Virus record (IMG/VR): IMGVR_UViG_3300047661_000056
Location: 1-52,904 of that record
DNA: 52,904 nt
Source: a virus
Direction: 5' to 3' (one strand)
The notes under the pieces were generated by a model. The model was not told the origin of the DNA and searched no databases. It saw only the letters and a program-made list of their open reading frames with translations. The translations under genes and the position numbers were made by a program. Shown here piece after piece: positions 1 to 52,904 of the stretch (position 1 is the first letter of the stretch; every line of letters begins with the position of its first letter).

Positions 1-2
1 AA

Positions 3-1331
3 GCCATCCAAGCAGGCGCAATTGCACCGGGGGATGTAGATGAACGGAGCATCGTCGATGTTGAACCAGCCGACCTTATGGGATATGCCCAATGCCACTT
101 CTTCGCAGGTGGCGGATTCTGGAGCGTTGCCCTGCGTCAAGCTGGATGGTCCGACGAGTGGCCCGTCTGGACAGGCTCCTGCCCCTGCCCCAGCTTCAGC
201 GCGGCAGGCAAAGGTCAAGGGTTTGATGATCCTCGTCACCTCTGGCCTGCTTGGGCACGACTCATCCGCGAGTGCCACCCTTCAACAATCTTTGGAGAGC
301 AAGTTAGTGCCGCGATTGGACACGGCTGGCTCGACCTTGTTCAGACTGATCTGGAAGCACAAAACTACGCCGTTGGGAAGATCGTACTTGGAGCGGCAAG
401 CGTTGGCGCGCCACACATCCGGCAACGACTTTACTTCGTGGCGCAGTCCCAATGCCCGGCTGAACGGCGGCGGGGACTACTCGGACCCGGAGAAGGCGGC
501 GAAGCGCTTGGAGCAGGGGCATCAGCTCAATCTTTCGGAAGAAGTGCTGATTTCAGCTTGGCCAACACCGCAGACGCACGACGACAAGCTGCGGGGCAAC
601 ACGGAAGCGGACAACCACTATTTCCCGCACGACCTGAGCAACGCGGCGACTCTCTCGTCATGGTCGACGCCGAAGGCAGAGGACTCGGAATGTGCGGGAG
701 CGCATCGGGGCAAGCCGGATACACTGCACAGCCAAGCGAATCTGGCGACTTGGGCAACTCCTGCGAACAGCGATTATCGAACGGCCAACTTGAAGAGTTT
801 TGCGGAACGCGGCGGGGGCAAAAAGGGCGAGCAACTGCGAAACCAAGTGAAACAGTTGGCGGGTTGGGCATCTCCGAAAGTGAACGACGACAATCTGGAC
901 CGGCGCGGAATGAAGTCGACGGAGAAGGAATGGAATCGACCGAACGCAAGCAGATCGAGCCTGCCGCTGGAAGCAAAAATGCTGGCAGCATGGCCGAGCC
1001 CCTGCACGCCGAACGGTGGCCGTTCGATGTCGACGGACAAGATGGACGTGACGGGGAAGACGCTCGACGGCAGGAAGCACACGACGACTTTGGAACATGC
1101 AGTGAAGTTCGCGGGGCCAGTCCGCTTAACGGCTTCTGGCGAGATGCTGACTGGATTGGATGCCGGGATGGAAAGTTCCGGCCAGTTGAATCCGGCTCAT
1201 TCCCGCTGGCTCATGGGAGTGCCGCCCGTGTGGGACGACTTCGCCTCTACGGCGATGCAATCTGCATCCCTGCGGCACAAGCATTCATTGAAGCGTACCT
1301 CGAAGCAAAAAGCGCAAAGAAACAAGGATAA
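3..1331 (+). CDS. DNA cytosine-5 methyltransferase, 5'-partial
   Basis: Transfers a methyl group from SAM to C5 of cytosine in phage DNA. The frame is open from the window edge, and the residues before the first internal ATG (78) read APGDVDERSI, typical of the N-terminus of phage enzymes of this type, so the true start is upstream. Motif I reads HFFAGGGFW, the catalytic PC loop is SCPCPSFSAAGKG, followed by FGEQV (motif VI-like) and HIRQRLYFVA (motif VIII). The C-terminus carries GRLRLYGDAI (motif X-like). The middle target-recognition part is long and low in complexity. No restriction enzyme is adjacent, so it probably acts as an orphan protective methylase. A second long frame (40-1335) runs through the whole gene. 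The next gene overlaps its end region, consistent with an operon. Confidence 0.88.
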   Translation, partial: AIQAGAIAPGDVDERSIVDVEPADLMGYAQCHFFAGGGFWSVALRQAGWSDEWPVWTGSCPCPSFSAAGKGQGFDDPRHLWPAWARLIRECHPSTIFGEQVSAAIGHGWLDLVQTDLEAQNYAVGKIVLGAASVGAPHIRQRLYFVAQSQCPAERRRGLLGPGEGGEALGAGASAQSFGRSADFSLANTADARRQAAGQHGSGQPLFPARPEQRGDSLVMVDAEGRGLGMCGSASGQAGYTAQPSESGDLGNSCEQRLSNGQLEEFCGTRRGQKGRATAKPSETVGGLGISESERRQSGPARNEVDGEGMESTERKQIEPAAGSKNAGSMAEPLHAERWPFDVDGQDGRDGEDARRQEAHDDFGTCSEVRGASPLNGFWRDADWIGCRDGKFRPVESGSFPLAHGSAARVGRLRLYGDAICIPAAQAFIEAYLEAKSAKKQG

Positions 1332-1335
1332 GTGA
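40..1335 (+). CDS. Overlapping ORF in the methyltransferase gene, WxTP-repeat protein
   Basis: A 431-codon frame lies on the same strand as the cytosine methyltransferase, shifted by one base. It contains five similar segments around W-x-T/S-P (SAWPTPQ, SSWSTPK, ATWATPA, AGWASPK, AAWPSPC). It ends with a segment, TASGEMLTGLDAGMES followed by NPAHSRWLMG, that I recognise from phage proteins annotated beside such methylases. Both frames therefore look protein-like over their full length, which is unusual. The frame begins with ATG after an in-frame stop at 37-39. It may be a real dual-coded protein, or a by-product of the constrained methylase sequence that annotation pipelines often call. Function unknown. 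Confidence 0.5.
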   Translation: MNGASSMLNQPTLWDMPNATSSQVADSGALPCVKLDGPTSGPSGQAPAPAPASARQAKVKGLMILVTSGLLGHDSSASATLQQSLESKLVPRLDTAGSTLFRLIWKHKTTPLGRSYLERQALARHTSGNDFTSWRSPNARLNGGGDYSDPEKAAKRLEQGHQLNLSEEVLISAWPTPQTHDDKLRGNTEADNHYFPHDLSNAATLSSWSTPKAEDSECAGAHRGKPDTLHSQANLATWATPANSDYRTANLKSFAERGGGKKGEQLRNQVKQLAGWASPKVNDDNLDRRGMKSTEKEWNRPNASRSSLPLEAKMLAAWPSPCTPNGGRSMSTDKMDVTGKTLDGRKHTTTLEHAVKFAGPVRLTASGEMLTGLDAGMESSGQLNPAHSRWLMGVPPVWDDFASTAMQSASLRHKHSLKRTSKQKAQRNKDK

Positions 1336-2219
1336 TGGGTCGTATACGCAGTATCAAACCGGAGTTCAACGCGAACGAAGGACTCTCGTCTTTGTCGGCG
1401 CAAGCGCATCTTCTTGCTGAAGCGCTGCTCTGCTACGCCGATGACGAGGGCTACTTCAACGCAAATCCGGTGCTTGTGCGTGCCGGAACGTGCCCATTAC
1501 GCAAAGATTTTAAAAATATTTCGAAATATTTGAAAGAACTTGCATCGATCGGTTATTTACGCTTCGGCAGCTACAACGGTAAGCGCTACGGACAAGTCAT
1601 CCATTTCAAAAACCATCAGAAGATTAGTCACCCTACAAAAAGTAAGTTCAATGTTTCACTCATCTTATGGGAAGGAACTCCGGAAGTTTCCGGAGAGTCT
1701 CCAGAGTTACTCGTGAAAGATCCAGAGAGCCTCGGGGAAGTTACGGAGCCGCTCCGCCCTGATCAGGGAACAGGGAACAGGGAACAGGGAACAGGGAACA
1801 GGGGGGCAGATTCCGGAGAAACTCTGGAATCCGCCGATGCCCCCGGCGATTCTCTTTCCCCGAGAGACCGATGGAAAAAACGAACTATGCAGCAACGGGT
1901 GAACGAGCCGTTGAGCGACGAAGCGCAGATGATCGCAACGGCTGTGATTGAAGCCATCGGCATGACAACCGAATGGGCTCGAAACCAGATTGCCAGACAG
2001 GCCGAGCAGGAACTCAAGACCTATCCCGGCGACTTGGACGGCATTCGCGACGGGATGGTGGCGGCCTGGAAGGAATACTGCCGCTTGGATACGGCCGGCA
2101 AACTCAGCAAGGTGGCGTGTGGCCCTGAAAAGTTTTATGGCGAAGGCCGGTGGCGAACTTCGAAGCGTTGGGGATTGAAGCCGGGTGTGCGCGCCTACGA
2201 AGTGCTAAGCGTGGCGTAA
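1335..2219 (+). CDS. Phage replication initiator-like winged-helix protein
   Basis: The N-terminal 110 residues (RIRSIKPEF..., YADDEGYFNANP, GYLRFG, YGQVIHFKNHQ) match a widespread phage family found next to helicase genes, probably a DnaD/replisome-organiser-like winged helix that binds origin DNA or loads the helicase. The middle is an acidic linker containing a heptanucleotide repeat (QGTGNREQGTGNRG). The C-terminal part is helical and less conserved. The ATG at 1335 overlaps the stops of the preceding frames; a GTG at 1332 is in frame. It sits directly before the primase-helicase, which supports a replication role. Family known, exact role inferred. Confidence 0.7.
   Translation: MGRIRSIKPEFNANEGLSSLSAQAHLLAEALLCYADDEGYFNANPVLVRAGTCPLRKDFKNISKYLKELASIGYLRFGSYNGKRYGQVIHFKNHQKISHPTKSKFNVSLILWEGTPEVSGESPELLVKDPESLGEVTEPLRPDQGTGNREQGTGNRGADSGETLESADAPGDSLSPRDRWKKRTMQQRVNEPLSDEAQMIATAVIEAIGMTTEWARNQIARQAEQELKTYPGDLDGIRDGMVAAWKEYCRLDTAGKLSKVACGPEKFYGEGRWRTSKRWGLKPGVRAYEVLSVA
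1764..1798 (+). repeat. Heptanucleotide tandem repeat CAGGGAA x5
   Basis: Five exact copies of CAGGGAA are followed by a sixth, altered unit. They lie inside the linker of the replication protein. Seven is not a multiple of three, so a gain or loss of one unit shifts the frame. This is a possible slippage site. Confidence 0.9.
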
Positions 2220-2288
2220 CTCTCCCACGGCCGAAGACCTGGCCGTGGGGCTTCACAAGGCACAACGGGAACTGGAGAGGAAAACGCA

Positions 2289-3998
2289 ATGCAACTGAGC
2301 TTCGACCAAATTCGGCACTACTTCGAACACCGCCACCCAGGGCAGCACATTCCGGCGCGTGAGAAGGCTGCCGTGCGTTGCGCCTTCCACGACGAAGCGA
2401 ATCCATCCTGCACGCTCTTCCTGGACGGCAACGGCGGCTTCAACTGCCACGCCTGCGGCGCCAAGGGCAACGTCTTCCAGTTCGAAGCGCGGTTCTCTCA
2501 CTGCTCGCTGGAGCAAGCCGAAACCAACGTGGCTGAAATTACCGGAGCCGCGCCGGTGGCGCGCCGTGAGGGTGAGATGCAGCTCGGGCCCCCCGTGGCG
2601 ATCTACGACTATCGCGACGAGAACGGATTGGCACTGTTCCAGAAGCGGCGTTACCAGCCAGAGATTGGCGAAAAGACCTTCCGCGTTTTCCGGTTGGTGG
2701 ATGGTGCATGGAAGCCGGGCATCGACGCCAAGGAAGGCGAACGGACGCGGCGCGTGCTCTACAACCTGCCGCATCTGGTGAAATCTAACATCGCCATGGT
2801 TTGCGAAGGCGAAAAAGATGCCGACAACCTGCTGGAAGCCAATCTCTTTGCCAAGTACGCCTTTTCAATTGCCACGACGACGACCTACGACGGCGCATGG
2901 CAGAAGGGGCATTCGCCGAAGTGGCTGGACTCTTACGCGCCGTATTTCACCGGCAAGCAGGTGATGATCTTCGCCGACCACGACGAGCCTGGCCAGATCT
3001 ACGCAGAGACGGTTGCGGCTTCCGTTGCTCCCTTTGCCTATGCCGTGCGCGTGATCTCCTTCCCGGAGATGCCGGAGAAAAGCGACGTCAGCGACTTTCT
3101 GAAAGAACACACCGTGGCCGAGCTGGAGAAGCGAATTGTGGAATCGCCGCTCTGGGTGGGGACGGATGCCAAGAGAGAGAACTGGCTGGTGGACGCTGTG
3201 GAATGGTCCATGACCGCCGATGCGGAAATTGAGTGGCTGGTGGATGGCGTAATCCAGGTAGGCGGCAACGGCATGATTGCGGCCGAGCCGAAGACTGGAA
3301 AATCCCTGGCATCGCTTGATCTGCTGCTTTCATTGGCCACAGGCAAGCCGTGGCTGGGGTGCAAGATTCCCCGGCGCATCCGCACGGCCTACATCAGCCG
3401 CGAGGATTCTCCGATGCTGACCAAGGTGCGCATGCAGGCTTTGCTGCGTGGAAAAGGCATTGACCCTGGGGAAGACCCGACAGGCTGGTTGTGGGTGAAC
3501 ACGCGCGAACAGCTTGGCGACTTTGACGTGGACAACGACGACCAGCTAACGCACATGGCCGAAGACCTGAAAGAGCGTGGCGTGGAGTTTGCCATCTTCG
3601 ACGTGCTGAACCGGCTGCACAACCGCGACGAGAACAACAACACAGAGATGGCGCAGGTGGTGAAAAAGATTGGCCAGATGGGCCAGCAAGCCGGTTGTGC
3701 CATCGGCGTGATTCACCACGTGAGCAAGGAAGCAGGCAATGGTCGCTTCTTCACGCGCATTCGCGGAGCAACTTCGATTCACGGCTGGACGGAATGGTCG
3801 ATCGGTTTCTCGATTGAAGACGCTGGAGAGAAAAAGATGATCCGTCGCGCCGAGTTTGAAACCAAGGCGGCTGAATCTCGTGAGCCGATCTCCTTCACCA
3901 TTCAGCACGGCGGCGGGAACTTGGCTTTGGTGCCGCTGGAGAGGGGACCAATTCCGTTTGATCCCAATGTTCATGCATCGATTGAGAGGTATGACTAA
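2289..3998 (+). CDS. Primase-helicase fusion: CHC2 zinc finger, TOPRIM, RecA-like ATPase
   Basis: Likely synthesises primers and unwinds DNA at the phage fork. The N-terminal zinc finger uses C31, H34, C53 and C56 (CAFHDE...CHACG). A TOPRIM domain follows, with VCEGEKDADN near residue 172 and IFADHDEPG near 230. The C-terminal half is a RepA/DnaB-like ATPase with a Walker A (AAEPKTGKSLAS, about residue 330), a Walker B-like FAIFDVLNRLH and IGVIHHVSK. At 569 residues it has a usual length for such phage proteins. The start ATG is preceded by a GGAGAGG Shine-Dalgarno. The next small gene begins on the last base of its stop, so the two are translationally coupled. Confidence 0.88.
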   Translation: MQLSFDQIRHYFEHRHPGQHIPAREKAAVRCAFHDEANPSCTLFLDGNGGFNCHACGAKGNVFQFEARFSHCSLEQAETNVAEITGAAPVARREGEMQLGPPVAIYDYRDENGLALFQKRRYQPEIGEKTFRVFRLVDGAWKPGIDAKEGERTRRVLYNLPHLVKSNIAMVCEGEKDADNLLEANLFAKYAFSIATTTTYDGAWQKGHSPKWLDSYAPYFTGKQVMIFADHDEPGQIYAETVAASVAPFAYAVRVISFPEMPEKSDVSDFLKEHTVAELEKRIVESPLWVGTDAKRENWLVDAVEWSMTADAEIEWLVDGVIQVGGNGMIAAEPKTGKSLASLDLLLSLATGKPWLGCKIPRRIRTAYISREDSPMLTKVRMQALLRGKGIDPGEDPTGWLWVNTREQLGDFDVDNDDQLTHMAEDLKERGVEFAIFDVLNRLHNRDENNNTEMAQVVKKIGQMGQQAGCAIGVIHHVSKEAGNGRFFTRIRGATSIHGWTEWSIGFSIEDAGEKKMIRRAEFETKAAESREPISFTIQHGGGNLALVPLERGPIPFDPNVHASIERYD

Positions 3999-4210
3999 TG
4001 GCTAAAACCGATGTAACCGTGACGATGAATCCGTTTGAGTTAGTACTTTTTCGGCGGGCATTGGCCAGAGCTGCCGACGAGCATCTGCTGGATCGCACTT
4101 GGGCGCTGCAGCGGATTTGCGCGCTTGACGTTCTGCGCTGGAATGCAGAGGAAAAAACGAAGAAAGCTGTTTACCGGTCTGTGGTGGTGCGCAGACGGAA
4201 AGTGGCTTGA
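3998..4210 (+). CDS. Small basic protein, unknown
   Basis: 70 residues, with an amphipathic Arg/Lys-rich second half ending VVVRRRKVA. The ATG shares a base with the primase-helicase stop, so it is probably co-translated with it. I recognise no domain. Confidence 0.65.
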   Translation: MAKTDVTVTMNPFELVLFRRALARAADEHLLDRTWALQRICALDVLRWNAEEKTKKAVYRSVVVRRRKVA

Positions 4211-4217
4211 GGCTGCC

Positions 4218-4406
4218 ATGAATATGCGCAAGTTGAAATACGTGCATCGGTTTGGGCTGTCAACCAAGCAGGCGGATAAGTTGCCACCTCTTTTGGACCA
4301 GCTCGACCGATGCGCCGACGATGCATCGCGGCGCTTGCTGTTGGGAATTTCGAAACAGCAAAAAATCCATCCAAAGTTGAAGAATACGCAACGAGCGGCA
4401 GCATAA
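4218..4406 (+). CDS. Small hypothetical protein
   Basis: 62 residues starting MNMRKLKYVHRFGL. The longer in-frame ORF from 4125 would overlap the preceding gene by 86 bases; the ATG at 4218 lies eight bases after that gene's stop and has a GAGG upstream, so I chose it. Helical and basic at the C-terminus. Function unknown. Confidence 0.6.
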   Translation: MNMRKLKYVHRFGLSTKQADKLPPLLDQLDRCADDASRRLLLGISKQQKIHPKLKNTQRAAA

Positions 4407-4427
4407 ACAGAGAACTGCGAGGCGAGC

Positions 4428-5768
4428 GTGTATCGAATCTTGGAAGGTGACGTGACGGAAGTGCTCCGCACTTTGGCGACAGAGAGTGTGCAGTGTGTCG
4501 TCACGTCGCCACCTTACTGGGGACTGCGGGATTACGGCACTGCGACATGGGATGGCGGCGATCCTGACTGCAAGCATGTTGCTCATACCATTCGTACTGG
4601 CTTGGGGCTGGCGGCGTTGGGTGAGCGGTTCCGTGGCGGCGGCCATAAGCAAGGCGAAGTAACCGAGATTCAGTATCGCGATGTATGCGCGCAGTGTGGT
4701 GCGGTGCGTGTGGATCAACAGATTGGTTTGGAAAAGACACCTGAAGAATATGTCGACAAGATGGTGGCGGTGTTTGGCGAAGTACGACGTGTGTTGCGCA
4801 AGGACGGAACGTGCTGGATGAATATGGGTGATTGCTACGCTTCGGGGGCAATCGGCGGTTCAAAAATTGGGATTAAAAATACTTTGCAAACGTGCTCACC
4901 TTCGGGTTACCACACTCTTCCCAAAACAGAGAATTTGGTTGCAGTACCACGTTCTGTTCCATGCGGAATGAAGCCCAAAGATCTTGTAGGCATGCCGTGG
5001 ATGCTGGCATTTGCATTGCGTGCCGATGGTTGGTATTTGCGTCAGGACATTATCTGGGAAAAGCCAAATCCAATGCCGGAAAGTGTGCATGATCGTTGCA
5101 CAAAGTCGCATGAGTATCTTTTTTTGCTGACGAAGTCGCCGCGATACTTCTTTGATCAGGCCGCAATCAGCGAGCCTGTTACTGGCAATGCGCATTCGCG
5201 TGGTACTGGCGTGAATCCAAAAGCAAAATGGAAGACACCAGATGGATGGGATACCAGCACAGGAAATGGTGGCCACGGATCTTTTCACAAGGAAGGCCGT
5301 GAAGATGGGTTCGTTGGATACCAGCCGAAACTGCGGCCATTGGGTGAAAAAGGATCGCAAGCAGACCCCGACGAAGTTCGCAGTGCGCGCGGTGCAGCAT
5401 TTGGTCGCGGCGCTGGCTGGCGCGAAGCAGGCCACATCAAGCAGAACGAGAGTTTTAGCGCTGCCGTGAAAGATCTTGTGGAAACACGCAACAAGCGCAG
5501 CGTGTGGACGATTGCCACACAGGCGTTTCCCGAAGCACACTTTGCGACTTATCCGGAAAAGCTGGTGGAACCTTGCGTTCTGGCCGGAAGCAAAGAAGGC
5601 GATACCGTGCTGGACCCGTTTGCAGGCTCGGGAACTACGGGCGTGGTGGCACTGCGCTATGGCCGCAATTTTATCGGTATTGAGCTGAACGCGGAATATG
5701 CAGAGATGGCACGACGGCGCATTGAAGGTGACGCACCGTTGTTCAACAAACAGGAGAAAGCGGGATGA
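4428..5768 (+). CDS. DNA N4-cytosine/N6-adenine methyltransferase, beta-class order
   Basis: Methylates an exocyclic amino group in DNA using SAM. The catalytic motif IV (TSPPYWGLRDYG) is N-terminal, and the SAM-binding motif I (DPFAGSGTTGVV) is near the C-terminus and followed by FIGIELNAEY. This is the beta-class arrangement. Between them are GTCWMNMGDCYASG and WYLRQDIIWEKPNPMPE, typical of this family, and two CxxC-like pairs near residue 85. The start codon is GTG. No endonuclease neighbour is seen, so it is an orphan enzyme, probably protecting phage DNA. It overlaps the next small gene by four bases (ATGA). Confidence 0.9.
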   Translation: MYRILEGDVTEVLRTLATESVQCVVTSPPYWGLRDYGTATWDGGDPDCKHVAHTIRTGLGLAALGERFRGGGHKQGEVTEIQYRDVCAQCGAVRVDQQIGLEKTPEEYVDKMVAVFGEVRRVLRKDGTCWMNMGDCYASGAIGGSKIGIKNTLQTCSPSGYHTLPKTENLVAVPRSVPCGMKPKDLVGMPWMLAFALRADGWYLRQDIIWEKPNPMPESVHDRCTKSHEYLFLLTKSPRYFFDQAAISEPVTGNAHSRGTGVNPKAKWKTPDGWDTSTGNGGHGSFHKEGREDGFVGYQPKLRPLGEKGSQADPDEVRSARGAAFGRGAGWREAGHIKQNESFSAAVKDLVETRNKRSVWTIATQAFPEAHFATYPEKLVEPCVLAGSKEGDTVLDPFAGSGTTGVVALRYGRNFIGIELNAEYAEMARRRIEGDAPLFNKQEKAG

Positions 5769-5977
5769 CAACTTTTCCGGAAACACCTGCGGCCATTGCC
5801 GCTCGCCTGATTGAAGAAGACACGCAGATTGCTAAGTTGCTGGTGCTGGTGGTGCGCAAGGATGGGACGAGTTTTTCTTGCGACAACGGCTTGACGATCG
5901 ATGAGGCCAAGACGTTGACCGTTCACTTTAACACCTGGCTCGACAAGTATTCGGGTCAGGAAGAAAACACGGATTGA
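5765..5977 (+). CDS. Small hypothetical protein
   Basis: 70 residues, acidic, with a predicted beta-hairpin (VVRKDGTSFSCDNGL) flanked by helices. The ATGA overlap with the methyltransferase stop places it in the same operon. No family recognised. Confidence 0.65.
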   Translation: MTTFPETPAAIAARLIEEDTQIAKLLVLVVRKDGTSFSCDNGLTIDEAKTLTVHFNTWLDKYSGQEENTD

Positions 5978-5988
5978 GGAGAATCGGC

Positions 5989-6786
5989 ATGGGTACAGAA
6001 GCGTTTCAAGCGAACGAGCACGCTCTGATGCTCGTGAACACAGGTGGGATTGCTCCGGCGAAAAGTCTTGATGAACGGCTGCACGAGAGTGATCGAGCAA
6101 TTACCGAATCGTGGGTGGCGCTGAACAAGCGGTCAATGCTGATTGGCTGGGAGGGCTACTTCATCAAGCGCTACAACGGCTGGGAACGGTTGGGTTATCC
6201 CGACGAAAAGAGCTACCGCGCCAGCAAAGGCATTGGCCGCTCAACCTGGTACATGATGGTGGGTTTGGCGGAGCAGTTGCAGATGCTCAGCAAAGAGCAA
6301 TTTCTTTCAATGACGATTGAAAACGCCGAGGAATTGGCCAAGGCCCCTTCTGCGATGCGTGCTGACCCTGCCTTGCTGAATGCAGCCGCCACCATGCAGG
6401 CGCGAGAGTTCCAAAGCGAAGTGGGGAAGTATGCGGCATTGGCCGAGAATACGTCGCCCAAAGACAGAAGCACCTCGGTGAAATGGAGCGTTAGACAGTC
6501 GCAACGCGAGTTCATCGAGAGCGGCCTTGAGGAATGGCAACACGAGCACGGCATTGACGACCCCGGCTATGCGCTGGAGCTGCTGCTTGCCGAATACCAC
6601 GACAAGCCAACGCTGGTGGGCTTTATGGCCGAGTCGATTCCACGGTTGACGCGCGCAGTCACAGAAGCACACAGCGTGGAAGAGCTGGAAGCGCTGCGCA
6701 CGTTATTCGCGGCGCACATCCAAGAAATGGGCGAGATTTTAAAGGTTTGCTGCGGCGAAAGCAGCGCGAGCGAGGAAGCGGCATGA
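5989..6786 (+). CDS. Hypothetical helical protein
   Basis: 265 residues, largely helical. The ATG at 5989 is chosen over an upstream TTG because GAGGAGA lies six bases before it. The segment KRSMLIGWEGYFIKRY followed by GIGRSTWYMMVGLAEQL looks like a DNA-associated helix-turn-helix, but I cannot assign a family. It overlaps the next gene by four bases. Confidence 0.7.
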   Translation: MGTEAFQANEHALMLVNTGGIAPAKSLDERLHESDRAITESWVALNKRSMLIGWEGYFIKRYNGWERLGYPDEKSYRASKGIGRSTWYMMVGLAEQLQMLSKEQFLSMTIENAEELAKAPSAMRADPALLNAAATMQAREFQSEVGKYAALAENTSPKDRSTSVKWSVRQSQREFIESGLEEWQHEHGIDDPGYALELLLAEYHDKPTLVGFMAESIPRLTRAVTEAHSVEELEALRTLFAAHIQEMGEILKVCCGESSASEEAA

Positions 6787-7538
6787 GACAGCATGAGTTG
6801 TTTGGAAAACGGCTTGGGCGCAAGGCGATCAAAACAGATACGCGCACGCTGAAGTTTGCCAAGTATCTGACTCCAGCGTTGCCCACACCGCCCGCAAGCG
6901 CGGACTGGACCAAGGGCACTGCGCAATGGGGCATGATGCTCAACGACACGTTGGGTGATTGCACGATTGCCGGCTGTGGCCATGCCGTGCAGGTGTGGTC
7001 TGCCAACACCACCAGCATGATCACGATTGCCGATTCGGTGATTGAAAGCGCCTACGAAAGTTGGGACGGCTATGTGCCGGGAGACTCCACAACGGACAAT
7101 GGCGGCGTGGAACTGGATGTGCTGACCAAGTGGCGCAAGTACGGCTTGGGTGGCCATGCCCTGGGTGCCTTTGCCTCTGCCGACTTCCAAAACCTGACCG
7201 AGATTCAGCAAGCCATTTTTTTGTTTGGCGGCGTGTACATCGGATTGAACCTGCCGGTGACGGCGCAGAACCAGACGGTATGGGATGTGACCAGCCAAAC
7301 GGGCGAAAATGCCGAACCGGGAAGTTGGGGTGGCCACTGCGTCTTTGTGCCAAAGTACGATGCCGGGAGTTTCACCTGCATTACCTGGGGAGGCCCGCTG
7401 CAGATGACCAAGGCATTTTGGGATAAGTATTGCGACGAGACGTACGCGCTGATCGGCGCCGATTGGCTGACGACCGGCAAAGCTCCTTCTGGGTTTGATG
7501 CGGCAGCGTTGAACGCAGATTTGGATGCGATTCGCTAA
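6783..7538 (+). CDS. Papain-like fold protein, possible cysteine peptidase
   Basis: 251 residues. Cys lies in LGDCTIAGCGHAVQ, His in WGGHCVFVPKYD, and an aromatic/Trp turn in CITWGG. This is the order of a papain-like Cys-His site, and the PASADWTKG lead-in resembles mature C1 peptidases. Similar proteins of unknown role occur in phages and bacteria. No signal peptide is visible. The ATGA overlap sets the start. Two hairpins follow the stop, so it is probably the last gene of the first operon. Peptidase activity is inferred, not shown. Confidence 0.6.
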   Translation: MRQHELFGKRLGRKAIKTDTRTLKFAKYLTPALPTPPASADWTKGTAQWGMMLNDTLGDCTIAGCGHAVQVWSANTTSMITIADSVIESAYESWDGYVPGDSTTDNGGVELDVLTKWRKYGLGGHALGAFASADFQNLTEIQQAIFLFGGVYIGLNLPVTAQNQTVWDVTSQTGENAEPGSWGGHCVFVPKYDAGSFTCITWGGPLQMTKAFWDKYCDETYALIGADWLTTGKAPSGFDAAALNADLDAIR

Positions 7539-7624
7539 AGCCGTCGCACGAGTTGGCCGTTCTGCATCTCCCGCTGCCGAAGGGAACGGATTGCAGTTTG
7601 ATCCGCAGGGACGGCTTTGAGGGG

Positions 7625-7655
7625 GGGGAGATTGCTTCTATACAGCAATCTCCCC
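7625..7655 (+). terminator. Strong hairpin, probable terminator
   Basis: A perfect 12-bp stem (GGGGAGATTGCT / AGCAATCTCCCC) with a seven-base loop is followed by ACTTTTCC. It lies inside a wider inverted repeat AAAGCCGTC (7537) / GACGGCTTT (7610). It separates the first operon from the antirepressor gene. Confidence 0.6.
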
Positions 7656-7685
7656 ACTTTTCCAATCTCTGGATGGAGGTGATAC

Positions 7686-8528
7686 GTGGGCACAACCTTA
7701 AGCTTGTTTTCTGACGCACGCAATGCGCAAATTCCGCCGCAGGTTCCAGTGAGAATGAGTAGCCGCGAGATTGCGGCGCTGACTGGGAAAGAACACAGGA
7801 ATGTGCTGCGCGATATTCGTGCGATGTTGTGCGACCTTTATCCCCGGCCAGGAATCGATCCTTCGACCTTGAGCTTTGAAGAAAAGGGTGCTGCAAACTC
7901 TTTAGATTCAATAGCTCAAAAACGAGCTATTGAGAACAAAGGGGTTAACGTCTACGTGGATAACCTGGGTTCTATCGCTGAAATCCAGTTGCCGAAGCGA
8001 GAGACGCTGGTGTTGATCTCTGGCTACCGGGTGGATTTGCGCGCCAGGATCATTGACCGGTGGCAGGAGTTGGAAACACAGTTGGCCGGTCCGGCGTTGG
8101 TTGACTTGACCGATCCGGGCACTGCGGCTTTGGCGCTGGCAGAGCGCTATCGGCAGTACGCGGCCGAGTACCAGCTGCGGCAACAGCGCGAGCGGGAGAT
8201 TGAAGCGCTTGAAAAGCAAAAGGCGATCATGGCTCCCAAAGCGCAAATTGCAGACCGGATTGCCACAGCCGATGGTTTGCACACCATGCTGGAAGCCGCC
8301 AAGATTTTGCAGACGGGACGCACCCGGCTGTTTGTCCTTTTGCGGTTAAAACAAATTTTCATTACTGATAACCTGCCGTACCAGCGCTACATCGAGTTGG
8401 GCTATTTTGTGGTAAAGGAAAAGACTTATTTTGAGGGTGGATTTGAACACTTGTATTCGCAGGTGCTAGTTACAGGAAAAGGGCTTAATTGGCTGGCTAG
8501 ATTGATTGACAACGATGTAATGAGTTAG
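7686..8528 (+). CDS. Rha-type regulator with C-terminal KilAC/ANT domain (antirepressor)
   Basis: The N-terminal domain (SSREIAALTGKEHRNVLRDI, then LPKRETLVLISGYRVDLR) is the phage regulatory Rha domain. A charged coiled coil (about 150-185) links it to a C-terminal KilAC/ANT domain (PKAQIADRIATADGLHTM..., ILQTGRTRLFVLLR). Such proteins interfere with lysogeny repressors and switch phage development. The start is GTG, seven bases after GGAGGTG. It stands alone between a terminator and an inverted-repeat element whose left arm contains its stop codon. Confidence 0.85.
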   Translation: MGTTLSLFSDARNAQIPPQVPVRMSSREIAALTGKEHRNVLRDIRAMLCDLYPRPGIDPSTLSFEEKGAANSLDSIAQKRAIENKGVNVYVDNLGSIAEIQLPKRETLVLISGYRVDLRARIIDRWQELETQLAGPALVDLTDPGTAALALAERYRQYAAEYQLRQQREREIEALEKQKAIMAPKAQIADRIATADGLHTMLEAAKILQTGRTRLFVLLRLKQIFITDNLPYQRYIELGYFVVKEKTYFEGGFEHLYSQVLVTGKGLNWLARLIDNDVMS

Positions 8529-8641
8529 AGCATTTTTCCAATACACGTGCAGTGTTGAGTGGCGTGCAAGGTGGCTTTTTCTTAAGGAAAAATCCACTCG
8601 GCATCCTGCTTTCGCTCTACACCAATTGGAAAAATGCTCTA
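8526..8641. repeat. 116-bp element with perfect 17-bp terminal inverted repeats
   Basis: TAGAGCATTTTTCCAAT (8526-8542) and its exact complement (8625-8641) flank a segment that holds a second hairpin (GTGG-TTTTTC / GAAAAA-CCAC, 8571-8596). The left arm carries the stop of the antirepressor gene. It could be a MITE-like insertion, a large terminator or a structured RNA. No target-site duplication is evident. Confidence 0.75.
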
Positions 8642-8659
8642 GTGGGAAGTTAGGTGGGA

Positions 8660-8737
8660 ATGGGATTGGAATTATTGCTGTTGGTGGTAACTCTTGTTTT
8701 GGCTCGTGCGCTGCTTGTTCCACCTAAGAGGAAGTAA
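8660..8737 (+). CDS. Possible 25-residue membrane peptide
   Basis: ATG is followed by a hydrophobic run LELLLLVVTLVLARALLV and ends PPKRK. A GGTGGGA precedes the start, and the next gene follows by three bases. Tiny and unverified. Confidence 0.4.
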   Translation: MGLELLLLVVTLVLARALLVPPKRK

Positions 8738-8740
8738 CGG

Positions 8741-8977
8741 ATGACGCTCAAAAAAGTTTACGCGTGCAGCTGCTGTGGGGTTGAGCACAAGGACGCCAAC
8801 CATTGGTTTGTTCTTGTGTCGACGCACGTCGGCTTCCACTTGCAAACGTGGGAAAGGGCGGTGCAGGAGCACCGGCTCGACGAAGACGAAACCGAGCATG
8901 TGTGTGGGCAGGCTTGCGCGCACAAACTCTTGGATCGATTTATGGCTGGTGCCAAACCAGAAGTATTGGCACCTTAG
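8741..8977 (+). CDS. Small zinc-binding protein
   Basis: 78 residues. The N-terminal CSCCGVEH and the later HVCGQACAHK form a likely zinc knuckle. The intervening HWFVLVSTHVGFHLQTW looks like a beta-hairpin. Role unknown. Confidence 0.65.
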   Translation: MTLKKVYACSCCGVEHKDANHWFVLVSTHVGFHLQTWERAVQEHRLDEDETEHVCGQACAHKLLDRFMAGAKPEVLAP

Positions 8978-9015
8978 TAACGCACAGGAAACCAAATTCC
9001 ATCGAGGAGAAGATA

Positions 9016-9951
9016 ATGCCAAATTTTGCGACTGTATTTTCAGGAGCACGTCAGCGCACCATCGATCGGTTGACGGGCCATTCTAGTGCATCGACAGACA
9101 TCATGGTTGCGCCGACGGAAGAAGAAGCCTATCGGCTGACTGGCGTTCGATCCCTGCCATCCCTGCCGACCCTGCAGACAGAGCTTGCAGCGCTGCGGCA
9201 GAACAATGCGATCTACGCCCCGGCAATTCCGGCTCAGTGGCCATGGAATACGGACCTTTCACGCAGTGGCCAAGGAACCGGTGCGTCGGTAAGCTATGCG
9301 GGACTCCAGCGTGCGTACAGCTACTGGTATAGCAATAGCAGCGGTTCTTATACCCCGGTTGGCCAAGGCATATACGGTTTCAATGGGGGTGATACGGCAA
9401 ATGCTATGACTCCGGCGCTTGAAGTGGTGGATGAGCCGAGCCGGGATATGTTGCAGCGGGTACCGGTGGAAGTCCAGGATCTGGACTTGACCGATCCACG
9501 GCAAAAGCTGGCGAGTGAAGCGGAAGCGCTGTTGGGCTACACCCCGCTGCGCCAGGAGCTGCGTACGCCTGGCACGCTGAAGCGGGTGCTGGCCAAGCTG
9601 GAAATTCAAGTGCTCGAAGAAAAGGGCGTTTCTGCGTACAAGAAGCAGATGGCTCAGCACTACAGCACCTCTGGCAAGATGTTCGACCCGACATGGCGGA
9701 TTACGCCTTTGAAGGACTATCGCCAGCCGGTGCCGGAGTTTGCGCTGCAAAAGGCTATCGAGATCAAGCGCGAGCTGCCGGAAGCCATGTTTTACGTGGA
9801 ACAGCTGGCAATTGATCCCTTTTTGATCGTGACGCTGACTCCGCTGCAAGACTTTATGACTTTTTCGCGCACCCTGACGCGTGAACTGGACCCGGAAACC
9901 GCCGCGTACGTTGAGGCGTGGTCCGAGCCGAAGTTTGAAGCGACGATGTGA
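9016..9951 (+). CDS. Hypothetical protein
   Basis: 311 residues. The start at 9016 is set by GAGGAGAAG; a longer in-frame ORF would overrun the preceding gene. The central third is Ser/Gly/Tyr-rich (YSYWYSNSSGSYTPVGQG), and the second half is helical and charged. No family recognised. It is a single gene, followed by a nested hairpin. Confidence 0.7.
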   Translation: MPNFATVFSGARQRTIDRLTGHSSASTDIMVAPTEEEAYRLTGVRSLPSLPTLQTELAALRQNNAIYAPAIPAQWPWNTDLSRSGQGTGASVSYAGLQRAYSYWYSNSSGSYTPVGQGIYGFNGGDTANAMTPALEVVDEPSRDMLQRVPVEVQDLDLTDPRQKLASEAEALLGYTPLRQELRTPGTLKRVLAKLEIQVLEEKGVSAYKKQMAQHYSTSGKMFDPTWRITPLKDYRQPVPEFALQKAIEIKRELPEAMFYVEQLAIDPFLIVTLTPLQDFMTFSRTLTRELDPETAAYVEAWSEPKFEATM

Positions 9952-9967
9952 GCACGCCCGCAGTGAG

Positions 9968-10010
9968 CAGTAAGTAGCTGACAGTTGAAACTGTTGGCCG
10001 CTTACTGTTT
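9968..10010 (+). terminator. Nested hairpin after the 9016-9951 gene
   Basis: CAGTAAG (9968) pairs with CTTACTG (10001), enclosing ACAGT/ACTGT (9981-9994), and is followed by TTTACTG. Plausible weak terminator. Confidence 0.4.
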
Positions 10011-10126
10011 ACTGAAAGGATGCGCGTAGGCTTTTGTTGGACAAAGGGGGCTCTTTATCATAGAGTGTCTTCGACAACCCTTTTTGGACTGTGCAGTAAT
10101 GACCTGTAATGCCCTGGAGGAAACGA

Positions 10127-11353
10127 ATGAGAAATCCATTGATGCGTGACAAGTTGGCAGCCGTTCTAGTATCCCCGAGCGATCAACTCCACCGAAAGAC
10201 AGAGGTATTGATTGCATCTGCGATAAAGTCTGCTAGACGATCTCCAAAGAAGAAACCTATTTCCACTGTTTTCAAGAATCCATATCAGGCGATTGCCGGT
10301 ACGCCTTTCACAAAAGAGCCTTCCGCGCCTCGGTATGTGACGCCGCCCAGTAGAAAAAATGCATTTTCTGTTCATGTGTACCCTGTTTCGCCGGAATTGG
10401 TAGAAAAGTCTGAACCTCCTTTGCCAGAACCCAAGGTGGAAGAACCAAAGATTGAAGAGCCAAAGGCCGAAGAAGTAAAGATTGAAGAGCCAAAAGTTGA
10501 AGAAACGAAGGTTGAAACCCCTGTTGCTGTTGCGCCGGAAGCGCCGCCACAACAGGCCCCGGCACCTGAACCTGTAGCCGAAATTCCTATTATTCCTGAG
10601 ATCGAGGCACCTGCTGAAGTAGATGCACCTAAACTCAGCTTGGTTGCCACGGTGACACCGATTCGGCCGCCAGAAACTCCAGAGGTTTTGGTTTTAGATC
10701 CCAATGAAAAGGTGGTGGAAGAGCACCCCGGCCAAGAAGAGACGCCACAATCTGTTGCTGCGTTACCTCAGAGCCTCAAATGGTTGGAGCAATCGACGCC
10801 TTTCGATGGTCATTTACGTTCGATGGTGGACCAATTGCGCACGGCAAAGACGAGCGTCGTTTTTACGTTGGACCAATCTACCGCCCGACAAACTGATTTG
10901 AGAGCCCAGCTCGCCGTCCTTCAAGACAAACTGGACAAAGAAGAGTTTTTAGGTGAGCAGCAGCGCGAATATTTGCACCAGTTGGATGAAGTGATTGCAG
11001 CCTGTGCGCTGGTGGCGGAACAAAGCTCAAGTGTTGAATCCATCTTGCGGGCCCCTGCGCACACTGCGCATAAGCATCATGAGGGGGAAGAGAAGCGCCA
11101 ATATCACAGGTCTTCCCTCAACTCTCCAACAGCGTGCCATCGCGAGGATGTGCTGAAGGTGATTAAAGAAAACCCTGGCCGCAAGTGGAGCAATGCCGAG
11201 GTTGTCCAAGCGCTGCCAGCAGCAAAACGTGCAAATGCCAAACAATATGTGTACGCGCTGTTGTCGACTTTGAATAGAGATGGCGTGATTCAACGGATCG
11301 CCCCCGGAATCTATGTTTGCCAAGAGCATAAGGATGCGGTAGAGGAGGCATGA
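10127..11353 (+). CDS. Pro/Glu-repeat protein with coiled coil and C-terminal winged helix
   Basis: 408 residues in four parts: a basic N-terminus (SARRSPKKKP); a Lys-Val-Glu-Glu-Pro repeat region (about residues 100-130, units such as KVEEPK and KIEEPK) and a Pro/Ala stretch; a helical coiled coil (about 225-300); and a C-terminal winged-helix-like domain (CHREDVLKVIKENPGRKWS, NRDGVIQRIAPGIY). It may tether DNA or a protein partner through the long linker. The ATG at 10127 follows CTGGAGG; an in-frame ATG at 10109 lacks a Shine-Dalgarno. Function unknown. Confidence 0.7.
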   Translation: MRNPLMRDKLAAVLVSPSDQLHRKTEVLIASAIKSARRSPKKKPISTVFKNPYQAIAGTPFTKEPSAPRYVTPPSRKNAFSVHVYPVSPELVEKSEPPLPEPKVEEPKIEEPKAEEVKIEEPKVEETKVETPVAVAPEAPPQQAPAPEPVAEIPIIPEIEAPAEVDAPKLSLVATVTPIRPPETPEVLVLDPNEKVVEEHPGQEETPQSVAALPQSLKWLEQSTPFDGHLRSMVDQLRTAKTSVVFTLDQSTARQTDLRAQLAVLQDKLDKEEFLGEQQREYLHQLDEVIAACALVAEQSSSVESILRAPAHTAHKHHEGEEKRQYHRSSLNSPTACHREDVLKVIKENPGRKWSNAEVVQALPAAKRANAKQYVYALLSTLNRDGVIQRIAPGIYVCQEHKDAVEEA

Positions 11354-11742
11354 TGGGTACTGAGGACGAATCTGAACATCCGTGGATTGGCTCGTATGTT
11401 TTGAACGACGAAGGCAATCCGGTGCCCGAGCACGATGTGCTGAAATGGGCCGAATGGCTCGAAGCCCATGATCGCCATTTGGCAACCACCAACTTCAGTT
11501 GGGGGAAAGTCTCAACTATCTTCCTCGGTTTGGACGAAAGGTTCCTCTCATTTTGTCTGCAAGATCCGCTCCTTCACGAGCCGGTGCTTTGGGAAACGAT
11601 GGTGTTTGGTGGTCCTCTCAACGGAGAACAGCGGCGGTATACCTCGAAGGAAGAAGCGTTAGAAGGCCATCGCCATCTGGTTGAAGAATGCAAGGAGGCA
11701 GAAAAGCATTGCGCCAGTCGCTTTAATCCAGCCCTAAACTGA
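11350..11742 (+). CDS. Conserved phage hypothetical protein
   Basis: 130 residues. WETMVFGGPLNGEQRRYTSKEEAL is similar to short phage proteins of unknown role. ATGATG overlaps the preceding stop. Its end overlaps the convergent recombinase gene by nine bases. Confidence 0.7.
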   Translation: MMGTEDESEHPWIGSYVLNDEGNPVPEHDVLKWAEWLEAHDRHLATTNFSWGKVSTIFLGLDERFLSFCLQDPLLHEPVLWETMVFGGPLNGEQRRYTSKEEALEGHRHLVEECKEAEKHCASRFNPALN

Positions 11743-12351
11743 GTGTTCCCTCGCTTCTTTAAAGTACCTGGAAATCGTTGCCTTTGAAACGCCGCAAACG
11801 GTGGCTATGGTGGTATACGACTTCCCTTTTGCGCGAAGCTCCTGAGCCCTTTCTTGGTCAAAGACGGCCGGAGGCCTGCCGGGGCCGAATCGTCCGTTGG
11901 GGCCTGGTGTATGCATCTGCTGTTGTTTCTCAATGCCAATGCGCGTTTTTTCTCCGATGTAAACGCTGTTTTGCTCAACCAGTAGGGCGATAATCGCGAA
12001 CACTGTCTCCCTTGAGGTGTGGCAGGAATCCAGGTGCCGCTCTGTATAAGAACAGAATCCGACATTCCAACAAGAGAGTTTGTGCAGAAGCAATATGGTA
12101 TTGTTGGCATTTTGACGAGTGAGCTGGTTGAGCGTCCAGAAGATGAGCGCATCAAAATGATGCTGTTTCGCGTCCAGCAGCATCTTCTTGTAAGCATCGC
12201 GATCCGCGCCCGGGGAGGTCACAAGATCGCGGTAGATGTGTGTCGTTCTCCAGCCATAGCGCAGTACCATCTCTTCCATGCGCTGAATCTGGTTTTCGGC
12301 GATGTGTGGATCATCCTTTATGGGGGTGCAACTGTAAATTGCAACACGCAT
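11734..12351 (-). CDS. Small serine recombinase (resolvase/invertase family)
   Basis: 205 residues. The catalytic domain starts MRVAIYSCTPIKDD, with the likely nucleophile Ser in IYSCT. The C-terminal domain GRPPAVFDQERAQEL...TTIATVCGVSKATISRYFK is a Hin-type HTH. The usual LDRLGR motif reads LNQLTR, so one conserved Arg is replaced by Gln; activity is therefore uncertain. The start is the ATG after AAGGAGG; the upstream extension is not supported. It could resolve phage/plasmid dimers or invert a segment, but no matching inverted sites were identified. Confidence 0.78.
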   Translation of the reverse strand: MRVAIYSCTPIKDDPHIAENQIQRMEEMVLRYGWRTTHIYRDLVTSPGADRDAYKKMLLDAKQHHFDALIFWTLNQLTRQNANNTILLLHKLSCWNVGFCSYTERHLDSCHTSRETVFAIIALLVEQNSVYIGEKTRIGIEKQQQMHTPGPNGRFGPGRPPAVFDQERAQELRAKGKSYTTIATVCGVSKATISRYFKEAREHSV

Positions 12352-12445
12352 CTGTATCCTCCTTGTGGGGACATTGTACCTGATATTTAGGCCAAACGTT
12401 CCTGAATGGTTGGCAAAAAAATGCTCAATTGGGTAAAGTGATGAA

Positions 12446-12640
12446 ATGATTACCAATGGCGATATTTTGGTGTGTGATGTTTGCGGGGCGAAGGAAGTGT
12501 ATGACAAGGCAAAGCCTTTGCCTGAGCGATGCTGGAATCGCAAATGCAGAAGTTGGCGTTGGAATTCTGGGGGAGAAGATCGGCGGACGTGGCCACGTGT
12601 AAAACCGGAACAGACACAAGTGAAACCTCCGAAAAGTTAA
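12446..12640 (+). CDS. Zinc-ribbon protein ending in WNSG motif
   Basis: 64 residues. Two CxxC-type pairs (LVCDVCGAKEV, ERCWNRKCRSWRWNSGG) form one zinc ribbon with a Lys/Pro tail. A paralogue sharing the RxWNSG end lies at 35748-36029. It is divergent from the recombinase, from which it is separated by about 95 bases that should hold both promoters. Confidence 0.65.
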   Translation: MITNGDILVCDVCGAKEVYDKAKPLPERCWNRKCRSWRWNSGGEDRRTWPRVKPEQTQVKPPKS

Positions 12641-12793
12641 AATGTTCTGTCGCTTTTAATTTGCGCCCATAATGCGGGAAAATCCTATGTTCTATGATTT
12701 TTGTGGTTTTTTCGGTTCAAAATGGGTATTGTGGAAAGCGATTAAAATTTGGGAGCATCGAAATCGCTCAAAAATTGCGGACCGAGGACAGAG

Positions 12794-13012
12794 ATGGAAG
12801 AAGAGGTAGTTCTGCGAGTGGATTTGCGCGCGTTGCGCAACGAAGCTGGTCTTTCGGCGGATCAAGTCGCAAAGCAGTCGGGGATTGCTGTATCCGTGGT
12901 GAAACGACTAGAGCTGAATGGTGCTGTAAGCTTGTCTACCGCGTTGAAATTGGCTCGTTTTTTGCATCTTTCCGTGGAGGATATTTGGGAGATCAAGAAC
13001 AAGGAGAACTGA
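12794..13012 (+). CDS. XRE-family HTH regulator
   Basis: 72 residues, a single Cro/CI-type HTH: LRALRNEAGLSADQVAKQSG, then VVKRLELNGAVSLSTALKLA. The ATG at 12794 follows GAGGACAGAG. It has no effector domain, so it is likely a simple DNA-binding repressor. Confidence 0.8.
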   Translation: MEEEVVLRVDLRALRNEAGLSADQVAKQSGIAVSVVKRLELNGAVSLSTALKLARFLHLSVEDIWEIKNKEN

Positions 13013-13016
13013 AGCC

Positions 13017-13142
13017 ATGGGGGACGTTTGGGCGCTTTTTGGAGCTACCGTGGTGAGTTGCTGCTTGGCTCTGGGCGCTTGGCACTTTGCGGATCGCTTC
13101 GCGCGCTGGCTTGAAGAAAAAGTGAGAGCCCGGAGCAAGTGA
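13017..13142 (+). CDS. Small single-span membrane protein
   Basis: 41 residues. The hydrophobic stretch WALFGATVVSCCLALGAW is followed by a basic helix. AAGGAGAACTG precedes the ATG four bases after the HTH gene stop. Confidence 0.5.
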   Translation: MGDVWALFGATVVSCCLALGAWHFADRFARWLEEKVRARSK

Positions 13143-13151
13143 GGTGGCGTT

Positions 13152-13496
13152 GTGAAAACCATTATTGCTGGCAGCCGAACGATGACCGATATACAGCTGC
13201 TTTATGATGCGATTCGCGAATCTGGATTCAAGATCACCGAAGTGGTATGCGGCGAAGCGCGCGGAGCTGACCGGCTCGGCAACTGGTGGGCACAACGTCG
13301 CGGAATTCCGGTTGTCAGTTTCCCTGCCAATTGGGAACGGAACGGCGGTCAGGCCGGATACCTGCGCAATGTGCAAATGGCAGAATACGGCGAAGCGCTG
13401 ATCGCGCTGTGGGACGGCAAAAGCCGCGGTACCGAGCACATGATCAAGACGGCTCGGGCGAAGGGTCTGGAGGTTTACGTCCACTTGGTAAGATAG
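13152..13496 (+). CDS. SLOG/DUF2493-type Rossmann nucleotide-binding protein
   Basis: 114 residues. The start (GTG) leads into KTIIAGSRTMTD, followed by VVCGEARGADRLGNWWA, VVSFPANWERNG and LIALWDGKSRGTEHMIK. This order is typical of the YspA-like SLOG family of phages and plasmids, which probably binds a nucleotide-derived ligand. Substrate unknown. Confidence 0.8.
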   Translation: MKTIIAGSRTMTDIQLLYDAIRESGFKITEVVCGEARGADRLGNWWAQRRGIPVVSFPANWERNGGQAGYLRNVQMAEYGEALIALWDGKSRGTEHMIKTARAKGLEVYVHLVR

Positions 13497-13504
13497 GCAA
13501 AGTG

Positions 13505-14230
13505 ATGACAAAACAACTTTTTGGGAATCGAAAACCTAGCTGGCGGTCGGTTACGTTTCCCTCGGAAAGCGTCAATAAAATCAAGCGTGGCTTGATCACG
13601 CAAATGGCTAGGCCTATCTATCCCCAACCGCCGGGAGAAACCTTAATTCAAGATTTCGCGACTTCGTTGCACTGGTACAGCGCCGATGAAGAGAGGTGGC
13701 GTTGCCCGTACGGAGCCCCTGGTGATCTGCTTTGGGTTCGGCAGGTGTGGGCGCGTGTGGAACCGCATCCGCAAGTGCTGGAAAAGTACAGAATGCCGGT
13801 TTCATGGAAGGTAGAAAAAGACCCCGTGTTGTTGGATTACTGGCGCAAGCGCGTCATCTTCTTGTCTGACCACCCCAGCAAAAAACCGGAAGAATGCGGG
13901 TGCGGAGCATCGGACAACGTATGGCGCAGCTCTGTTGCAATGCCCCGTTGGGCATCGCAGCTTTCGCTCGAAGTGACAGAGGTGCATGCGCAGCGCATGC
14001 GTGAGATCAAGTCCAACGATGCGATGGACGAAAGTGCGGGGATAACCCCGGAGACCTGGGTGTGGCGCGTGGTTTTTCGGAGGTTGGAGAGCGAGAATAA
14101 GCCGAGCTTGGCCAAGGTTTTTACCGCTCTTGATGCGGCTCAACTTCCCAAAGACTTTATGGACGAAGCAGACCGAGATCGTCGACCAGCCGAGGAGCGT
14201 CCGGCGCTCAAGCGACTTTTTGAAAGCTGA
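13505..14230 (+). CDS. Phage ASCH/PUA-like domain protein
   Basis: 241 residues. CPYGAPGDLLWVRQVWA, MPRWASQLSLEVTEVHAQR and the MREIKSNDAMDES helix match the phage group related to ASCH domains, thought to bind RNA or modified nucleotides. Cys-Gly-Cys-Gly near residue 130 may bind metal. The ATG at 13505 is preceded by an in-frame GTG three bases upstream. Role unknown. Confidence 0.7.
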   Translation: MTKQLFGNRKPSWRSVTFPSESVNKIKRGLITQMARPIYPQPPGETLIQDFATSLHWYSADEERWRCPYGAPGDLLWVRQVWARVEPHPQVLEKYRMPVSWKVEKDPVLLDYWRKRVIFLSDHPSKKPEECGCGASDNVWRSSVAMPRWASQLSLEVTEVHAQRMREIKSNDAMDESAGITPETWVWRVVFRRLESENKPSLAKVFTALDAAQLPKDFMDEADRDRRPAEERPALKRLFES

Positions 14231-14239
14231 GAAGGCACC

Positions 14240-14614
14240 ATGGATAAAATCTTTTGTTTTGGATCGAATCAGCGTGGAATACATGGCGCAGGCACGGCGA
14301 AGATTGCCGCGCGGGAATATGGCGCGAAGTTTGGTGTGGGCGAAGGCCGCACGGGCAATGCCTATGCGATTCCGACAAAGATCACTCCGTACAAAGTGCG
14401 GCGACTGATCGACATTCAAGCCAGTGTTGACATGTTTCTGGAGTATGCGCGGGCGCACACGGATTTGGAGTTCCACGTGGTGCGGATTGGTTGTGGCTTA
14501 GCCGGGTTCTCCGATGAGCAGATCGCGCCGCTTTTTGAAGGTGCACCGGCGAATTGCCGCTTTGACCCCAAGTGGGAAAAATATGGTTTGTCGCCGTGGG
14601 CAGATGAGCCATAA
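14240..14614 (+). CDS. Conserved phage non-structural protein (A1S_2505-like)
   Basis: 124 residues. FCFGSNQRGIHGAGTAKIAA, YAIPTKITPY and VVRIGCGLAGFSDEQIAPLF match a common phage family with a macrodomain-like look. The GSN and GAG loops suggest nucleotide binding. The family name is from memory; the function is not established. Confidence 0.65.
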   Translation: MDKIFCFGSNQRGIHGAGTAKIAAREYGAKFGVGEGRTGNAYAIPTKITPYKVRRLIDIQASVDMFLEYARAHTDLEFHVVRIGCGLAGFSDEQIAPLFEGAPANCRFDPKWEKYGLSPWADEP

Positions 14615-14706
14615 CGAGCGGTAAAAACGTCTGTTGATTGTCTGTGTACGGAATAACGCAAAAACGGTGTATTTTTCTAACGAATTTTGTTCCACGAGGA
14701 TATAGG

Positions 14707-15246
14707 ATGGAAGCGCATCAAGATACACCTCTTGAAGAAGATGGAGAGATCGCGCCTCACCTGGGCGCGCGGATTGAAACAAACGAACAAGCGGAAGCAT
14801 CGATTATCGATACCGAGGAGATGACAATGACAAGTCCAATCGCCAAACCAGATCCGGCAACATTGAAGTGCCCAGAATGCGGGATGACTGGATTCAAAGA
14901 CACACGTGGCTATGGAATACATCGCTTCGCGAAGCATGGTGTCCATGGTTCATCGCCTGCTACTTTGTCCTCTCTTAAGCGAAAGCAAGAAGGGAAGAAG
15001 AACACCGTCGCAGCGTCGAAGAGAAGTTACCATAAGAAGCCGATTCCTGTGGTGGCGCCGCAAGGCGAGATCGCGGTCGTGGTGAAGAAGCAGCTGGAAA
15101 TTGCGCCGATTCCTCCCGCGATGGTGGGCTATGCGATGGGCAAACTGGAAAGCCTGGCTGCCCAGATCGCTCGGGAAAACGAGCTGCCGGAGCAGGAGTT
15201 TGTCCGGCTTGTGGCGGCCAATCTTGCCGAGTTGACCAAGCGGTAA
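14707..15246 (+). CDS. C2H2 zinc-finger protein with basic linker
   Basis: 179 residues. An acidic N-terminus is followed by one finger, CPECGMTGFKDTRGYGIH then FAKH, then a Lys-rich linker and a helical C-terminus. A GAGGATATAGG Shine-Dalgarno sets the start at 14707. It is the gene immediately before repeat array 1. Unknown function, probably nucleic-acid binding. Confidence 0.65.
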   Translation: MEAHQDTPLEEDGEIAPHLGARIETNEQAEASIIDTEEMTMTSPIAKPDPATLKCPECGMTGFKDTRGYGIHRFAKHGVHGSSPATLSSLKRKQEGKKNTVAASKRSYHKKPIPVVAPQGEIAVVVKKQLEIAPIPPAMVGYAMGKLESLAAQIARENELPEQEFVRLVAANLAELTKR

Positions 15247-15253
15247 ACAAAGT

Positions 15254-15280
15254 GGGAGTGTACCCCTCGGGTGCACTCCC
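15254..15280 (+). terminator. Stable hairpin between gene and array 1
   Basis: GGGAGTG-T-ACCC / GGGT-G-CACTCCC with a CTC loop. It overlaps the altered 5' part of the first repeat and has no U-run after it, so it may terminate the upstream gene or cap the array transcript. Confidence 0.5.
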
Positions 15281-16015
15281 AGTAGTTGAAGTGCATCGAG
15301 CAGATGCAACCATGGCAAAGCGATTCATGCGGTCGAAATACTGGTCGCAATGTAGTTTGAGTGCATCGCGTAGATGCAACTTCAACGACTCGCCAGTGAT
15401 GAACCTGTCTCGCTGGTCGCAAGGTAGTTTCAGTGCATCGAGTAGATGCAACGTACTTAGCATGAGTTGCTTGACCTTCGGTCAATGTCGCAAGGTAGTT
15501 GAAGTGCATCGAACAGATGCAACGTTTTAAAGCTGCATTCACAAATTCCAGCATTTGGTCGCAAGGCAGTTTGAGTGCATCGCGTAGATGCAACCATTAA
15601 GATACCCAGCGAATAGCACATCCGCTTCGTAGCAAAGCAGTTGAAGTGCATCGAGTAGATGCAACTGTTCGAACTGTCACGCATGCGTGTACTGCCAGGT
15701 AACAAAGCAGTCAAAGTGCATCGCATAGATGCAACGCCCCAGATGCGATAACGGTAATCTGCAAACGTGTAGCAAGATAGTCTTAGTGCATCGGATAGAT
15801 GCAACAACGGCAACCGCTTCAAAGCAACGTGGGCGTGGGGTAGCAAGGTAGTTTAAGTGCATCGAACAGATGCAACAACTAGATCAGGGTGGGCAACACC
15901 GTAGTCTCCGGTCGCAAGGTAGTTTGAGTGCATCGCGTAGATGCAACCAACAATGGGAAACTGGCTAGGATGGACATCGTAGCAATGCAGTTGCAGTGCA
16001 TCGGATAGATGCAAC
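15274..16015 (+). CRISPR. CRISPR-like array 1: 11 repeats of 37 nt, 10 spacers
   Basis: Repeats end at 15310, 15380, 15452, 15523, 15594, 15665, 15735, 15805, 15876, 15947 and 16015. Spacers are 31-35 nt and all different. The repeat has a 5' block GTCGCAAnGTAGTTT (or GTAGCAA...CAGTT) and a 3' hairpin: TGCATC, five-base loop, GATGCA, then AC. Loops vary (GAGCA, GCGTA, GAGTA, GAACA, GCATA, GGATA) but all fit G-N-R-N-A. The first repeat has lost its usual 5' end. No clear promoter is visible, so it may be read from the upstream gene. No cas gene is adjacent. Confidence 0.82.
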
Positions 16016-16046
16016 AGATACAAGAAGCCGTAAATCTAGAGGAACA

Positions 16047-16295
16047 ATGGAAAACGATTCGACAGCCAAGCCGCACTCTGAAATTTCCCAGTGGGTGATC
16101 TATGACCATCCGCGCGATTATCCTGACCACTTTGTGATGCGGCGCTGGGGCATTACGGCCGGCGACTTTTTCCCGACCGACGATGTGGCTTTGGCCGATA
16201 CGCTCCCCGAGATTCGGAAGCACGTTCCGCCTGGACTCTTTTGCTTGGAACGCTACGAGAATGACGACCCTTGCATCGTAGAGGTTTGGATATGA
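16047..16295 (+). CDS. Hypothetical protein
   Basis: 82 residues, acidic, with Trp/Tyr-rich segments (WVIYDHPRDYPDHFVMRRWG). It is similar in style to short phage proteins of unknown role. AGAGGAACA precedes the ATG, 31 bases after array 1. The upstream in-frame ORF is repeat sequence and was ignored. It overlaps the next gene by four bases. Confidence 0.65.
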   Translation: MENDSTAKPHSEISQWVIYDHPRDYPDHFVMRRWGITAGDFFPTDDVALADTLPEIRKHVPPGLFCLERYENDDPCIVEVWI

Positions 16296-16516
16296 ACAAA
16301 GCTTGTGTCGACCACTTTGAATCGACCATGGACATGAAGAAGAACCTGACCTACGAGAGCGTCAAAGCCCGCGTACTGGAGATTGGACGGTATTCCGTGT
16401 TTGAGGCCACAGCCAGCGATACGCGTGCGGGGATCTTTAACAGTCTGTGCCACGACCCCGAACTTGTTTGCACGCCGGTCGGGTATCCTTGGGTGAAGGT
16501 AGAAAAAGCCCGCTGA
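16292..16516 (+). CDS. Hypothetical protein
   Basis: 74 residues starting MNKACVDHFESTMDMKKN. The ATGA overlap with the preceding stop suggests coupling. No domain recognised. Confidence 0.6.
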   Translation: MNKACVDHFESTMDMKKNLTYESVKARVLEIGRYSVFEATASDTRAGIFNSLCHDPELVCTPVGYPWVKVEKAR

Positions 16517-16555
16517 ACCGCAGTCCAGATTCCGGACCACAGAAAGAGAAGACCC

Positions 16556-16975
16556 ATGATCAAAGAGATCAGAAATCGGACGGAAGCCGCTTGGGAATGT
16601 CTGCCATTCCTTTGGCGGTCGGTGCTTTTTGCCGTCTACGACTTGACTGTTAGCGTGTGGCTCGTGTCGGTGGGAGCATGTATTTACTCTGACTATTTGC
16701 ACAAAAAGCCGATGCTCTGGCCACTTGCGCTAGTAGCATCGGCTTTATGCGTTTGCCTTACCTTTAGAAATCTTGCGTGGTTTCGTGTTGTCAAGCTGCA
16801 GAAAGACTGCATAGCGACACTGACAAGTAACAACAAGAAACTGTTGGGTTTTTTGTTTCGTTCTGTGAACTCAAAAGGCATGAATATGGCAGATGCGGCG
16901 GTTGAACCGCAACACGTCGTATGCAAGGTGAAGGTCGCATTTCAGGAGCCTGACGACCTTTCTAAAATGAACTAA
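16556..16975 (+). CDS. Two-span membrane protein
   Basis: 139 residues. Hydrophobic spans lie near residues 22-45 (LFAVYDLTVSVWLVSVGACI) and 54-70 (LWPLALVASALCVCL), followed by a polar C-terminal domain. Possible phage membrane or holin-like protein, but position alone does not decide. A palindromic hairpin follows its stop. Confidence 0.6.
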   Translation: MIKEIRNRTEAAWECLPFLWRSVLFAVYDLTVSVWLVSVGACIYSDYLHKKPMLWPLALVASALCVCLTFRNLAWFRVVKLQKDCIATLTSNNKKLLGFLFRSVNSKGMNMADAAVEPQHVVCKVKVAFQEPDDLSKMN

Positions 16976-16981
16976 ATCCCC

Positions 16982-17003
16982 GGCCGCGTATGCCTACGCG
17001 GCC
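16982..17003. terminator. Convergent terminator hairpin
   Basis: A perfect 9-bp stem GGCCGCGTA / TACGCGGCC with a TGCC loop lies between the + membrane gene and the - higA gene, whose last codons it includes. No long U-run on either side. Confidence 0.5.
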
Positions 17004-17278
17004 TTGCTGAAGAGAGGAATCTTTGGGATTTTCTTTTTCCTCGCTTGAGCAAAATCGTAGTCGGTTTGCATCTCAAACCACAGGCTCGGGTGCGTCCCTA
17101 GCGCAGCAGAAAGCCGGATGGACATTTCCGCCGTGATGCCCCCACGACAGTTGAGCACCTTGGAAAGCGTCACGCGGGATACGCCGATGTGCTTTGCAAA
17201 ATGCGTGATATTCACACCTTCCAAGTAGTCGCGCAGCACACGGCCAGGATGAGCCGGGTTGTACATTTCAGTAGGCAT
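16994..17278 (-). CDS. higA: HigA-family antitoxin
   Basis: 94 residues of the XRE/HigA type: HPGRVLRDYLEG, then ITHFAKHIGVSRVTLSKVLN and LGTHPSLWFEMQ. It neutralises HigB and represses the operon. It lies nine bases after the toxin gene, the toxin-first order typical of higBA. Confidence 0.9.
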   Translation of the reverse strand: MPTEMYNPAHPGRVLRDYLEGVNITHFAKHIGVSRVTLSKVLNCRGGITAEMSIRLSAALGTHPSLWFEMQTDYDFAQARKKKIPKIPLFSKAA

Positions 17279-17287
17279 TTTCTCCCC

Positions 17288-17566
17288 TTAGTGGTAATCC
17301 TTATAGTCCAAGAGAATTACATCCTCGCCATCGAAGGTAAAGGTCAACCGCCAGTTTCCGTTTACCCGTATTGACCAGTGTTTCTCTTTGCCATGCAACT
17401 GATGCAATCCCCACGACACAGGCTTTGCCAAATCGTCGGGACTCCTTGCGCGGTTGAGAAGAGATAGCTGCTCTTCCAACTTTGCAGCATGATGTGGCTG
17501 AATCCCGGCCTTGCTGCCGGTCTTGAAAAACTTTTCCAGCCCGGCATGCCGGAACGACTTAATCAT
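17288..17566 (-). CDS. higB: HigB-family toxin (RelE-like mRNA interferase)
   Basis: 92 residues. MIKSFRHAGLEKFFKTG, LHQLHGKEKHWSIRVNGNWR and LLDYKDYH are the standard features of ribosome-dependent HigB endoribonucleases. Length is normal and no residue looks lost. First gene of the HigBA operon. Confidence 0.9.
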   Translation of the reverse strand: MIKSFRHAGLEKFFKTGSKAGIQPHHAAKLEEQLSLLNRARSPDDLAKPVSWGLHQLHGKEKHWSIRVNGNWRLTFTFDGEDVILLDYKDYH

Positions 17567-17572
17567 ATAGGA

Positions 17573-17601
17573 ACTGTATCGCTATAGTTTACAGATGTCA
17601 A
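17573..17601 (-). promoter_or_regulatory. higBA promoter and operator
   Basis: On the - strand, TTGACA and TACAGT are separated by 17 bases just upstream of higB. An inverted repeat CTGTA (17574) / TACAG (17590) covers the -10 and spacer, as expected for HigA autorepression. Confidence 0.65.
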
Positions 17602-17695
17602 CGCGGCTACTCTGCCAACGCTTCCTTTTTTTCGATCCAAATAGAACCTTTCTCGCCTTTCTTCGACCTCGAAGAGTTTTACAAACATGCCTGTT

Positions 17696-17731
17696 TATAA
17701 TCCGCTCCAGCACTGCGCATACACTGCGCAT
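17696..17731 (+). promoter_or_regulatory. -10 box with direct-repeat operator
   Basis: TATAAT at 17696-17701 is followed by two direct repeats CACTGCGCAT (17711 and 17722, 11-bp period). They lie upstream of the HTH gene at 17754, a plausible autoregulatory site. The -35 is weak. Confidence 0.45.
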
Positions 17732-17753
17732 CGTGCACCGAGGAGCGAGCGGC

Positions 17754-18032
17754 ATGGGCAAGCGCGGAAGAAAAACCTATGAAGAATTTGCAAATGGAGT
17801 AATGCCTGTCCGCGTGATTGCGGAGCGGATGGGTGTGTCTGAACGCACTGTCACCACAGACCTGAAGAATGCGCAACGAAAGCTGAAAAACACTCCAGAG
17901 GCGTTTCCTATCTTGCTGGATTGCCTTTACGCGGTGGCTGCTTCAGAGAAAGAGCTTTTGCAGTGCGGCTCCGTTGAGTGTGATCGCGAATACATCGAAA
18001 AATATGGATGGGACCAAGGAAGCAAGGGATAG
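17754..18032 (+). CDS. Sigma/HTH-like DNA-binding protein
   Basis: 92 residues. VMPVRVIAERMGVSERTVTT followed by DLKNAQRKLK is a region-4-like HTH. AGGAGCGAG sets the start at 17754; the longer ORF is unsupported. It lies four bases upstream of the deformylase gene and may be co-transcribed with the lysis genes. Confidence 0.7.
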   Translation: MGKRGRKTYEEFANGVMPVRVIAERMGVSERTVTTDLKNAQRKLKNTPEAFPILLDCLYAVAASEKELLQCGSVECDREYIEKYGWDQGSKG

Positions 18033-18035
18033 CCT

Positions 18036-18575
18036 ATGCCGCGCTTGGGAAAGTTGTCGCTGAATTTTTACCACAGAGAACTCGCAGGCAGGGCCTGTCG
18101 ACGCGTACAAAAGTCGGACAATGTGCGCGTGTTGATCCGCCAGATGTTGCGCCTGATGCAACAACACGACGGCACCGGACTGTCTGCCCCGCAGGTAGGC
18201 GTCTTTCTGCAACTGGCGGTGGTGAAGTTGCCCCCGTCGAACGAAATTCAGGTGTTGATTAATCCAGAGATTGTGAACTGGGCAGGAAAGGATTTTCTGG
18301 CGACGGAAAGCTGCCTGAGTTTGCCGCCGACCGAGCGGGCCAAGGCCAGAATATGGCGTAGCGAGATTGTGCATGTGCGCAATGGCACCCTCGAAGAGCC
18401 TGACGCTGAAAATCTCACCATTTATCGGGGCGCGGCCGCACGGATTGTGCAACATGAAATCGATCATCTTGACGGCGTATTCTTCATCGACCGCTGCCAG
18501 CCTGTGGGCAAGGCGCACGTCTTGCGGGCGTACGAAAGCTTTTTGCTGGGGCAGGGAGAGCTGGTGCATGGCTGA
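18036..18575 (+). CDS. def: Peptide deformylase
   Basis: Removes the N-terminal formyl group from new proteins. All three family motifs are present: GTGLSAPQVG (motif 1), ESCLSLP (motif 2, metal Cys) and QHEIDHLDG (motif 3, HExxH with catalytic Glu). At 179 residues the length is normal. Phage-borne deformylases are known, mainly from marine phages. The gene overlaps the endolysin by eight bases, so it belongs to the lysis operon. It may help maturation of virion proteins when host capacity is limiting (inference). Confidence 0.92.
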   Translation: MPRLGKLSLNFYHRELAGRACRRVQKSDNVRVLIRQMLRLMQQHDGTGLSAPQVGVFLQLAVVKLPPSNEIQVLINPEIVNWAGKDFLATESCLSLPPTERAKARIWRSEIVHVRNGTLEEPDAENLTIYRGAAARIVQHEIDHLDGVFFIDRCQPVGKAHVLRAYESFLLGQGELVHG

Positions 18576-19113
18576 TTTCAATGTGGCGATCAAGGTGGTG
18601 CTGGCGCATGAGGGGGGCGTGGGAACCCTGAAGGGTGACCCTGGCGGCAAGACCAAGTTCGGATGGTCAGCGGCCACGTGCAAGCTTCTTAAGATTGCCC
18701 AGCCAAAGACGGCCGAGGAAGCGACCGCGCTTTATCTGAAGTATTTTTGGAATCCGCTCTACAGCCAGATCGTGAACCAGGACGTGGCCACCAAGCTGCT
18801 TGACGATGGGGTAAACCAGGGCACAGAGACCGGTATTGAGCATTTGCAGGCCGCGCTGATCCATGCGGGCCACACTGTGGAGGTGGATGGCCTTTTTGGA
18901 CCGGGCACGCTGGCGGCTGTGAATCAAGCGATCAGCACGCTGGTGCTGGAATGGATGCGGCTGATCCAGTACCAGAGTTATGATCGATGGATCAAAGCGG
19001 ATGCGGTGCGGGAAGCGCAGCGAGAAGGGTTGGCGCGCCGTGCGGCATGGCCCAACCAAAACGACGTGATCGCCAAGCAATTGATGGCCGGCACGTATCA
19101 ACCGACGATTTGA
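18568..19113 (+). CDS. Endolysin, GH108 N-acetylmuramidase with peptidoglycan-binding C-terminus
   Basis: Cleaves the glycan backbone of peptidoglycan at lysis. VLAHEGGVG with catalytic Glu15, then DPGGKTKFGWS, is the GH108 signature. The C-terminal half (GHTVEVDGLFGPGTLAAVN) is the PG_binding_3-type segment. At 181 residues it is a typical length. No signal peptide, so export would need a holin; none is next to it. The start ATG lies inside the deformylase end. Confidence 0.9.
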   Translation: MADFNVAIKVVLAHEGGVGTLKGDPGGKTKFGWSAATCKLLKIAQPKTAEEATALYLKYFWNPLYSQIVNQDVATKLLDDGVNQGTETGIEHLQAALIHAGHTVEVDGLFGPGTLAAVNQAISTLVLEWMRLIQYQSYDRWIKADAVREAQREGLARRAAWPNQNDVIAKQLMAGTYQPTI

Positions 19114-19262
19114 GCTGGTTTTCCGCGAACCCTAAGCGGCCGGAAAAAGGCGGGAGGTTCGCGCAAGGCGTAAGAAAATGATTTTGAAGGAGATAATGAG
19201 GGCATTGTATCGAGCATCCCAACTAGAAGAGCGCAGATTTGCGAGGTTCGCGAAAAACGTCC

Positions 19263-19293
19263 TTGATCTTCTTCAATCGCAAAGCGTTATAAT
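19263..19293 (+). promoter_or_regulatory. Promoter of repeat array 2
   Basis: A perfect -10 TATAAT (19288-19293) lies 19 bases after TTGATC (19263-19268). The expected start of transcription, about seven bases on, falls at 19300, directly before the first repeat (19301). Confidence 0.65.
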
Positions 19294-19300
19294 GAGCGCA

Positions 19301-20676
19301 GCCGCAATGTAGTTTCAGTGCATCGAACAGATGCAACTTCTGGTCTTCTTGTTTCTTCCGAAGGTGGCGAGTCACAATGTAGTTTCAGTGCATCGAACAG
19401 ATGCAACTGGAGGTCGAGCTTGTCCTGCATGGTGATGTTTAGGTCGCAATGTAGTTTCAGTGCATCGAACAGATGCAACATCCATCACCTGGTAAAAGAG
19501 TCCCGCAATTTCGTGTCGCAAGGTAGTTAAAGTGCATCGAACAGATGCAACGCGTATCGCACCTTGTATTGCTCAACTGCTCGATCATGCCGCAAGATAG
19601 TTTCAGTGCATTGAACAGATGCAACCTTGATGACCTGCTAACACTTTCCAAGGGCTCACCAAGCCGCAATGTAGTTTCAGTGCATCGAACAGATGCAACT
19701 TGCATCAAGAGTACACGCTTTGGGAGTACATGCGTCGCAAGGCAGTTTCAGTGCATCGAACAGATGCAACGGTTGTGGACGCTAGTGTCTGGACAAATTA
19801 TAGGGTCGCAAGATAGTTTAAGTGCATCGAACAGATGCAACACTCGCGGTCATGTCTCTCTTGGCTGAAGTCGAACGTCGCAAGATAGTTTTAGTGCATC
19901 GAGCAGATGCAACTATTACGGTCCCGGTGGACAGGTTTTCCAGGTTTCGTCGCAAGGTAGTTTCAGTGCATCGAGCAGATGCAACATGGTATCGGAATCA
20001 TTTCTCGATTTTTTCTGCTGTCGCAATGTAGTTTCAGTGCATCGAACAGATGCAACGGTCGTAGTGTGTGAGTTCAAAAGCATAAACAGTCGTCGCAAGG
20101 TAGTTAAAGTGCATCGAACAGATGCAACATTCATAGCAGCAGCAAGACGGCTTCCGTAGCCGTGTCGCAATGTAGTTTGAGTGCATCGAGCAGATGCAAC
20201 GTTGGTACTGGAGAAAGCGTATCAGGGAGTGGAAGTCGCAAGGTAGTTAAAGTGCATCGAGCAGATGCAACTGGGAAAATGATCCTGCAAAGGCTTATTA
20301 GTGGGATAGCAAAGCAGTCAAAGTGCATCGCATAGATGCAACAGGCTTATTGCTTCTTGATTCAACTCCGTGTCGCAAAATAGTCTCAGTGCATCGCATA
20401 GATGCAACTACTGGAAAAATGGAAATGTGCCAAAAGATAGCAAGCATCAAAGCAGTTTGAGTGCATCGCGTAGATGCAACGAGGTCACGTTACCCGAAGT
20501 CGAGCAGTTGATCGAGTCGCAATGTAGTTTGAGTGCATCGAACAGATGCAACTTACAAGGACCCACCAGCGTAGTAATGCAGTTGAAGTGCACTGGATAA
20601 GTGCAACGCGAAATCCGTAGCGACAGCGCTACCTCATCGGTAGCAATGCAGTTGAAGTGCATCGCATAGATGCAAC
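19301..20676 (+). CRISPR. CRISPR-like array 2: 20 repeats of 37 nt, 19 spacers
   Basis: Repeats start at 19301, 19371, 19443, 19515, 19589, 19663, 19734, 19805, 19877, 19949, 20020, 20092, 20164, 20235, 20306, 20372, 20444, 20516, 20571 and 20640. Most spacers are 33-37 nt; the exceptions are 29, 18 and 32 near the end. The first fourteen repeats are nearly identical (GAACA or GAGCA loop), while the last six diverge. This is the decay pattern of a leader-distal CRISPR end. The repeat at 20571 carries a two-sided stem change (CACT...AGTG for CATC...GATG). Spacers show no evident match within this window by eye. Confidence 0.87.
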
Positions 20677-20739
20677 TCTTGATATAGCTCAACTACCTTT
20701 TTGCTTTCAAATACCCTAATTCCGATGAAAACGCGTAAT

Positions 20740-21420
20740 TCACGCGCAAGCGCTGTGAAATTTCTCACGAGCAAGGATCTTTGCCACCGTCCCGGCCTTC
20801 CAGGTGCCCCCCATGCGCGTGGGAATGGCGGTGGCGTTCAAGGCGCCGGCAATGGCCCGGGTCGTCTCTCCTTGGGCCTTTAACGCACGAATCTGTGCGA
20901 GGACTATGGCTTCTCCAGGTTTTTCTCCAAAGGCGTGCCGGCCGTCTCCACGTTCTCCTCTAGCCTTCTTGCGCTGGCGCGCACCGCGTAGCTTAAGTAC
21001 GATTACGCAGCGATCAAACTCGGCGACGGCCGCTAGAATCTGACGAATTAGTTTAGCCGTGGGGTTGGAATCGTCTCCCTCGGTTAGATCGATACCGCCA
21101 GACGCAGAAATGACGCGAACTCCAATCTTTTGAAACTCGCGTACAACAACTTCTGCCACGATCATGTCGCGGGCCAATCTGTCGCTGGACTCAACCAAAA
21201 CAAGCTTGATTCCCTTTTCACGGATGAATTGTATGCAGGCTGAAAGACCGGCACGTCCTTCCAACTCCATCTTGCCTGTTACGCCTTCATCCCGGAATTC
21301 ATCGACAATTGCAATTTCATTGGCGGCGGCATATTTAACGATAACTGCGCGCTGACGTTCCCACGTATCGCCGAGAACTTGGCTTTCGCCAGAACACCGC
21401 ATATATGAAACAGCTTCCAT
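20740..21420 (-). CDS. Serine recombinase (resolvase family)
   Basis: 226 residues. The catalytic domain opens EAVSYMRCSGESQVLGDTWE, with the nucleophile Ser in CSGESQ, and has the intact ESSDRLARD motif. The C-terminal part TTRAIAGALNATAIPTRMGG is the resolvase-type recombinase/HTH segment. AGGAGAAAA sets the start at 21420, seven bases after the upstream gene stop. Lying at the end of array 2, it may act on phage dimers or on the region itself. Its C-terminal module resembles that of the neighbour at 21428. Confidence 0.85.
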   Translation of the reverse strand: MEAVSYMRCSGESQVLGDTWERQRAVIVKYAAANEIAIVDEFRDEGVTGKMELEGRAGLSACIQFIREKGIKLVLVESSDRLARDMIVAEVVVREFQKIGVRVISASGGIDLTEGDDSNPTAKLIRQILAAVAEFDRCVIVLKLRGARQRKKARGERGDGRHAFGEKPGEAIVLAQIRALKAQGETTRAIAGALNATAIPTRMGGTWKAGTVAKILAREKFHSACA

Positions 21421-21427
21421 TTTTCTC

Positions 21428-22135
21428 CTATCGATGATTGCGCAAGATACGATCAATGCCTGATCCCCACCAGCATTTTCCACGGGGTGACATAATTTTC
21501 ATAGAATTCAGCACGTCTGCAATATCTCTGGTAGTTTTGCCCAAAGAGTGCAGCGATAAGATTTTCTGCAAAATGTCAGCATGTTCAGGCTTGTCAATGA
21601 AAAATGAACGGGGGCGTTGATTGTTTGCCTGCTCTTTCCATGTAGCCCATCGGCAATTTGTCGGTTCATAATCGCCGTCTTTATCCGGAAAGCGGTCAAG
21701 TGTCATTCCCGGTTTTGGCTTACCCATATCCGCCAGGAAGTTTTCAAACTTTTCCCATCGTTTGCAGACTTTGATTCCACGTCCGCCGTAGTACGAAAAG
21801 CATTTGCATTTTGGTGAAGAACAACGCCGTTTCATCCCACACCATATCGTATAGACAGCAGTCCTTTTTCCTAACCGTGTGCGAGCGCAGCCATGCGTAA
21901 GAGCAGATTCTGGAGAATAGAACTTGATGTGATTTTGAATTTCTTTTCTGCGGCAACCACAGGAAACAACGCCGCCCCTCGTAAGATTGCTTTGGCGAAC
22001 TTGAGTCGTATTTCCGCAGACGCAAAGGCAGTTCCAAACCGATGACTTTCCGGCTTGATGCGAGTATCCCGTTACAGTAAGCCGACCAAAGACTTTGCCT
22101 GTCAGATCCTTGCGAAAGTGTACTTTTTCCGTCAT
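21428..22135 (-). CDS. AP2/HNH-type phage protein with recombinase-like C-terminus
   Basis: 235 residues. LTGKVFGRLTVTGY, WNCLCVCGNTTQVRQSNL, VVSCGCRRKE, TIWCGMKRRC and YEPTNCRWATWKEQANNQR are the marks of a frequent phage family related to HNH/AP2 homing-type proteins, here with extra Cys pairs. The last 45 residues (TTRDIADVLNSMKIMSPRGK...) resemble the DNA-binding end of the adjacent recombinase rather than this family. GGGAGGT sets the start at 22135. Nuclease activity is uncertain. Confidence 0.7.
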   Translation of the reverse strand: MTEKVHFRKDLTGKVFGRLTVTGYSHQAGKSSVWNCLCVCGNTTQVRQSNLTRGGVVSCGCRRKEIQNHIKFYSPESALTHGCARTRLGKRTAVYTIWCGMKRRCSSPKCKCFSYYGGRGIKVCKRWEKFENFLADMGKPKPGMTLDRFPDKDGDYEPTNCRWATWKEQANNQRPRSFFIDKPEHADILQKILSLHSLGKTTRDIADVLNSMKIMSPRGKCWWGSGIDRILRNHR

Positions 22136-22163
22136 TTGACCTCCCATTGTGCCATCATTTTGC

Positions 22164-22379
22164 TCAGTCGTCGGGGAACCTTTCTTTGTCGGCAAGCCAC
22201 GTTTGCATGTCGACGGGTTTGGTAGGGCCATCGGGGCCGGGCAGATCGATGTGGTATTCAAAGTTTGGATTAATGCGCGCGGCTTCCAGGTAAAACCGTT
22301 CGCGTGAGCTTTTGCAGACTTTCAGCATCTTTCCAAAGTCGTCGCTGTCGAGTTGCCGCAAGATGATCTGCATGTTCAT
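22164..22379 (-). CDS. Small hypothetical protein
   Basis: 71 residues starting MNMQIILRQLDSDDFGKM, acidic at the end. The ATG overlaps the stop of the upstream zinc protein (ATGA). No family recognised. Confidence 0.6.
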   Translation of the reverse strand: MNMQIILRQLDSDDFGKMLKVCKSSRERFYLEAARINPNFEYHIDLPGPDGPTKPVDMQTWLADKERFPDD

Positions 22380-22981
22380 TCCGGGTTCCTCACTCTCTTG
22401 GGTTTGGGCAGCGCAATGGCTGCAGCGGGTTTCTTGGCGCGCTTCTTGCGGCACAGTGCGCAGGTGCAGCCAGGTGCATGAGCGGCAGGCACAATCTTTC
22501 GCTCTTTTGGCTTGAGCCGCGGCGAAGCCGATTTCGTGCAGTGTACGCAGACCGATTCGCCTGCCTCATCCGTGGCCCATTCCGTGCCGCCGCATACGGT
22601 GCACTGTTGGACACGCACCCAGATGGATTTCTGGCTGAGCAGTCGGCGGTCGACGCCGTTCCAGCTTGTACGATTGCACCAGTGGCAACGAGCGGGAATC
22701 GCCTCATTCTTCGAGTACCAGGGCTTGCCCTGCCCCGGGCAATCGTCGTGCTCGCATACGCATTTGTTGACGATTTTTACAACGTCTTGGATGTACTGTT
22801 GCCGCACCTTGTTACGCTCTTCAAGAGAAAGATCGATGCCCCACCACTTGATGCGCTTGCACCAGTGGCAACGGTCGGGAAGCTCTCCCCCCTTGAAGTA
22901 CCAGGGTTTGCCCTTGCCAGGGCAATCCGGCCGTTCGCAAACGCATTTGCTGAAAATCTTTTCGACTTTTTCAACGCTCAT
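22376..22981 (-). CDS. Multi-zinc-ribbon protein with tandem duplication
   Basis: 201 residues. Two near-copies of a unit (CVCERPDCPGKGKPWY...CHWCKR and CVCEHDDCPGQGKPWY...CHWCNR) are followed by CTVCGGTEW...CVHC and CTCALCRKKR. That makes about four metal sites. It may be a scaffold for nucleic-acid or protein contacts. The basic C-terminus (KPKRVRNPE) supports nucleic-acid binding. Function unknown. Confidence 0.7.
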   Translation of the reverse strand: MSVEKVEKIFSKCVCERPDCPGKGKPWYFKGGELPDRCHWCKRIKWWGIDLSLEERNKVRQQYIQDVVKIVNKCVCEHDDCPGQGKPWYSKNEAIPARCHWCNRTSWNGVDRRLLSQKSIWVRVQQCTVCGGTEWATDEAGESVCVHCTKSASPRLKPKERKIVPAAHAPGCTCALCRKKRAKKPAAAIALPKPKRVRNPE

Positions 22982-22996
22982 TGAGTCTCGCTTTCG

Positions 22997-23212
22997 TTAA
23001 TCGATCATGATGCCAAGACGCATAAGGTCCACGGCGGTTACCGTTTTGATCTTGTCGGCAGGAATATGGGAGATAATCCTTGTCGCCTCTGTCAGATCAG
23101 AAAGACGGCTGTAGTTGCGATTGCCAAGCAGTGCCTTTTCGGCCACATCGCGATGTGCATCTGTGGGCCACTTGACTTCAGTCAAATTGAGCATGTCAGG
23201 AAACAAATACAT
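22997..23212 (-). CDS. Small hypothetical protein
   Basis: 71 residues. NLTEVKWPTDAHRDVAEKAL and a helical C-terminus; no domain recognised. GAGGCG precedes the ATG. It is preceded by a hairpin and the TTTGATAGG motif. Confidence 0.55.
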   Translation of the reverse strand: MYLFPDMLNLTEVKWPTDAHRDVAEKALLGNRNYSRLSDLTEATRIISHIPADKIKTVTAVDLMRLGIMID

Positions 23213-23234
23213 TCTTTCGCCTCGGTTCTTTGAA

Positions 23235-23272
23235 TTGCCGGAGTATTCAAAAAAACTTGGTCCCCTATCAAA
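23235..23272 (-). promoter_or_regulatory. Leader: TTTGATAGG motif plus hairpin
   Basis: The + strand shows CCTATCAAA at 23264-23272, 52 bases before the start at 23212, and an inverted repeat TTGAAT/ATTCAA between them. Confidence 0.45.
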
Positions 23273-23343
23273 TAGGGCCTATCCAATACTTTGCGCCTGT
23301 CGTATCAATGCGTCAACTTGTATTCGCACCGCCGAGCGATTTG

Positions 23344-23925
23344 CTAGAGTCCGGAATCCGGACTGCGCGCCTGCAACGTAACAGCGGCGGTGATGGCGTT
23401 CAGGATCATGAGAATTGCCAGCCCGGCCAAACTCAGCCAGAGGATGCTGCAGAACGTCATGGTGCCTTCAAGCAGCACGACAAAGCCGAGTGCCTTGAGC
23501 TGGTAATGAAAGGCCTCGACGGCCCAGGTGTAGACGCTGATCGCGGAGTAAGCAAGCGCCCCGGCCACGAGAAACCAGAGCTGCGGGTGGTGACCCACTT
23601 CAAAGTGAATTTCCATGTAGCTGGCCAGGGGCACGAATGCCCCTAGACCAAAGCCCAGCAAAGCGCGGGCACGTTGGCCCAGCGCAAAGTAAACGTGTGG
23701 TGGCGCTGGTGGTGGAGTGGGCTGGGGTTCTTCGACTTCCACGGCAGGCGGCGGGGGTTCTACGGCAACGTGCGCGGCTTGGCGCTGTTCGCGCCGTGCT
23801 TTGTTCCGTGCAAGTCGCCGCTCTTCGCGCTCTTCATCTGTGAGGGCTGGTCGGCCTCTGTGGCGTTCTGGTTCCGGTGCGCTGATCGGCGTGGGAGGAG
23901 TAGGAACGGTAGCCAAAAGAGGCAT
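23344..23925 (-). CDS. Membrane protein with Pro-rich cytoplasmic N-terminus
   Basis: 193 residues. The first 80 are charged and Pro-rich (GRPALTDEEREERRLARNKA then a Pro/Glu linker). Four hydrophobic spans follow (near LLGFGLGAFVPLASY, LWFLVAGALAYSAIS, LGFVVLLEGTMTFC and LAGLAILMILNAITA). The last codons lie in a palindrome AGTCCGGA-A-TCCGGACT that may act as a terminator. Unknown role. Confidence 0.65.
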   Translation of the reverse strand: MPLLATVPTPPTPISAPEPERHRGRPALTDEEREERRLARNKARREQRQAAHVAVEPPPPAVEVEEPQPTPPPAPPHVYFALGQRARALLGFGLGAFVPLASYMEIHFEVGHHPQLWFLVAGALAYSAISVYTWAVEAFHYQLKALGFVVLLEGTMTFCSILWLSLAGLAILMILNAITAAVTLQARSPDSGL

Positions 23926-23942
23926 AAGGCAAAAGCCTTTCT

Positions 23943-23999
23943 GGGGCTGAGCCCCCGTTAAAATGCGTTTCTGTCGTTGAAAAAGTGTCCCCTATCAAA
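23943..23999 (-). promoter_or_regulatory. Class I leader: TTTGATAGG motif and GC hairpin
   Basis: CCTATCAAA (+) at 23991-23999, and hairpin GGGGCTGAGCCCC at 23943-23955, upstream of the start at 23925. Confidence 0.55.
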
Positions 24000-24004
24000 A
24001 CGTG

Positions 24005-24556
24005 CTATGAGGGTTGCTTGAAGTCCGGGACTGGTTCAGCGTCGATTTCGTCGATGATGGTTTGAAAGCGTGCCTGTCCATGACCGGCAAGGAGACTCTT
24101 TATTTCAGATTGCGCCTGTTGGTGGTAATCCGCCGTCTGTTCGACTGCGCGGTTTGGAAAACCGGCGCGTGGTCTTCCCGCTCCTTTGAATTTGCCGAGA
24201 GTACCGGCTCCGCCGATGTTGTGACCCTTGTAAATGATCCGGTAGCCTTGTGCGTCGGCTTCAATGGAAAAGTCTTTTTCCTTCAGCGCCGGAAGCGGGA
24301 GCAGAATCGGTGCGGTAATTGGCGAGGCAGTCGCGAACCTGCGAGCGCGCCAGGACGGCCCTTCCTGATAGAGTTCCCAGCCATCGGGACACGCGGCCTC
24401 GCACTCTTCGCGGGTTGGACTGGGAGAAACGGCGCTGTGAGGATGCTCGACATCGGCGGCCACAAAAGACAGGTTACCGTCTCCAGGCGCGTATGAGTGA
24501 ATGACGGCGATGCGGTCTCCGTCTTCGTTGCGTCGGGATACTTCAGGCTTGCTCAT
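24005..24556 (-). CDS. Hypothetical protein
   Basis: 183 residues, no clear domain. AACPDGWELYQEGPSWRARR suggests a small folded unit, followed by a Lys/Gly-rich segment. The start at 24556 follows AAGGAG. Function unknown. Confidence 0.6.
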   Translation of the reverse strand: MSKPEVSRRNEDGDRIAVIHSYAPGDGNLSFVAADVEHPHSAVSPSPTREECEAACPDGWELYQEGPSWRARRFATASPITAPILLPLPALKEKDFSIEADAQGYRIIYKGHNIGGAGTLGKFKGAGRPRAGFPNRAVEQTADYHQQAQSEIKSLLAGHGQARFQTIIDEIDAEPVPDFKQPS

Positions 24557-24576
24557 GGTGTTGGCTCCTTGGGGTG

Positions 24577-24948
24577 TTAGAGAGTAGCGCGAATGTTCAG
24601 AGATTCAGCGACATTGCCCAGTTTGCGATCAAGAGTCCAAAGCAGAGTTCCCGGAATTGCCAAACAAGATGCAATTAAATGCGCATCCGTTAAGCCGATT
24701 CCCTTTGAAGCAAATCCCCGTGCCTCGATCATGTACCGAATGTCCTCCAATTGCACGGGAGGAATAGAAATTAGCTGGTCAAGATACGCCAGTGTCTTTT
24801 TGCGTTCTGGCAATGTGCCGAGTGCTAGCTCCGCAATCAAAAAAGGGTGCGTGCAGAGTTGATCATTGGCAATCAATGTGTGCAGCTCTGCACTGTAAGC
24901 GCCAGTTCGAAACATGGCTATCCAGATTGAAGTGTCTGCGAGAATCAC
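24577..24948 (-). CDS. vapC: VapC-family PIN-domain toxin
   Basis: 123 residues. Acidic residues expected for the PIN ribonuclease site are present: Asp in ILADTSIWI, Glu in FLIAELALG, Asp in GIGLTDAHL and Asp in LWTLDRKL. Cleaves tRNA or rRNA in characterised relatives. It overlaps vapB by four bases. Confidence 0.9.
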   Translation of the reverse strand: MILADTSIWIAMFRTGAYSAELHTLIANDQLCTHPFLIAELALGTLPERKKTLAYLDQLISIPPVQLEDIRYMIEARGFASKGIGLTDAHLIASCLAIPGTLLWTLDRKLGNVAESLNIRATL

Positions 24949-25142
24949 TGTTCAGCTACTCGCAATCTCCGCACGTCCTCAATGTCCGGGGCGGTTCCGG
25001 CCAAAGCCAAAAGTCTACGACCGGCTTCTCTCGCAATCAGTGACTTTAATGCGGCGCGAATCAATGCTGCCCTTTCTGTCAAGCCGCTGTACTCTTCTGC
25101 TGTTCGTAACAGATTGTCGTCAAGGGATACGGTTGCTCTCAT
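24945..25142 (-). CDS. vapB: VapB-family antitoxin
   Basis: 65 residues. The N-terminal ribbon-helix-helix (MRATVSLDDNLLRTAEEYSG) binds operator DNA, and the C-terminal tail (LLALAGTAPDIEDVRRLR) wraps the toxin. GGAGGAAAC sets the start at 25142; the longer ORF is not supported. Confidence 0.88.
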   Translation of the reverse strand: MRATVSLDDNLLRTAEEYSGLTERAALIRAALKSLIAREAGRRLLALAGTAPDIEDVRRLRVAEQ

Positions 25143-25207
25143 GCCTTGTTTCCTCCGTGAACCAACTATAGCACCCATTTGAGCATAAATTTGGTTATAC
25201 GTTTGGG

Positions 25208-25266
25208 CTAGGGCTGGGTCCTAGTTAAAAACGCGTCTATGCGTGAAAAAAGTGTCCCCTATCAAA
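25208..25266 (-). promoter_or_regulatory. Class I-like leader upstream of vapBC
   Basis: CCTATCAAA (+) at 25258-25266 and an imperfect hairpin CTAGG/CCTAG at 25208-25224. The distance to vapB is longer (116 bases) than for other copies. Confidence 0.45.
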
Positions 25267-25274
25267 ATGGGGTG

Positions 25275-25511
25275 TTAATCCTGTTCAGAGAGGCGCGGGT
25301 CGCCTGCGCCGCCGCTGAGCGTTGCATTGTAATAGGCTTGGCATTCCATCGGCTCGATACCAGCCGCCTCGCACCGTTTGAGGTATGGCCAGAAGATTCT
25401 TTCCAGCCAGGAGTGAGCGGGCCAGAACCCGGAGCCGGTGGACATCAAAACCGGCTGCCGAGTTCCCTTGCGGTGGGTGCGTTGCCATTTCATCGCCTGC
25501 GCGTAGCCCAT
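25275..25511 (-). CDS. Conserved small phage protein
   Basis: 78 residues. MKWQRTHRKGTRQPVLMSTG and EPMECQAYYNATL recall short phage/plasmid proteins of unknown role. The ATG at 25511 follows AGGAGAC and overlaps nothing; it is translated after the methyltransferase gene. Confidence 0.6.
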   Translation of the reverse strand: MGYAQAMKWQRTHRKGTRQPVLMSTGSGFWPAHSWLERIFWPYLKRCEAAGIEPMECQAYYNATLSGGAGDPRLSEQD

Positions 25512-25518
25512 GAGTCTC

Positions 25519-26529
25519 CTATCGCTCAACGACTAAAAGCCGCGTGCTGACGCCTGTACCGCTGGCCTTGAAAGATCCTTCGGGCAGGTTTTCCCACGTG
25601 GCGCTTACCTCATCCAGCCACGCGCGAAAATCGGTGCTCTTGCGGTCTGAGCGGAATTCAAAACTTGGACTCAAGACAGAGACCAGGATACCGCGCGGGG
25701 CGAGCAGATTGTAGGCGCGGCGGATGTGGTCGAGGTCTTGCTGCCGCTCAAAAGGCGGGTTCATAACAATGCGGTCATACTGGCCCAGCTCGGAGCGTGA
25801 AAGCTGCATCAGGTCCTCGCCTACCAGCTTGTAGCCCTTCAGCTCCAGCAGCTCGCGGAGCTTGAAAACCGGCTCGATCACTTCCAAAATGACGCCAGGG
25901 ACCGCCGCGCTCACGCCATCGGCAATGTCTCCGCTACCGGCTTCCGGCTCTAATACCCTCATGCCGGGCTGAATGTGCGCACGGCGCAGCATGATTTCAA
26001 TCACGGGTTTCTGCGTGGGGAAATAGCCAGGGTAGCTACTGAGCTTGATTTCGGCCGCGAGCGCGTCAATCTTGCGCAGCCGTTCGCGTTCGGTGCGCTC
26101 GGCGGAATTGCCCTCGATCATGCCTTGCAGGAGCCGCGCCGCTGGCGAAGTCTCGGCGTAGTCGTCCGATTCCATCACGGAATAATAGCCGCCCCTGCCG
26201 CAATCGATTCCCTTATGCACCATGTGTTCAATTTCAGCTTTCTTGGTAAGCGCGGCCAGCTCGGGCGGAACCGTTCCGGCTTCGAGCGCATCGGCCAGGG
26301 CGCGCAGTGCCCGCTGTGTGCGCTCCAGGTTGCGGCAATCGTGCATCCGGCCCTGATATTCCCGTTGACGCTTCGGCGTCGGGTTCTGCGTCATCGGTCG
26401 GCCTGCGTGCTCGATCTTCGGCTGCAGGGCATCGGCCCAGGTGCGGAAACGGATAACGAGTTTGCTGGTGGGGGTGGTGGCGGTGCGGACGGCGGGCATG
26501 GTCATGGTTGCCATGGTGTTTTCTTCCAT
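25519..26529 (-). CDS. DNA adenine-N6 methyltransferase-like protein (NPPF motif)
   Basis: 336 residues. A helical N-terminal region (1-160) precedes a SAM-binding fold: MRVLEPEAGSGDIADGV (motif I), then DRIVMNPPFERQQDLDHI (motif IV NPPF) and LLAPRGILVSVLS. The NPPF tetrad indicates amino-group methylation, most likely adenine. It is the third methyltransferase of the window and again lacks an endonuclease partner. An in-frame ATG at 26514 has a better Shine-Dalgarno and could be the real start. Confidence 0.83.
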   Translation of the reverse strand: MEENTMATMTMPAVRTATTPTSKLVIRFRTWADALQPKIEHAGRPMTQNPTPKRQREYQGRMHDCRNLERTQRALRALADALEAGTVPPELAALTKKAEIEHMVHKGIDCGRGGYYSVMESDDYAETSPAARLLQGMIEGNSAERTERERLRKIDALAAEIKLSSYPGYFPTQKPVIEIMLRRAHIQPGMRVLEPEAGSGDIADGVSAAVPGVILEVIEPVFKLRELLELKGYKLVGEDLMQLSRSELGQYDRIVMNPPFERQQDLDHIRRAYNLLAPRGILVSVLSPSFEFRSDRKSTDFRAWLDEVSATWENLPEGSFKASGTGVSTRLLVVER

Positions 26530-26533
26530 TCTT

Positions 26534-26591
26534 GGGGCTGAGCCCCTGCTAAAAAATCGTGATTGTCATGAAAAAAGTGTCCCCTATCAAA
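26534..26591 (-). promoter_or_regulatory. Class I leader: TTTGATAGG motif and GC hairpin
   Basis: CCTATCAAA (+) at 26583-26591 and hairpin GGGGCTGAGCCCC at 26534-26546, directly upstream of the adenine methyltransferase start. Confidence 0.55.
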
Positions 26592-26600
26592 TGGGGTGCG

Positions 26601-26765
26601 CTAGCTGTCTTCGTCGTCGTCGCTGTCTTCGTCCTCTTCTTCGTAGGCGTCGGGCGTAATGCCGGCGTCGAGTGAAAATGCGTCGACTGCATCCTTCCAG
26701 GCGTCGTCCGGGTTGTCGCCTTTGCCTTTCAGAGTCACAGAAAAAACATAGGTTTTCGTTTTCAT
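26601..26765 (-). CDS. Small protein with acidic tail
   Basis: 54 residues. MKTKTYVFSVTLKGKG begins a beta-rich domain, and NPDDAWKDAVDAFS a helix, before an extremely acidic end (EEEDEDSDDDEDS). The tail could mimic DNA, as in anti-restriction proteins, but this is speculation. The start follows a CCGGAA/TTCCGG hairpin and GAGG. Confidence 0.6.
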   Translation of the reverse strand: MKTKTYVFSVTLKGKGDNPDDAWKDAVDAFSLDAGITPDAYEEEDEDSDDDEDS

Positions 26766-26782
26766 TGTGTTACCTCATGCCT

Positions 26783-26825
26783 CCGGAAATTCCGGATAGT
26801 TGGAAAAAGTTGGTCGCCTATCAAA
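26783..26825 (-). promoter_or_regulatory. Leader: TTTGATAGG motif plus hairpin
   Basis: CCTATCAAA (+) at 26817-26825, 52 bases before the start at 26765, with the palindrome CCGGAAATTCCGG in between. Confidence 0.45.
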
Positions 26826-26834
26826 AGGGCAAGT

Positions 26835-27233
26835 TTACGCGTTCAGATCCACACAAAGCGCGTCAATGTCATCGGTGCTAAGCGGCTCGATAGTGCTGCC
26901 GTCGGCGGCCGTGAAGTGATCCGGGAACGCATCATAGATGTGCTTTGCGGCGTAGCCGTCATAGGTGCGCTGGAAGAGGCGCAAGGCAGCTAGAACGGTT
27001 GCCAGGTTGCTTGGATCTTCGAGCGGATTGGACGCGGGCGCGTGCTTGACCATTTTCCACCCGCCCACAGTGTTCCCGTTTACGTCGCGGATAGGCGCAT
27101 TGTCGCCGACTTCGGGCAGCTCGTCGGAGCGCCACTCCTTGAGATACTTGGCCACGTCCTTTACGGCCGCGCGAATGTCGTCAGCCGTCTGCATGGCGTC
27201 ATTGCCTAATTCGATTTTCAATTGAAATTCCAT
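26835..27233 (-). CDS. Hypothetical protein
   Basis: 132 residues. MEFQLKIELGNDAMQTADDI, then PIRDVNGNTVGGWKM and LSTDDIDALCVDLNA. It resembles short phage/plasmid proteins of unknown function in small-gene blocks. Confidence 0.6.
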   Translation of the reverse strand: MEFQLKIELGNDAMQTADDIRAAVKDVAKYLKEWRSDELPEVGDNAPIRDVNGNTVGGWKMVKHAPASNPLEDPSNLATVLAALRLFQRTYDGYAAKHIYDAFPDHFTAADGSTIEPLSTDDIDALCVDLNA

Positions 27234-27249
27234 GGTGCCCCTCGATTCT

Positions 27250-27296
27250 GCCGGGAAAAAACCCGACTGTTACGCGTGAATTGGTCGCCTATCAAA
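27250..27296 (-). promoter_or_regulatory. Leader: TTTGATAGG motif plus hairpin
   Basis: CCTATCAAA (+) at 27288-27296, 55 bases before the start at 27233, with a CGGG/CCCG hairpin (T-rich loop on the - strand) between. Confidence 0.45.
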
Positions 27297-27303
27297 CAGG
27301 TGC

Positions 27304-27753
27304 TTAGTCTTCGTCTGGCAGCATGACGGTAATCACAGGCTCGGCATTGTCGCCGGGACCGCAAACGGCCTTGAGTTGCACGGTTTCCTGTTTGGTGCGC
27401 GCGGTGCGCTTGCCGTCGACGTATACCCAATTCCACACGCACACGGAAAAGAAAAGCGTGCTCTCGTTTCCGCCGTTCTTTATGGCAAATTTGAGCATGG
27501 TCAGCACGTCCCATAGTCGCCCGCTTAGGTCTTGGGCAGGGGGTAGGGGCTCGCCAAGCTCTTGCACTGTGCGAGCAAAAGAGGTCTGCGTCATGGCGAG
27601 AGGAAATTTGATACCGGCCTCTTTGAGAATGTTCAGGCCACGGCGAAAGGTGAAAGACGGGTCCGACAGATCCACCAAAACGCCGTCGTCAATCGCCTGC
27701 GCGCGCGTGTAGCTGTAAATGACCTTGCCAAAAAACTCATCCTGTTCAGGCAT
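27304..27753 (-). CDS. DUF6573-like protein
   Basis: 149 residues. FGKVIYSYTRAQAIDDGVLV and AGIKFPLAMTQTSF match a family found on plasmids and phages, often beside DUF932 genes as here. It ends with a beta-rich domain (VYVDGKRTARTKQETVQLKA). Function unknown; the family name is from memory. Confidence 0.7.
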   Translation of the reverse strand: MPEQDEFFGKVIYSYTRAQAIDDGVLVDLSDPSFTFRRGLNILKEAGIKFPLAMTQTSFARTVQELGEPLPPAQDLSGRLWDVLTMLKFAIKNGGNESTLFFSVCVWNWVYVDGKRTARTKQETVQLKAVCGPGDNAEPVITVMLPDED

Positions 27754-27768
27754 ACTCTGTTTCTCCTT

Positions 27769-27822
27769 GCGGCTGTGCCGCCGTTAAAAATCTGTTGCCT
27801 ATCAAAGTCCGGAATCTGGACT
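27769..27822 (-). promoter_or_regulatory. Class I leader with upstream palindrome
   Basis: Hairpin GCGGCTGTGCCGC at 27769-27781, CCTATCAAA (+) at 27798-27806, and AGTCCGGA-A-TCTGGACT at 27806-27822, which may terminate the upstream gene. It precedes the start at 27753. Confidence 0.55.
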
Positions 27823-27830
27823 CTGTTAGA

Positions 27831-28010
27831 TTACGCTTTTTCGCTTTCTTCAAACTGCTTTTTCAGGTCGTCCAAGTTACTTTCCAATCGCTCAAGCCGA
27901 TAAAGAATTTCCCGCGTGGCGTGGTTCCTCTGTATGTCCGCCCGAAACGACCAGAAAGCGGTGATGGTCAAAACTACACAAAAAATGTCGATGATCATTT
28001 GTGCGTTCAC
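27831..28010 (-). CDS. Small membrane protein with coiled coil
   Basis: 59 residues from GTG at 28010 (ten bases after GGGAGG); an in-frame ATG lies at 27998. One span (IIDIFCVVLTITAFWSF) is followed by a charged heptad helix (REILYRLERLESNLDDLKKQ). Third of three adjacent small membrane genes. Confidence 0.55.
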   Translation of the reverse strand: MNAQMIIDIFCVVLTITAFWSFRADIQRNHATREILYRLERLESNLDDLKKQFEESEKA

Positions 28011-28017
28011 TGGCTTC

Positions 28018-28155
28018 TTACCTCCCGATTTTCTTTTCCAGCTCTTCAAAGCGTTCAGCGTTACGGCGCTCTACCCTGTCGATGCGGTCTTCAATTCGCA
28101 AGAATGCAAGGGCGATGAGAAACCAACCAATGCAAAAAACCGTAGTTAAAACCAT
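28018..28155 (-). CDS. Small membrane protein with coiled coil
   Basis: 45 residues. N-terminal span VLTTVFCIGWFLIALAFL and a charged helix RIEDRIDRVERRNAERFEEL. It has the same architecture as the next gene, which begins eight bases after its stop. It has a class II leader hairpin. Confidence 0.55.
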   Translation of the reverse strand: MVLTTVFCIGWFLIALAFLRIEDRIDRVERRNAERFEELEKKIGR

Positions 28156-28166
28156 CGCCGTTCCTT

Positions 28167-28188
28167 GCCCGCGTACAGGCCCACGGGC
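28167..28188 (-). promoter_or_regulatory. Class II leader hairpin
   Basis: Stem GCCCG/CGGGC around the - strand loop TGGGCCTGTACG, 12 bases before the start at 28155. Confidence 0.5.
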
Positions 28189-28198
28189 GGGCACGGTG

Positions 28199-28294
28199 CT
28201 AGTGCTGAAGGAAATGCCGGACTAGAGCATAGCCCAATGCGTACAGCGCAAGAGAGATGGGCAAGGCAAAGCGCACGGCGCGATTAAATCGCAT
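28199..28294 (-). CDS. 31-residue membrane peptide
   Basis: Basic start (MRFNRAVRF) and one span (ALPISLALYALGYALV). Its ATG overlaps the end of the upstream gene by 11 bases, so it would be translationally coupled. Confidence 0.45.
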   Translation of the reverse strand: MRFNRAVRFALPISLALYALGYALVRHFLQH

Positions 28295-28607
28295 TCTGCT
28301 TTTTCCTCTTTTCCGCGTAGAAAGCGAGTGCCTCGGCTTTCAGCGCATCGATAGCTGCAGGCGTGAAAACGCTGGAGTGTTGCGTGTTCAAATTCTTTTG
28401 AGTGGCACGGGCAAGGGTGCGCAAAAGAACCTTGCGAAAATCGCCAAACACTTCGAACGTGAGCATTCCATCTTTCACAAAATGGATGTGAGCGGCGGAA
28501 ACAAGGCGGCCGTCGTCATACTTTTCGGTGCTGATTTCCATCTGTGCCGCGCATTCTGCGATGTCAAGTTCCGGGATTGAAATAATCTGTTTCGGTTCCT
28601 GTGCCAC
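28284..28607 (-). CDS. Hypothetical protein
   Basis: 107 residues, GTG start after GGAGC. Begins AQEPKQIISIPELDIAEC, ends with a basic helix. No domain recognised. Leader of class I. Confidence 0.6.
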   Translation of the reverse strand: MAQEPKQIISIPELDIAECAAQMEISTEKYDDGRLVSAAHIHFVKDGMLTFEVFGDFRKVLLRTLARATQKNLNTQHSSVFTPAAIDALKAEALAFYAEKRKKQNAI

Positions 28608-28625
28608 GGTGAAAGCTCCATTCTT

Positions 28626-28710
28626 GGCGCTGTGCGCCTGTTAAAGGTGAAAAGTTTGGACGCCTATCAAAAAAGTGTCCGCTATCAAATGCGAGTCCGG
28701 ATTCCGGACT
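28626..28710 (-). promoter_or_regulatory. Class I leader with doubled motif and palindrome
   Basis: Hairpin GGCGCTGTGCGCC at 28626-28638, CCTATCAAA (+) at 28663-28671, the variant GCTATCAAA at 28681-28689, and the palindrome AGTCCGGA-T-TCCGGACT at 28694-28710. It lies upstream of the start at 28607. Confidence 0.55.
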
Positions 28711-28716
28711 ATGCGC

Positions 28717-29163
28717 CTAGTCTTCGCTCCCCCGCGTCACCTGTTCGAAGTCGAATCCATCCGGACAGCTCGGACCGCTCGCATCGCAGACAGACCACTG
28801 CGCGCCGCTCGGGTGGTGTTCAATCCACCATTGGCCATGCTCGAAAAAGGTTGAAAGGTTGCGCCGCTTGAGTGCCTTATGGGCCGCTTTGAGAATGCGT
28901 ACGTCCATGGCTGGCGTGTTGGTTTCAGTGTTCAGCATTCGCGTAAAGGATGATAGACAATTAAATCCCTGTCCTATTCCGGTGCCGGTACTGCGATAGG
29001 CTGCAGGCCAATTGCGGACAGACTTTACTAGATACGTCGCACAGTCAATTTCTGTTTTTCCGGTAAAGACGGGTTGACCGTCCAAAGACACAATATGTTT
29101 GCCGGGAATGCTGCACACTTGAATTAGTTTTGGTGATAGTTGCTGGATCTTTGCGAGTGTCAT
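28717..29163 (-). CDS. Hypothetical protein
   Basis: 148 residues. The ATG at 29163 (MTLAKIQQLSPKLIQV) is chosen because the upstream part of the ORF is the class II leader. GQWWIEHHPSGAQWSVCDAS is a striking aromatic segment near the C-terminus. Function unknown. Confidence 0.6.
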   Translation of the reverse strand: MTLAKIQQLSPKLIQVCSIPGKHIVSLDGQPVFTGKTEIDCATYLVKSVRNWPAAYRSTGTGIGQGFNCLSSFTRMLNTETNTPAMDVRILKAAHKALKRRNLSTFFEHGQWWIEHHPSGAQWSVCDASGPSCPDGFDFEQVTRGSED

Positions 29164-29183
29164 CGGTAGTCTCTCGTTTCCTT

Positions 29184-29206
29184 GCCCGCGTATCATGCCC
29201 ACGGGC
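29184..29206 (-). promoter_or_regulatory. Class II leader hairpin
   Basis: Stem GCCCG/CGGGC around the loop TGGGCATGATACG (- strand), 20 bases before the start at 29163. Confidence 0.5.
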
Positions 29207-29216
29207 AGGCGAAAGG

Positions 29217-29654
29217 TTAGTGGTAAGTGGCGGGCGCATCGGGCAAAGCATGCCCTGCCAGCTCTTCGAACTTTGCAATGGTCATGCAGCCGGTAAAACT
29301 CTCACGTTGCGCATAAATTGCGCGTGGAATTAGTTTACCTTTTTCGCCGGTGGCGCTGCTAAAAATGGCGTGAACCATATCATTTCCAGCGTTCAGGCCA
29401 GCGGAAAGGACAAACTCGCCTGCCGCGATTGCCGCCGCGCGCTCCGCCAGTTCAGCGGCAAATTGCAGATGCCTTTTTTCGCATCCTTGCGCACGGTGAG
29501 CGGCTCGCCCGAAGTGTTCCGCGTGCGCCTTGTGGCAAGCGGGGCAGGCCGCGACGGGTTGGCACCATTCAAACGGGCAACGATACTTTCTCGCGCCCTC
29601 TGCGCCGCAATAGTCGCACAACAAACGACCGCTTTGACTGTAGCAGTAACCCAT
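29217..29654 (-). CDS. Zinc-binding hypothetical protein
   Basis: 145 residues. The N-terminal CDYCGAEGARKYRCPFEWC and ACPACHKAHAEHFGRAAH give two likely zinc sites. The C-terminus MTIAKFEELAGHALPDAPA is helical. It lies immediately after the 29655-29891 gene. Confidence 0.6.
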   Translation of the reverse strand: MGYCYSQSGRLLCDYCGAEGARKYRCPFEWCQPVAACPACHKAHAEHFGRAAHRAQGCEKRHLQFAAELAERAAAIAAGEFVLSAGLNAGNDMVHAIFSSATGEKGKLIPRAIYAQRESFTGCMTIAKFEELAGHALPDAPATYH

Positions 29655-29891
29655 CTAGAGCCCCTTTCCGGCCAGAATTGCCGTGCGTGCGCGTTTCTTG
29701 AATCCTGCTGTGAACCATTCCGGATTATCCCAGCCAATTTGCCCTGTGCCGTAGTCGATTGGATAATCGGTGCGATAGCCGTCTTTTGTAGCAGCAACAT
29801 ACTCCCGTTTGCCGTTGATTGTTGCCGTTACCAGTGCCTCACCATTCGCCGCAACGTATACGGTGCGCTCATCTTCAAAAGTCGTGTACAT
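29655..29891 (-). CDS. Small hypothetical protein
   Basis: 78 residues, beta-rich (ERTVYVAANGEALVTATING). WDNPEWFTAGFKKRAR is near the end. No family recognised. Confidence 0.55.
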   Translation of the reverse strand: MYTTFEDERTVYVAANGEALVTATINGKREYVAATKDGYRTDYPIDYGTGQIGWDNPEWFTAGFKKRARTAILAGKGL

Positions 29892-29896
29892 AGCCG

Positions 29897-30703
29897 TTAC
29901 TCTCCGATCAAACGAAAGATGCGAAAATCGGCCTTCTGATAAACGCTGTTATGTGCGCGCACGTCATTTTCGCTGAAAAACCAAACGAGCGCCGCGCGCT
30001 TTTCTCCCGAGTCATACATCCGGGAAAGCTGAACGGGCTCGCCGAGACTGCCGCTATAGGAAATAGCGCCGCCAAGGTAAAAACCCTGATTCTCTTCCGC
30101 TGTGTACATGGTGGGTTGGATTGTGTCCTTCGAGCAAAGCGCAATGCGGAATTGTCCCTTGGGAGTGTCCAGCCAATCGCCAACGCGCGGCCCTTGAATC
30201 GCGTCATAGTCGCGCATGCGCTCGGCGAGAATAATCGCGTTTTTGATGCTGGCAGAGACGGCAGAGTTAAACCATGGCTCGACCTGAAAGCGGTTTAACT
30301 CCATGCTTCTATCAAAGTAGATAGGGCTCGGAATCGGGCGCATAGGCTCGGGGTCGCCCCAGTCGGCAAGGCCATATTTTTTGACTTTCAGCGCGTAATC
30401 GGCCATATAATCGGCGCGCATGCGGTACAGCTCGCCCACGAATAGCGAATACGTTCCCATGCTCCATCTGTACGGGAAAGGCTCGCTCAAACCGTGAACT
30501 GCGCGAATCACAGCGCCACCTTGACGGCTCAAAATGTTGCGCTCGAATGCCGTCGCGTCGCCGTTATGATTAAACGTGGTGCGCATGTAATCGAGCGTAT
30601 GCTGTGGGGCGGAGTAGGTTTCAATCTGCCTCACTGTGTCGTGACCAAAAACGTCGTAACACACTTGATCCTGATAACTCACATGGAATTGAATCCTGAA
30701 CAT
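29897..30703 (-). CDS. Hypothetical protein
   Basis: 268 residues. The ATG at 30703 (MFRIQFHVSYQDQVCYD) follows GAAAGGATG; the longer ORF would overlap the next upstream region and is not supported. A central RMRADYMADYALKVKKYGLA helix and many aromatic residues. No domain recognised. Confidence 0.62.
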   Translation of the reverse strand: MFRIQFHVSYQDQVCYDVFGHDTVRQIETYSAPQHTLDYMRTTFNHNGDATAFERNILSRQGGAVIRAVHGLSEPFPYRWSMGTYSLFVGELYRMRADYMADYALKVKKYGLADWGDPEPMRPIPSPIYFDRSMELNRFQVEPWFNSAVSASIKNAIILAERMRDYDAIQGPRVGDWLDTPKGQFRIALCSKDTIQPTMYTAEENQGFYLGGAISYSGSLGEPVQLSRMYDSGEKRAALVWFFSENDVRAHNSVYQKADFRIFRLIGE

Positions 30704-30780
30704 AGGGGCGCATCCTTTGAATGTTGTGGCTGTACGGTGAAGAAAATGGGCAGACATTGCGCCTGCCCTGTACGTGCGAG

Positions 30781-31728
30781 CTAGGCAGCTACGGCCGCGC
30801 CTTTCAGCTCTGCCATGCGTTCCGCCAGTTGCCACAAAGCTCTGTTCAGGCGTACATCTTGATCGATGCCGCGAACCTCGCGCGTCGTAACGCGGCGCAT
30901 GGTGCGGCGGCCGGTCTGCGGGTCTGTGCCGTGCTGCATGCCATGCAGGCCGCCGCGCACAACGTTTTCCTGTACGACGTTCAGAGTGTGCCAGAGGTCC
31001 GGTTTCGGCGCGGTAGGGGTGCGCCAGTTGATCAGGCCGGTAGCATCTGCCTCACGACGCGGGCGAAGAAGTTGCTCGGCGGTAATCGGCGATGTAATTT
31101 TGCCCTCTACATCGGCAAAGCGAAGCTGGCGCGCCGCATCGGCGAATGCGCCTTGCTCGCCTGCCGTGAGTTGCAACTGATTCCACTCATCGGCGCGTGC
31201 GAGCGCTTTTTCGCTCTGGCCGACAATCTGAAAAGATCCTTCAATCACATCGCGAACAATGTCGCCCTTATGCTGGATGGAGAGCATTTCAACCGTGGAA
31301 TCTGAAACCATAAGGCCATTCGAGCAAACGAGACGGAAAAGACCGGCGCTCAATTTATACGCGCTCGTGCCGTCGTGGCTGTTCACAAGCACGACTTCGG
31401 GAACGGAATCGCCGACTTTCTGAATTGCGGAGAAAGAATCGGGGTGACGGAAGCGAATCATATGCTTTGTGTATTCGGCCTTGCCCGCGACACGCGAGCG
31501 GCCTTGCGTAGCCTTGAAGGGCTGGAAACCTTCGTGCATAAGGCCGTCGATAACGTCCGAAGTGGGGATATAGGTATATCGCGCAGAGCGGGATTCGTGC
31601 GCGGACGTGGCGAACGCGCTAGGCGCGTAATGGCGCAATTCATCCATGGAAAGCGGATTCTGCAGGCGAAGAGCTACGCTAGGATTGATTGCCGCGCCGA
31701 TAGAAAAATTGTGTGCAAAAGTGTTCAT
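30781..31728 (-). CDS. DUF932 family protein
   Basis: 315 residues. YIPTSDVIDGLMHEGFQPF, HMIRFRHPDSF, VVLVNSHDGTSAYKLSAGLF and RLVCSNGLMVSD are the family hallmarks. DUF932 proteins are typical of plasmids and phages, and their function is unsettled. Its presence with the DUF6573-like gene supports a plasmid-like accessory block. Confidence 0.85.
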   Translation of the reverse strand: MNTFAHNFSIGAAINPSVALRLQNPLSMDELRHYAPSAFATSAHESRSARYTYIPTSDVIDGLMHEGFQPFKATQGRSRVAGKAEYTKHMIRFRHPDSFSAIQKVGDSVPEVVLVNSHDGTSAYKLSAGLFRLVCSNGLMVSDSTVEMLSIQHKGDIVRDVIEGSFQIVGQSEKALARADEWNQLQLTAGEQGAFADAARQLRFADVEGKITSPITAEQLLRPRREADATGLINWRTPTAPKPDLWHTLNVVQENVVRGGLHGMQHGTDPQTGRRTMRRVTTREVRGIDQDVRLNRALWQLAERMAELKGAAVAA

Positions 31729-31747
31729 TCTGCCCCCCTTGAGGCTC

Positions 31748-31760
31748 GGAACTAAGTTCC
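31748..31760 (-). promoter_or_regulatory. Leader hairpin upstream of the DUF932 gene
   Basis: Palindrome GGAACT-A-AGTTCC, 20 bases before the DUF932 start, in the same place as the GC hairpins of other genes of this block. Confidence 0.4.
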
Positions 31761-31839
31761 CGTTTCGCGCTTAAAGTCTCTGACTTGCGCTCGTTCAGCA
31801 CGTGGACCGATTACCACGTAGACGGGAAAAACTCCCGCG

Positions 31840-32040
31840 TTAGAACGTCGCCGTATGAATCACGTCTGAGCCGTCTTCGCGCTCGCAAAGATTCACAGAG
31901 ATTAAATACTGCTTTCTGGCAGGTACTTGCAATTGCGCGGCCACAAGCTTCTGTGCTGCAAGCATCGATTCGGCGTAGACTTCCACGCGCTTTCCCTGAT
32001 AAAAACAAACGTAACCGCATAAACCTTTTTCCATGCTCAT
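31840..32040 (-). CDS. Small hypothetical protein
   Basis: 66 residues from the ATG at 32040 (after GAGAGAGGAAC). YVCFYQGKRVEVYAESMLAA resembles short plasmid/phage proteins with a beta-beta-alpha layout. Unknown role. Confidence 0.6.
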   Translation of the reverse strand: MSMEKGLCGYVCFYQGKRVEVYAESMLAAQKLVAAQLQVPARKQYLISVNLCEREDGSDVIHTATF

Positions 32041-32085
32041 TGTGTGTTCCTCTCTCTCCTGAACTGATATAACCCTATCATGATA

Positions 32086-32122
32086 GTTACGGCATTGCAA
32101 CTATAAATCGTAATGCCGTAAC
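32086..32122. promoter_or_regulatory. Operator-like inverted repeat, copy 1
   Basis: GTTACGGCATT (32086) and AATGCCGTAAC (32112) flank a 15-base centre GCAACTATAAATCGT. A second copy with compensating changes lies at 34584-34614. Confidence 0.6.
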
Positions 32123-32128
32123 AGATTG

Positions 32129-32770
32129 TTATTTATAGATTGCACCGATAGTGCCGTTACCGCCTGCCTGTGCAATGGCATTGCCTACGCGCAGGCCGTC
32201 TTCTTTGCCGCGCTCGTGCGCCAGAACATAAAGCGCGTCTGAGCCGTCCAAGTCGTAAACCGCGCGCACAGAGTACCCTTCGCGATTGATAAAAATGCCG
32301 ATGTGATTGCAAAGGACATTTTCCTTGTCCGCGACTTTCGTCAATTGAGTAAAGTTTTCCTCATTCCGCACCTTGGCGATAATGGCCTCATCGGACATAC
32401 CGGCAGCCGTGCCGTAATCGGTGCAGGAATAAACGCATCCATGCGCCAAAAGATATTCGTTGTACGTCTGTCCTCTATCTTGCCGGTAAACGCGAAAATC
32501 AAATGCACTCCACCATTCGGCGGGCATGGTATCGCAATTCGTTTCCGGAACCTGTCCAGCGCCATTACAGCTCGTGCAGGTTTCCGTTAGCGTATGGCTG
32601 TAAACCTTGCGCATGCCGTTACACTTGCGGCAGCCGTTTTCACCGCCACGTGGGCCGCGTCCGGTTCCTTCGCAGTTGGGGCAGATTACCAGCGCTGCAG
32701 CGGTTCCCGTTCCGTGGCACCACGTGCAAGGCGTCATTTCCAGCGTAACTTTTTTCCCGTCGCGTTTCAT
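32129..32770 (-). CDS. DnaJ-like zinc-finger protein
   Basis: 213 residues. Four CxxC(x)G(x)G-type repeats in the first 80 residues (CTWCHGTGT, CPNCEGTGRG, CRKCNGM, CTSCNGAGQ) match the central cysteine-rich domain of DnaJ. The J domain is absent, so it is not a full co-chaperone. The C-terminal part (residues 100-213) is unique. It may bind unfolded protein or nucleic acid. Confidence 0.75.
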   Translation of the reverse strand: MKRDGKKVTLEMTPCTWCHGTGTAAALVICPNCEGTGRGPRGGENGCRKCNGMRKVYSHTLTETCTSCNGAGQVPETNCDTMPAEWWSAFDFRVYRQDRGQTYNEYLLAHGCVYSCTDYGTAAGMSDEAIIAKVRNEENFTQLTKVADKENVLCNHIGIFINREGYSVRAVYDLDGSDALYVLAHERGKEDGLRVGNAIAQAGGNGTIGAIYK

Positions 32771-32787
32771 GATCGTTTCGCTTTCTT

Positions 32788-32800
32788 GGGGCTGTGCCCC
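32788..32800 (-). promoter_or_regulatory. Class I leader hairpin
   Basis: GGGGCTGTGCCCC, 18 bases before the start of the DnaJ-like gene at 32770. Confidence 0.5.
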
Positions 32801-32821
32801 TGCTAGTAATGCGTGAAAGTC

Positions 32822-33067
32822 TTATTTCTTGATTCTCCAGTATGCGCAAGCATTCGGCGAGTTTTCGCGTAAGGCGTGATCGAATTCAATCAAGTTGTTT
32901 TTGCGCAGATACTCAAAAGCGGCGTTCGAAAGAACGTAGGTGTTAAAGCCGAATGCCTGCATGATGCGCGGCGGGAAATTGTGCATTCCATCCGCGCATA
33001 GAATCACGACACTGTTATCTTTTTCGATAACAGCTAAAGATTGTTTAATGTTCAGTTTGCTATACAT
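32822..33067 (-). CDS. Small hypothetical protein
   Basis: 81 residues from the ATG at 33067 (AAAAGGA upstream). NSVVILCADGMHNFPPRIMQ and FEYLRKNNLIEFDHAL suggest a compact alpha/beta fold. Unknown role. Confidence 0.58.
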   Translation of the reverse strand: MYSKLNIKQSLAVIEKDNSVVILCADGMHNFPPRIMQAFGFNTYVLSNAAFEYLRKNNLIEFDHALRENSPNACAYWRIKK

Positions 33068-33081
33068 GGGCAATCCTTTTT

Positions 33082-33447
33082 CTAGAGCGCTGTGTGGTAA
33101 TCGGCACGATGCGCAATGTAGCTTTCCGCCGTCTCTTCCGGCACGGCATGCGCGATGAAAAACAGCCCCAGCTCATAGTCTGTTGAGCGCGTATCGTTCG
33201 CCAAGATGGACTCCATCCACTTCACGCGGGCAGGATCTACCGGCGCGGGCGCGTCAACCGGCAAACGAAACGACAAAAGCCACGACGGCCCAAACGCGTT
33301 TCGTAGTTGCTGCAAAAGCGGCGCGCCGTCGAAACCCTGATAGTCTCCGCTCGCCCATGCCGCGCGCAATGCCGCTTTCCACGTGCGCCCGTGCTGCTTT
33401 GCCCATGCCTGTACCGCTGCAAGTTGCTCTGCCGTTTCGTATGCCAT
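33082..33447 (-). CDS. Hypothetical protein
   Basis: 121 residues. The N-terminal TAEQLAAVQAWAKQHGRTWK helix pair is followed by AFGPSWLLSF. The C-terminal VPEETAESYIAHRADY is acidic. No family recognised. Confidence 0.6.
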   Translation of the reverse strand: MAYETAEQLAAVQAWAKQHGRTWKAALRAAWASGDYQGFDGAPLLQQLRNAFGPSWLLSFRLPVDAPAPVDPARVKWMESILANDTRSTDYELGLFFIAHAVPEETAESYIAHRADYHTAL

Positions 33448-33461
33448 TGCCTTGTGTCCTT

Positions 33462-33474
33462 GAGGCTTTGCCTC
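33462..33474 (-). promoter_or_regulatory. Class I leader hairpin
   Basis: GAGGCTTTGCCTC, 15 bases before the start at 33447; both stem sides differ together from the GGGG/CCCC copies. Confidence 0.5.
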
Positions 33475-33516
33475 TGTTAGTCGTGCGTGATAGTTTGCGC
33501 CGTGTGCGTTATGCAG

Positions 33517-33738
33517 CTAGGCGTAAACGTCTGAGCAAACGTCAATCCCGTGCGCGTCACGCTGTGCCTTGACGAAAGCCTTGGCGCTCTTTGCCGTCGA
33601 AAACTTGCACTCGCCCGCACGTTGCACAAAGGTGGTAGGCGCGGCAATCGGTGTTTTTTTTCCGTCCATGCTCATTACAACTAGATGCCCCACTTCCGTC
33701 TCCACGTCCCGATTCAACCGTACAAAATACTTTGCCAT
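33517..33738 (-). CDS. Small hypothetical protein
   Basis: 73 residues. MAKYFVRLNRDVETEVGHLV and FSTAKSAKAFVKAQRDAHGI; beta-beta-alpha type. Unknown role. Confidence 0.58.
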   Translation of the reverse strand: MAKYFVRLNRDVETEVGHLVVMSMDGKKTPIAAPTTFVQRAGECKFSTAKSAKAFVKAQRDAHGIDVCSDVYA

Positions 33739-33801
33739 TGCGCTTTTCCTTTTCTGTTATCTTGCGTGATAGTTTGCGCTGTGTGCGAGCGGGCGCGTTG
33801 A

Positions 33802-34326
33802 TTACAGCAGCCGCGTTACAAGCTTCGAGCGGTACGGGACAATCCCAACCATGCCCCAAACTGCCGTATACTCGCCGTCTCCCGACAACACAAAGAACGC
33901 ATCATAGTTTTTCGCGTCCGGTACAGATTCCTTGATCGGCGCTGTATCTTGGCTGTCAGACACAAAGCTGTACTCCGGCCCAAACTGCGCAACGATTTTT
34001 ACCTTGCGCTCTTCCGTGTTTGCGCTCTGTTCCTTCCGTTCAAGAATGACGACCGGAAACCGTTTAGTGTCGCGCAGTTTGGTTTTCATGTACTCGACCC
34101 ATTCCGCCGCAAGCGGTCCCGAAGCATTGCAGGACGTTGCGTCTAACCAAACATACGCGAACGCCTTAAACAAACATTCCTTGTCACAGCCGCAACCCGC
34201 GCCATTCTCCAGCCGATAGTTAAAATCGGAAGCAAACGCCTCAACACGGCACGGAAACGCATAGGCGACAATGCGCCCTTTGCTGTTAATCAACGTCAGT
34301 TTGGTATCAGGTTCAGGTGTAAGCAT
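33802..34326 (-). CDS. Hypothetical protein
   Basis: 174 residues. GAGCGCDKECLFKAFAYVW may hold a metal site; the rest is alpha/beta. The start ATG follows GGGAGAGAG. It has a class II leader. Function unknown. Confidence 0.6.
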   Translation of the reverse strand: MLTPEPDTKLTLINSKGRIVAYAFPCRVEAFASDFNYRLENGAGCGCDKECLFKAFAYVWLDATSCNASGPLAAEWVEYMKTKLRDTKRFPVVILERKEQSANTEERKVKIVAQFGPEYSFVSDSQDTAPIKESVPDAKNYDAFFVLSGDGEYTAVWGMVGIVPYRSKLVTRLL

Positions 34327-34359
34327 TGTGTCTCTCTCCCGTGTGCCTTGTAGATTCTT

Positions 34360-34382
34360 GCTCGCGTACCATGCCCACGAGC
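34360..34382 (-). promoter_or_regulatory. Class II leader hairpin, covaried copy
   Basis: GCTCG/CGAGC replaces GCCCG/CGGGC of the other copies, around the same loop TGGGCATGGTACG (- strand). 34 bases before the start at 34326. Confidence 0.55.
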
Positions 34383-34393
34383 GGGCGCATTGG

Positions 34394-34540
34394 TTAAAGG
34401 TTTCCGCGAGTAACGCCGCTCACAATGCGGATAGCGTCATACAACGCCTGATCACGCGACGTGCGGTTGGTGAGGATGCGAACCTCTTTCTTCAGGTATT
34501 CCAAGATTCGTACGTTCTGCATGATTCCCTGTGCCGTCAT
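34394..34540 (-). CDS. 48-residue hypothetical protein
   Basis: MTAQGIMQNVRILEYLKKEV then RILTNRTSRDQALYDAIRIV; helical, basic. GGGAGACG precedes the ATG. First gene of the leftward block. Confidence 0.5.
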   Translation of the reverse strand: MTAQGIMQNVRILEYLKKEVRILTNRTSRDQALYDAIRIVSGVTRGNL

Positions 34541-35359
34541 TGTGTGTCGTCTCCCGTGCTGTTATTACTATGCCCGAAACGTAACAGCATTGCAAGTATA
34601 AATCGTTGTGCTGTGACGATTCGTTTCGATTTAGTTGGCGTACGTATACCAGCGTGGTGCAAGCATAAGAGCCGCAAGCCTAACGCCTATGCGGGTTTGG
34701 TGCGATACTCTGCGCTACCGGCAAAGCGGCAAAATGCCGGTTCTCTGTGTGCGGCGGTACAGGGCAACAGGCGCAAAAGGCGCAATACATGATGGGAGGA
34801 ACAAAGCCTTTGCTCGCCTATCCAAGATTCATGGGCCCCTATCAAAACGCGTAAACAGGCGCAATGCAAGCGCTGTGCGGCCTGCCACGGGTGCGCGCAT
34901 AGGCTGGCGCGGCAATGGCGCTACAGAGCGCACCTAGCGCCTCTAGCAGTGCTCTAGAGCCGTCTGTAGGCCAGTTTCAGGGGTGTGTGGCTGTCCGGGG
35001 TGGTAGTCTGTCGCCAATTCTACAGATTTAGCGTCGACGGACTGCCGGCAGATCTACGCAATGCGGCCGGCAGCGGCAGATTCCAGTCAATTGTCGCGTC
35101 TATGTTCGCGCGCGTTTCCTATGTTGTCCGGGAGGGGGGGCTGGCCCGACGTCTATGACGCCTTAGCACTTACCCCAAAAAAATCCAAAATTCCAAAGCT
35201 CGAAGCGCAAACAAAGCGCAAAGAAAAATCTATGGAAAATTTAGGTAGCGTAGTGGATAGAGCGCAACGGAAGCGCAAAGTTGATATGCTTGAGCGTTGC
35301 GTATGTGGCAGGATAGGAGTTGTCAGTTTATGCGCTGCGGTGTTAGGAGGGGTGGGGAA
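34541..35359. other. Divergent intergenic region between - and + blocks
   Basis: About 820 bases without a convincing gene. It holds the second operator-like inverted repeat (34584), two TTTGATAGG-type motifs (+ strand CCTATCCAA at 34817, CCTATCAAA at 34838), a GC-rich stretch and a poly-G run near 35131. A + frame from 35232 (70 codons, one hydrophobic span) is possible but poorly supported. It is a candidate for early promoters or an origin. Confidence 0.5.
34584..34614. promoter_or_regulatory. Operator-like inverted repeat, copy 2
   Basis: ACAGCA (34584) and TGCTGT (34609) flank TTGCAAGTATAAATCGTTG. The core GCATTGCAA-S-TATAAATCGT is shared with 32086-32122, and the arms differ by paired changes. 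Confidence 0.6.
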
Positions 35360-35614
35360 GTGGGAATACGTTTTAGGTTTCATCGTGGTGGTTTGGCAGA
35401 GTCGATGGAGACGGTTCGGACGTTTGCGAGTGTGGATGATGTGAAGCGGCATATTGCACAGGATCTTGCTCATTTCATCGATGTTGCTCCTGATGCGATA
35501 CATGCAAGGCGGTACAGCAAGGATGGTGATCCGCGCATTGGGTGGCAGGACCTTTTCATTATTACGATAGACGGGTATGGGGCTATTGGTTTTGCAGATT
35601 CATGGGATGAGTAA
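35360..35614 (+). CDS. Hypothetical protein
   Basis: 84 residues from GTG at 35360, eight bases after AGGAGG; an in-frame ATG at 35405 is the alternative. ASVDDVKRHIAQDLAHFIDV is helical, and LFIITIDGYGAIGFADSW is beta-rich. It is the first rightward gene after the divergent region. Confidence 0.6.
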   Translation: MGIRFRFHRGGLAESMETVRTFASVDDVKRHIAQDLAHFIDVAPDAIHARRYSKDGDPRIGWQDLFIITIDGYGAIGFADSWDE

Positions 35615-35678
35615 CGCGGTGCTGCACGATATAAGCTGCCAGCTTACGAACTGCGGTGTGCATTGTTTATGGCATGCT

Positions 35679-35747
35679 GAGTCGGCTCGACTCAAATGGT
35701 GGTAGTGCTGAGTAGATTCTACTCAGGCTGGTGAGTAGAATCTACTC
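35679..35747. promoter_or_regulatory. Three 15-bp GAGT-N7-ACTC palindromes
   Basis: Sites at 35679-35693 (GAGTCGGCTCGACTC), 35710-35724 (GAGTAGATTCTACTC) and 35733-35747 (its exact complement), the last abutting the ATG at 35748. The spacings of 31 and 23 bp are near whole helical turns, as expected for cooperative repressor binding. Confidence 0.65.
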
Positions 35748-36029
35748 ATGGGCAAAACTAAGATGGAGGCATATCGATGCGACGTGTGTGGGTATCTTTG
35801 GCCGGTAGACGTTCGTAAACCGATACCCGCGCAATGCCGTAATCCCGAGTGTCGCACGCGGAAGTGGAACAGCGGGACTGTAGCTCAGCCGGTAGAGCAA
35901 CCGACTCATAATCGGCCTGTCGCGGATTCGAGTCCTGCTGGCCTTGCCAGATGCCCACACGACAAGGGGCACAAGGGTTTCCAGCGGCCTGACGGGTTCT
36001 GGTGTTATGACTGCCGCAAGCTGTACTAA
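35748..36029 (+). CDS. Zinc-ribbon protein fused across a tRNA-like sequence
   Basis: 93 codons. The first part (YRCDVCGYLWPVDV, PAQCRNPECRTRKWNSG) is a paralogue of the 12446-12640 protein. The middle (VAQPVEQPTHNRPVADSSPAG) is exactly what a tRNA gene gives when translated. The end (CPHDKGHKGFQR...CYDCRKLY) is a second zinc ribbon. Either two small genes became joined through a tRNA-derived insert, or the frame is open by chance. No Shine-Dalgarno is visible, and the operator sites sit directly before the ATG. Confidence 0.5.
   Translation: MGKTKMEAYRCDVCGYLWPVDVRKPIPAQCRNPECRTRKWNSGTVAQPVEQPTHNRPVADSSPAGLARCPHDKGHKGFQRPDGFWCYDCRKLY
35874..35949 (+). tRNA. tRNA-Met(CAT)-like sequence, degenerate
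   Basis: Full 76-base tRNA layout with encoded CCA: D arm GCTC/GAGC, anticodon loop CTCATAA (anticodon CAT at 35907-35909) and T loop TTCGAGT. The acceptor stem is poor (four G-T pairs and an A-C mismatch), with A-C mismatches also in the T stem and at the base of the anticodon stem. Every imperfection is a transition-type change. It is probably a decayed tRNA, or one kept for another use such as a primer or attachment-site mimic. Confidence 0.55.
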
Positions 36030-36091
36030 GGCGCTTTACATTGTGCGCACGATGCTGTACGCTCATTGTGTATACATTCAGGAGGTGGGTC

Positions 36092-36376
36092 ATGGGTTCT
36101 GTCGTTGCTGAATTGCGGGCTACGAACATCAATTTGCGTGCCAATCTGCGGCAAAAGACATTAATTGATAGTGCAGCAGAAGTGCTGGGAAGGAACCGCA
36201 CGGATTTCATGCTGGATGCGGCGTGCAGGGAAGCGGAAGCGATTTTGCTTGATCGCTGCTACTTCCGTCTCGGGAAAGAAGAGTTCCAACGCTTCAATGA
36301 CATGCTAGACAATCCTCCCAAGTCCAACCCAAAACTGGCAAAGCTGCTAGCGAGGAAACCATCGTGGGAGGAGTAG
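36092..36376 (+). CDS. DUF1778/TacA-like antitoxin
   Basis: 94 residues. A ribbon-helix-helix N-terminus (INLRANLRQKTLIDSAAEVL, then NRTDFMLDAACREAEAILLD) and a toxin-binding tail (FNDMLDNPPKSNPKLAKLLA) are typical. AGGAGG sets the start at 36092. It overlaps the GNAT gene by 13 bases. Confidence 0.88.
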   Translation: MGSVVAELRATNINLRANLRQKTLIDSAAEVLGRNRTDFMLDAACREAEAILLDRCYFRLGKEEFQRFNDMLDNPPKSNPKLAKLLARKPSWEE

Positions 36377-36891
36377 AGGCGTCCAAGATCCGTATTACCG
36401 CTCCAGAAAAGCTGACAGTGGAACATGATCTTACGCAATTCTGCTGTGGCGAATCATCTCTCAATCTGTGGTTGAAGACGCGGGCACTTCAAAACGAGAA
36501 GAATGGAGCATCGCGTACTAAAGTGGTGTGCTCAGAAGGTCATGTCGTTGGTTTTTATGCGCTGGCGACTGGTGCTGTGGCACATGTCGAGGCACCCACA
36601 CGCATCAAGCGCAACATGCCCGATCCAGTGCCCGTGATGCTGATCGGACGACTGGCTGTGGATGAACACTTTCAGCATCGCGGGATTGGGGCGGATCTTT
36701 TGCGGGATGCGGTTTTGCGCACTTTGCAGGCTGCTGAGATTGCCGGCATTCGTGCGGTTTTGGTAAATGCAATTTCTAAGGATGCAAAACAGTTCTACGA
36801 GAAATACGGCTTCATCGCTTCGCCGATCAATCCACAAACGCTTATGATTACATTGACTGAGGCAACCAAAATTCTGGCATCGCGGAGCTAA
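36364..36891 (+). CDS. GNAT-family toxin, TacT-like
   Basis: 175 residues from GTG at 36364. The acetyl-CoA site is LIGRLAVDEHFQHRGIGADL; FCCGESSLNLWLKTRA and YEKYGFIASP are characteristic of toxins that acetylate aminoacyl-tRNA. Paired with the DUF1778 antitoxin. Array 3 begins about 50 bases after its stop. Confidence 0.88.
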   Translation: MGGVEASKIRITAPEKLTVEHDLTQFCCGESSLNLWLKTRALQNEKNGASRTKVVCSEGHVVGFYALATGAVAHVEAPTRIKRNMPDPVPVMLIGRLAVDEHFQHRGIGADLLRDAVLRTLQAAEIAGIRAVLVNAISKDAKQFYEKYGFIASPINPQTLMITLTEATKILASRS

Positions 36892-36900
36892 AGAAATTTG

Positions 36901-36931
36901 TTGACAACGCGGGGGCTTGGCGCAAAGTATT
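36901..36931 (+). promoter_or_regulatory. Promoter before repeat array 3
   Basis: A perfect TTGACA (36901-36906) with AGTATT 19 bases later. The expected start lies at about 36938, just before the first hairpin unit at 36941, the same arrangement as for array 2. Confidence 0.5.
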
Positions 36932-36940
36932 GAGGTGTCA

Positions 36941-37553
36941 TATGAGTGCGTCGAGCAGGCGCAACCTGAAGAATGAGCTGACAAGATGTTCTAGTGCGCT
37001 GGATAAGCGCAACAACAGCATCCCGTACCAAATCCGTATGAGTGCATCGAACAGATGCAACCTCCATTGGCATTCGTTTTTGTCTGCTGTATAGCAGACT
37101 GGTTGAAGTGCATCGAGAAGATGCAACGTACGTGAGCCTTGGATTTCGCAGTAATGCGGTTTCAGTGCACCGCATAGGCGCAACATGGATAGGTTGAGGA
37201 GCACAGTATGAGTGCATCGAGCAGATGCAACATGGATAGGTAGGGGTGTACAGTCAAAGTGCATCGGAGAGATGCAACATGTGCGACAAAGTAGGAGTGC
37301 GCTGGATAAGCGCAACAATACACTGAATAAGCGCAATAATACACAAGGGATATTTATAGACGTATGAGTGCGCCGAGAAAGCGCAACGCGTCAAGGAATA
37401 GCACAAAGTCACAAGGCAGTTTCAGTGCATCGAGTAGATGCAACACGAGAATCATCACGGCTTTTTGGCTATAAAAAGGTTGCAAGATAGTCATAGTGCG
37501 CTGGATAAGCGCAACAATCAAACAGCTTCTACAGTGCGCCGAATAGACGCAAC
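36941..37553 (+). CRISPR. Repeat array 3: 13 degenerate hairpin units
   Basis: Units with the 3' hairpin of arrays 1 and 2, mostly without the 5' block, end at about 36965, 37012, 37061, 37127, 37184, 37231, 37279, 37316, 37337, 37387, 37444, 37516 and 37553. Only those ending at 37444 and 37516 are full 37-nt repeats. Several stems read GCGCT...AGCGC instead of GCATC...GATGC. Spacing is irregular. It may be a decaying array, or a tandem RNA-hairpin element of different use. Confidence 0.55.
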
Positions 37554-37603
37554 ATTAGCCATGCTCAGCTTTTTTGCCCTGAAAATTTCTGAATAGTGAT
37601 AAA

Positions 37604-37638
37604 GAATAGCCCGCATGAACAAGACATACAGGCTATTC
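37604..37638 (-). terminator. Terminator-like inverted repeat
   Basis: GAATAGCC and GGCTATTC, followed on the - strand by TTTATC. It lies downstream of the leftward membrane gene ending at 37652. Confidence 0.45.
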
Positions 37639-37651
37639 CTGTTCTGAAAAA

Positions 37652-37924
37652 TTATCGAGAATGACGACCGCCAAAGTAAAAGCCAAGAACAAGCGTCACC
37701 ATTGGCGGGAGAATCGTTCTTGCTTGTTCAAAGATGGTTTGAGCTTCTTTTGATCCGGGCCAACGCAATAAAACCCCGCAAGCCAGAAACATTAAAAAGA
37801 CTAAAACCATCAGGATTTGCTGCGCAAAAGACAATAGCTTTTGTGGATCGAGTTCAGGACGAGGCACGTCTTCGCGTTGGCCAAGATCGACGATGATCGG
37901 TTTTTCTTTGTTCTCATTTTCCAT
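37652..37924 (-). CDS. Two-span membrane protein
   Basis: 90 residues. An acidic N-terminus, then spans near ILMVLVFLMFLACGVLL and ILPPMVTLVLGFYFGG, and a short basic end. Holin-like in size, but paired with an RHH regulator. It starts five bases after that gene's stop. Confidence 0.6.
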   Translation of the reverse strand: MENENKEKPIIVDLGQREDVPRPELDPQKLLSFAQQILMVLVFLMFLACGVLLRWPGSKEAQTIFEQARTILPPMVTLVLGFYFGGRHSR

Positions 37925-37929
37925 GAAGT

Positions 37930-38130
37930 TTATACACCAACAATGCGGGCAATAACCTTCTCTCCGTTGATGATTCCAAGAGAGTTCCCCTTGTCTTTTT
38001 CTTCCTGGGCTACCTTCAACACAGTGAACATACGTCGAATGATCTCTGTTTTTGGAACCGACTCTTTTTGGGCAGTGTCATTGACGATTTTTACAATCTC
38101 AGCGGGAAGTGCAATTGTCATGCGTGCCAT
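37930..38130 (-). CDS. Ribbon-helix-helix regulator
   Basis: 66 residues from the ATG at 38130 (AGGAGATTTT upstream). MARMTIALPAEIVKIVND and SVPKTEIIRRMFTVLKVA form an RHH fold. Direct repeats just upstream fit autoregulation. It forms an operon with the membrane protein. Confidence 0.7.
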   Translation of the reverse strand: MARMTIALPAEIVKIVNDTAQKESVPKTEIIRRMFTVLKVAQEEKDKGNSLGIINGEKVIARIVGV

Positions 38131-38159
38131 AAAATCTCCTGAATGCATATTATCACGTA

Positions 38160-38180
38160 AATCGCACTAAAATCGCACTA
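38160..38180 (-). promoter_or_regulatory. Direct-repeat operator of the RHH gene
   Basis: AATCGCACTA at 38160 and 38171 (11-bp period), with GATAAT (- strand) between them and the start codon. RHH proteins typically bind such tandem sites. Confidence 0.55.
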
Positions 38181-38187
38181 CTTAAAA

Positions 38188-38247
38188 ATAAAGGTTTTGG
38201 CCTTTATCTACACTGATGCTTTAGCGAATGCAGTTACAGTTCGCTAA
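38188..38247. terminator. Hairpin and inverted repeat in a gene-poor stretch
   Basis: ATAAAGG/CCTTTAT (38188-38207), then TTAGCGAA/TTCGCTAA (38221-38247). The stretch 38131-38612 otherwise holds only a doubtful small frame at 38336. Confidence 0.4.
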
Positions 38248-38335
38248 GTGAGCGCAATCCTTGCGCAATGAAAAATCACAGTAGACAGAAAACCAAGACT
38301 GGCGTAGGTTATGCGCAAAGTGGGGAAGCGAAGTT

Positions 38336-38527
38336 ATGTGTGCTTTGCGTAAGACCAATCCGACAAAAATGGCAAAGTTGCTGAAGCTTCTTTGCGACAA
38401 TTTTTATGCGGAAACTCCGTTGCAGCGGTATCTGATGCGTGGCGGACGGGGACGGAAGAGTATGCAGCGATACCGCGCGGCAAAGCGCGTTCGTCGGCCG
38501 GCGCAATTTCGGCAGGATGTGTGGTAG
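38336..38527 (+). CDS. Doubtful small basic ORF
   Basis: 63 codons, Arg/Lys-rich (MRGGRGRKSMQRYRAAKRVR). The upstream GGGGAAGCGAAG could serve as a weak Shine-Dalgarno. No homologue recognised. Confidence 0.25.
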   Translation: MCALRKTNPTKMAKLLKLLCDNFYAETPLQRYLMRGGRGRKSMQRYRAAKRVRRPAQFRQDVW

Positions 38528-38612
38528 GCACAAAATTACCGTTGACACGAAATTGGTTTCCCGCCAATTTATGGAGATGGAAGTAATGCGGGTGCTCAAG
38601 GGAGCGTAAACA

Positions 38613-38846
38613 ATGCCAAGACCCAAGCCAACCGAAGAAGATTTGCAAGAACGAGACGCTCGCCAGAAAGAGTGGCGCAAGTTTCGTCACGATCATCTGT
38701 TTACGCAGGTCAAGCTGGCTGAAGTGCTGGGCTTGAGTCGGCGCACGGTGCAGCTGATCGAAGCAGGAAAGGTAATTCCGTTTCCTGATACGTTAAGAAA
38801 GTTTTTGGCGCTCAAGGCGAAGTACAGCAATGAAGAGGCTGCATAG
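38613..38846 (+). CDS. XRE-family HTH protein
   Basis: 77 residues. FRHDHLFTQVKLAEVLGLSR then TVQLIEAGKVIPFPDTL is a Cro-type HTH. A charged N-terminus precedes it. Probably a local repressor. Confidence 0.78.
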   Translation: MPRPKPTEEDLQERDARQKEWRKFRHDHLFTQVKLAEVLGLSRRTVQLIEAGKVIPFPDTLRKFLALKAKYSNEEAA

Positions 38847-39072
38847 GGTGGAAGAAGAAAAGAAAACTCCACGCAGCCCAACCCAGGTGCTGATCGATTG
38901 CATGGAAGACTTTGGAAACGACGAGCCGACAGAGATTGTGGTGATTTACAAAACGCAAAATGGCGACTTGGCATGGTCATCCAACCAGTTGGAAAATTCG
39001 CACTTCCTTGGGATGCTGGAGATGGCGAAGTTTTGGTTTCTTTTGAGATGCAAGAGCGACGCGAAGGAATAA
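38830..39072 (+). CDS. Conserved small phage protein
   Basis: 80 residues. QNGDLAWSSNQLENSHFLGM and EMAKFWFLLRC match a short phage family seen beside head genes. The ATG at 38830 overlaps the HTH gene by 17 bases; GTG at 38848 is an alternative. Confidence 0.62.
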   Translation: MKRLHRVEEEKKTPRSPTQVLIDCMEDFGNDEPTEIVVIYKTQNGDLAWSSNQLENSHFLGMLEMAKFWFLLRCKSDAKE

Positions 39073-39090
39073 ATCAGGAGAGGTGCTTCA

Positions 39091-39498
39091 GTGGAAGACG
39101 ATTACGTAGAGGGTTTGACGGGAGAAGAGATTATCAACGACGTGCTCGATCAAGTCGCTGAAAAACTGCGCGGTGATTGCAATCTGCGCGAGATGGATGC
39201 CTACACAGGCGGTTACGACGGATCAGTCAAGGTCCATCTGAATCTGCGCGGACTCGACACAGCAGAAGTCAAGGTTGACGTCCATGTCAGTGCTCCGGCG
39301 AGCGAAGACTTTCCCGTAGACGGAGAATCTCCAATCATCAACACAGAAGTTGATGCCGATGTTGAGATTGCGCTTGAACCGCATCTCAACGTTGTGCGCG
39401 AACGCAGCGGCCAGGACGTGCCTACCCTTGGCAAGAATGAGGAAGGTGCCGTCGTCGTGAAGAAACGGCATTACGCCAAAAAGCAGAAGCAGGCGTAA
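39091..39498 (+). CDS. Hypothetical protein
   Basis: 135 residues, GTG start after AGGAGAGG. Acidic and beta-rich (SVKVHLNLRGLDTAEVKVDV), with a Lys-rich end (KKRHYAKKQKQA). Role unknown. Confidence 0.62.
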   Translation: MEDDYVEGLTGEEIINDVLDQVAEKLRGDCNLREMDAYTGGYDGSVKVHLNLRGLDTAEVKVDVHVSAPASEDFPVDGESPIINTEVDADVEIALEPHLNVVRERSGQDVPTLGKNEEGAVVVKKRHYAKKQKQA

Positions 39499-39529
39499 CG
39501 AAGTTCTCCGGCCTTGTACCCGGAGGAAC

Positions 39530-39631
39530 GCGCGGACCTTAGTAGCTCAGTGGTAGAGCGGCTCCGTGTAAAGGTGGGCGCACCTGTTGCGGAGAGGGTC
39601 GTCGGTTCGAATTCCTGCCTTTGGCCCGCGC
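39530..39631 (+). tRNA. tRNA-like sequence with hairpin in the anticodon loop
   Basis: D arm GCTC/GAGC (39545-39559), anticodon stem CTCCG (39562) / CGGAG (39590) and a T-loop-like GGTTCGAAT. The anticodon loop holds TGTAA, then an inserted perfect hairpin AGGTG-GGCG-CACCT (39572-39585). The T arm has an extra base. The ends GCGCGGACC / GGCCCGCGC pair over nine positions with one mismatch. The anticodon cannot be stated. It may be a decayed tRNA or a tRNA-like element. Confidence 0.4.
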
Positions 39632-39651
39632 AAAGTTCAAAGGAGAAGACA

Positions 39652-39936
39652 ATGAAACGTTGGTTGGCGATTTTCGTGCTGGCATTGACGCCGGCATTTG
39701 CGCAACAGGCACCGAAACCGAATCAGGTACCGCAGCTGAGCACCGCAGATCGTATTGCTCTTCAGAGCTGCGAAAAGATCAAGCAGGACGTGCAGAAGCA
39801 GTGGCAGGATGCGCTGCAGCAGGAACAAACCATCCTGACAGAGTTCGCTGCCAGCCATCCCGGCTACCGCGTGAATCCACAGAACTTTATCGTGGAACCG
39901 GAACAGCCCAAGCCTGCACTGCCGGTGAAGAAGTAA
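39652..39936 (+). CDS. Small secreted protein with signal peptide
   Basis: 94 residues. The signal peptide MKRWLAIFVLALTPAFAQ is followed by a Gln-rich helix (CEKIKQDVQKQWQDALQQEQ) and a Pro-rich end. It is exported to the periplasm if the host is Gram-negative. A spanin-like role is possible but no partner is seen. AAGGAG sets the start. Confidence 0.65.
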   Translation: MKRWLAIFVLALTPAFAQQAPKPNQVPQLSTADRIALQSCEKIKQDVQKQWQDALQQEQTILTEFAASHPGYRVNPQNFIVEPEQPKPALPVKK

Positions 39937-39945
39937 GGATGCGCA

Positions 39946-40356
39946 ATGGGAGAGAAAAAACAGTCCTGGTTTGAACGCTTGATCGGGATTTTCCACCTGG
40001 AGACCGTTCATCATCGGACTTGCTGGCTGTGCCATAAGCGCATTTTGAAGGCGCACAAGTATCGCCACGTCAAGGCAGGGCTTTTCTGGGCAGATCAGGT
40101 CGAGCACAGAAATTGCGCTAACCCGACGCTTGGAAAGCCCTACCACCTGGTGCAAAACTTGACGCCTGAGCTTCCATTCGATGGAACAAGCATTCCAAGC
40201 TCCATCGAAGAGCTATCGACTCCAATTTGGCCAGAATACGGAGACGTTCCTCAGGAGAAAACCAATGAGCGAACTGCGTTGGTTGCGGACAGAATGGATG
40301 AAGCCAGTCACTGTGGACACGCATCGTTTTCAGTTCCTTCGCGCCCTTCGCAGTGA
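39946..40356 (+). CDS. Hypothetical protein with Cys/His cluster
   Basis: 136 residues. TCWLCHKRILKAHKYRHVKA suggests a zinc site, and WFERLIGIFHL an amphipathic start. Its last 30 codons overlap the next gene in another frame, so the tail may be non-conserved. Confidence 0.55.
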   Translation: MGEKKQSWFERLIGIFHLETVHHRTCWLCHKRILKAHKYRHVKAGLFWADQVEHRNCANPTLGKPYHLVQNLTPELPFDGTSIPSSIEELSTPIWPEYGDVPQEKTNERTALVADRMDEASHCGHASFSVPSRPSQ

Positions 40357-40555
40357 TGGACAGCTGTTTGAAGTGCACAGTGAAGTAGGGTTGTGGACAA
40401 CGCCAACAACCCTGCGCGCACGGCTTGATGCGATGCTGAATGATCCACCATTGCCGTCTGTCCTGGATGAAGAAACCGGAGAATGGCGTTCTCGCTTGGT
40501 TCGGCCAGACTTTGGCAAGGGAACTGGCGATTGGGTGGAGGAGCCGAAGCCATGA
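40265..40555 (+). CDS. Hypothetical protein
   Basis: 96 residues starting MSELRWLRTEWMKPVTVDTH. AGGAGAAAACC sets the start. WTTPTTLRARLDAMLNDPPL is helical. It precedes the terminase region. No family recognised. Confidence 0.58.
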   Translation: MSELRWLRTEWMKPVTVDTHRFQFLRALRSDGQLFEVHSEVGLWTTPTTLRARLDAMLNDPPLPSVLDEETGEWRSRLVRPDFGKGTGDWVEEPKP

Positions 40556-40947
40556 CAGAAGACTTTGAAGAGCGACTTGTGGCGGCATTTGAACAGATGG
40601 CAACTGCACTGACAGGCATTCATGACACACAAGAAAAACAATTCGCCAAGCAATGGCCAGAACGAAAAGAAGTCCACGAAGCTGTTTACTCTCGCGTCCC
40701 CACCACAGAAGACCTTATCCGTGAAGAGCAGGGAGCCAGCGACGAATCCCTTGACGATTGGCTCACGGTCCCCGAGGAAGAAGAATACATCGGCGAACGC
40801 GAGCGGGAATTCCTTAAAACCCACCCAAGATCCGCTGCCAGTGCCCAAGCTCTCGATGAGGATGAAACGGAGGGACGAAGCACTGCGGCGCCTGAAGATC
40901 AAGCCGGAAGTGATGGCGTCCCTGCCGGAGATCACCCCACTGTTTAA
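40552..40947 (+). CDS. Acidic hypothetical protein
   Basis: 131 residues from the ATGA overlap at 40552. A helical N-terminus, then a strongly acidic middle (VPEEEEYIGEREREFL). Its end overlaps the terminase-small-like gene. Confidence 0.55.
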   Translation: MTEDFEERLVAAFEQMATALTGIHDTQEKQFAKQWPERKEVHEAVYSRVPTTEDLIREEQGASDESLDDWLTVPEEEEYIGEREREFLKTHPRSAASAQALDEDETEGRSTAAPEDQAGSDGVPAGDHPTV

Positions 40948-41464
40948 AAATGCCGAGGGTGGGTTGCCGACTGTTTTAAACGCCATGCGTTTTTGCGCTC
41001 AGGATGAAGTGATTGCGGCTTTTTTGGGGAAATATGACTCTCTCCCGACAAGCGATCGTAAGATGTTGCCCTGGGAAGCGATCGCCTATTCTGCCAAAAT
41101 CGATCTGCAACGATTGACTGGTGCCATCTTGTTTGCGCTTCAGGCTTCTTCCGTGAATGCGGTGAAGGTGATCGCGCTCAGCTCTCATCCGATGATTATG
41201 AAAAAGACAATCCAGTTTGCCCAGTTGGCCGGCGGCGAGAAGGATCGCACGATGATCCACCAGGCGCTTGGCTTCCTTCCCACGCCCAAAGGTCCAACAT
41301 TCATCGGGAAAGCAGTGTTTGGATCTGCCAGTGACAGTGAAAAGGAAGAGCATGAAGAGAAGGGCGTTTTTGGCCTTGACGATGACATTGATGAACTCTT
41401 CCCCTCGCCCAGCGATACATTGCAAAAGCTTGTACCGATCCGACAGTTACGCTCGGAGAACTAA
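40856..41464 (+). CDS. Putative terminase small subunit
   Basis: 202 residues from the ATG at 40856; the frame is open back to an ATG at 40622, but that part is low-complexity and lies over the acidic gene. Helical (NAEGGLPTVLNAMRFCAQDE, LQRLTGAILFALQASSVNAV) with an acidic C-terminus. The role is inferred from position before the large terminase and from the helical, DNA-binding-like N-terminus (MRMKRRDEALRRLKI). No firm family match. Confidence 0.5.
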   Translation: MRMKRRDEALRRLKIKPEVMASLPEITPLFKNAEGGLPTVLNAMRFCAQDEVIAAFLGKYDSLPTSDRKMLPWEAIAYSAKIDLQRLTGAILFALQASSVNAVKVIALSSHPMIMKKTIQFAQLAGGEKDRTMIHQALGFLPTPKGPTFIGKAVFGSASDSEKEEHEEKGVFGLDDDIDELFPSPSDTLQKLVPIRQLRSEN

Positions 41465-41473
41465 AAGTTACGC

Positions 41474-41591
41474 TTGACGCAAGATGTAATTCGGTATAAA
41501 TGTAAAGCAATTACCGAGACACATGCCCCTCGCTCAAGCGGGAACAAGCAATGGCTCAGGACCAGAGATGGCCTTGGGCCATTTCTGTTTT
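41474..41591 (+). promoter_or_regulatory. Promoter and leader-terminator element, copy 1
   Basis: TTGACG (41474) and TATAAAT (41495) are followed by the element ATGCCCC...AAGCAATGGCTCAGGACC and hairpin AGAGATGGCC-TTG-GGCCATTTCT (41564-41586), then GTTTT. Two further copies lie at 47372 and 49034. Confidence 0.6.
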
Positions 41592-41657
41592 CCGGCCTAT
41601 TGCAACCCTCCCGCAACAACCAAGTTGGCGGGATCGTAAGTTCCAAGGAGGAACGTC

Positions 41658-41768
41658 ATGGCAAAAACAAAGCGCGTTTCAAGCAAGCTGTGCGAAACGA
41701 AGAAAATGACGCCGCGTGTCAAGAAGCTCGGTAAGAGAGCCAGCAAGACGATCGCCGTCAAGGGCTAG
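41658..41768 (+). CDS. Small basic protein A
   Basis: 36 residues: MAKTKRVSSKLCETKKMTPR then VKKLGKRASKTIAVKG. CAAGGAGGAACG is a strong Shine-Dalgarno. Similar in size, charge and ends to the protein at 47460, and preceded by the same leader element. Confidence 0.6.
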   Translation: MAKTKRVSSKLCETKKMTPRVKKLGKRASKTIAVKG

Positions 41769-41781
41769 CTCATGAGGGCTG

Positions 41782-43932
41782 ATGTATTCCGAAAAGATTA
41801 TCGTACAGAACCTGGACAAGTTCGCCGCGCGTGAGGGGTGGATGCCTACCCCTCATACGTTTGCCCAGGTGGAAGAATTCAAGCACTACATCGATTCCAT
41901 CGTAAAAATCGAATCAAACTCGAAGTCCTCGTATATCTCCCTTGTGCGTCCCATCACGCAAAAGCGCCAAAAGGAAATTTGGCGGTGGGTAGAGAACGAG
42001 CAGGTGATGTGTGCCCTCGATAGCAACTACTTTGACGATTGCTACGCCTACGTCTGCAACGAAGGCGGCGAGATTTTCAAATTCAAAAACCGGAAATCGC
42101 AAGAAGTTTTCGATTCCGTAATCGCCGATTTCGACGAAAAGCAAGTTGCTATTCGCCTTTTGATTTTGAAAGCGCGGCAGGTGGGCATCACCACAAAAAC
42201 CGCTCTGAAGTTTCTTCAAAGGATGTTGTTCATTCCGCACACTCAGGCTGTGATGGCCTCGGTGCAGTCGGATAAGTCCGAGCTGATCGGTCGCATCCTG
42301 GATATTGCCTACAACCAATGCCCCTGGTGGCTGGTGCCGCGCCGTGGACCCAAAGGCTCATTCGATAACGGATCTGTGTTGTCCATTCAATCTGGTATGC
42401 AGGCAACGGGTATCGCGCAAGGTTGGACTCCCACATTAATTCACGTTTCGGAGTTGGCGGATATCCCCAAGCCTAAGAAGGTGATTGAAGAAGGCCTGTT
42501 GCGCGCCACGCACGCCACTCCCAACCTCTTCATGGTGTTTGAAGGCACAGGTGGTGGAAACACCGGCTGGTTGGCCGAGACGTGGCGCGCTGCGAAAGAA
42601 GACTTCCCCAAAGGATTGCATGATCTTTGCCCTGTATTTATTCCTTGGGCAATGGCGACGGATCTTTACCCTGAAAAGGCATGGATTCGTCAGTTCCCGG
42701 TTCCAGAAGACTTTTACAAGAAGCGCATGGAAGCAACGCGCAAGCATGTGATCCGTGCCGAGTCCTACATTCGCAATACGCCGTTTTTGTCACGGATTGT
42801 TGGAAAAGATTGGCGGATGCCGCTGGAGCAGCAGTGGTTTTGGGAATTCAATTACGCCAAATCTTGCAAAAATCACAGTCAGAAGATTTGGCTTGCGCAG
42901 ATGCCGGCTGACGACTATGAAGCGCTGACAGGTGTGCATGACAGCGTGTTCGATGTGGAAACGATTCAGGAGATCGAAGACAACATTTATGAAGTGCAAG
43001 GCGACACCAAGGAAAGAAAGAAGCAGGTGCAAGCCTACGCCATTACTGGTGATTCCATCGACGATGGTTTTGAGCCACCAGAGCCATTGATTGATTACGA
43101 CAAAGCGCATATCCGCGTGACATGGAAATCGGATCGCGGACAACGCTATGACTGGGTTTTGGTTCCTCTCCTTCCGATTGACGAAGATGTGGAGCTGGAA
43201 ACCTTTGACAAGCTGCTGGTATATGAAGAGCCCAACCCTGGATACACCTACAGTTGCGGCATCGACACGGCAGATGGTCTTGGCAAAGAGGATGAAGACA
43301 GAACCTGCGTATCGGTAACGCGCAACCGTTTTGGCGATGAATATGACTATCAGGTGGCTGAGCTGGTATCGAACCGCATCAACTCTGCACAAGTTGTCGG
43401 ATTTGCAGCTTGCATTGCCGCCTGGTATGGCGAAAATGCAAAAGATCCACGTGGCGTGAAGTTTTGCGTGGAGCAGATCGGAAGACCAGGTGATACATGC
43501 CAGCACCAGTTGAAGCTGATGGGCTTCCATTGGCATCACGTTCCACGTCGCTACGACAGCAAAAAGATCAAGGATGATTCTGGCAAAAAACAGGGCTGGT
43601 ATTCCAACGTATGGAGTGTGCCAATCCTGATGACGCGCTTTACGGAAGCTGTGAATGGTGGCTGGTATCGCCCGACATCCAGATGGTTAATTGAAGAGTT
43701 GAAAACGCTGGAGCGGCATGCAGCGGCTGGCAGAGTTTCCAAGTTGGAGCATCGCAGCGGTCAGCATGATGATCGCGTGCGTGCTGCGGCGCAATCTTTC
43801 TTTACTGCGCACGATTTCGACATTCTTGCGGATAGATCGCAAAAGCGCTATGCATTGCCAACGGAGAAAGCACCTCCGTTGAGCAAAGCCGTATGTTCTT
43901 CGAACATGGTTTCTGTGGGAGGTCTCGATTGA
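41782..43932 (+). CDS. terL: Terminase large subunit
   Basis: 716 residues. Packages DNA into the prohead by ATP hydrolysis and cuts genome ends. The Walker A variant is LKARQVGITTKT (about residue 130), and Walker B/catalytic Glu lies in LIHVSELAD (about 220). The RNase H-like nuclease has Asp in CGIDTADGLG (about 492) and the final acidic pair in SGQHDDRVRAAA (about 661). Longer than average at both ends. TTGA overlap with the next gene. Confidence 0.92.
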   Translation: MYSEKIIVQNLDKFAAREGWMPTPHTFAQVEEFKHYIDSIVKIESNSKSSYISLVRPITQKRQKEIWRWVENEQVMCALDSNYFDDCYAYVCNEGGEIFKFKNRKSQEVFDSVIADFDEKQVAIRLLILKARQVGITTKTALKFLQRMLFIPHTQAVMASVQSDKSELIGRILDIAYNQCPWWLVPRRGPKGSFDNGSVLSIQSGMQATGIAQGWTPTLIHVSELADIPKPKKVIEEGLLRATHATPNLFMVFEGTGGGNTGWLAETWRAAKEDFPKGLHDLCPVFIPWAMATDLYPEKAWIRQFPVPEDFYKKRMEATRKHVIRAESYIRNTPFLSRIVGKDWRMPLEQQWFWEFNYAKSCKNHSQKIWLAQMPADDYEALTGVHDSVFDVETIQEIEDNIYEVQGDTKERKKQVQAYAITGDSIDDGFEPPEPLIDYDKAHIRVTWKSDRGQRYDWVLVPLLPIDEDVELETFDKLLVYEEPNPGYTYSCGIDTADGLGKEDEDRTCVSVTRNRFGDEYDYQVAELVSNRINSAQVVGFAACIAAWYGENAKDPRGVKFCVEQIGRPGDTCQHQLKLMGFHWHHVPRRYDSKKIKDDSGKKQGWYSNVWSVPILMTRFTEAVNGGWYRPTSRWLIEELKTLERHAAAGRVSKLEHRSGQHDDRVRAAAQSFFTAHDFDILADRSQKRYALPTEKAPPLSKAVCSSNMVSVGGLD

Positions 43933-44318
43933 ACGCACAGTTAGCAACCAAAATCGTGTTTTGGCACGATGGAACTCGCGGCGAAATCCGTATGGGCCTT
44001 CCTGAACAGTTCCCGGCACCAGCGGGTTTCGAAAAGATTGTCTGCAACACCATGCATGAAGCCGAAGTGTGGTCGGAACGGATGCGTAAGTGGGAAGCCT
44101 ACAAGTACCAGATGGAAGACGAGCAGCGAGAAATGATTGAAGGACCCATCCGCGCCAACTTGCGCAGCTACATGCGCCACCAGATGGCAAACGCACGGAA
44201 TAACCTGAACCGTGACTTCTTGCGCCAACATTTGGAATCGTATGGCAATCGACCGGACAAGACAAAAATGCGGCGCGAAAGCTATCTGCATGCAGAAGCG
44301 TATGAGAAAGGACGATAG
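43929..44318 (+). CDS. Hypothetical protein
   Basis: 129 residues from TTG at 43929, after GGGAGG and overlapping the terL stop. KIVFWHDGTRGEIRMGLPEQ then a long helical, Arg-rich region. Possible head-assembly factor by position. Confidence 0.6.
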   Translation: MNAQLATKIVFWHDGTRGEIRMGLPEQFPAPAGFEKIVCNTMHEAEVWSERMRKWEAYKYQMEDEQREMIEGPIRANLRSYMRHQMANARNNLNRDFLRQHLESYGNRPDKTKMRRESYLHAEAYEKGR

Positions 44319-44357
44319 GTTACGCATAACTTACGCTATGTGAAATTAGCGTAGACG

Positions 44358-44377
44358 TGTAGGCAAATTTTGCCTAC
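44358..44377 (+). terminator. Palindromic hairpin before the HNH gene
   Basis: GTAGGCAA-AATT-TTGCCTAC in the 89-base gap. It may separate the inserted endonuclease from the packaging operon. Confidence 0.4.
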
Positions 44378-44407
44378 TATGCGCAATAGAAGTTATCAGG
44401 TGAAGGC

Positions 44408-44980
44408 TTGATTCAACCGGAAACAATTCGCGGACGCAAAGAATACTTCCGCAAAAAGCGGGCCGAGTTTGCTGCGACATGGATAACTGACGACGACGGT
44501 GTCGTTCATATTCCTTTTGGCGATGGGCATGAAGCGCTTATCGATGCAGACAAAAAGGAATTGGCGGCACAATTTCTTTGGCATTTACATCCAAGCAAGA
44601 AAAAGTTTTATGCAGAAGCACTTTCGACGGAAGAATTGCGCGAGGAGTATGGAAAACACGTTTCGTTGCACCGCGTAATTATGGGGGTCAGCAAAGGCGT
44701 TCAGGTTGATCACATCCACGGGAACGGACTGGATTGTCGCTGTTCCGAAATGCGCGTAGCAACGTCAAGTCAAAACGCAGCTAATCGCAAGTACAAAAGC
44801 AGTACGGGATATAGGGGCGTAGTAAAAAAAGGAAAGAAATTCGCAGCACAGATTGAGCACAACGGGAAGAACAATCATCTCGGAATCTGTAGCAGTCCCG
44901 AGGAAGCTGCTGTGTTGTACAACCTGGCAGCGGTGAAATTGTTTGGAAATTTTGCCGTACTGAATGAAATCGAGGGTTGA
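44408..44980 (+). CDS. HNH endonuclease with AP2 domain (homing-type)
   Basis: 190 residues, probably TTG start. The HNH part reads SLHRVIMGVSKGVQVDHIHG then NGLDCRCSEMRVATSSQNAA. The AP2 domain follows (STGYRGVVKKGKKFAAQI, LGICSSPEEAAVLYNLAA). It makes a targeted cut that drives its own spread. Inserted between terL and portal, a typical free-standing homing site. A relative lies at 52078-52593. Confidence 0.88.
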   Translation: MIQPETIRGRKEYFRKKRAEFAATWITDDDGVVHIPFGDGHEALIDADKKELAAQFLWHLHPSKKKFYAEALSTEELREEYGKHVSLHRVIMGVSKGVQVDHIHGNGLDCRCSEMRVATSSQNAANRKYKSSTGYRGVVKKGKKFAAQIEHNGKNNHLGICSSPEEAAVLYNLAAVKLFGNFAVLNEIEG

Positions 44981-44985
44981 CCGCA

Positions 44986-47061
44986 ATGGAGCTAGAAACT
45001 ACCTGCTGGCAATGCCCAAAGTTTGAATCCTCGCCGAGTTCGCGTGCTGGATGGGTCGAGGAACAAATCGAAGAAGGTGAAGGGTTTCTTGAAGGGCAGA
45101 CATGCTACAAGAACCTGGGCACGAATATGCGCATTTTCGATGCCATCTTCAGAGATAAGTCGCGGTCAATTCTTGTCACCAATGAACTGAAATACGACAT
45201 CCGCAAGTTCTGCGAAACTCTTTCCGAAGTGCGCGAAATTGCCGGATATGGGTCGGATATCCCTGCATATAAGCAAATGGCAGAGATGCTGACCAAGGTA
45301 TCAAAGTGCGTCTACCTGGAATCCGATTTTCCTTTCCAGATTTTGAAAGTTTTGCAGTATGCCAGCGTTACCGGTATCGGTTATCTGTGGCCAAAGGTGC
45401 GCGCGGACGAATATGGCTATGGCGAACGCAAGATGGTGTTCGATGCGTTGGGCCTGCTGGATGTAGTTCCTGTTCAGATTCCTCGAAGCAACGACGTGCA
45501 GGATGCTTACGCCGTCACGGTCTACGACTACATGCCGATCGCAGAAGCTCACGGTCGTTTCCCGCTTTTCCAGGGACAATTGCAGACAGTTGGACCGCGT
45601 AGTTACAAAACGCAGGTTCAAGCGCGACGGATGGATTACGCCGAGCGCTTCCGCTATGGTGGCCCAAACCGGAGTTTTGGCAATCTTTATTGCGAAATTC
45701 GCTACACGTTTATTCGCGACCTCCGAATCAACAATACCGGTTATGAATTGCCAATGGGAGATGTTGGCACCAGTTGGTTCTACAAAGTTCCCTATGTTGG
45801 CCAAATGATTTTTGGCGGCATGCGCAACGGCTTGGCGTACATGCGACCGGCGACGGTAGAAGATTGCCGCGTGTATCCGAACCTGCGACTCATCATTACT
45901 TCCACTGGACTCGATCGGCCCATGTACGACGGACCAAGCTTTGACTGGGATGGAAAGATTCCAGTGATTCAGTACACCGTGGATGATTGGGCTTGGGAGC
46001 CTCTGGGACGTTCTTTAGTAGGTGATGTGGCATCGATTGAAACAACGACGCGCAAGATCGAGCGCAAGATAGACGACGTAATCACGATTACGTTGAATCC
46101 GCCGATCGGTTATGACCACACCGCCACAGGCGGCGCAAAGATTGAGCATTTTGACATCTTTGAGCAAGACGTGCGCTACGGCGTAGACGGCAAGCCGAGA
46201 GACATCCTTCAGTCGATTCTTCCTGAAGAAGTTCGTGTTAGCTCGGAGCATTTCACGTTTTTGAAGTATTTGAAGGAGTGCAAGCAGTCGCAGTTGGGCC
46301 TGACGGATCTTGGCAATCTTCAGAACATGAAGATGAACATTGCCAATGACACGGCCGACAAGATGCTGGAGTCCATTGGCCCAATTGCAAAGGGCATTGC
46401 CGCACGCATTGAAAAAGGCAATAAGGCGGTTGGTTACCGCATGAAATTCCTGATCCTGCAATGGTTCAACGTCGGACGAATCATGGAGTATGTGGGACCA
46501 GACAGCATTGCACGAGAGGTTTTTGACTTTAATCCAGACGATCTGGTTCCGAGCCACATGCCCGACGAGATGATCAGCGGTAATTTTCCCGAAGATCCAT
46601 CGCATTACAACCAGCTGACGCGTGCGCGTTGGTTTGCCAAGCAGATTCGGTTGGTATCGGTGCCGAGCACGCTGTTGAAGGTGACGCAGATGCAACGTCA
46701 ATTGATGATGCTGCAACTGAAGCGTGGTGGTGCGCCGATTTCTTGGTCGACGGTGATGAAGAACCTCGATATCCCCAACTATGGCGAGGTGCAGGGAAAT
46801 ACCGAACATGAAAAATGGTTCAACGAAGAGCTGGAATCGCAAAAGCTGAAGATTCTTGCGGCTGCTGCGGCACAGCAGTTTATGAAGCAGCTCGGAATTC
46901 AGCCACCAGAAGAAGGTGGCGGTGGTAAGGGCGGTGGTAAGGGCGGCGGCGGTGGCAAGGGCGCTGGTGGCGGTCGGCCATCGAGCGGAGGAAAGCCGCC
47001 CAAGATCAAGCAAAAAGGCGCGCAAGGTGGAGAACCGCGCACGGTAGTAAGCGAAAGCTAA
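44986..47061 (+). CDS. Portal protein
   Basis: 691 residues. Forms the dodecameric ring through which DNA is packed. Large portal of the type with a long wing/crown and a helical stem (TTRKIERKIDDVITITLNPP, then LKECKQSQLGLTDLGNL). The C-terminus is a Gly/Lys-rich tail (GGGGKGGGKGGGGGKGAGG). Assignment rests on length, position between terL and scaffold/capsid, and these helical segments. GAGGG lies before the ATG at 44986. Confidence 0.8.
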   Translation: MELETTCWQCPKFESSPSSRAGWVEEQIEEGEGFLEGQTCYKNLGTNMRIFDAIFRDKSRSILVTNELKYDIRKFCETLSEVREIAGYGSDIPAYKQMAEMLTKVSKCVYLESDFPFQILKVLQYASVTGIGYLWPKVRADEYGYGERKMVFDALGLLDVVPVQIPRSNDVQDAYAVTVYDYMPIAEAHGRFPLFQGQLQTVGPRSYKTQVQARRMDYAERFRYGGPNRSFGNLYCEIRYTFIRDLRINNTGYELPMGDVGTSWFYKVPYVGQMIFGGMRNGLAYMRPATVEDCRVYPNLRLIITSTGLDRPMYDGPSFDWDGKIPVIQYTVDDWAWEPLGRSLVGDVASIETTTRKIERKIDDVITITLNPPIGYDHTATGGAKIEHFDIFEQDVRYGVDGKPRDILQSILPEEVRVSSEHFTFLKYLKECKQSQLGLTDLGNLQNMKMNIANDTADKMLESIGPIAKGIAARIEKGNKAVGYRMKFLILQWFNVGRIMEYVGPDSIAREVFDFNPDDLVPSHMPDEMISGNFPEDPSHYNQLTRARWFAKQIRLVSVPSTLLKVTQMQRQLMMLQLKRGGAPISWSTVMKNLDIPNYGEVQGNTEHEKWFNEELESQKLKILAAAAAQQFMKQLGIQPPEEGGGGKGGGKGGGGGKGAGGGRPSSGGKPPKIKQKGAQGGEPRTVVSES

Positions 47062-47070
47062 GGAGAAGAC

Positions 47071-47310
47071 ATGGCAGTCCAAATCAAGGTTCAAAAAGAC
47101 TACTATTTGACCGAAGTAAGCGTCGAATTACCTGCCGATATTCAGCAGACCGACGAGTTACTCCAAGCTACAAGAACAACCGGAAAGATGGTTGTTCAGT
47201 ATAACCAGGGTTCTGTGCAGGGAGTAAATCTCGAACAGCGCACTAAGATTTCTGATGCACAAGCGGAAGAGATTCGTAAGATTCTGGATGTAGACGAAAC
47301 GATTTTGTAA
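47071..47310 (+). CDS. Small hypothetical head-region protein
   Basis: 79 residues. MAVQIKVQKDYYLTEVSVEL and TTGKMVVQYNQGSVQGVNLE are beta-rich. Nine bases after the portal stop, AAGGAGAAG upstream. Confidence 0.65.
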   Translation: MAVQIKVQKDYYLTEVSVELPADIQQTDELLQATRTTGKMVVQYNQGSVQGVNLEQRTKISDAQAEEIRKILDVDETIL

Positions 47311-47319
47311 AAATAACAC

Positions 47320-47440
47320 TTGACGCGAAAAAGAATTCGGCTTATAGCTCTAACAGAATCTTTTGAGCGGCATGCCCCCCCTCCTTGGGGAATCAGCAAT
47401 GGCTCAAGACCAGAAATGGCCTTGGGCCATTTCTATTTCA
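47320..47440 (+). promoter_or_regulatory. Promoter and leader-terminator element, copy 2
   Basis: TTGACG (47320) and TATAGC (47343, 17-base spacer), then the element from ATGCCCC (47372) with the perfect 10-bp hairpin AGAAATGGCC-TTG-GGCCATTTCT (47412-47434) and ATTTC. Confidence 0.65.
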
Positions 47441-47459
47441 CACCAAGGAGGAAAACATC

Positions 47460-47567
47460 ATGGCAAAACGTCGCAAGGCTAGTGCAATGAAGGCAAGCCA
47501 TCTGAAGAAGGGCCGCAAGAGTCGTGGTCGCAAGGGCCGCGGCAAGCGCAGCGCCATCAAGGCGTAG
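47460..47567 (+). CDS. Small basic protein B
   Basis: 35 residues, over 45% Lys/Arg: MAKRRKASAMKASHLKKGRK then SRGRKGRGKRSAIKA. AAGGAGG upstream. It may condense DNA or be packaged in the virion. Resembles basic protein A at 41658. Confidence 0.6.
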   Translation: MAKRRKASAMKASHLKKGRKSRGRKGRGKRSAIKA

Positions 47568-47575
47568 TTACCTTT

Positions 47576-47606
47576 TCCCCAACGGTAGCTATGCTGCCGT
47601 TGGGGA
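47576..47606 (+). terminator. Long hairpin between basic protein B and the next gene
   Basis: CCCCAACGG-TAGC and GCTG-CCGTTGGGG around TAT. No U-run follows, so it may shape the mRNA leader rather than terminate. Confidence 0.45.
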
Positions 47607-47630
47607 ATCTCGCTCAAGGAGATTCCAGTA

Positions 47631-47948
47631 ATGGCTACAAGTGCACAACCAATGCCGCAGGACCAAGGACAAGGTGCAGGTACACCGCCTCCCGATCAAG
47701 GAGCTGGCGCTCAGCCGCAAGGCGCACCTGACCAAAATGCCCCGCAGCAAGGTGCTCCTTCGCAAGCTCCTGCCAATCCAATGCAGATGTTGCTCGCACG
47801 TTGGTATCAGACAGCCAAGCAAATGGCTGCCTCCGATCCGCGTCTTGCCTCTGGTGCGGAAAAGGTATCGCAGGGAATTCAAGAGATGCAAACGGCTTTG
47901 GTAAGTCCGCCACAGCCAACACCGATGGGTCAGCAACCGCAATACTAA
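47631..47948 (+). CDS. Pro/Gln-rich small protein
   Basis: 105 residues. Low-complexity Pro/Gln/Ala at both ends flanking a helix (PMQMLLARWYQTAKQMAASD). Likely a head-assembly accessory by position. Confidence 0.6.
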   Translation: MATSAQPMPQDQGQGAGTPPPDQGAGAQPQGAPDQNAPQQGAPSQAPANPMQMLLARWYQTAKQMAASDPRLASGAEKVSQGIQEMQTALVSPPQPTPMGQQPQY

Positions 47949-47969
47949 CGCTTCGGGAGAACAAGTGAC

Positions 47970-48995
47970 ATGCCGACAGTAAACGAAATTTTGAAGCAAT
48001 CCGGATTGAACGACGAGCAGATCGCTGCACTCGATGCAAAGGCGATTACTGCATTCACCGGAGTCCTGACTACTGCGGAACAGGAACGGAAGACTGCTCA
48101 GGAATCTGCCACCAAGGCCCAAGAATCTGCCGCAAAGGCAGAGCAAGAGCGCCAGGCAGCACAGCAGGCTATCGAAAAAGCTGAACAGGAACGAAAGGCT
48201 GCGGCAGAAGCAAAAGAAGCGGCCGAAGTTGCTCAGCGTTCCAACGCAGAATTTTACGACAAAGAGATTGCGCCGGCATTGAACAATTGGGGAACCGAAA
48301 AGGCGAATTTGGAAGCGCAAGCCGCTTTCTATCGTGCGCAGAATGAAGCCGCACGCTCCGCCGGATTTGTTCCGACAGAAGCGCCGAATTACAAGCCGCA
48401 GGAAGCACAGGCAGCAAACCAGCAGCGCGATGCACAAGGCCGCTATGTGGCCGGTGCGCAGGGTGGAACGCCTGGTAGCCCAACGTTCACGATGGAAGCC
48501 ATCGATCAGCGCCTGGGTGCCGGAATTAGCAATGTCGGCTGGGCCATGCAGGAATACCAGCGATTGAGCGGTGGACAGTTCCTTCCCGATTCCTTCGACA
48601 AACTCTCAGAAGAAGCCAGCAACTCCCGGTTGCCGTTCCGCGATTACGTGGCACGGAAGTACGACTTTGCCGGCAAGCAGGCTGAGATTCAGCGCAAGTC
48701 GCAGGAAGAGCACGACGCAAAGGTTCGGCTGGAAGCTTCGGCACCTTTTGAAGCAAAGCTGAAGGAAGCGGAAGAAGCGCGGCAGAAGGCGATTGAAGAA
48801 ACAGATCGCAAGTGGGCCGAAAAGATTGGATCGAATCCGGATGTGCGGATTGCGCAGCCTTCTCGCTTTGCTGATGTGGCACGTGCTGTGAAGGCCAACG
48901 AGCGTCCTGATCCGTTGAACTTGAATGAATCGCAGCGCCGGCAGGCAACATCGCAGGCGATTCGGCAGGAAGTTTCTGAGTCTACCGCAGCGTAA
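47970..48995 (+). CDS. Scaffolding-like protein
   Basis: 341 residues, almost entirely helical, with an Ala/Glu/Gln coiled coil (AKAEQERQAAQQAIEKAEQE) in the first third and a charged C-terminal helix. This composition and the position directly before the major capsid gene are typical of procapsid scaffolds. No protease motif is seen. Confidence 0.75.
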   Translation: MPTVNEILKQSGLNDEQIAALDAKAITAFTGVLTTAEQERKTAQESATKAQESAAKAEQERQAAQQAIEKAEQERKAAAEAKEAAEVAQRSNAEFYDKEIAPALNNWGTEKANLEAQAAFYRAQNEAARSAGFVPTEAPNYKPQEAQAANQQRDAQGRYVAGAQGGTPGSPTFTMEAIDQRLGAGISNVGWAMQEYQRLSGGQFLPDSFDKLSEEASNSRLPFRDYVARKYDFAGKQAEIQRKSQEEHDAKVRLEASAPFEAKLKEAEEARQKAIEETDRKWAEKIGSNPDVRIAQPSRFADVARAVKANERPDPLNLNESQRRQATSQAIRQEVSESTAA

Positions 48996-49033
48996 TTTTT
49001 GCAGTTTGAAGACGTGAAGATCAGTCGAGACGC

Positions 49034-49098
49034 ATGCCCCCCTTTCGAGGGAATCAGCAATGGCTCAAGCCCAGAAATGGCTTGGGCCATTTTTGTTT
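49034..49098 (+). promoter_or_regulatory. Leader-terminator element, copy 3
   Basis: ATGCCCC...GAATCAGCAATGGCTCAAG, then hairpin AAATGGC-TTG-GGCCATTTTT and GTTTG. One base is missing from the left arm compared with the other copies. It precedes the capsid gene. Confidence 0.6.
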
Positions 49099-49158
49099 GA
49101 GCAATCGAAAGTTCTCGAAACGGAGAATGCAGCGTAAGTCGCTGAAAGGAAACCAGAT

Positions 49159-50391
49159 ATGCCTACGGACCCATTGTATAACGAAATTGACGCATCTAAC
49201 TTGGAAAGTGTCCGCAAGAATGTAGTATTCAACAACTTGTTCGTGGACACTCCTTTCCAGGCGAAGCTCCGCCGAGCCGGTGTGTGGGATGAATTCCTGG
49301 GCGGCGCGGGCATGATGGAAGGCATTCTCTACGGGCGCACTCAGGGCGCTGCGGTGAATCCCGGCCAGACTGTTACCGTGACTCGCCAGCAGATCAACAC
49401 CGGCATCAAATTCCTGCCGAAGGCGTATGCCACTTGGTATCCGCTGGACGACTGGGAGATGGATGACGGTTCCGGCACCGGTGGTGTGATTAACTCCGGT
49501 CCGTCGAAGATTGTCGACGAGTACCAGCTCTACATGGAAGCCATGGTGATGACCATGAACACCATGCAGGAGATGGATTCGTTCCGCCACGGCCAAGCCT
49601 CTGCCGCGACGATTCAGGACAATCGCATCAAGACCATCAACGGTCTGGATGAAGCTCTGAATAACGGCATCGATCCGTCCGTGTATGGCAACATCTACGC
49701 GAACTACGGTGGCCAGGCGCGCAACGGAAACATCGGAACCGCGCTGAACTCGACGCCGCTTTACCTGGGCACCTCGACAGGTGGCACGGGGCAGATTGAT
49801 TTTGCTGCCTTGATGCAGTTGTGGTCGCAGTGCAAGGTGACGGGCGGCAATCCGACGCTGGGTATCACCAACGTTTTCGGATTCAAGGCCATTGCCGTTG
49901 CGCTCGATGCGCAGCGCCGCGATATTTCGAACACTCGCCACGACATCAAGTGGGATGGTTTGAACTTCAACGGCGTGGACATTTACGCTGACCCGCTGGC
50001 TCCTTCGGCGCAGGCTCAGAACTTCATTGAGTTGGCTCCGGCAAACGGTGCGGCTGGCAATACGAACCTTGCTGATGGCGTTGGATCGAGCACGACAACC
50101 GTAACGTTTACGACTCCGCAGTTCACCAAAAACGGCGCGGCCGTTACTGTCTCGCCGACTGGTTCCGGTCTGCCTTCGCTCACCACGATTCAGCCTTCGG
50201 AAGTTTTGTACTTCTTGGAGCCGGAGAGCTTCAAGATTCGGCCGACCAACAAAAAGGGCTGGAACTTTGGCCTTCGTCGCGCCCCGATGCCGAACAACGT
50301 GAGCATCGACGCTTTGTTTATGCGGTTGGGTATCAATCTGTACAACGTGCAGCCGCGTCATTCCAATTACGCGTTTGGATTTACGGCATAG
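49159..50391 (+). CDS. Major capsid protein
   Basis: 410 residues. Begins DPLYNEIDASNLESVRKNVV; WYPLDDWEMDDGSGTGG and a Gly/Thr-rich insertion (AAGNTNLADGVGSSTTTVTF) are followed by a beta-rich end (LFMRLGINLYNVQPRHSNYA). The position after the scaffold, length and composition fit an HK97-fold capsid protein. A full-length antisense frame exists but is a codon-bias artefact. Confidence 0.82.
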   Translation: MPTDPLYNEIDASNLESVRKNVVFNNLFVDTPFQAKLRRAGVWDEFLGGAGMMEGILYGRTQGAAVNPGQTVTVTRQQINTGIKFLPKAYATWYPLDDWEMDDGSGTGGVINSGPSKIVDEYQLYMEAMVMTMNTMQEMDSFRHGQASAATIQDNRIKTINGLDEALNNGIDPSVYGNIYANYGGQARNGNIGTALNSTPLYLGTSTGGTGQIDFAALMQLWSQCKVTGGNPTLGITNVFGFKAIAVALDAQRRDISNTRHDIKWDGLNFNGVDIYADPLAPSAQAQNFIELAPANGAAGNTNLADGVGSSTTTVTFTTPQFTKNGAAVTVSPTGSGLPSLTTIQPSEVLYFLEPESFKIRPTNKKGWNFGLRRAPMPNNVSIDALFMRLGINLYNVQPRHSNYAFGFTA

Positions 50392-50400
50392 GAGGATGGA

Positions 50401-51246
50401 ATGCCATTTCAGCCAATTGTACCTACTTGGTTAGCGTGGAATAACGGAAACTTTACCTCGCCGACCGCGCTTACTGACGTCCGTACCGGCCAGCCGTTCG
50501 CGGCAGGCGGCCTGAATCTTGGCGACTTCTTCGATGCCACTAATCAAGAAGCGTTCCAGGGATCGTATACGACCAATGGCACTCTGTTCGCTGGTCGTTA
50601 CCGCTTTGTGCAGGTTGACTCGGGCGCAACTGCGGCCAACGTCAAGACCGGCACTGTCGGCTATCTGCGCGCTGGTACCACTGTGCAGTCGGTCGTGATT
50701 CTCACCGCAGGTTCTGGCCAGACGGCTGGGACCTATAACGTCGCAGCCACGGCGGGTAGCGGCGGGGGAAGCGGTGCCTTGATTCAGGTAGTTGTCGGCT
50801 CTGCTGGGACGGTGACTTCGGTGACGGTGCTGCAGGGCGGCTACGGCTATGTTTCGGTGCCGACTTTCACGCTTGTCACTGGTGGCACGGTTGGAACGGT
50901 GGCGGCACAGTTGAGTACCACGCCGAATCTGGTGACGAGTGCGGATCAGGTTGCTGCTGGTACGGCTGTTCCAGTTCGTCCAGTGGTTTTCCTGAATTCA
51001 ATCACTCCTGGAAACTACGGATTTATTCAGGAACTTGGCACAGCGACAGTTCTGGCAACGTCTGGCGTAGGAACTACAACCACTGCTGCTTTGGTCGATG
51101 CGACGCCGGCAAATAACGGACTCGTAGTTACACGGGCGGCAGCTGGAAGCCCGATTGGCTACACCATTGGGCAGGCTTTGGATGCGCCAGCCAACAGCAT
51201 CTTGTTCAAGATCGAGATGCAGTACGTGCCGGTGGTTCAGGACTAA
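50401..51246 (+). CDS. Beta-rich head decoration or structural protein
   Basis: 281 residues, Gly/Thr/Val-rich, with repeated beta segments (TVQSVVILTAGSGQTAGTYN, VTSVTVLQGGYGYVSVPTF) resembling Ig-like or tail-spike repeats of virion surface proteins. GGAGGATGG before the ATG, nine bases after the capsid gene. Confidence 0.6.
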   Translation: MPFQPIVPTWLAWNNGNFTSPTALTDVRTGQPFAAGGLNLGDFFDATNQEAFQGSYTTNGTLFAGRYRFVQVDSGATAANVKTGTVGYLRAGTTVQSVVILTAGSGQTAGTYNVAATAGSGGGSGALIQVVVGSAGTVTSVTVLQGGYGYVSVPTFTLVTGGTVGTVAAQLSTTPNLVTSADQVAAGTAVPVRPVVFLNSITPGNYGFIQELGTATVLATSGVGTTTTAALVDATPANNGLVVTRAAAGSPIGYTIGQALDAPANSILFKIEMQYVPVVQD

Positions 51247-51317
51247 TTACGGTTGGGGACGGGCAGCGATGCTCGTCCCTGCACATTGCCATCAAGTAAT
51301 TGCAGCAAGGAGCAACC

Positions 51318-51659
51318 ATGGTTCTCACAGCAATGGGTAAAGGCGGTGGCGGCGGTCCGCTCTATCCGGATTTTGTAGGCCGGCGCGCAATCTTTGTTGG
51401 CAGTGGAGTCGGGCCAGTGCTTTCGTCGAGCACAGTGGGAGATCCGATTACTCTAGCTCTGCCCAGCTACTACATCGACGCGATTCTGCAAGGCTCATCG
51501 ACGGATGGAACAACGTTTCTGGTGGCGTTTCCGAATGCCACTGGACCGCGCGCGACATGGAGTTGCTTCTACTACACCGCAGCCACTCCAACTGCGCCAA
51601 TCGCCACGAATTTGTCTACGAAGACTTTTGTGGTTTCTGCGTTCGTCGGACAGTTTTAA
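51318..51659 (+). CDS. Small structural protein
   Basis: 113 residues from the ATG at 51318 (AAGGAGC). MGKGGGGGPLYPDFVGRRAI is followed by beta-rich sequence. Likely virion component by position. Confidence 0.6.
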   Translation: MVLTAMGKGGGGGPLYPDFVGRRAIFVGSGVGPVLSSSTVGDPITLALPSYYIDAILQGSSTDGTTFLVAFPNATGPRATWSCFYYTAATPTAPIATNLSTKTFVVSAFVGQF

Positions 51660-51686
51660 CAGGGTCTTCTCTCCCGAAGACAAACC

Positions 51687-51724
51687 AAACGCCTCTTGCG
51701 GGGACGACTCGCAGGGGGCGTTTT
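51687..51724 (+). terminator. Rho-independent terminator
   Basis: AAACGCC...GGCGTTT with inner TGCG/CGCA, ending in TTTT. It closes the capsid operon. Confidence 0.7.
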
Positions 51725-51777
51725 GGTAAGAGAACTTTTTGAGATGTTGATTTGTCGTCTGGCGATTAGGAGGGGGA

Positions 51778-52065
51778 ATGGCGGAATCAAAAAGCACGGA
51801 ATTGGTTCTTCACGGCAGGCGGCGGTTCAAACGCGGCGCATATCACCAACTGTCCGAAGCCGGTGCCAAGCGGCCTTACACAGAGACAAAGGACGTAAAG
51901 GCCGAAAAAGGCTTTGGCGCTTTGTATGGCCCGGAACGTTCCAAGTCGCGTGGCAACAAAAGCCGCATTCGCAGAGAGATTACGGTTCGTAGCTTTGCGG
52001 CACCGGCCAGAACACGTGCCAAGCGCGGAACGAAGAGAACGGCAAAGCGGACTTCAAGAAAATAG
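51778..52065 (+). CDS. Basic hypothetical protein
   Basis: 95 residues. STELVLHGRRRFKRGAYHQL then a highly basic tail (RTRAKRGTKRTAKRTSRK). The tail recalls basic proteins A and B. Possibly DNA-binding in the virion. Confidence 0.62.
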   Translation: MAESKSTELVLHGRRRFKRGAYHQLSEAGAKRPYTETKDVKAEKGFGALYGPERSKSRGNKSRIRREITVRSFAAPARTRAKRGTKRTAKRTSRK

Positions 52066-52077
52066 GAGTGAAACATG

Positions 52078-52593
52078 CTAGGCAAAATTGCAGCAAGCAA
52101 ATTCGCCGAAATTTTTGCGCGCAGCTTTATCGTACGCACGTGCTGCGGATTCCTTGTCTGCAAATCTTCCCAGGTATTTACTCTTGCCCATCACTTGAAT
52201 CGAAGAGAACCAACAATGTCTTTTATTGTTGTAATATGCACCCTTGTATCCGCTGGTGTTGTTGGATTGTTTAGCTCGATTGGCAATGTTGCAGGATCGC
52301 GTCGATTCGCGCAAATTGTACCGGCGATTATTAAGCGTGTTTCTGTCGCGATGATCGACATCTTTGTCAGTTTGCAAAATCATCTTGTGCATGAAGATAT
52401 TGCGATTTTCTTCTCTGCGGATGGCGTAGTAGCAGTTCCTTCGACGAACAAACATTGCACACCAATTCCATTGATTCAGCCAGTCGTAGTTGACGGCATC
52501 GACGATGACAACTTGTCCTTTCGTCAAAGGAATCAACTTAATGGATTCGTCAACCGGTTGAATAATTTCGCTTCTTTTCAGGTGGCGTTTCAT
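52078..52593 (-). CDS. HNH endonuclease with AP2 domain (homing-type)
   Basis: 171 residues, antisense to the structural genes. HNH core DVDHRDRNTLNNRRYNLRES and CNIANRAKQSNNTSGYKG; AP2 domain YLGRFADKESAARAYDKAAR. AGGAGC upstream of the ATG at 52593. Its opposite strand and its position between structural genes mark an invasion by a mobile gene. Confidence 0.88.
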   Translation of the reverse strand: MKRHLKRSEIIQPVDESIKLIPLTKGQVVIVDAVNYDWLNQWNWCAMFVRRRNCYYAIRREENRNIFMHKMILQTDKDVDHRDRNTLNNRRYNLRESTRSCNIANRAKQSNNTSGYKGAYYNNKRHCWFSSIQVMGKSKYLGRFADKESAARAYDKAARKNFGEFACCNFA

Positions 52594-52660
52594 CGGAAGC
52601 TCCTATCCACTTGGAAGCTATCTTTAACTGGTTTTTATTCTATGTCAACGGAGGTGAATT

Positions 52661-52904
52661 ATGGCCTTCGTTAACATGATCCAGGAGTTGCTTGGAATCC
52701 CGGGATGTAACCTTGGACTTGTCAAGACAAAACTGAATGAATCATTTGCCGCGATTCAGGATGAAAACGTCTGGAGTTTCCAGTTGCAGACGGGTGGATG
52801 GCTGACGCCGTCGTTGTTGGGTGCGCCGACGCGCACGTTTCTTAGCCCTGGAACGATTACGGTGACACCTTTCACGAACACGATCACCGGTGACGCGATT
52901 GCCT
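52661..52904 (+). CDS. Structural protein, 3'-partial
   Basis: ATG after CGGAGGTG; 81 codons are visible before the window ends: MAFVNMIQELLGIPGCNLGL then NESFAAIQDENVWSFQLQTG. It resembles head-tail region phage proteins, but no family can be fixed from the fragment. Confidence 0.6.
   Translation, partial: MAFVNMIQELLGIPGCNLGLVKTKLNESFAAIQDENVWSFQLQTGGWLTPSLLGAPTRTFLSPGTITVTPFTNTITGDAIA

Follow-up and report, generated by a model that had tools for sequence, protein, structure and literature searches.

Phage-borne CRISPR arrays that probably guide a type V effector with affinity to Cas12m

In this work, two arrays of 37-nt repeats in a phage fragment (IMG/VR record IMGVR_UViG_3300047661_000056, 52,904 nt, hereafter the window) were analyzed. 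They very probably serve as guide arrays, acting in trans, for a phage-borne type V CRISPR system with Cas12m affinity, and the best reading is that such arrays are spread over the phage genome. Their partner protein is probably a relative of the DNA-binding Cas12m, and the guides would silence rival phages and host genes, presumably without cleavage. Judged from its sequence, the system is a new variant within type V CRISPR with Cas12m affinity; its effector is larger than Cas12m, and two of its loci have cas4-cas1-cas2 genes. The host of the window's phage looks like a soil bacterium. According to the excerpted text of PMC11656645, phages under 200 kb rarely carry CRISPR systems. The phage family studied here, whose records reach 133 kb, has a Cas12m-like effector together with arrays, some of whose targets can be read, and two phages of this family have spacer-acquiring genes of their own. 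It would permit a test of whether programmable silencing, rather than cutting, is employed by phages against their rivals and hosts. In addition, an uncharacterized family of 294-aa genes emerges as a possible obstacle to phages.

Table 1. Positions of arrays, hairpins, spacers and target sites in the window
Feature	Position	Strand	Description
CRISPR array 1	15274..16015	+	eleven 37-nt repeats with 10 spacers between them
CRISPR array 2	19301..20676	+	twenty 37-nt repeats with 19 spacers between them, one only 18 nt
Spacer	19771..19804	+	32/34 nt match at the 5' end of a 294-aa ORF, G025:C336; flank 5'-TTC
Spacer	19842..19876	+	29/35 nt match over the start of a 174-aa ORF, phage G016; flank 5'-TTC
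Protospacer in window	6722..6754	+	30/33 nt match to a spacer of the 5-repeat array of L101
Third cluster	36929..37553	+	12 copies of the arrays' hairpin, irregular spacing of 38-71 nt, compensatory stem variants
20-nt stretch between two third-cluster hairpins	37388..37407	+	identical in G010, G016, G024

Arrays and repeat hairpin

A recount reproduced the two arrays with their total of 31 repeats, each 37 nt long (Table 1), and the unique spacers of mostly 33-35 nt on which the original prediction was built. All repeats lie on the + strand, their start-to-start distances are mostly 70-74 nt (exceptions 55, 66, 68, and 69), and each of the 29 spacers is present only once in these arrays. Regular repeats, unique spacers, and a near-constant spacer length are what defines a CRISPR array. 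The pattern AGTGCATCGNNNAGATGCAAC, allowed up to two mismatches, occurred 35 times on the + strand of the window and never on the - strand, and its reversed control gave no match on either strand, so the repeat pattern is not due to chance. A promoter scan returned fewer matches than shuffled sequences did, and tRNA was the only match in a search of Rfam.

The repeats of both arrays are not identical, as their 5' half, their loop and, in a covarying way, their stem vary. In each unit, a handle hairpin is formed by the last ~20 nt of the repeat, immediately 5' of the spacer. Among 464 repeats (220 distinct), drawn from 23 partly redundant records with a search pattern that itself fixed columns 18-21 and 33-37, the preference for G in column 1 and the final C in column 37 contrasted with unconserved columns on either side. 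All three inner pairs were formed in 63 of 68 distinct hairpins, which were chosen by their flanks only. Furthermore, 51 cells were changed on both sides compared with 20.0 ± 3.6 in shuffles, and none of 500 shuffles reached this value. Such covariation indicates that the hairpin originally noticed in the 3' half of the repeat is real, and its likeness to a tracr-free type V handle holds insofar as the repeat folds its own hairpin 5' of the spacer. A GNRNA loop, which is a known protein-binding loop shape, was present in 48 of the 68 hairpins; the loops differ in G017, which has a three-nt-loop form, and in L341.

The spacers of arrays 1 and 2 were common only to near-identical phages. No difference in either array was seen among the window, G006, and G011, and G002 has lost one unit present in these three. 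One internal spacer of array 2 was wholly different in G002 compared with the window, so the content of this array is still changing. The strains that share the two arrays are too closely related to reveal whether the arrays decay.

Effector genes and adaptation module

The proposal that the window is free of cas genes stands for the window itself, where no Cas1, no Cas12f-like TNB domain, no effector-like gene, and no match to phage Cas4, Cas1, or Cas2 was found, but not for its surroundings. The IMG/VR contig G006, which is 99.965% identical to positions 1-34578 of the window, encodes a 770-aa Cas12 that lies 8.1 kb upstream of where the window begins and is followed by a 19-repeat array with the same hairpin. 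Because the effector was found outside the window, the reading of the arrays as orphans was rejected. An effector elsewhere in the phage had been foreseen, although as a small one, which a product of 770 aa does not fit. The effector is absent from the window's own record and present only in the near-identical contig.

The suggested search for arrays of the same repeat beside a nuclease gene was also successful in related phages. Seven viral records contain related effectors, as do 3 of the 300 genomes searched from one Acidobacteria family. The effectors are 726-774 aa long. Next to the effector, arrays with the window's hairpin are present in G001, G005/G022, G006, G328, and L341, and an array of the three-nt-loop form is present in G017. 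In G171, three hairpins with another stem and the same layout, read by eye, lie beside it. The effector gene of L097 is frame-broken and accompanied by two repeats, and no hairpin was recognized beside that of G235. An effector borrowed from the host, another option raised at the outset, is disfavored as the main source, since so few genomes of the family carry one and those of L097 and G235 are broken or without hairpins. Among 50,697 phage records, the effector gave only short transposase-like matches, in five records, and plasmids gave only weak Cas12m/TnpB relatives.

A single effector with RuvC motifs and a TNB zinc ribbon near arrays, as is characteristic of type V, was observed. The zinc ribbon (PF07282) was above the cut-off in 5 of 22 records, with arrays close by in each, and the G001 protein scanned alone reached 24.0 against 26.3. 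Cas12m led the matches in a sequence search of the PDB, and membership in Casλ or CasΦ was rejected, as no PDB sequence match bore either name. In PADLOC, the Cas12u1 model was at or near the top with 79-107 bits, compared with 309-312 bits for the pPRO1 protein over most of its length. The profile alignment to Cas12m was confident over the C-terminal half of the effector only. The AlphaFold2 models from 5 and 7 sequences were poor (pLDDT 58 and 55, pTM 0.34 and 0.31, respectively), so the fold match comes from a weak model: the first one gave Cas12m at Foldseek ranks 1-4 and could be aligned to most of the Cas12m length at low TM-scores. The nearest family in the sequence and fold searches is Cas12m (V-M/V-U1). 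The RuvC residues D-E-D were kept in 5 of 8 aligned members. RuvC-I has D in six and E in two (G001 and G005), the E of RuvC-II is invariant, and RuvC-III has D in seven and N in L097, which gives the sets D-E-D, E-E-D, and D-E-N within the family.

In two phages, G001 and G017, cas4-cas1-cas2 lies between the effector and the array, and the Cas1 of these modules is of the type I-C kind. The three genes were not found in the other effector loci compared, and Cas3 was found in none of 13 records. The array of L341 has ten identical repeats on the side of the effector, and its distal repeats drift. In the effector-proximal array, the trailer-side spacers s32, s33, s36, and s37 are common to G002 and G006, and the leader side differs. 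This polarized turnover was seen in one strain pair only, in which the G002 contig ends inside the array.

Spacer targets

Matches to phage or MAG DNA with up to six mismatches were obtained for 6 of 283 spacers, including two window spacers, and the reversed control gave none. With up to eight mismatches, ten spacers matched compared with two in the control, so foreign DNA is matched above chance. The 5' flank of the best site was TTC for four of the six, CTC for one, and CCA or TCC for the other. A 5' PAM together with a handle 5' of the spacer is the layout of type V. Both window spacers have TTC-flanked matches, so the lack of any protospacer, named beforehand as evidence against the prediction, does not apply, and these foreign protospacers, together with the effector-adjoining arrays, corroborate the CRISPR architecture.

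The first target lies on a 3.4-kb contig of an Acidobacteriaceae bog MAG, and the 174-aa ORF of the second has a weak primase match (phrog_6088, E 1.8e-7). The contig of the first target may be misbinned or mobile. The window's phage itself appears as a target, by the match to a spacer from L101, a contig of an Acidobacteriales MAG that is either phage or host. Two phage groups target one 294-aa MAG gene at sites 54 nt apart. This gene had no match in Pfam, PADLOC, or PHROGs, and among its neighbors in five genomes none was common to all. All seven target sites examined, two of them in the same gene, fall within -75 to +150 of a gene start, a range that was chosen after the sites had been seen and for which the background is 0.25-0.35. 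Such a position is what a protein that blocks transcription would require.

With the 18-nt spacer left out, 26 of 28 window spacers had no convincing match in the 4.9 Mb searched. Array 1 gave no match at E ≤ 0.001 in 398 genomes, in a screen that had no positive control and scored at most two candidates per genome. Array 2 gave no match at E ≤ 1e-5 in the phage collection. Against the genomes, only its match at E 5.2e-8 was taken as real, and matches at E ≥ 0.003 were dismissed as random, in nine cases following inspection of the alignment. In viral contigs, the seed of the spacer at 19771 matched only the arrays themselves.

Comparison with known systems

CasΦ (V-J) and Casλ (V-L) are phage-borne and compact, with a hairpin handle beside the spacer, and the present system shares these features. 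Al-Shayeb 2022 reportedly described many phage type V families, among which the present effector family may be found. In the weak model, Casλ2 was at Foldseek rank 23, with E 4e-4 compared with 7e-14 for Cas12m2.

The top sequence and fold matches are V-M (V-U1) proteins, namely MmCas12m2, GoCas12m, MsCas12m, and the Cas12u1 of pPRO1. As in Cas12m systems, the repeat hairpin lies 5' of the spacer, the system is carried by mobile elements, and the 5' PAM is rich in T and C (5'-TTN, T- and C-rich, for Cas12m in the source excerpt). The Pelobacter propionicus plasmid pPRO1 has four ~36-nt repeats with a period of 73-75 nt just downstream of Cas12u1. Unlike Cas12m, which has about 600 aa, the effector is longer and can be aligned by profile in its C-terminal half alone; moreover, there are several arrays per genome with repeats that vary within an array. 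The V-U1 to V-U5 systems are typically without adaptation genes, according to the excerpt of PMC11013384, whereas two loci here have cas4-cas1-cas2, so they depart from V-M in this respect. The Cas12m-Cas3 hybrid, as the excerpt of PMC10910872 presents it, likewise places Cas12m beside type I-C-like parts, but the part is Cas3 there and Cas4-Cas1-Cas2 here. None of the papers among the matches listed, as represented by title and start of abstract, reports Cas12m with Cas4-Cas1-Cas2 in Acidobacteria phages. The excerpted part of PMC12607003 places 24 proteins of landfill viruses, shorter than 800 aa, with Cas12m and describes a jumbo phage in which some arrays are located at a great distance from the cas genes; that part makes no mention of Acidobacteria phages, a cas4-cas1-cas2 association, or targets. 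The type I-F CRISPR of Vibrio phage ICP1 is likewise phage-borne with adaptation genes, but it has a class 1 effector and is aimed at the host defense element PLE (excerpt of PMC11656645), whereas the effector here is of class 2.

Proposed function and alternatives

We hypothesize that the array is transcribed from left to right and that Cas12 or a host RNase trims the transcript to hairpin-plus-spacer crRNAs. The Cas12-crRNA complex would bind dsDNA at TTC-flanked targets. The most likely effect would be a transcription block on genes of competing phages and on accessory host genes during infection, because the nearest Cas12m bind without cutting, the RuvC residues vary, and the examined targets lie at gene starts. 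New spacers would enter the array beside the effector, and the window's two arrays would probably be older, slowly changing guide stocks. The same system with an effector that cuts, i.e., a type V nuclease destroying the DNA of rival phages and hosts, is rather unlikely. The D-E-D set in most members and the type V layout of PAM and guide agree with cutting, but Cas12m with D-E-D, H-D-D, and N-D-D are reported to spare dsDNA in the excerpt of PMC11013384, three members have E in RuvC-I or N in RuvC-III, and a nuclease would not need targets at gene starts. It is less likely still that arrays 1 and 2 are functionless relics kept by chance while the effector-proximal array alone is used. Their varying repeats, their near-identity among the four phages, and the many spacers without a match would suit relics, but the changes in the stems remain compensated, two window spacers have full-length TTC-flanked targets, and one internal spacer differs wholly in G002. 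Decoys, which had also been suggested, are disfavored.

That the tandem hairpins are not CRISPR at all but regulatory or packaging elements, e.g., boxB-like GNRNA hairpins with neutral spacers, is very improbable. The frequent GNRNA loops and the irregular third cluster with its fixed stretch would agree with it. However, a Cas12 gene adjoins such arrays, in two records with cas4-cas1-cas2, some spacers match foreign DNA behind TTC, one array turns over at one end, and the loops differ in G017 and L341. The guide arrays of a type V system thus remain the preferred reading, and they may, more tentatively, belong to a new type V subtype for phage-borne adaptive interference. It would combine a Cas12m-derived binder and a captured type I-C adaptation module with several scattered arrays in records of up to 133 kb, and it would silence rival-phage genes as well as one accessory gene of the host, which two phage groups target independently; the fixed element of hairpin, 20 nt, and repeat at 37340-37444, shared by unlike phages, might be a dedicated regulatory RNA.

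Third hairpin cluster

The original count of two arrays was right for both but overlooked the third cluster of 12 hairpins, which lacks the regular repeats of a CRISPR array. It is either an array that has degenerated, a group of solo repeats, or an RNA locus of its own, and it alone could be of the non-CRISPR kind. Identical spacers in distant relatives, named beforehand as evidence against an active array, were absent for arrays 1 and 2 but present in the 20-nt stretch of this cluster. A spacer fixed across unlike phages is not the behavior of a turning-over array. The three other phages with the identical stretch share no long DNA with the window, yet they carry it, which indicates that it is part of a fixed element.

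A probable phage-borne type V CRISPR system

We read the whole, on sequence grounds, as a type V system that is carried by phages, has affinity to Cas12m and keeps its guides in several arrays. Array anatomy, the effector, adaptation genes in two relatives and some targets with their flank were observed directly; guide RNA processing, binding and silencing are inferred. Two findings count against this reading: 26 of the 28 window spacers examined are without a match, and the effector was seen outside the window's own record, in a near-identical contig.

Features of the window and of compared genome or virus records (G) and contigs (L)
Feature	Record	Position	Strand	Remark
CRISPR array 1	window	15274-16015	+	11 direct repeats of 37 nt
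CRISPR array 2	window	19301-20676	+	20 direct repeats of 37 nt
Third cluster	window	36929-37553	+	12 hairpins, irregular spacing
Fixed element	window	37340-37444		GCGC-stem hairpin, 20 nt, full repeat
Fixed element	G016	11310-11415
Fixed element	G024	516-621
Fixed element	G010	about 39155-39050	-
Long stem-loop CCGCGAACC...GGTTCGCG	window	19120-19169
Long stem-loop	L101	near 3875-3925
Long stem-loop	L068	5148-5195
Cas12 effector gene	G006	10291-12603		then 19-repeat array
Effector	L132	14172-16352	-	in 476-kb genome contig
Hairpins	L341	1697 to 2142		n=7
Hairpins	L341	4587 to 6337		n=24
294-aa target gene	L329	453-1337	-	matched by spacers of two phage groups

Repeats, hairpin and spacer turnover

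Within the window, a virus record of 52,904 bases, arrays 1 and 2 together hold 29 spacers, mostly of 33-35 nt. Repeat conservation begins at column 1 and stops at column 37 (464 repeats, 220 distinct, in 23 partly redundant records), with a search pattern that itself fixed columns 18-21 and 33-37. The 3' part of the repeat reads AGTGC-NNN-loop-NNN-GCAAC. All inner pairs were formed in 63 of 68 distinct hairpins, chosen via their flanks only, and sliding the partners by 1-3 columns lowered pairing from 98.5% to 20-53%. Both-sided stem changes filled 51 cells vs 20.0 ± 3.6 in shuffles, an excess that related rows can also produce. The GNRNA loop (48/68 distinct hairpins) is not universal, because the hairpins of the viral records G017 and L341 have other loops. 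The hairpin is present in 24 further IMG/VR records (47 stretches), which form near-identical groups and more distant ones with about 72-89% DNA identity over parts; window 1-34578 is 99.965% identical to phage contig G006. Among bacterial genomes, 11 stretches match the hairpin, with more than one copy in only two, from a bog MAG (L097, two copies) and an Acidobacteriales MAG (L101, five), and a single copy in the others.

Arrays 1 and 2 are unchanged among the window, G006 and G011, and array 2 of the near-identical phage G002 lacks one unit and has one internal spacer that is wholly different. By comparing the effector-proximal array of G006 with that of G002, whose contig ends within it, the far-end spacers s32, s33, s36 and s37 were found to be common, and the near end differs. 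In L341, arrays lie either side of the effector, and in the downstream one ten near-end repeats are identical and the far-end repeats drift. This near-end difference and repeat drift are the pattern of CRISPR-array growth.

In the third cluster, a GCGC-stem hairpin and a complete 37-nt repeat enclose an invariant stretch of 20 nt (37388-37407). This stretch is identical in the near-identical phages G002 and G023 and also in G010, G016 and G024, which have no DNA stretch of 300 nt in common with the window; an exact scan of viral contigs returned only these five records. The original prediction of phage CRISPR-like arrays had named identical spacers kept in distant relatives as evidence against itself. 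Such identity was found for these 20 nt of the third cluster only, and no full-length spacer of arrays 1 and 2 is common to an unlike phage. A dedicated RNA, belonging either to the system or to the phages, is one possible identity of the fixed element, and a kept guide is another.

Effector and cas genes

The Cas12f1-like TNB domain scored above cut-off in 5 of the 22 records searched, and no match above cut-off fell in the window. The G006 effector gene ends 8.1 kb ahead of the point matching window base 1. The effector was found in seven viral records (G006, G001, G005, G022, G017, L341 and the 132.7-kb G328; those of G005 and G022 are alike) and in 3 of 300 genomes of the L097 MAG's family. 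Lengths are 726-774 aa (689 from the first start in the frame-broken L097), and identity to the G006 effector is 48-63%. The gene order in G001 and G017 is cas12-cas4-cas1-cas2-array, where Cas1 scored 473 and 466 bits, respectively, with the type I-C model (cut-off 385), and Cas4 and Cas2 were above their cut-offs. The cas4, cas1 and cas2 genes were not found in the other effector loci examined, in records that are mostly fragments, and no Cas3 was found in 13 records. After the effector of L132, three hairpins with a different stem (GTGGCTC..GAGTCAAC) were read by eye; together they possibly represent a host-borne form.

In the PDB sequence search, Cas12m came on top (1e-7, 8.5e-7) and TnpB-like proteins next; with an alignment, the matches were UnCas12m4a (7.8e-11), a mimivirus TnpB-like protein (9.5e-7) and Cas12m2 (3e-6). 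These PDB matches fall at the C-terminal end of the effector. The top PADLOC models, Cas12u1 (79-101 bits) and PDLC01692, labelled Cas12f (80-107 bits), span its C-terminal half. Both models also give 309-312 bits to a 664-aa protein from the plasmid pPRO1 of Pelobacter propionicus, a protein with an array of its own, and profile comparison aligned this protein with the effector at a probability of 97% (E 7e-11, columns 333-723). No named NCBIfam model was above cut-off for the effector. Foldseek ranked Cas12m structures 1-4 (E 7e-14 to 2e-10), with TM-scores of only 0.21-0.31 for a weak model (pLDDT 58). The PDB, PADLOC, profile and Foldseek results lead us to place the predicted effector nearest to Cas12m, with an apparently divergent N-terminal half.

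By alignment, the RuvC residues are D-E-D in G006, G017, G328 and the Acidobacteria-family genomes G171 and G235, E-E-D in G001 and G005, and D-E-N in L097. Cas12m with D-E-D, H-D-D or N-D-D does not cut dsDNA (PMC11013384; for H-D-D also PMC10442227). V-M systems carried by plasmids and by some prophages (PMC11656645), 24 viral Cas12m-like proteins (PMC12607003) and a Cas12m-Cas3 hybrid (PMC10910872) are already published; a literature search covering few subscription papers gave, among the papers listed, no report of Cas12m with Cas4-1-2 in such phages.

Targets

Protospacers of 283 distinct spacers (28-40 nt) were sought in 4.9 Mb from 283 partly redundant records with arrays masked. Matches were obtained for 6 spacers at ≤6 mismatches and 10 at ≤8, and for 0 and 2, respectively, in the reversed-spacer control. 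The best matches, of a G005 spacer (34/35) and of window spacer 19771-19804 (32/34), lie 54 nt apart in one 294-aa ORF, both with the flank TTC; the ORF belongs to an Acidobacteriaceae bog MAG, where its contig is 3.4 kb long. Window spacer 19842-19876 matches phage record G016 (29/35) behind TTC, at a site that overlaps the beginning of an ORF whose primase match is weak, and a G003 spacer matches G010 (30/34), also behind TTC. Two L101 spacers match several phages, including the window's phage, with the flanks TCC, TTC, TTT or CCA for one and CTC or TTC for the other. Counting one site per spacer for seven of the ten spacers with ≤8 mismatches, 7/7 sites lie within -75 to +150 of a gene start vs 0.25-0.35 for random positions, the interval having been chosen after the sites were seen and two of the seven being in one gene.

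The 294-aa gene family is patchy (10/300 family genomes), with no neighbour common to all five loci examined and no match in Pfam, PADLOC or PHROG. The N-terminus of its product, which matched in no tool, is reminiscent of PIN domains.

Surroundings of the arrays

The long stem-loop stands ahead of arrays in three different records and is a candidate leader element or terminator of the preceding gene. A TATAAT hexamer (window 19288-19293) ends 7 nt ahead of the first repeat of array 2, where a promoter scan of the window listed none; another (12680-12685 in contig L071) ends 20 nt ahead of the G006 effector-proximal array. The array region is flanked by two same-cluster ORFs, at 11734-12543 and 20740-21483, the latter a serine recombinase (Pfam Resolvase). 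A tRNA-Met gene is located at window 35874 and a tRNA-Tyr gene at 39536.
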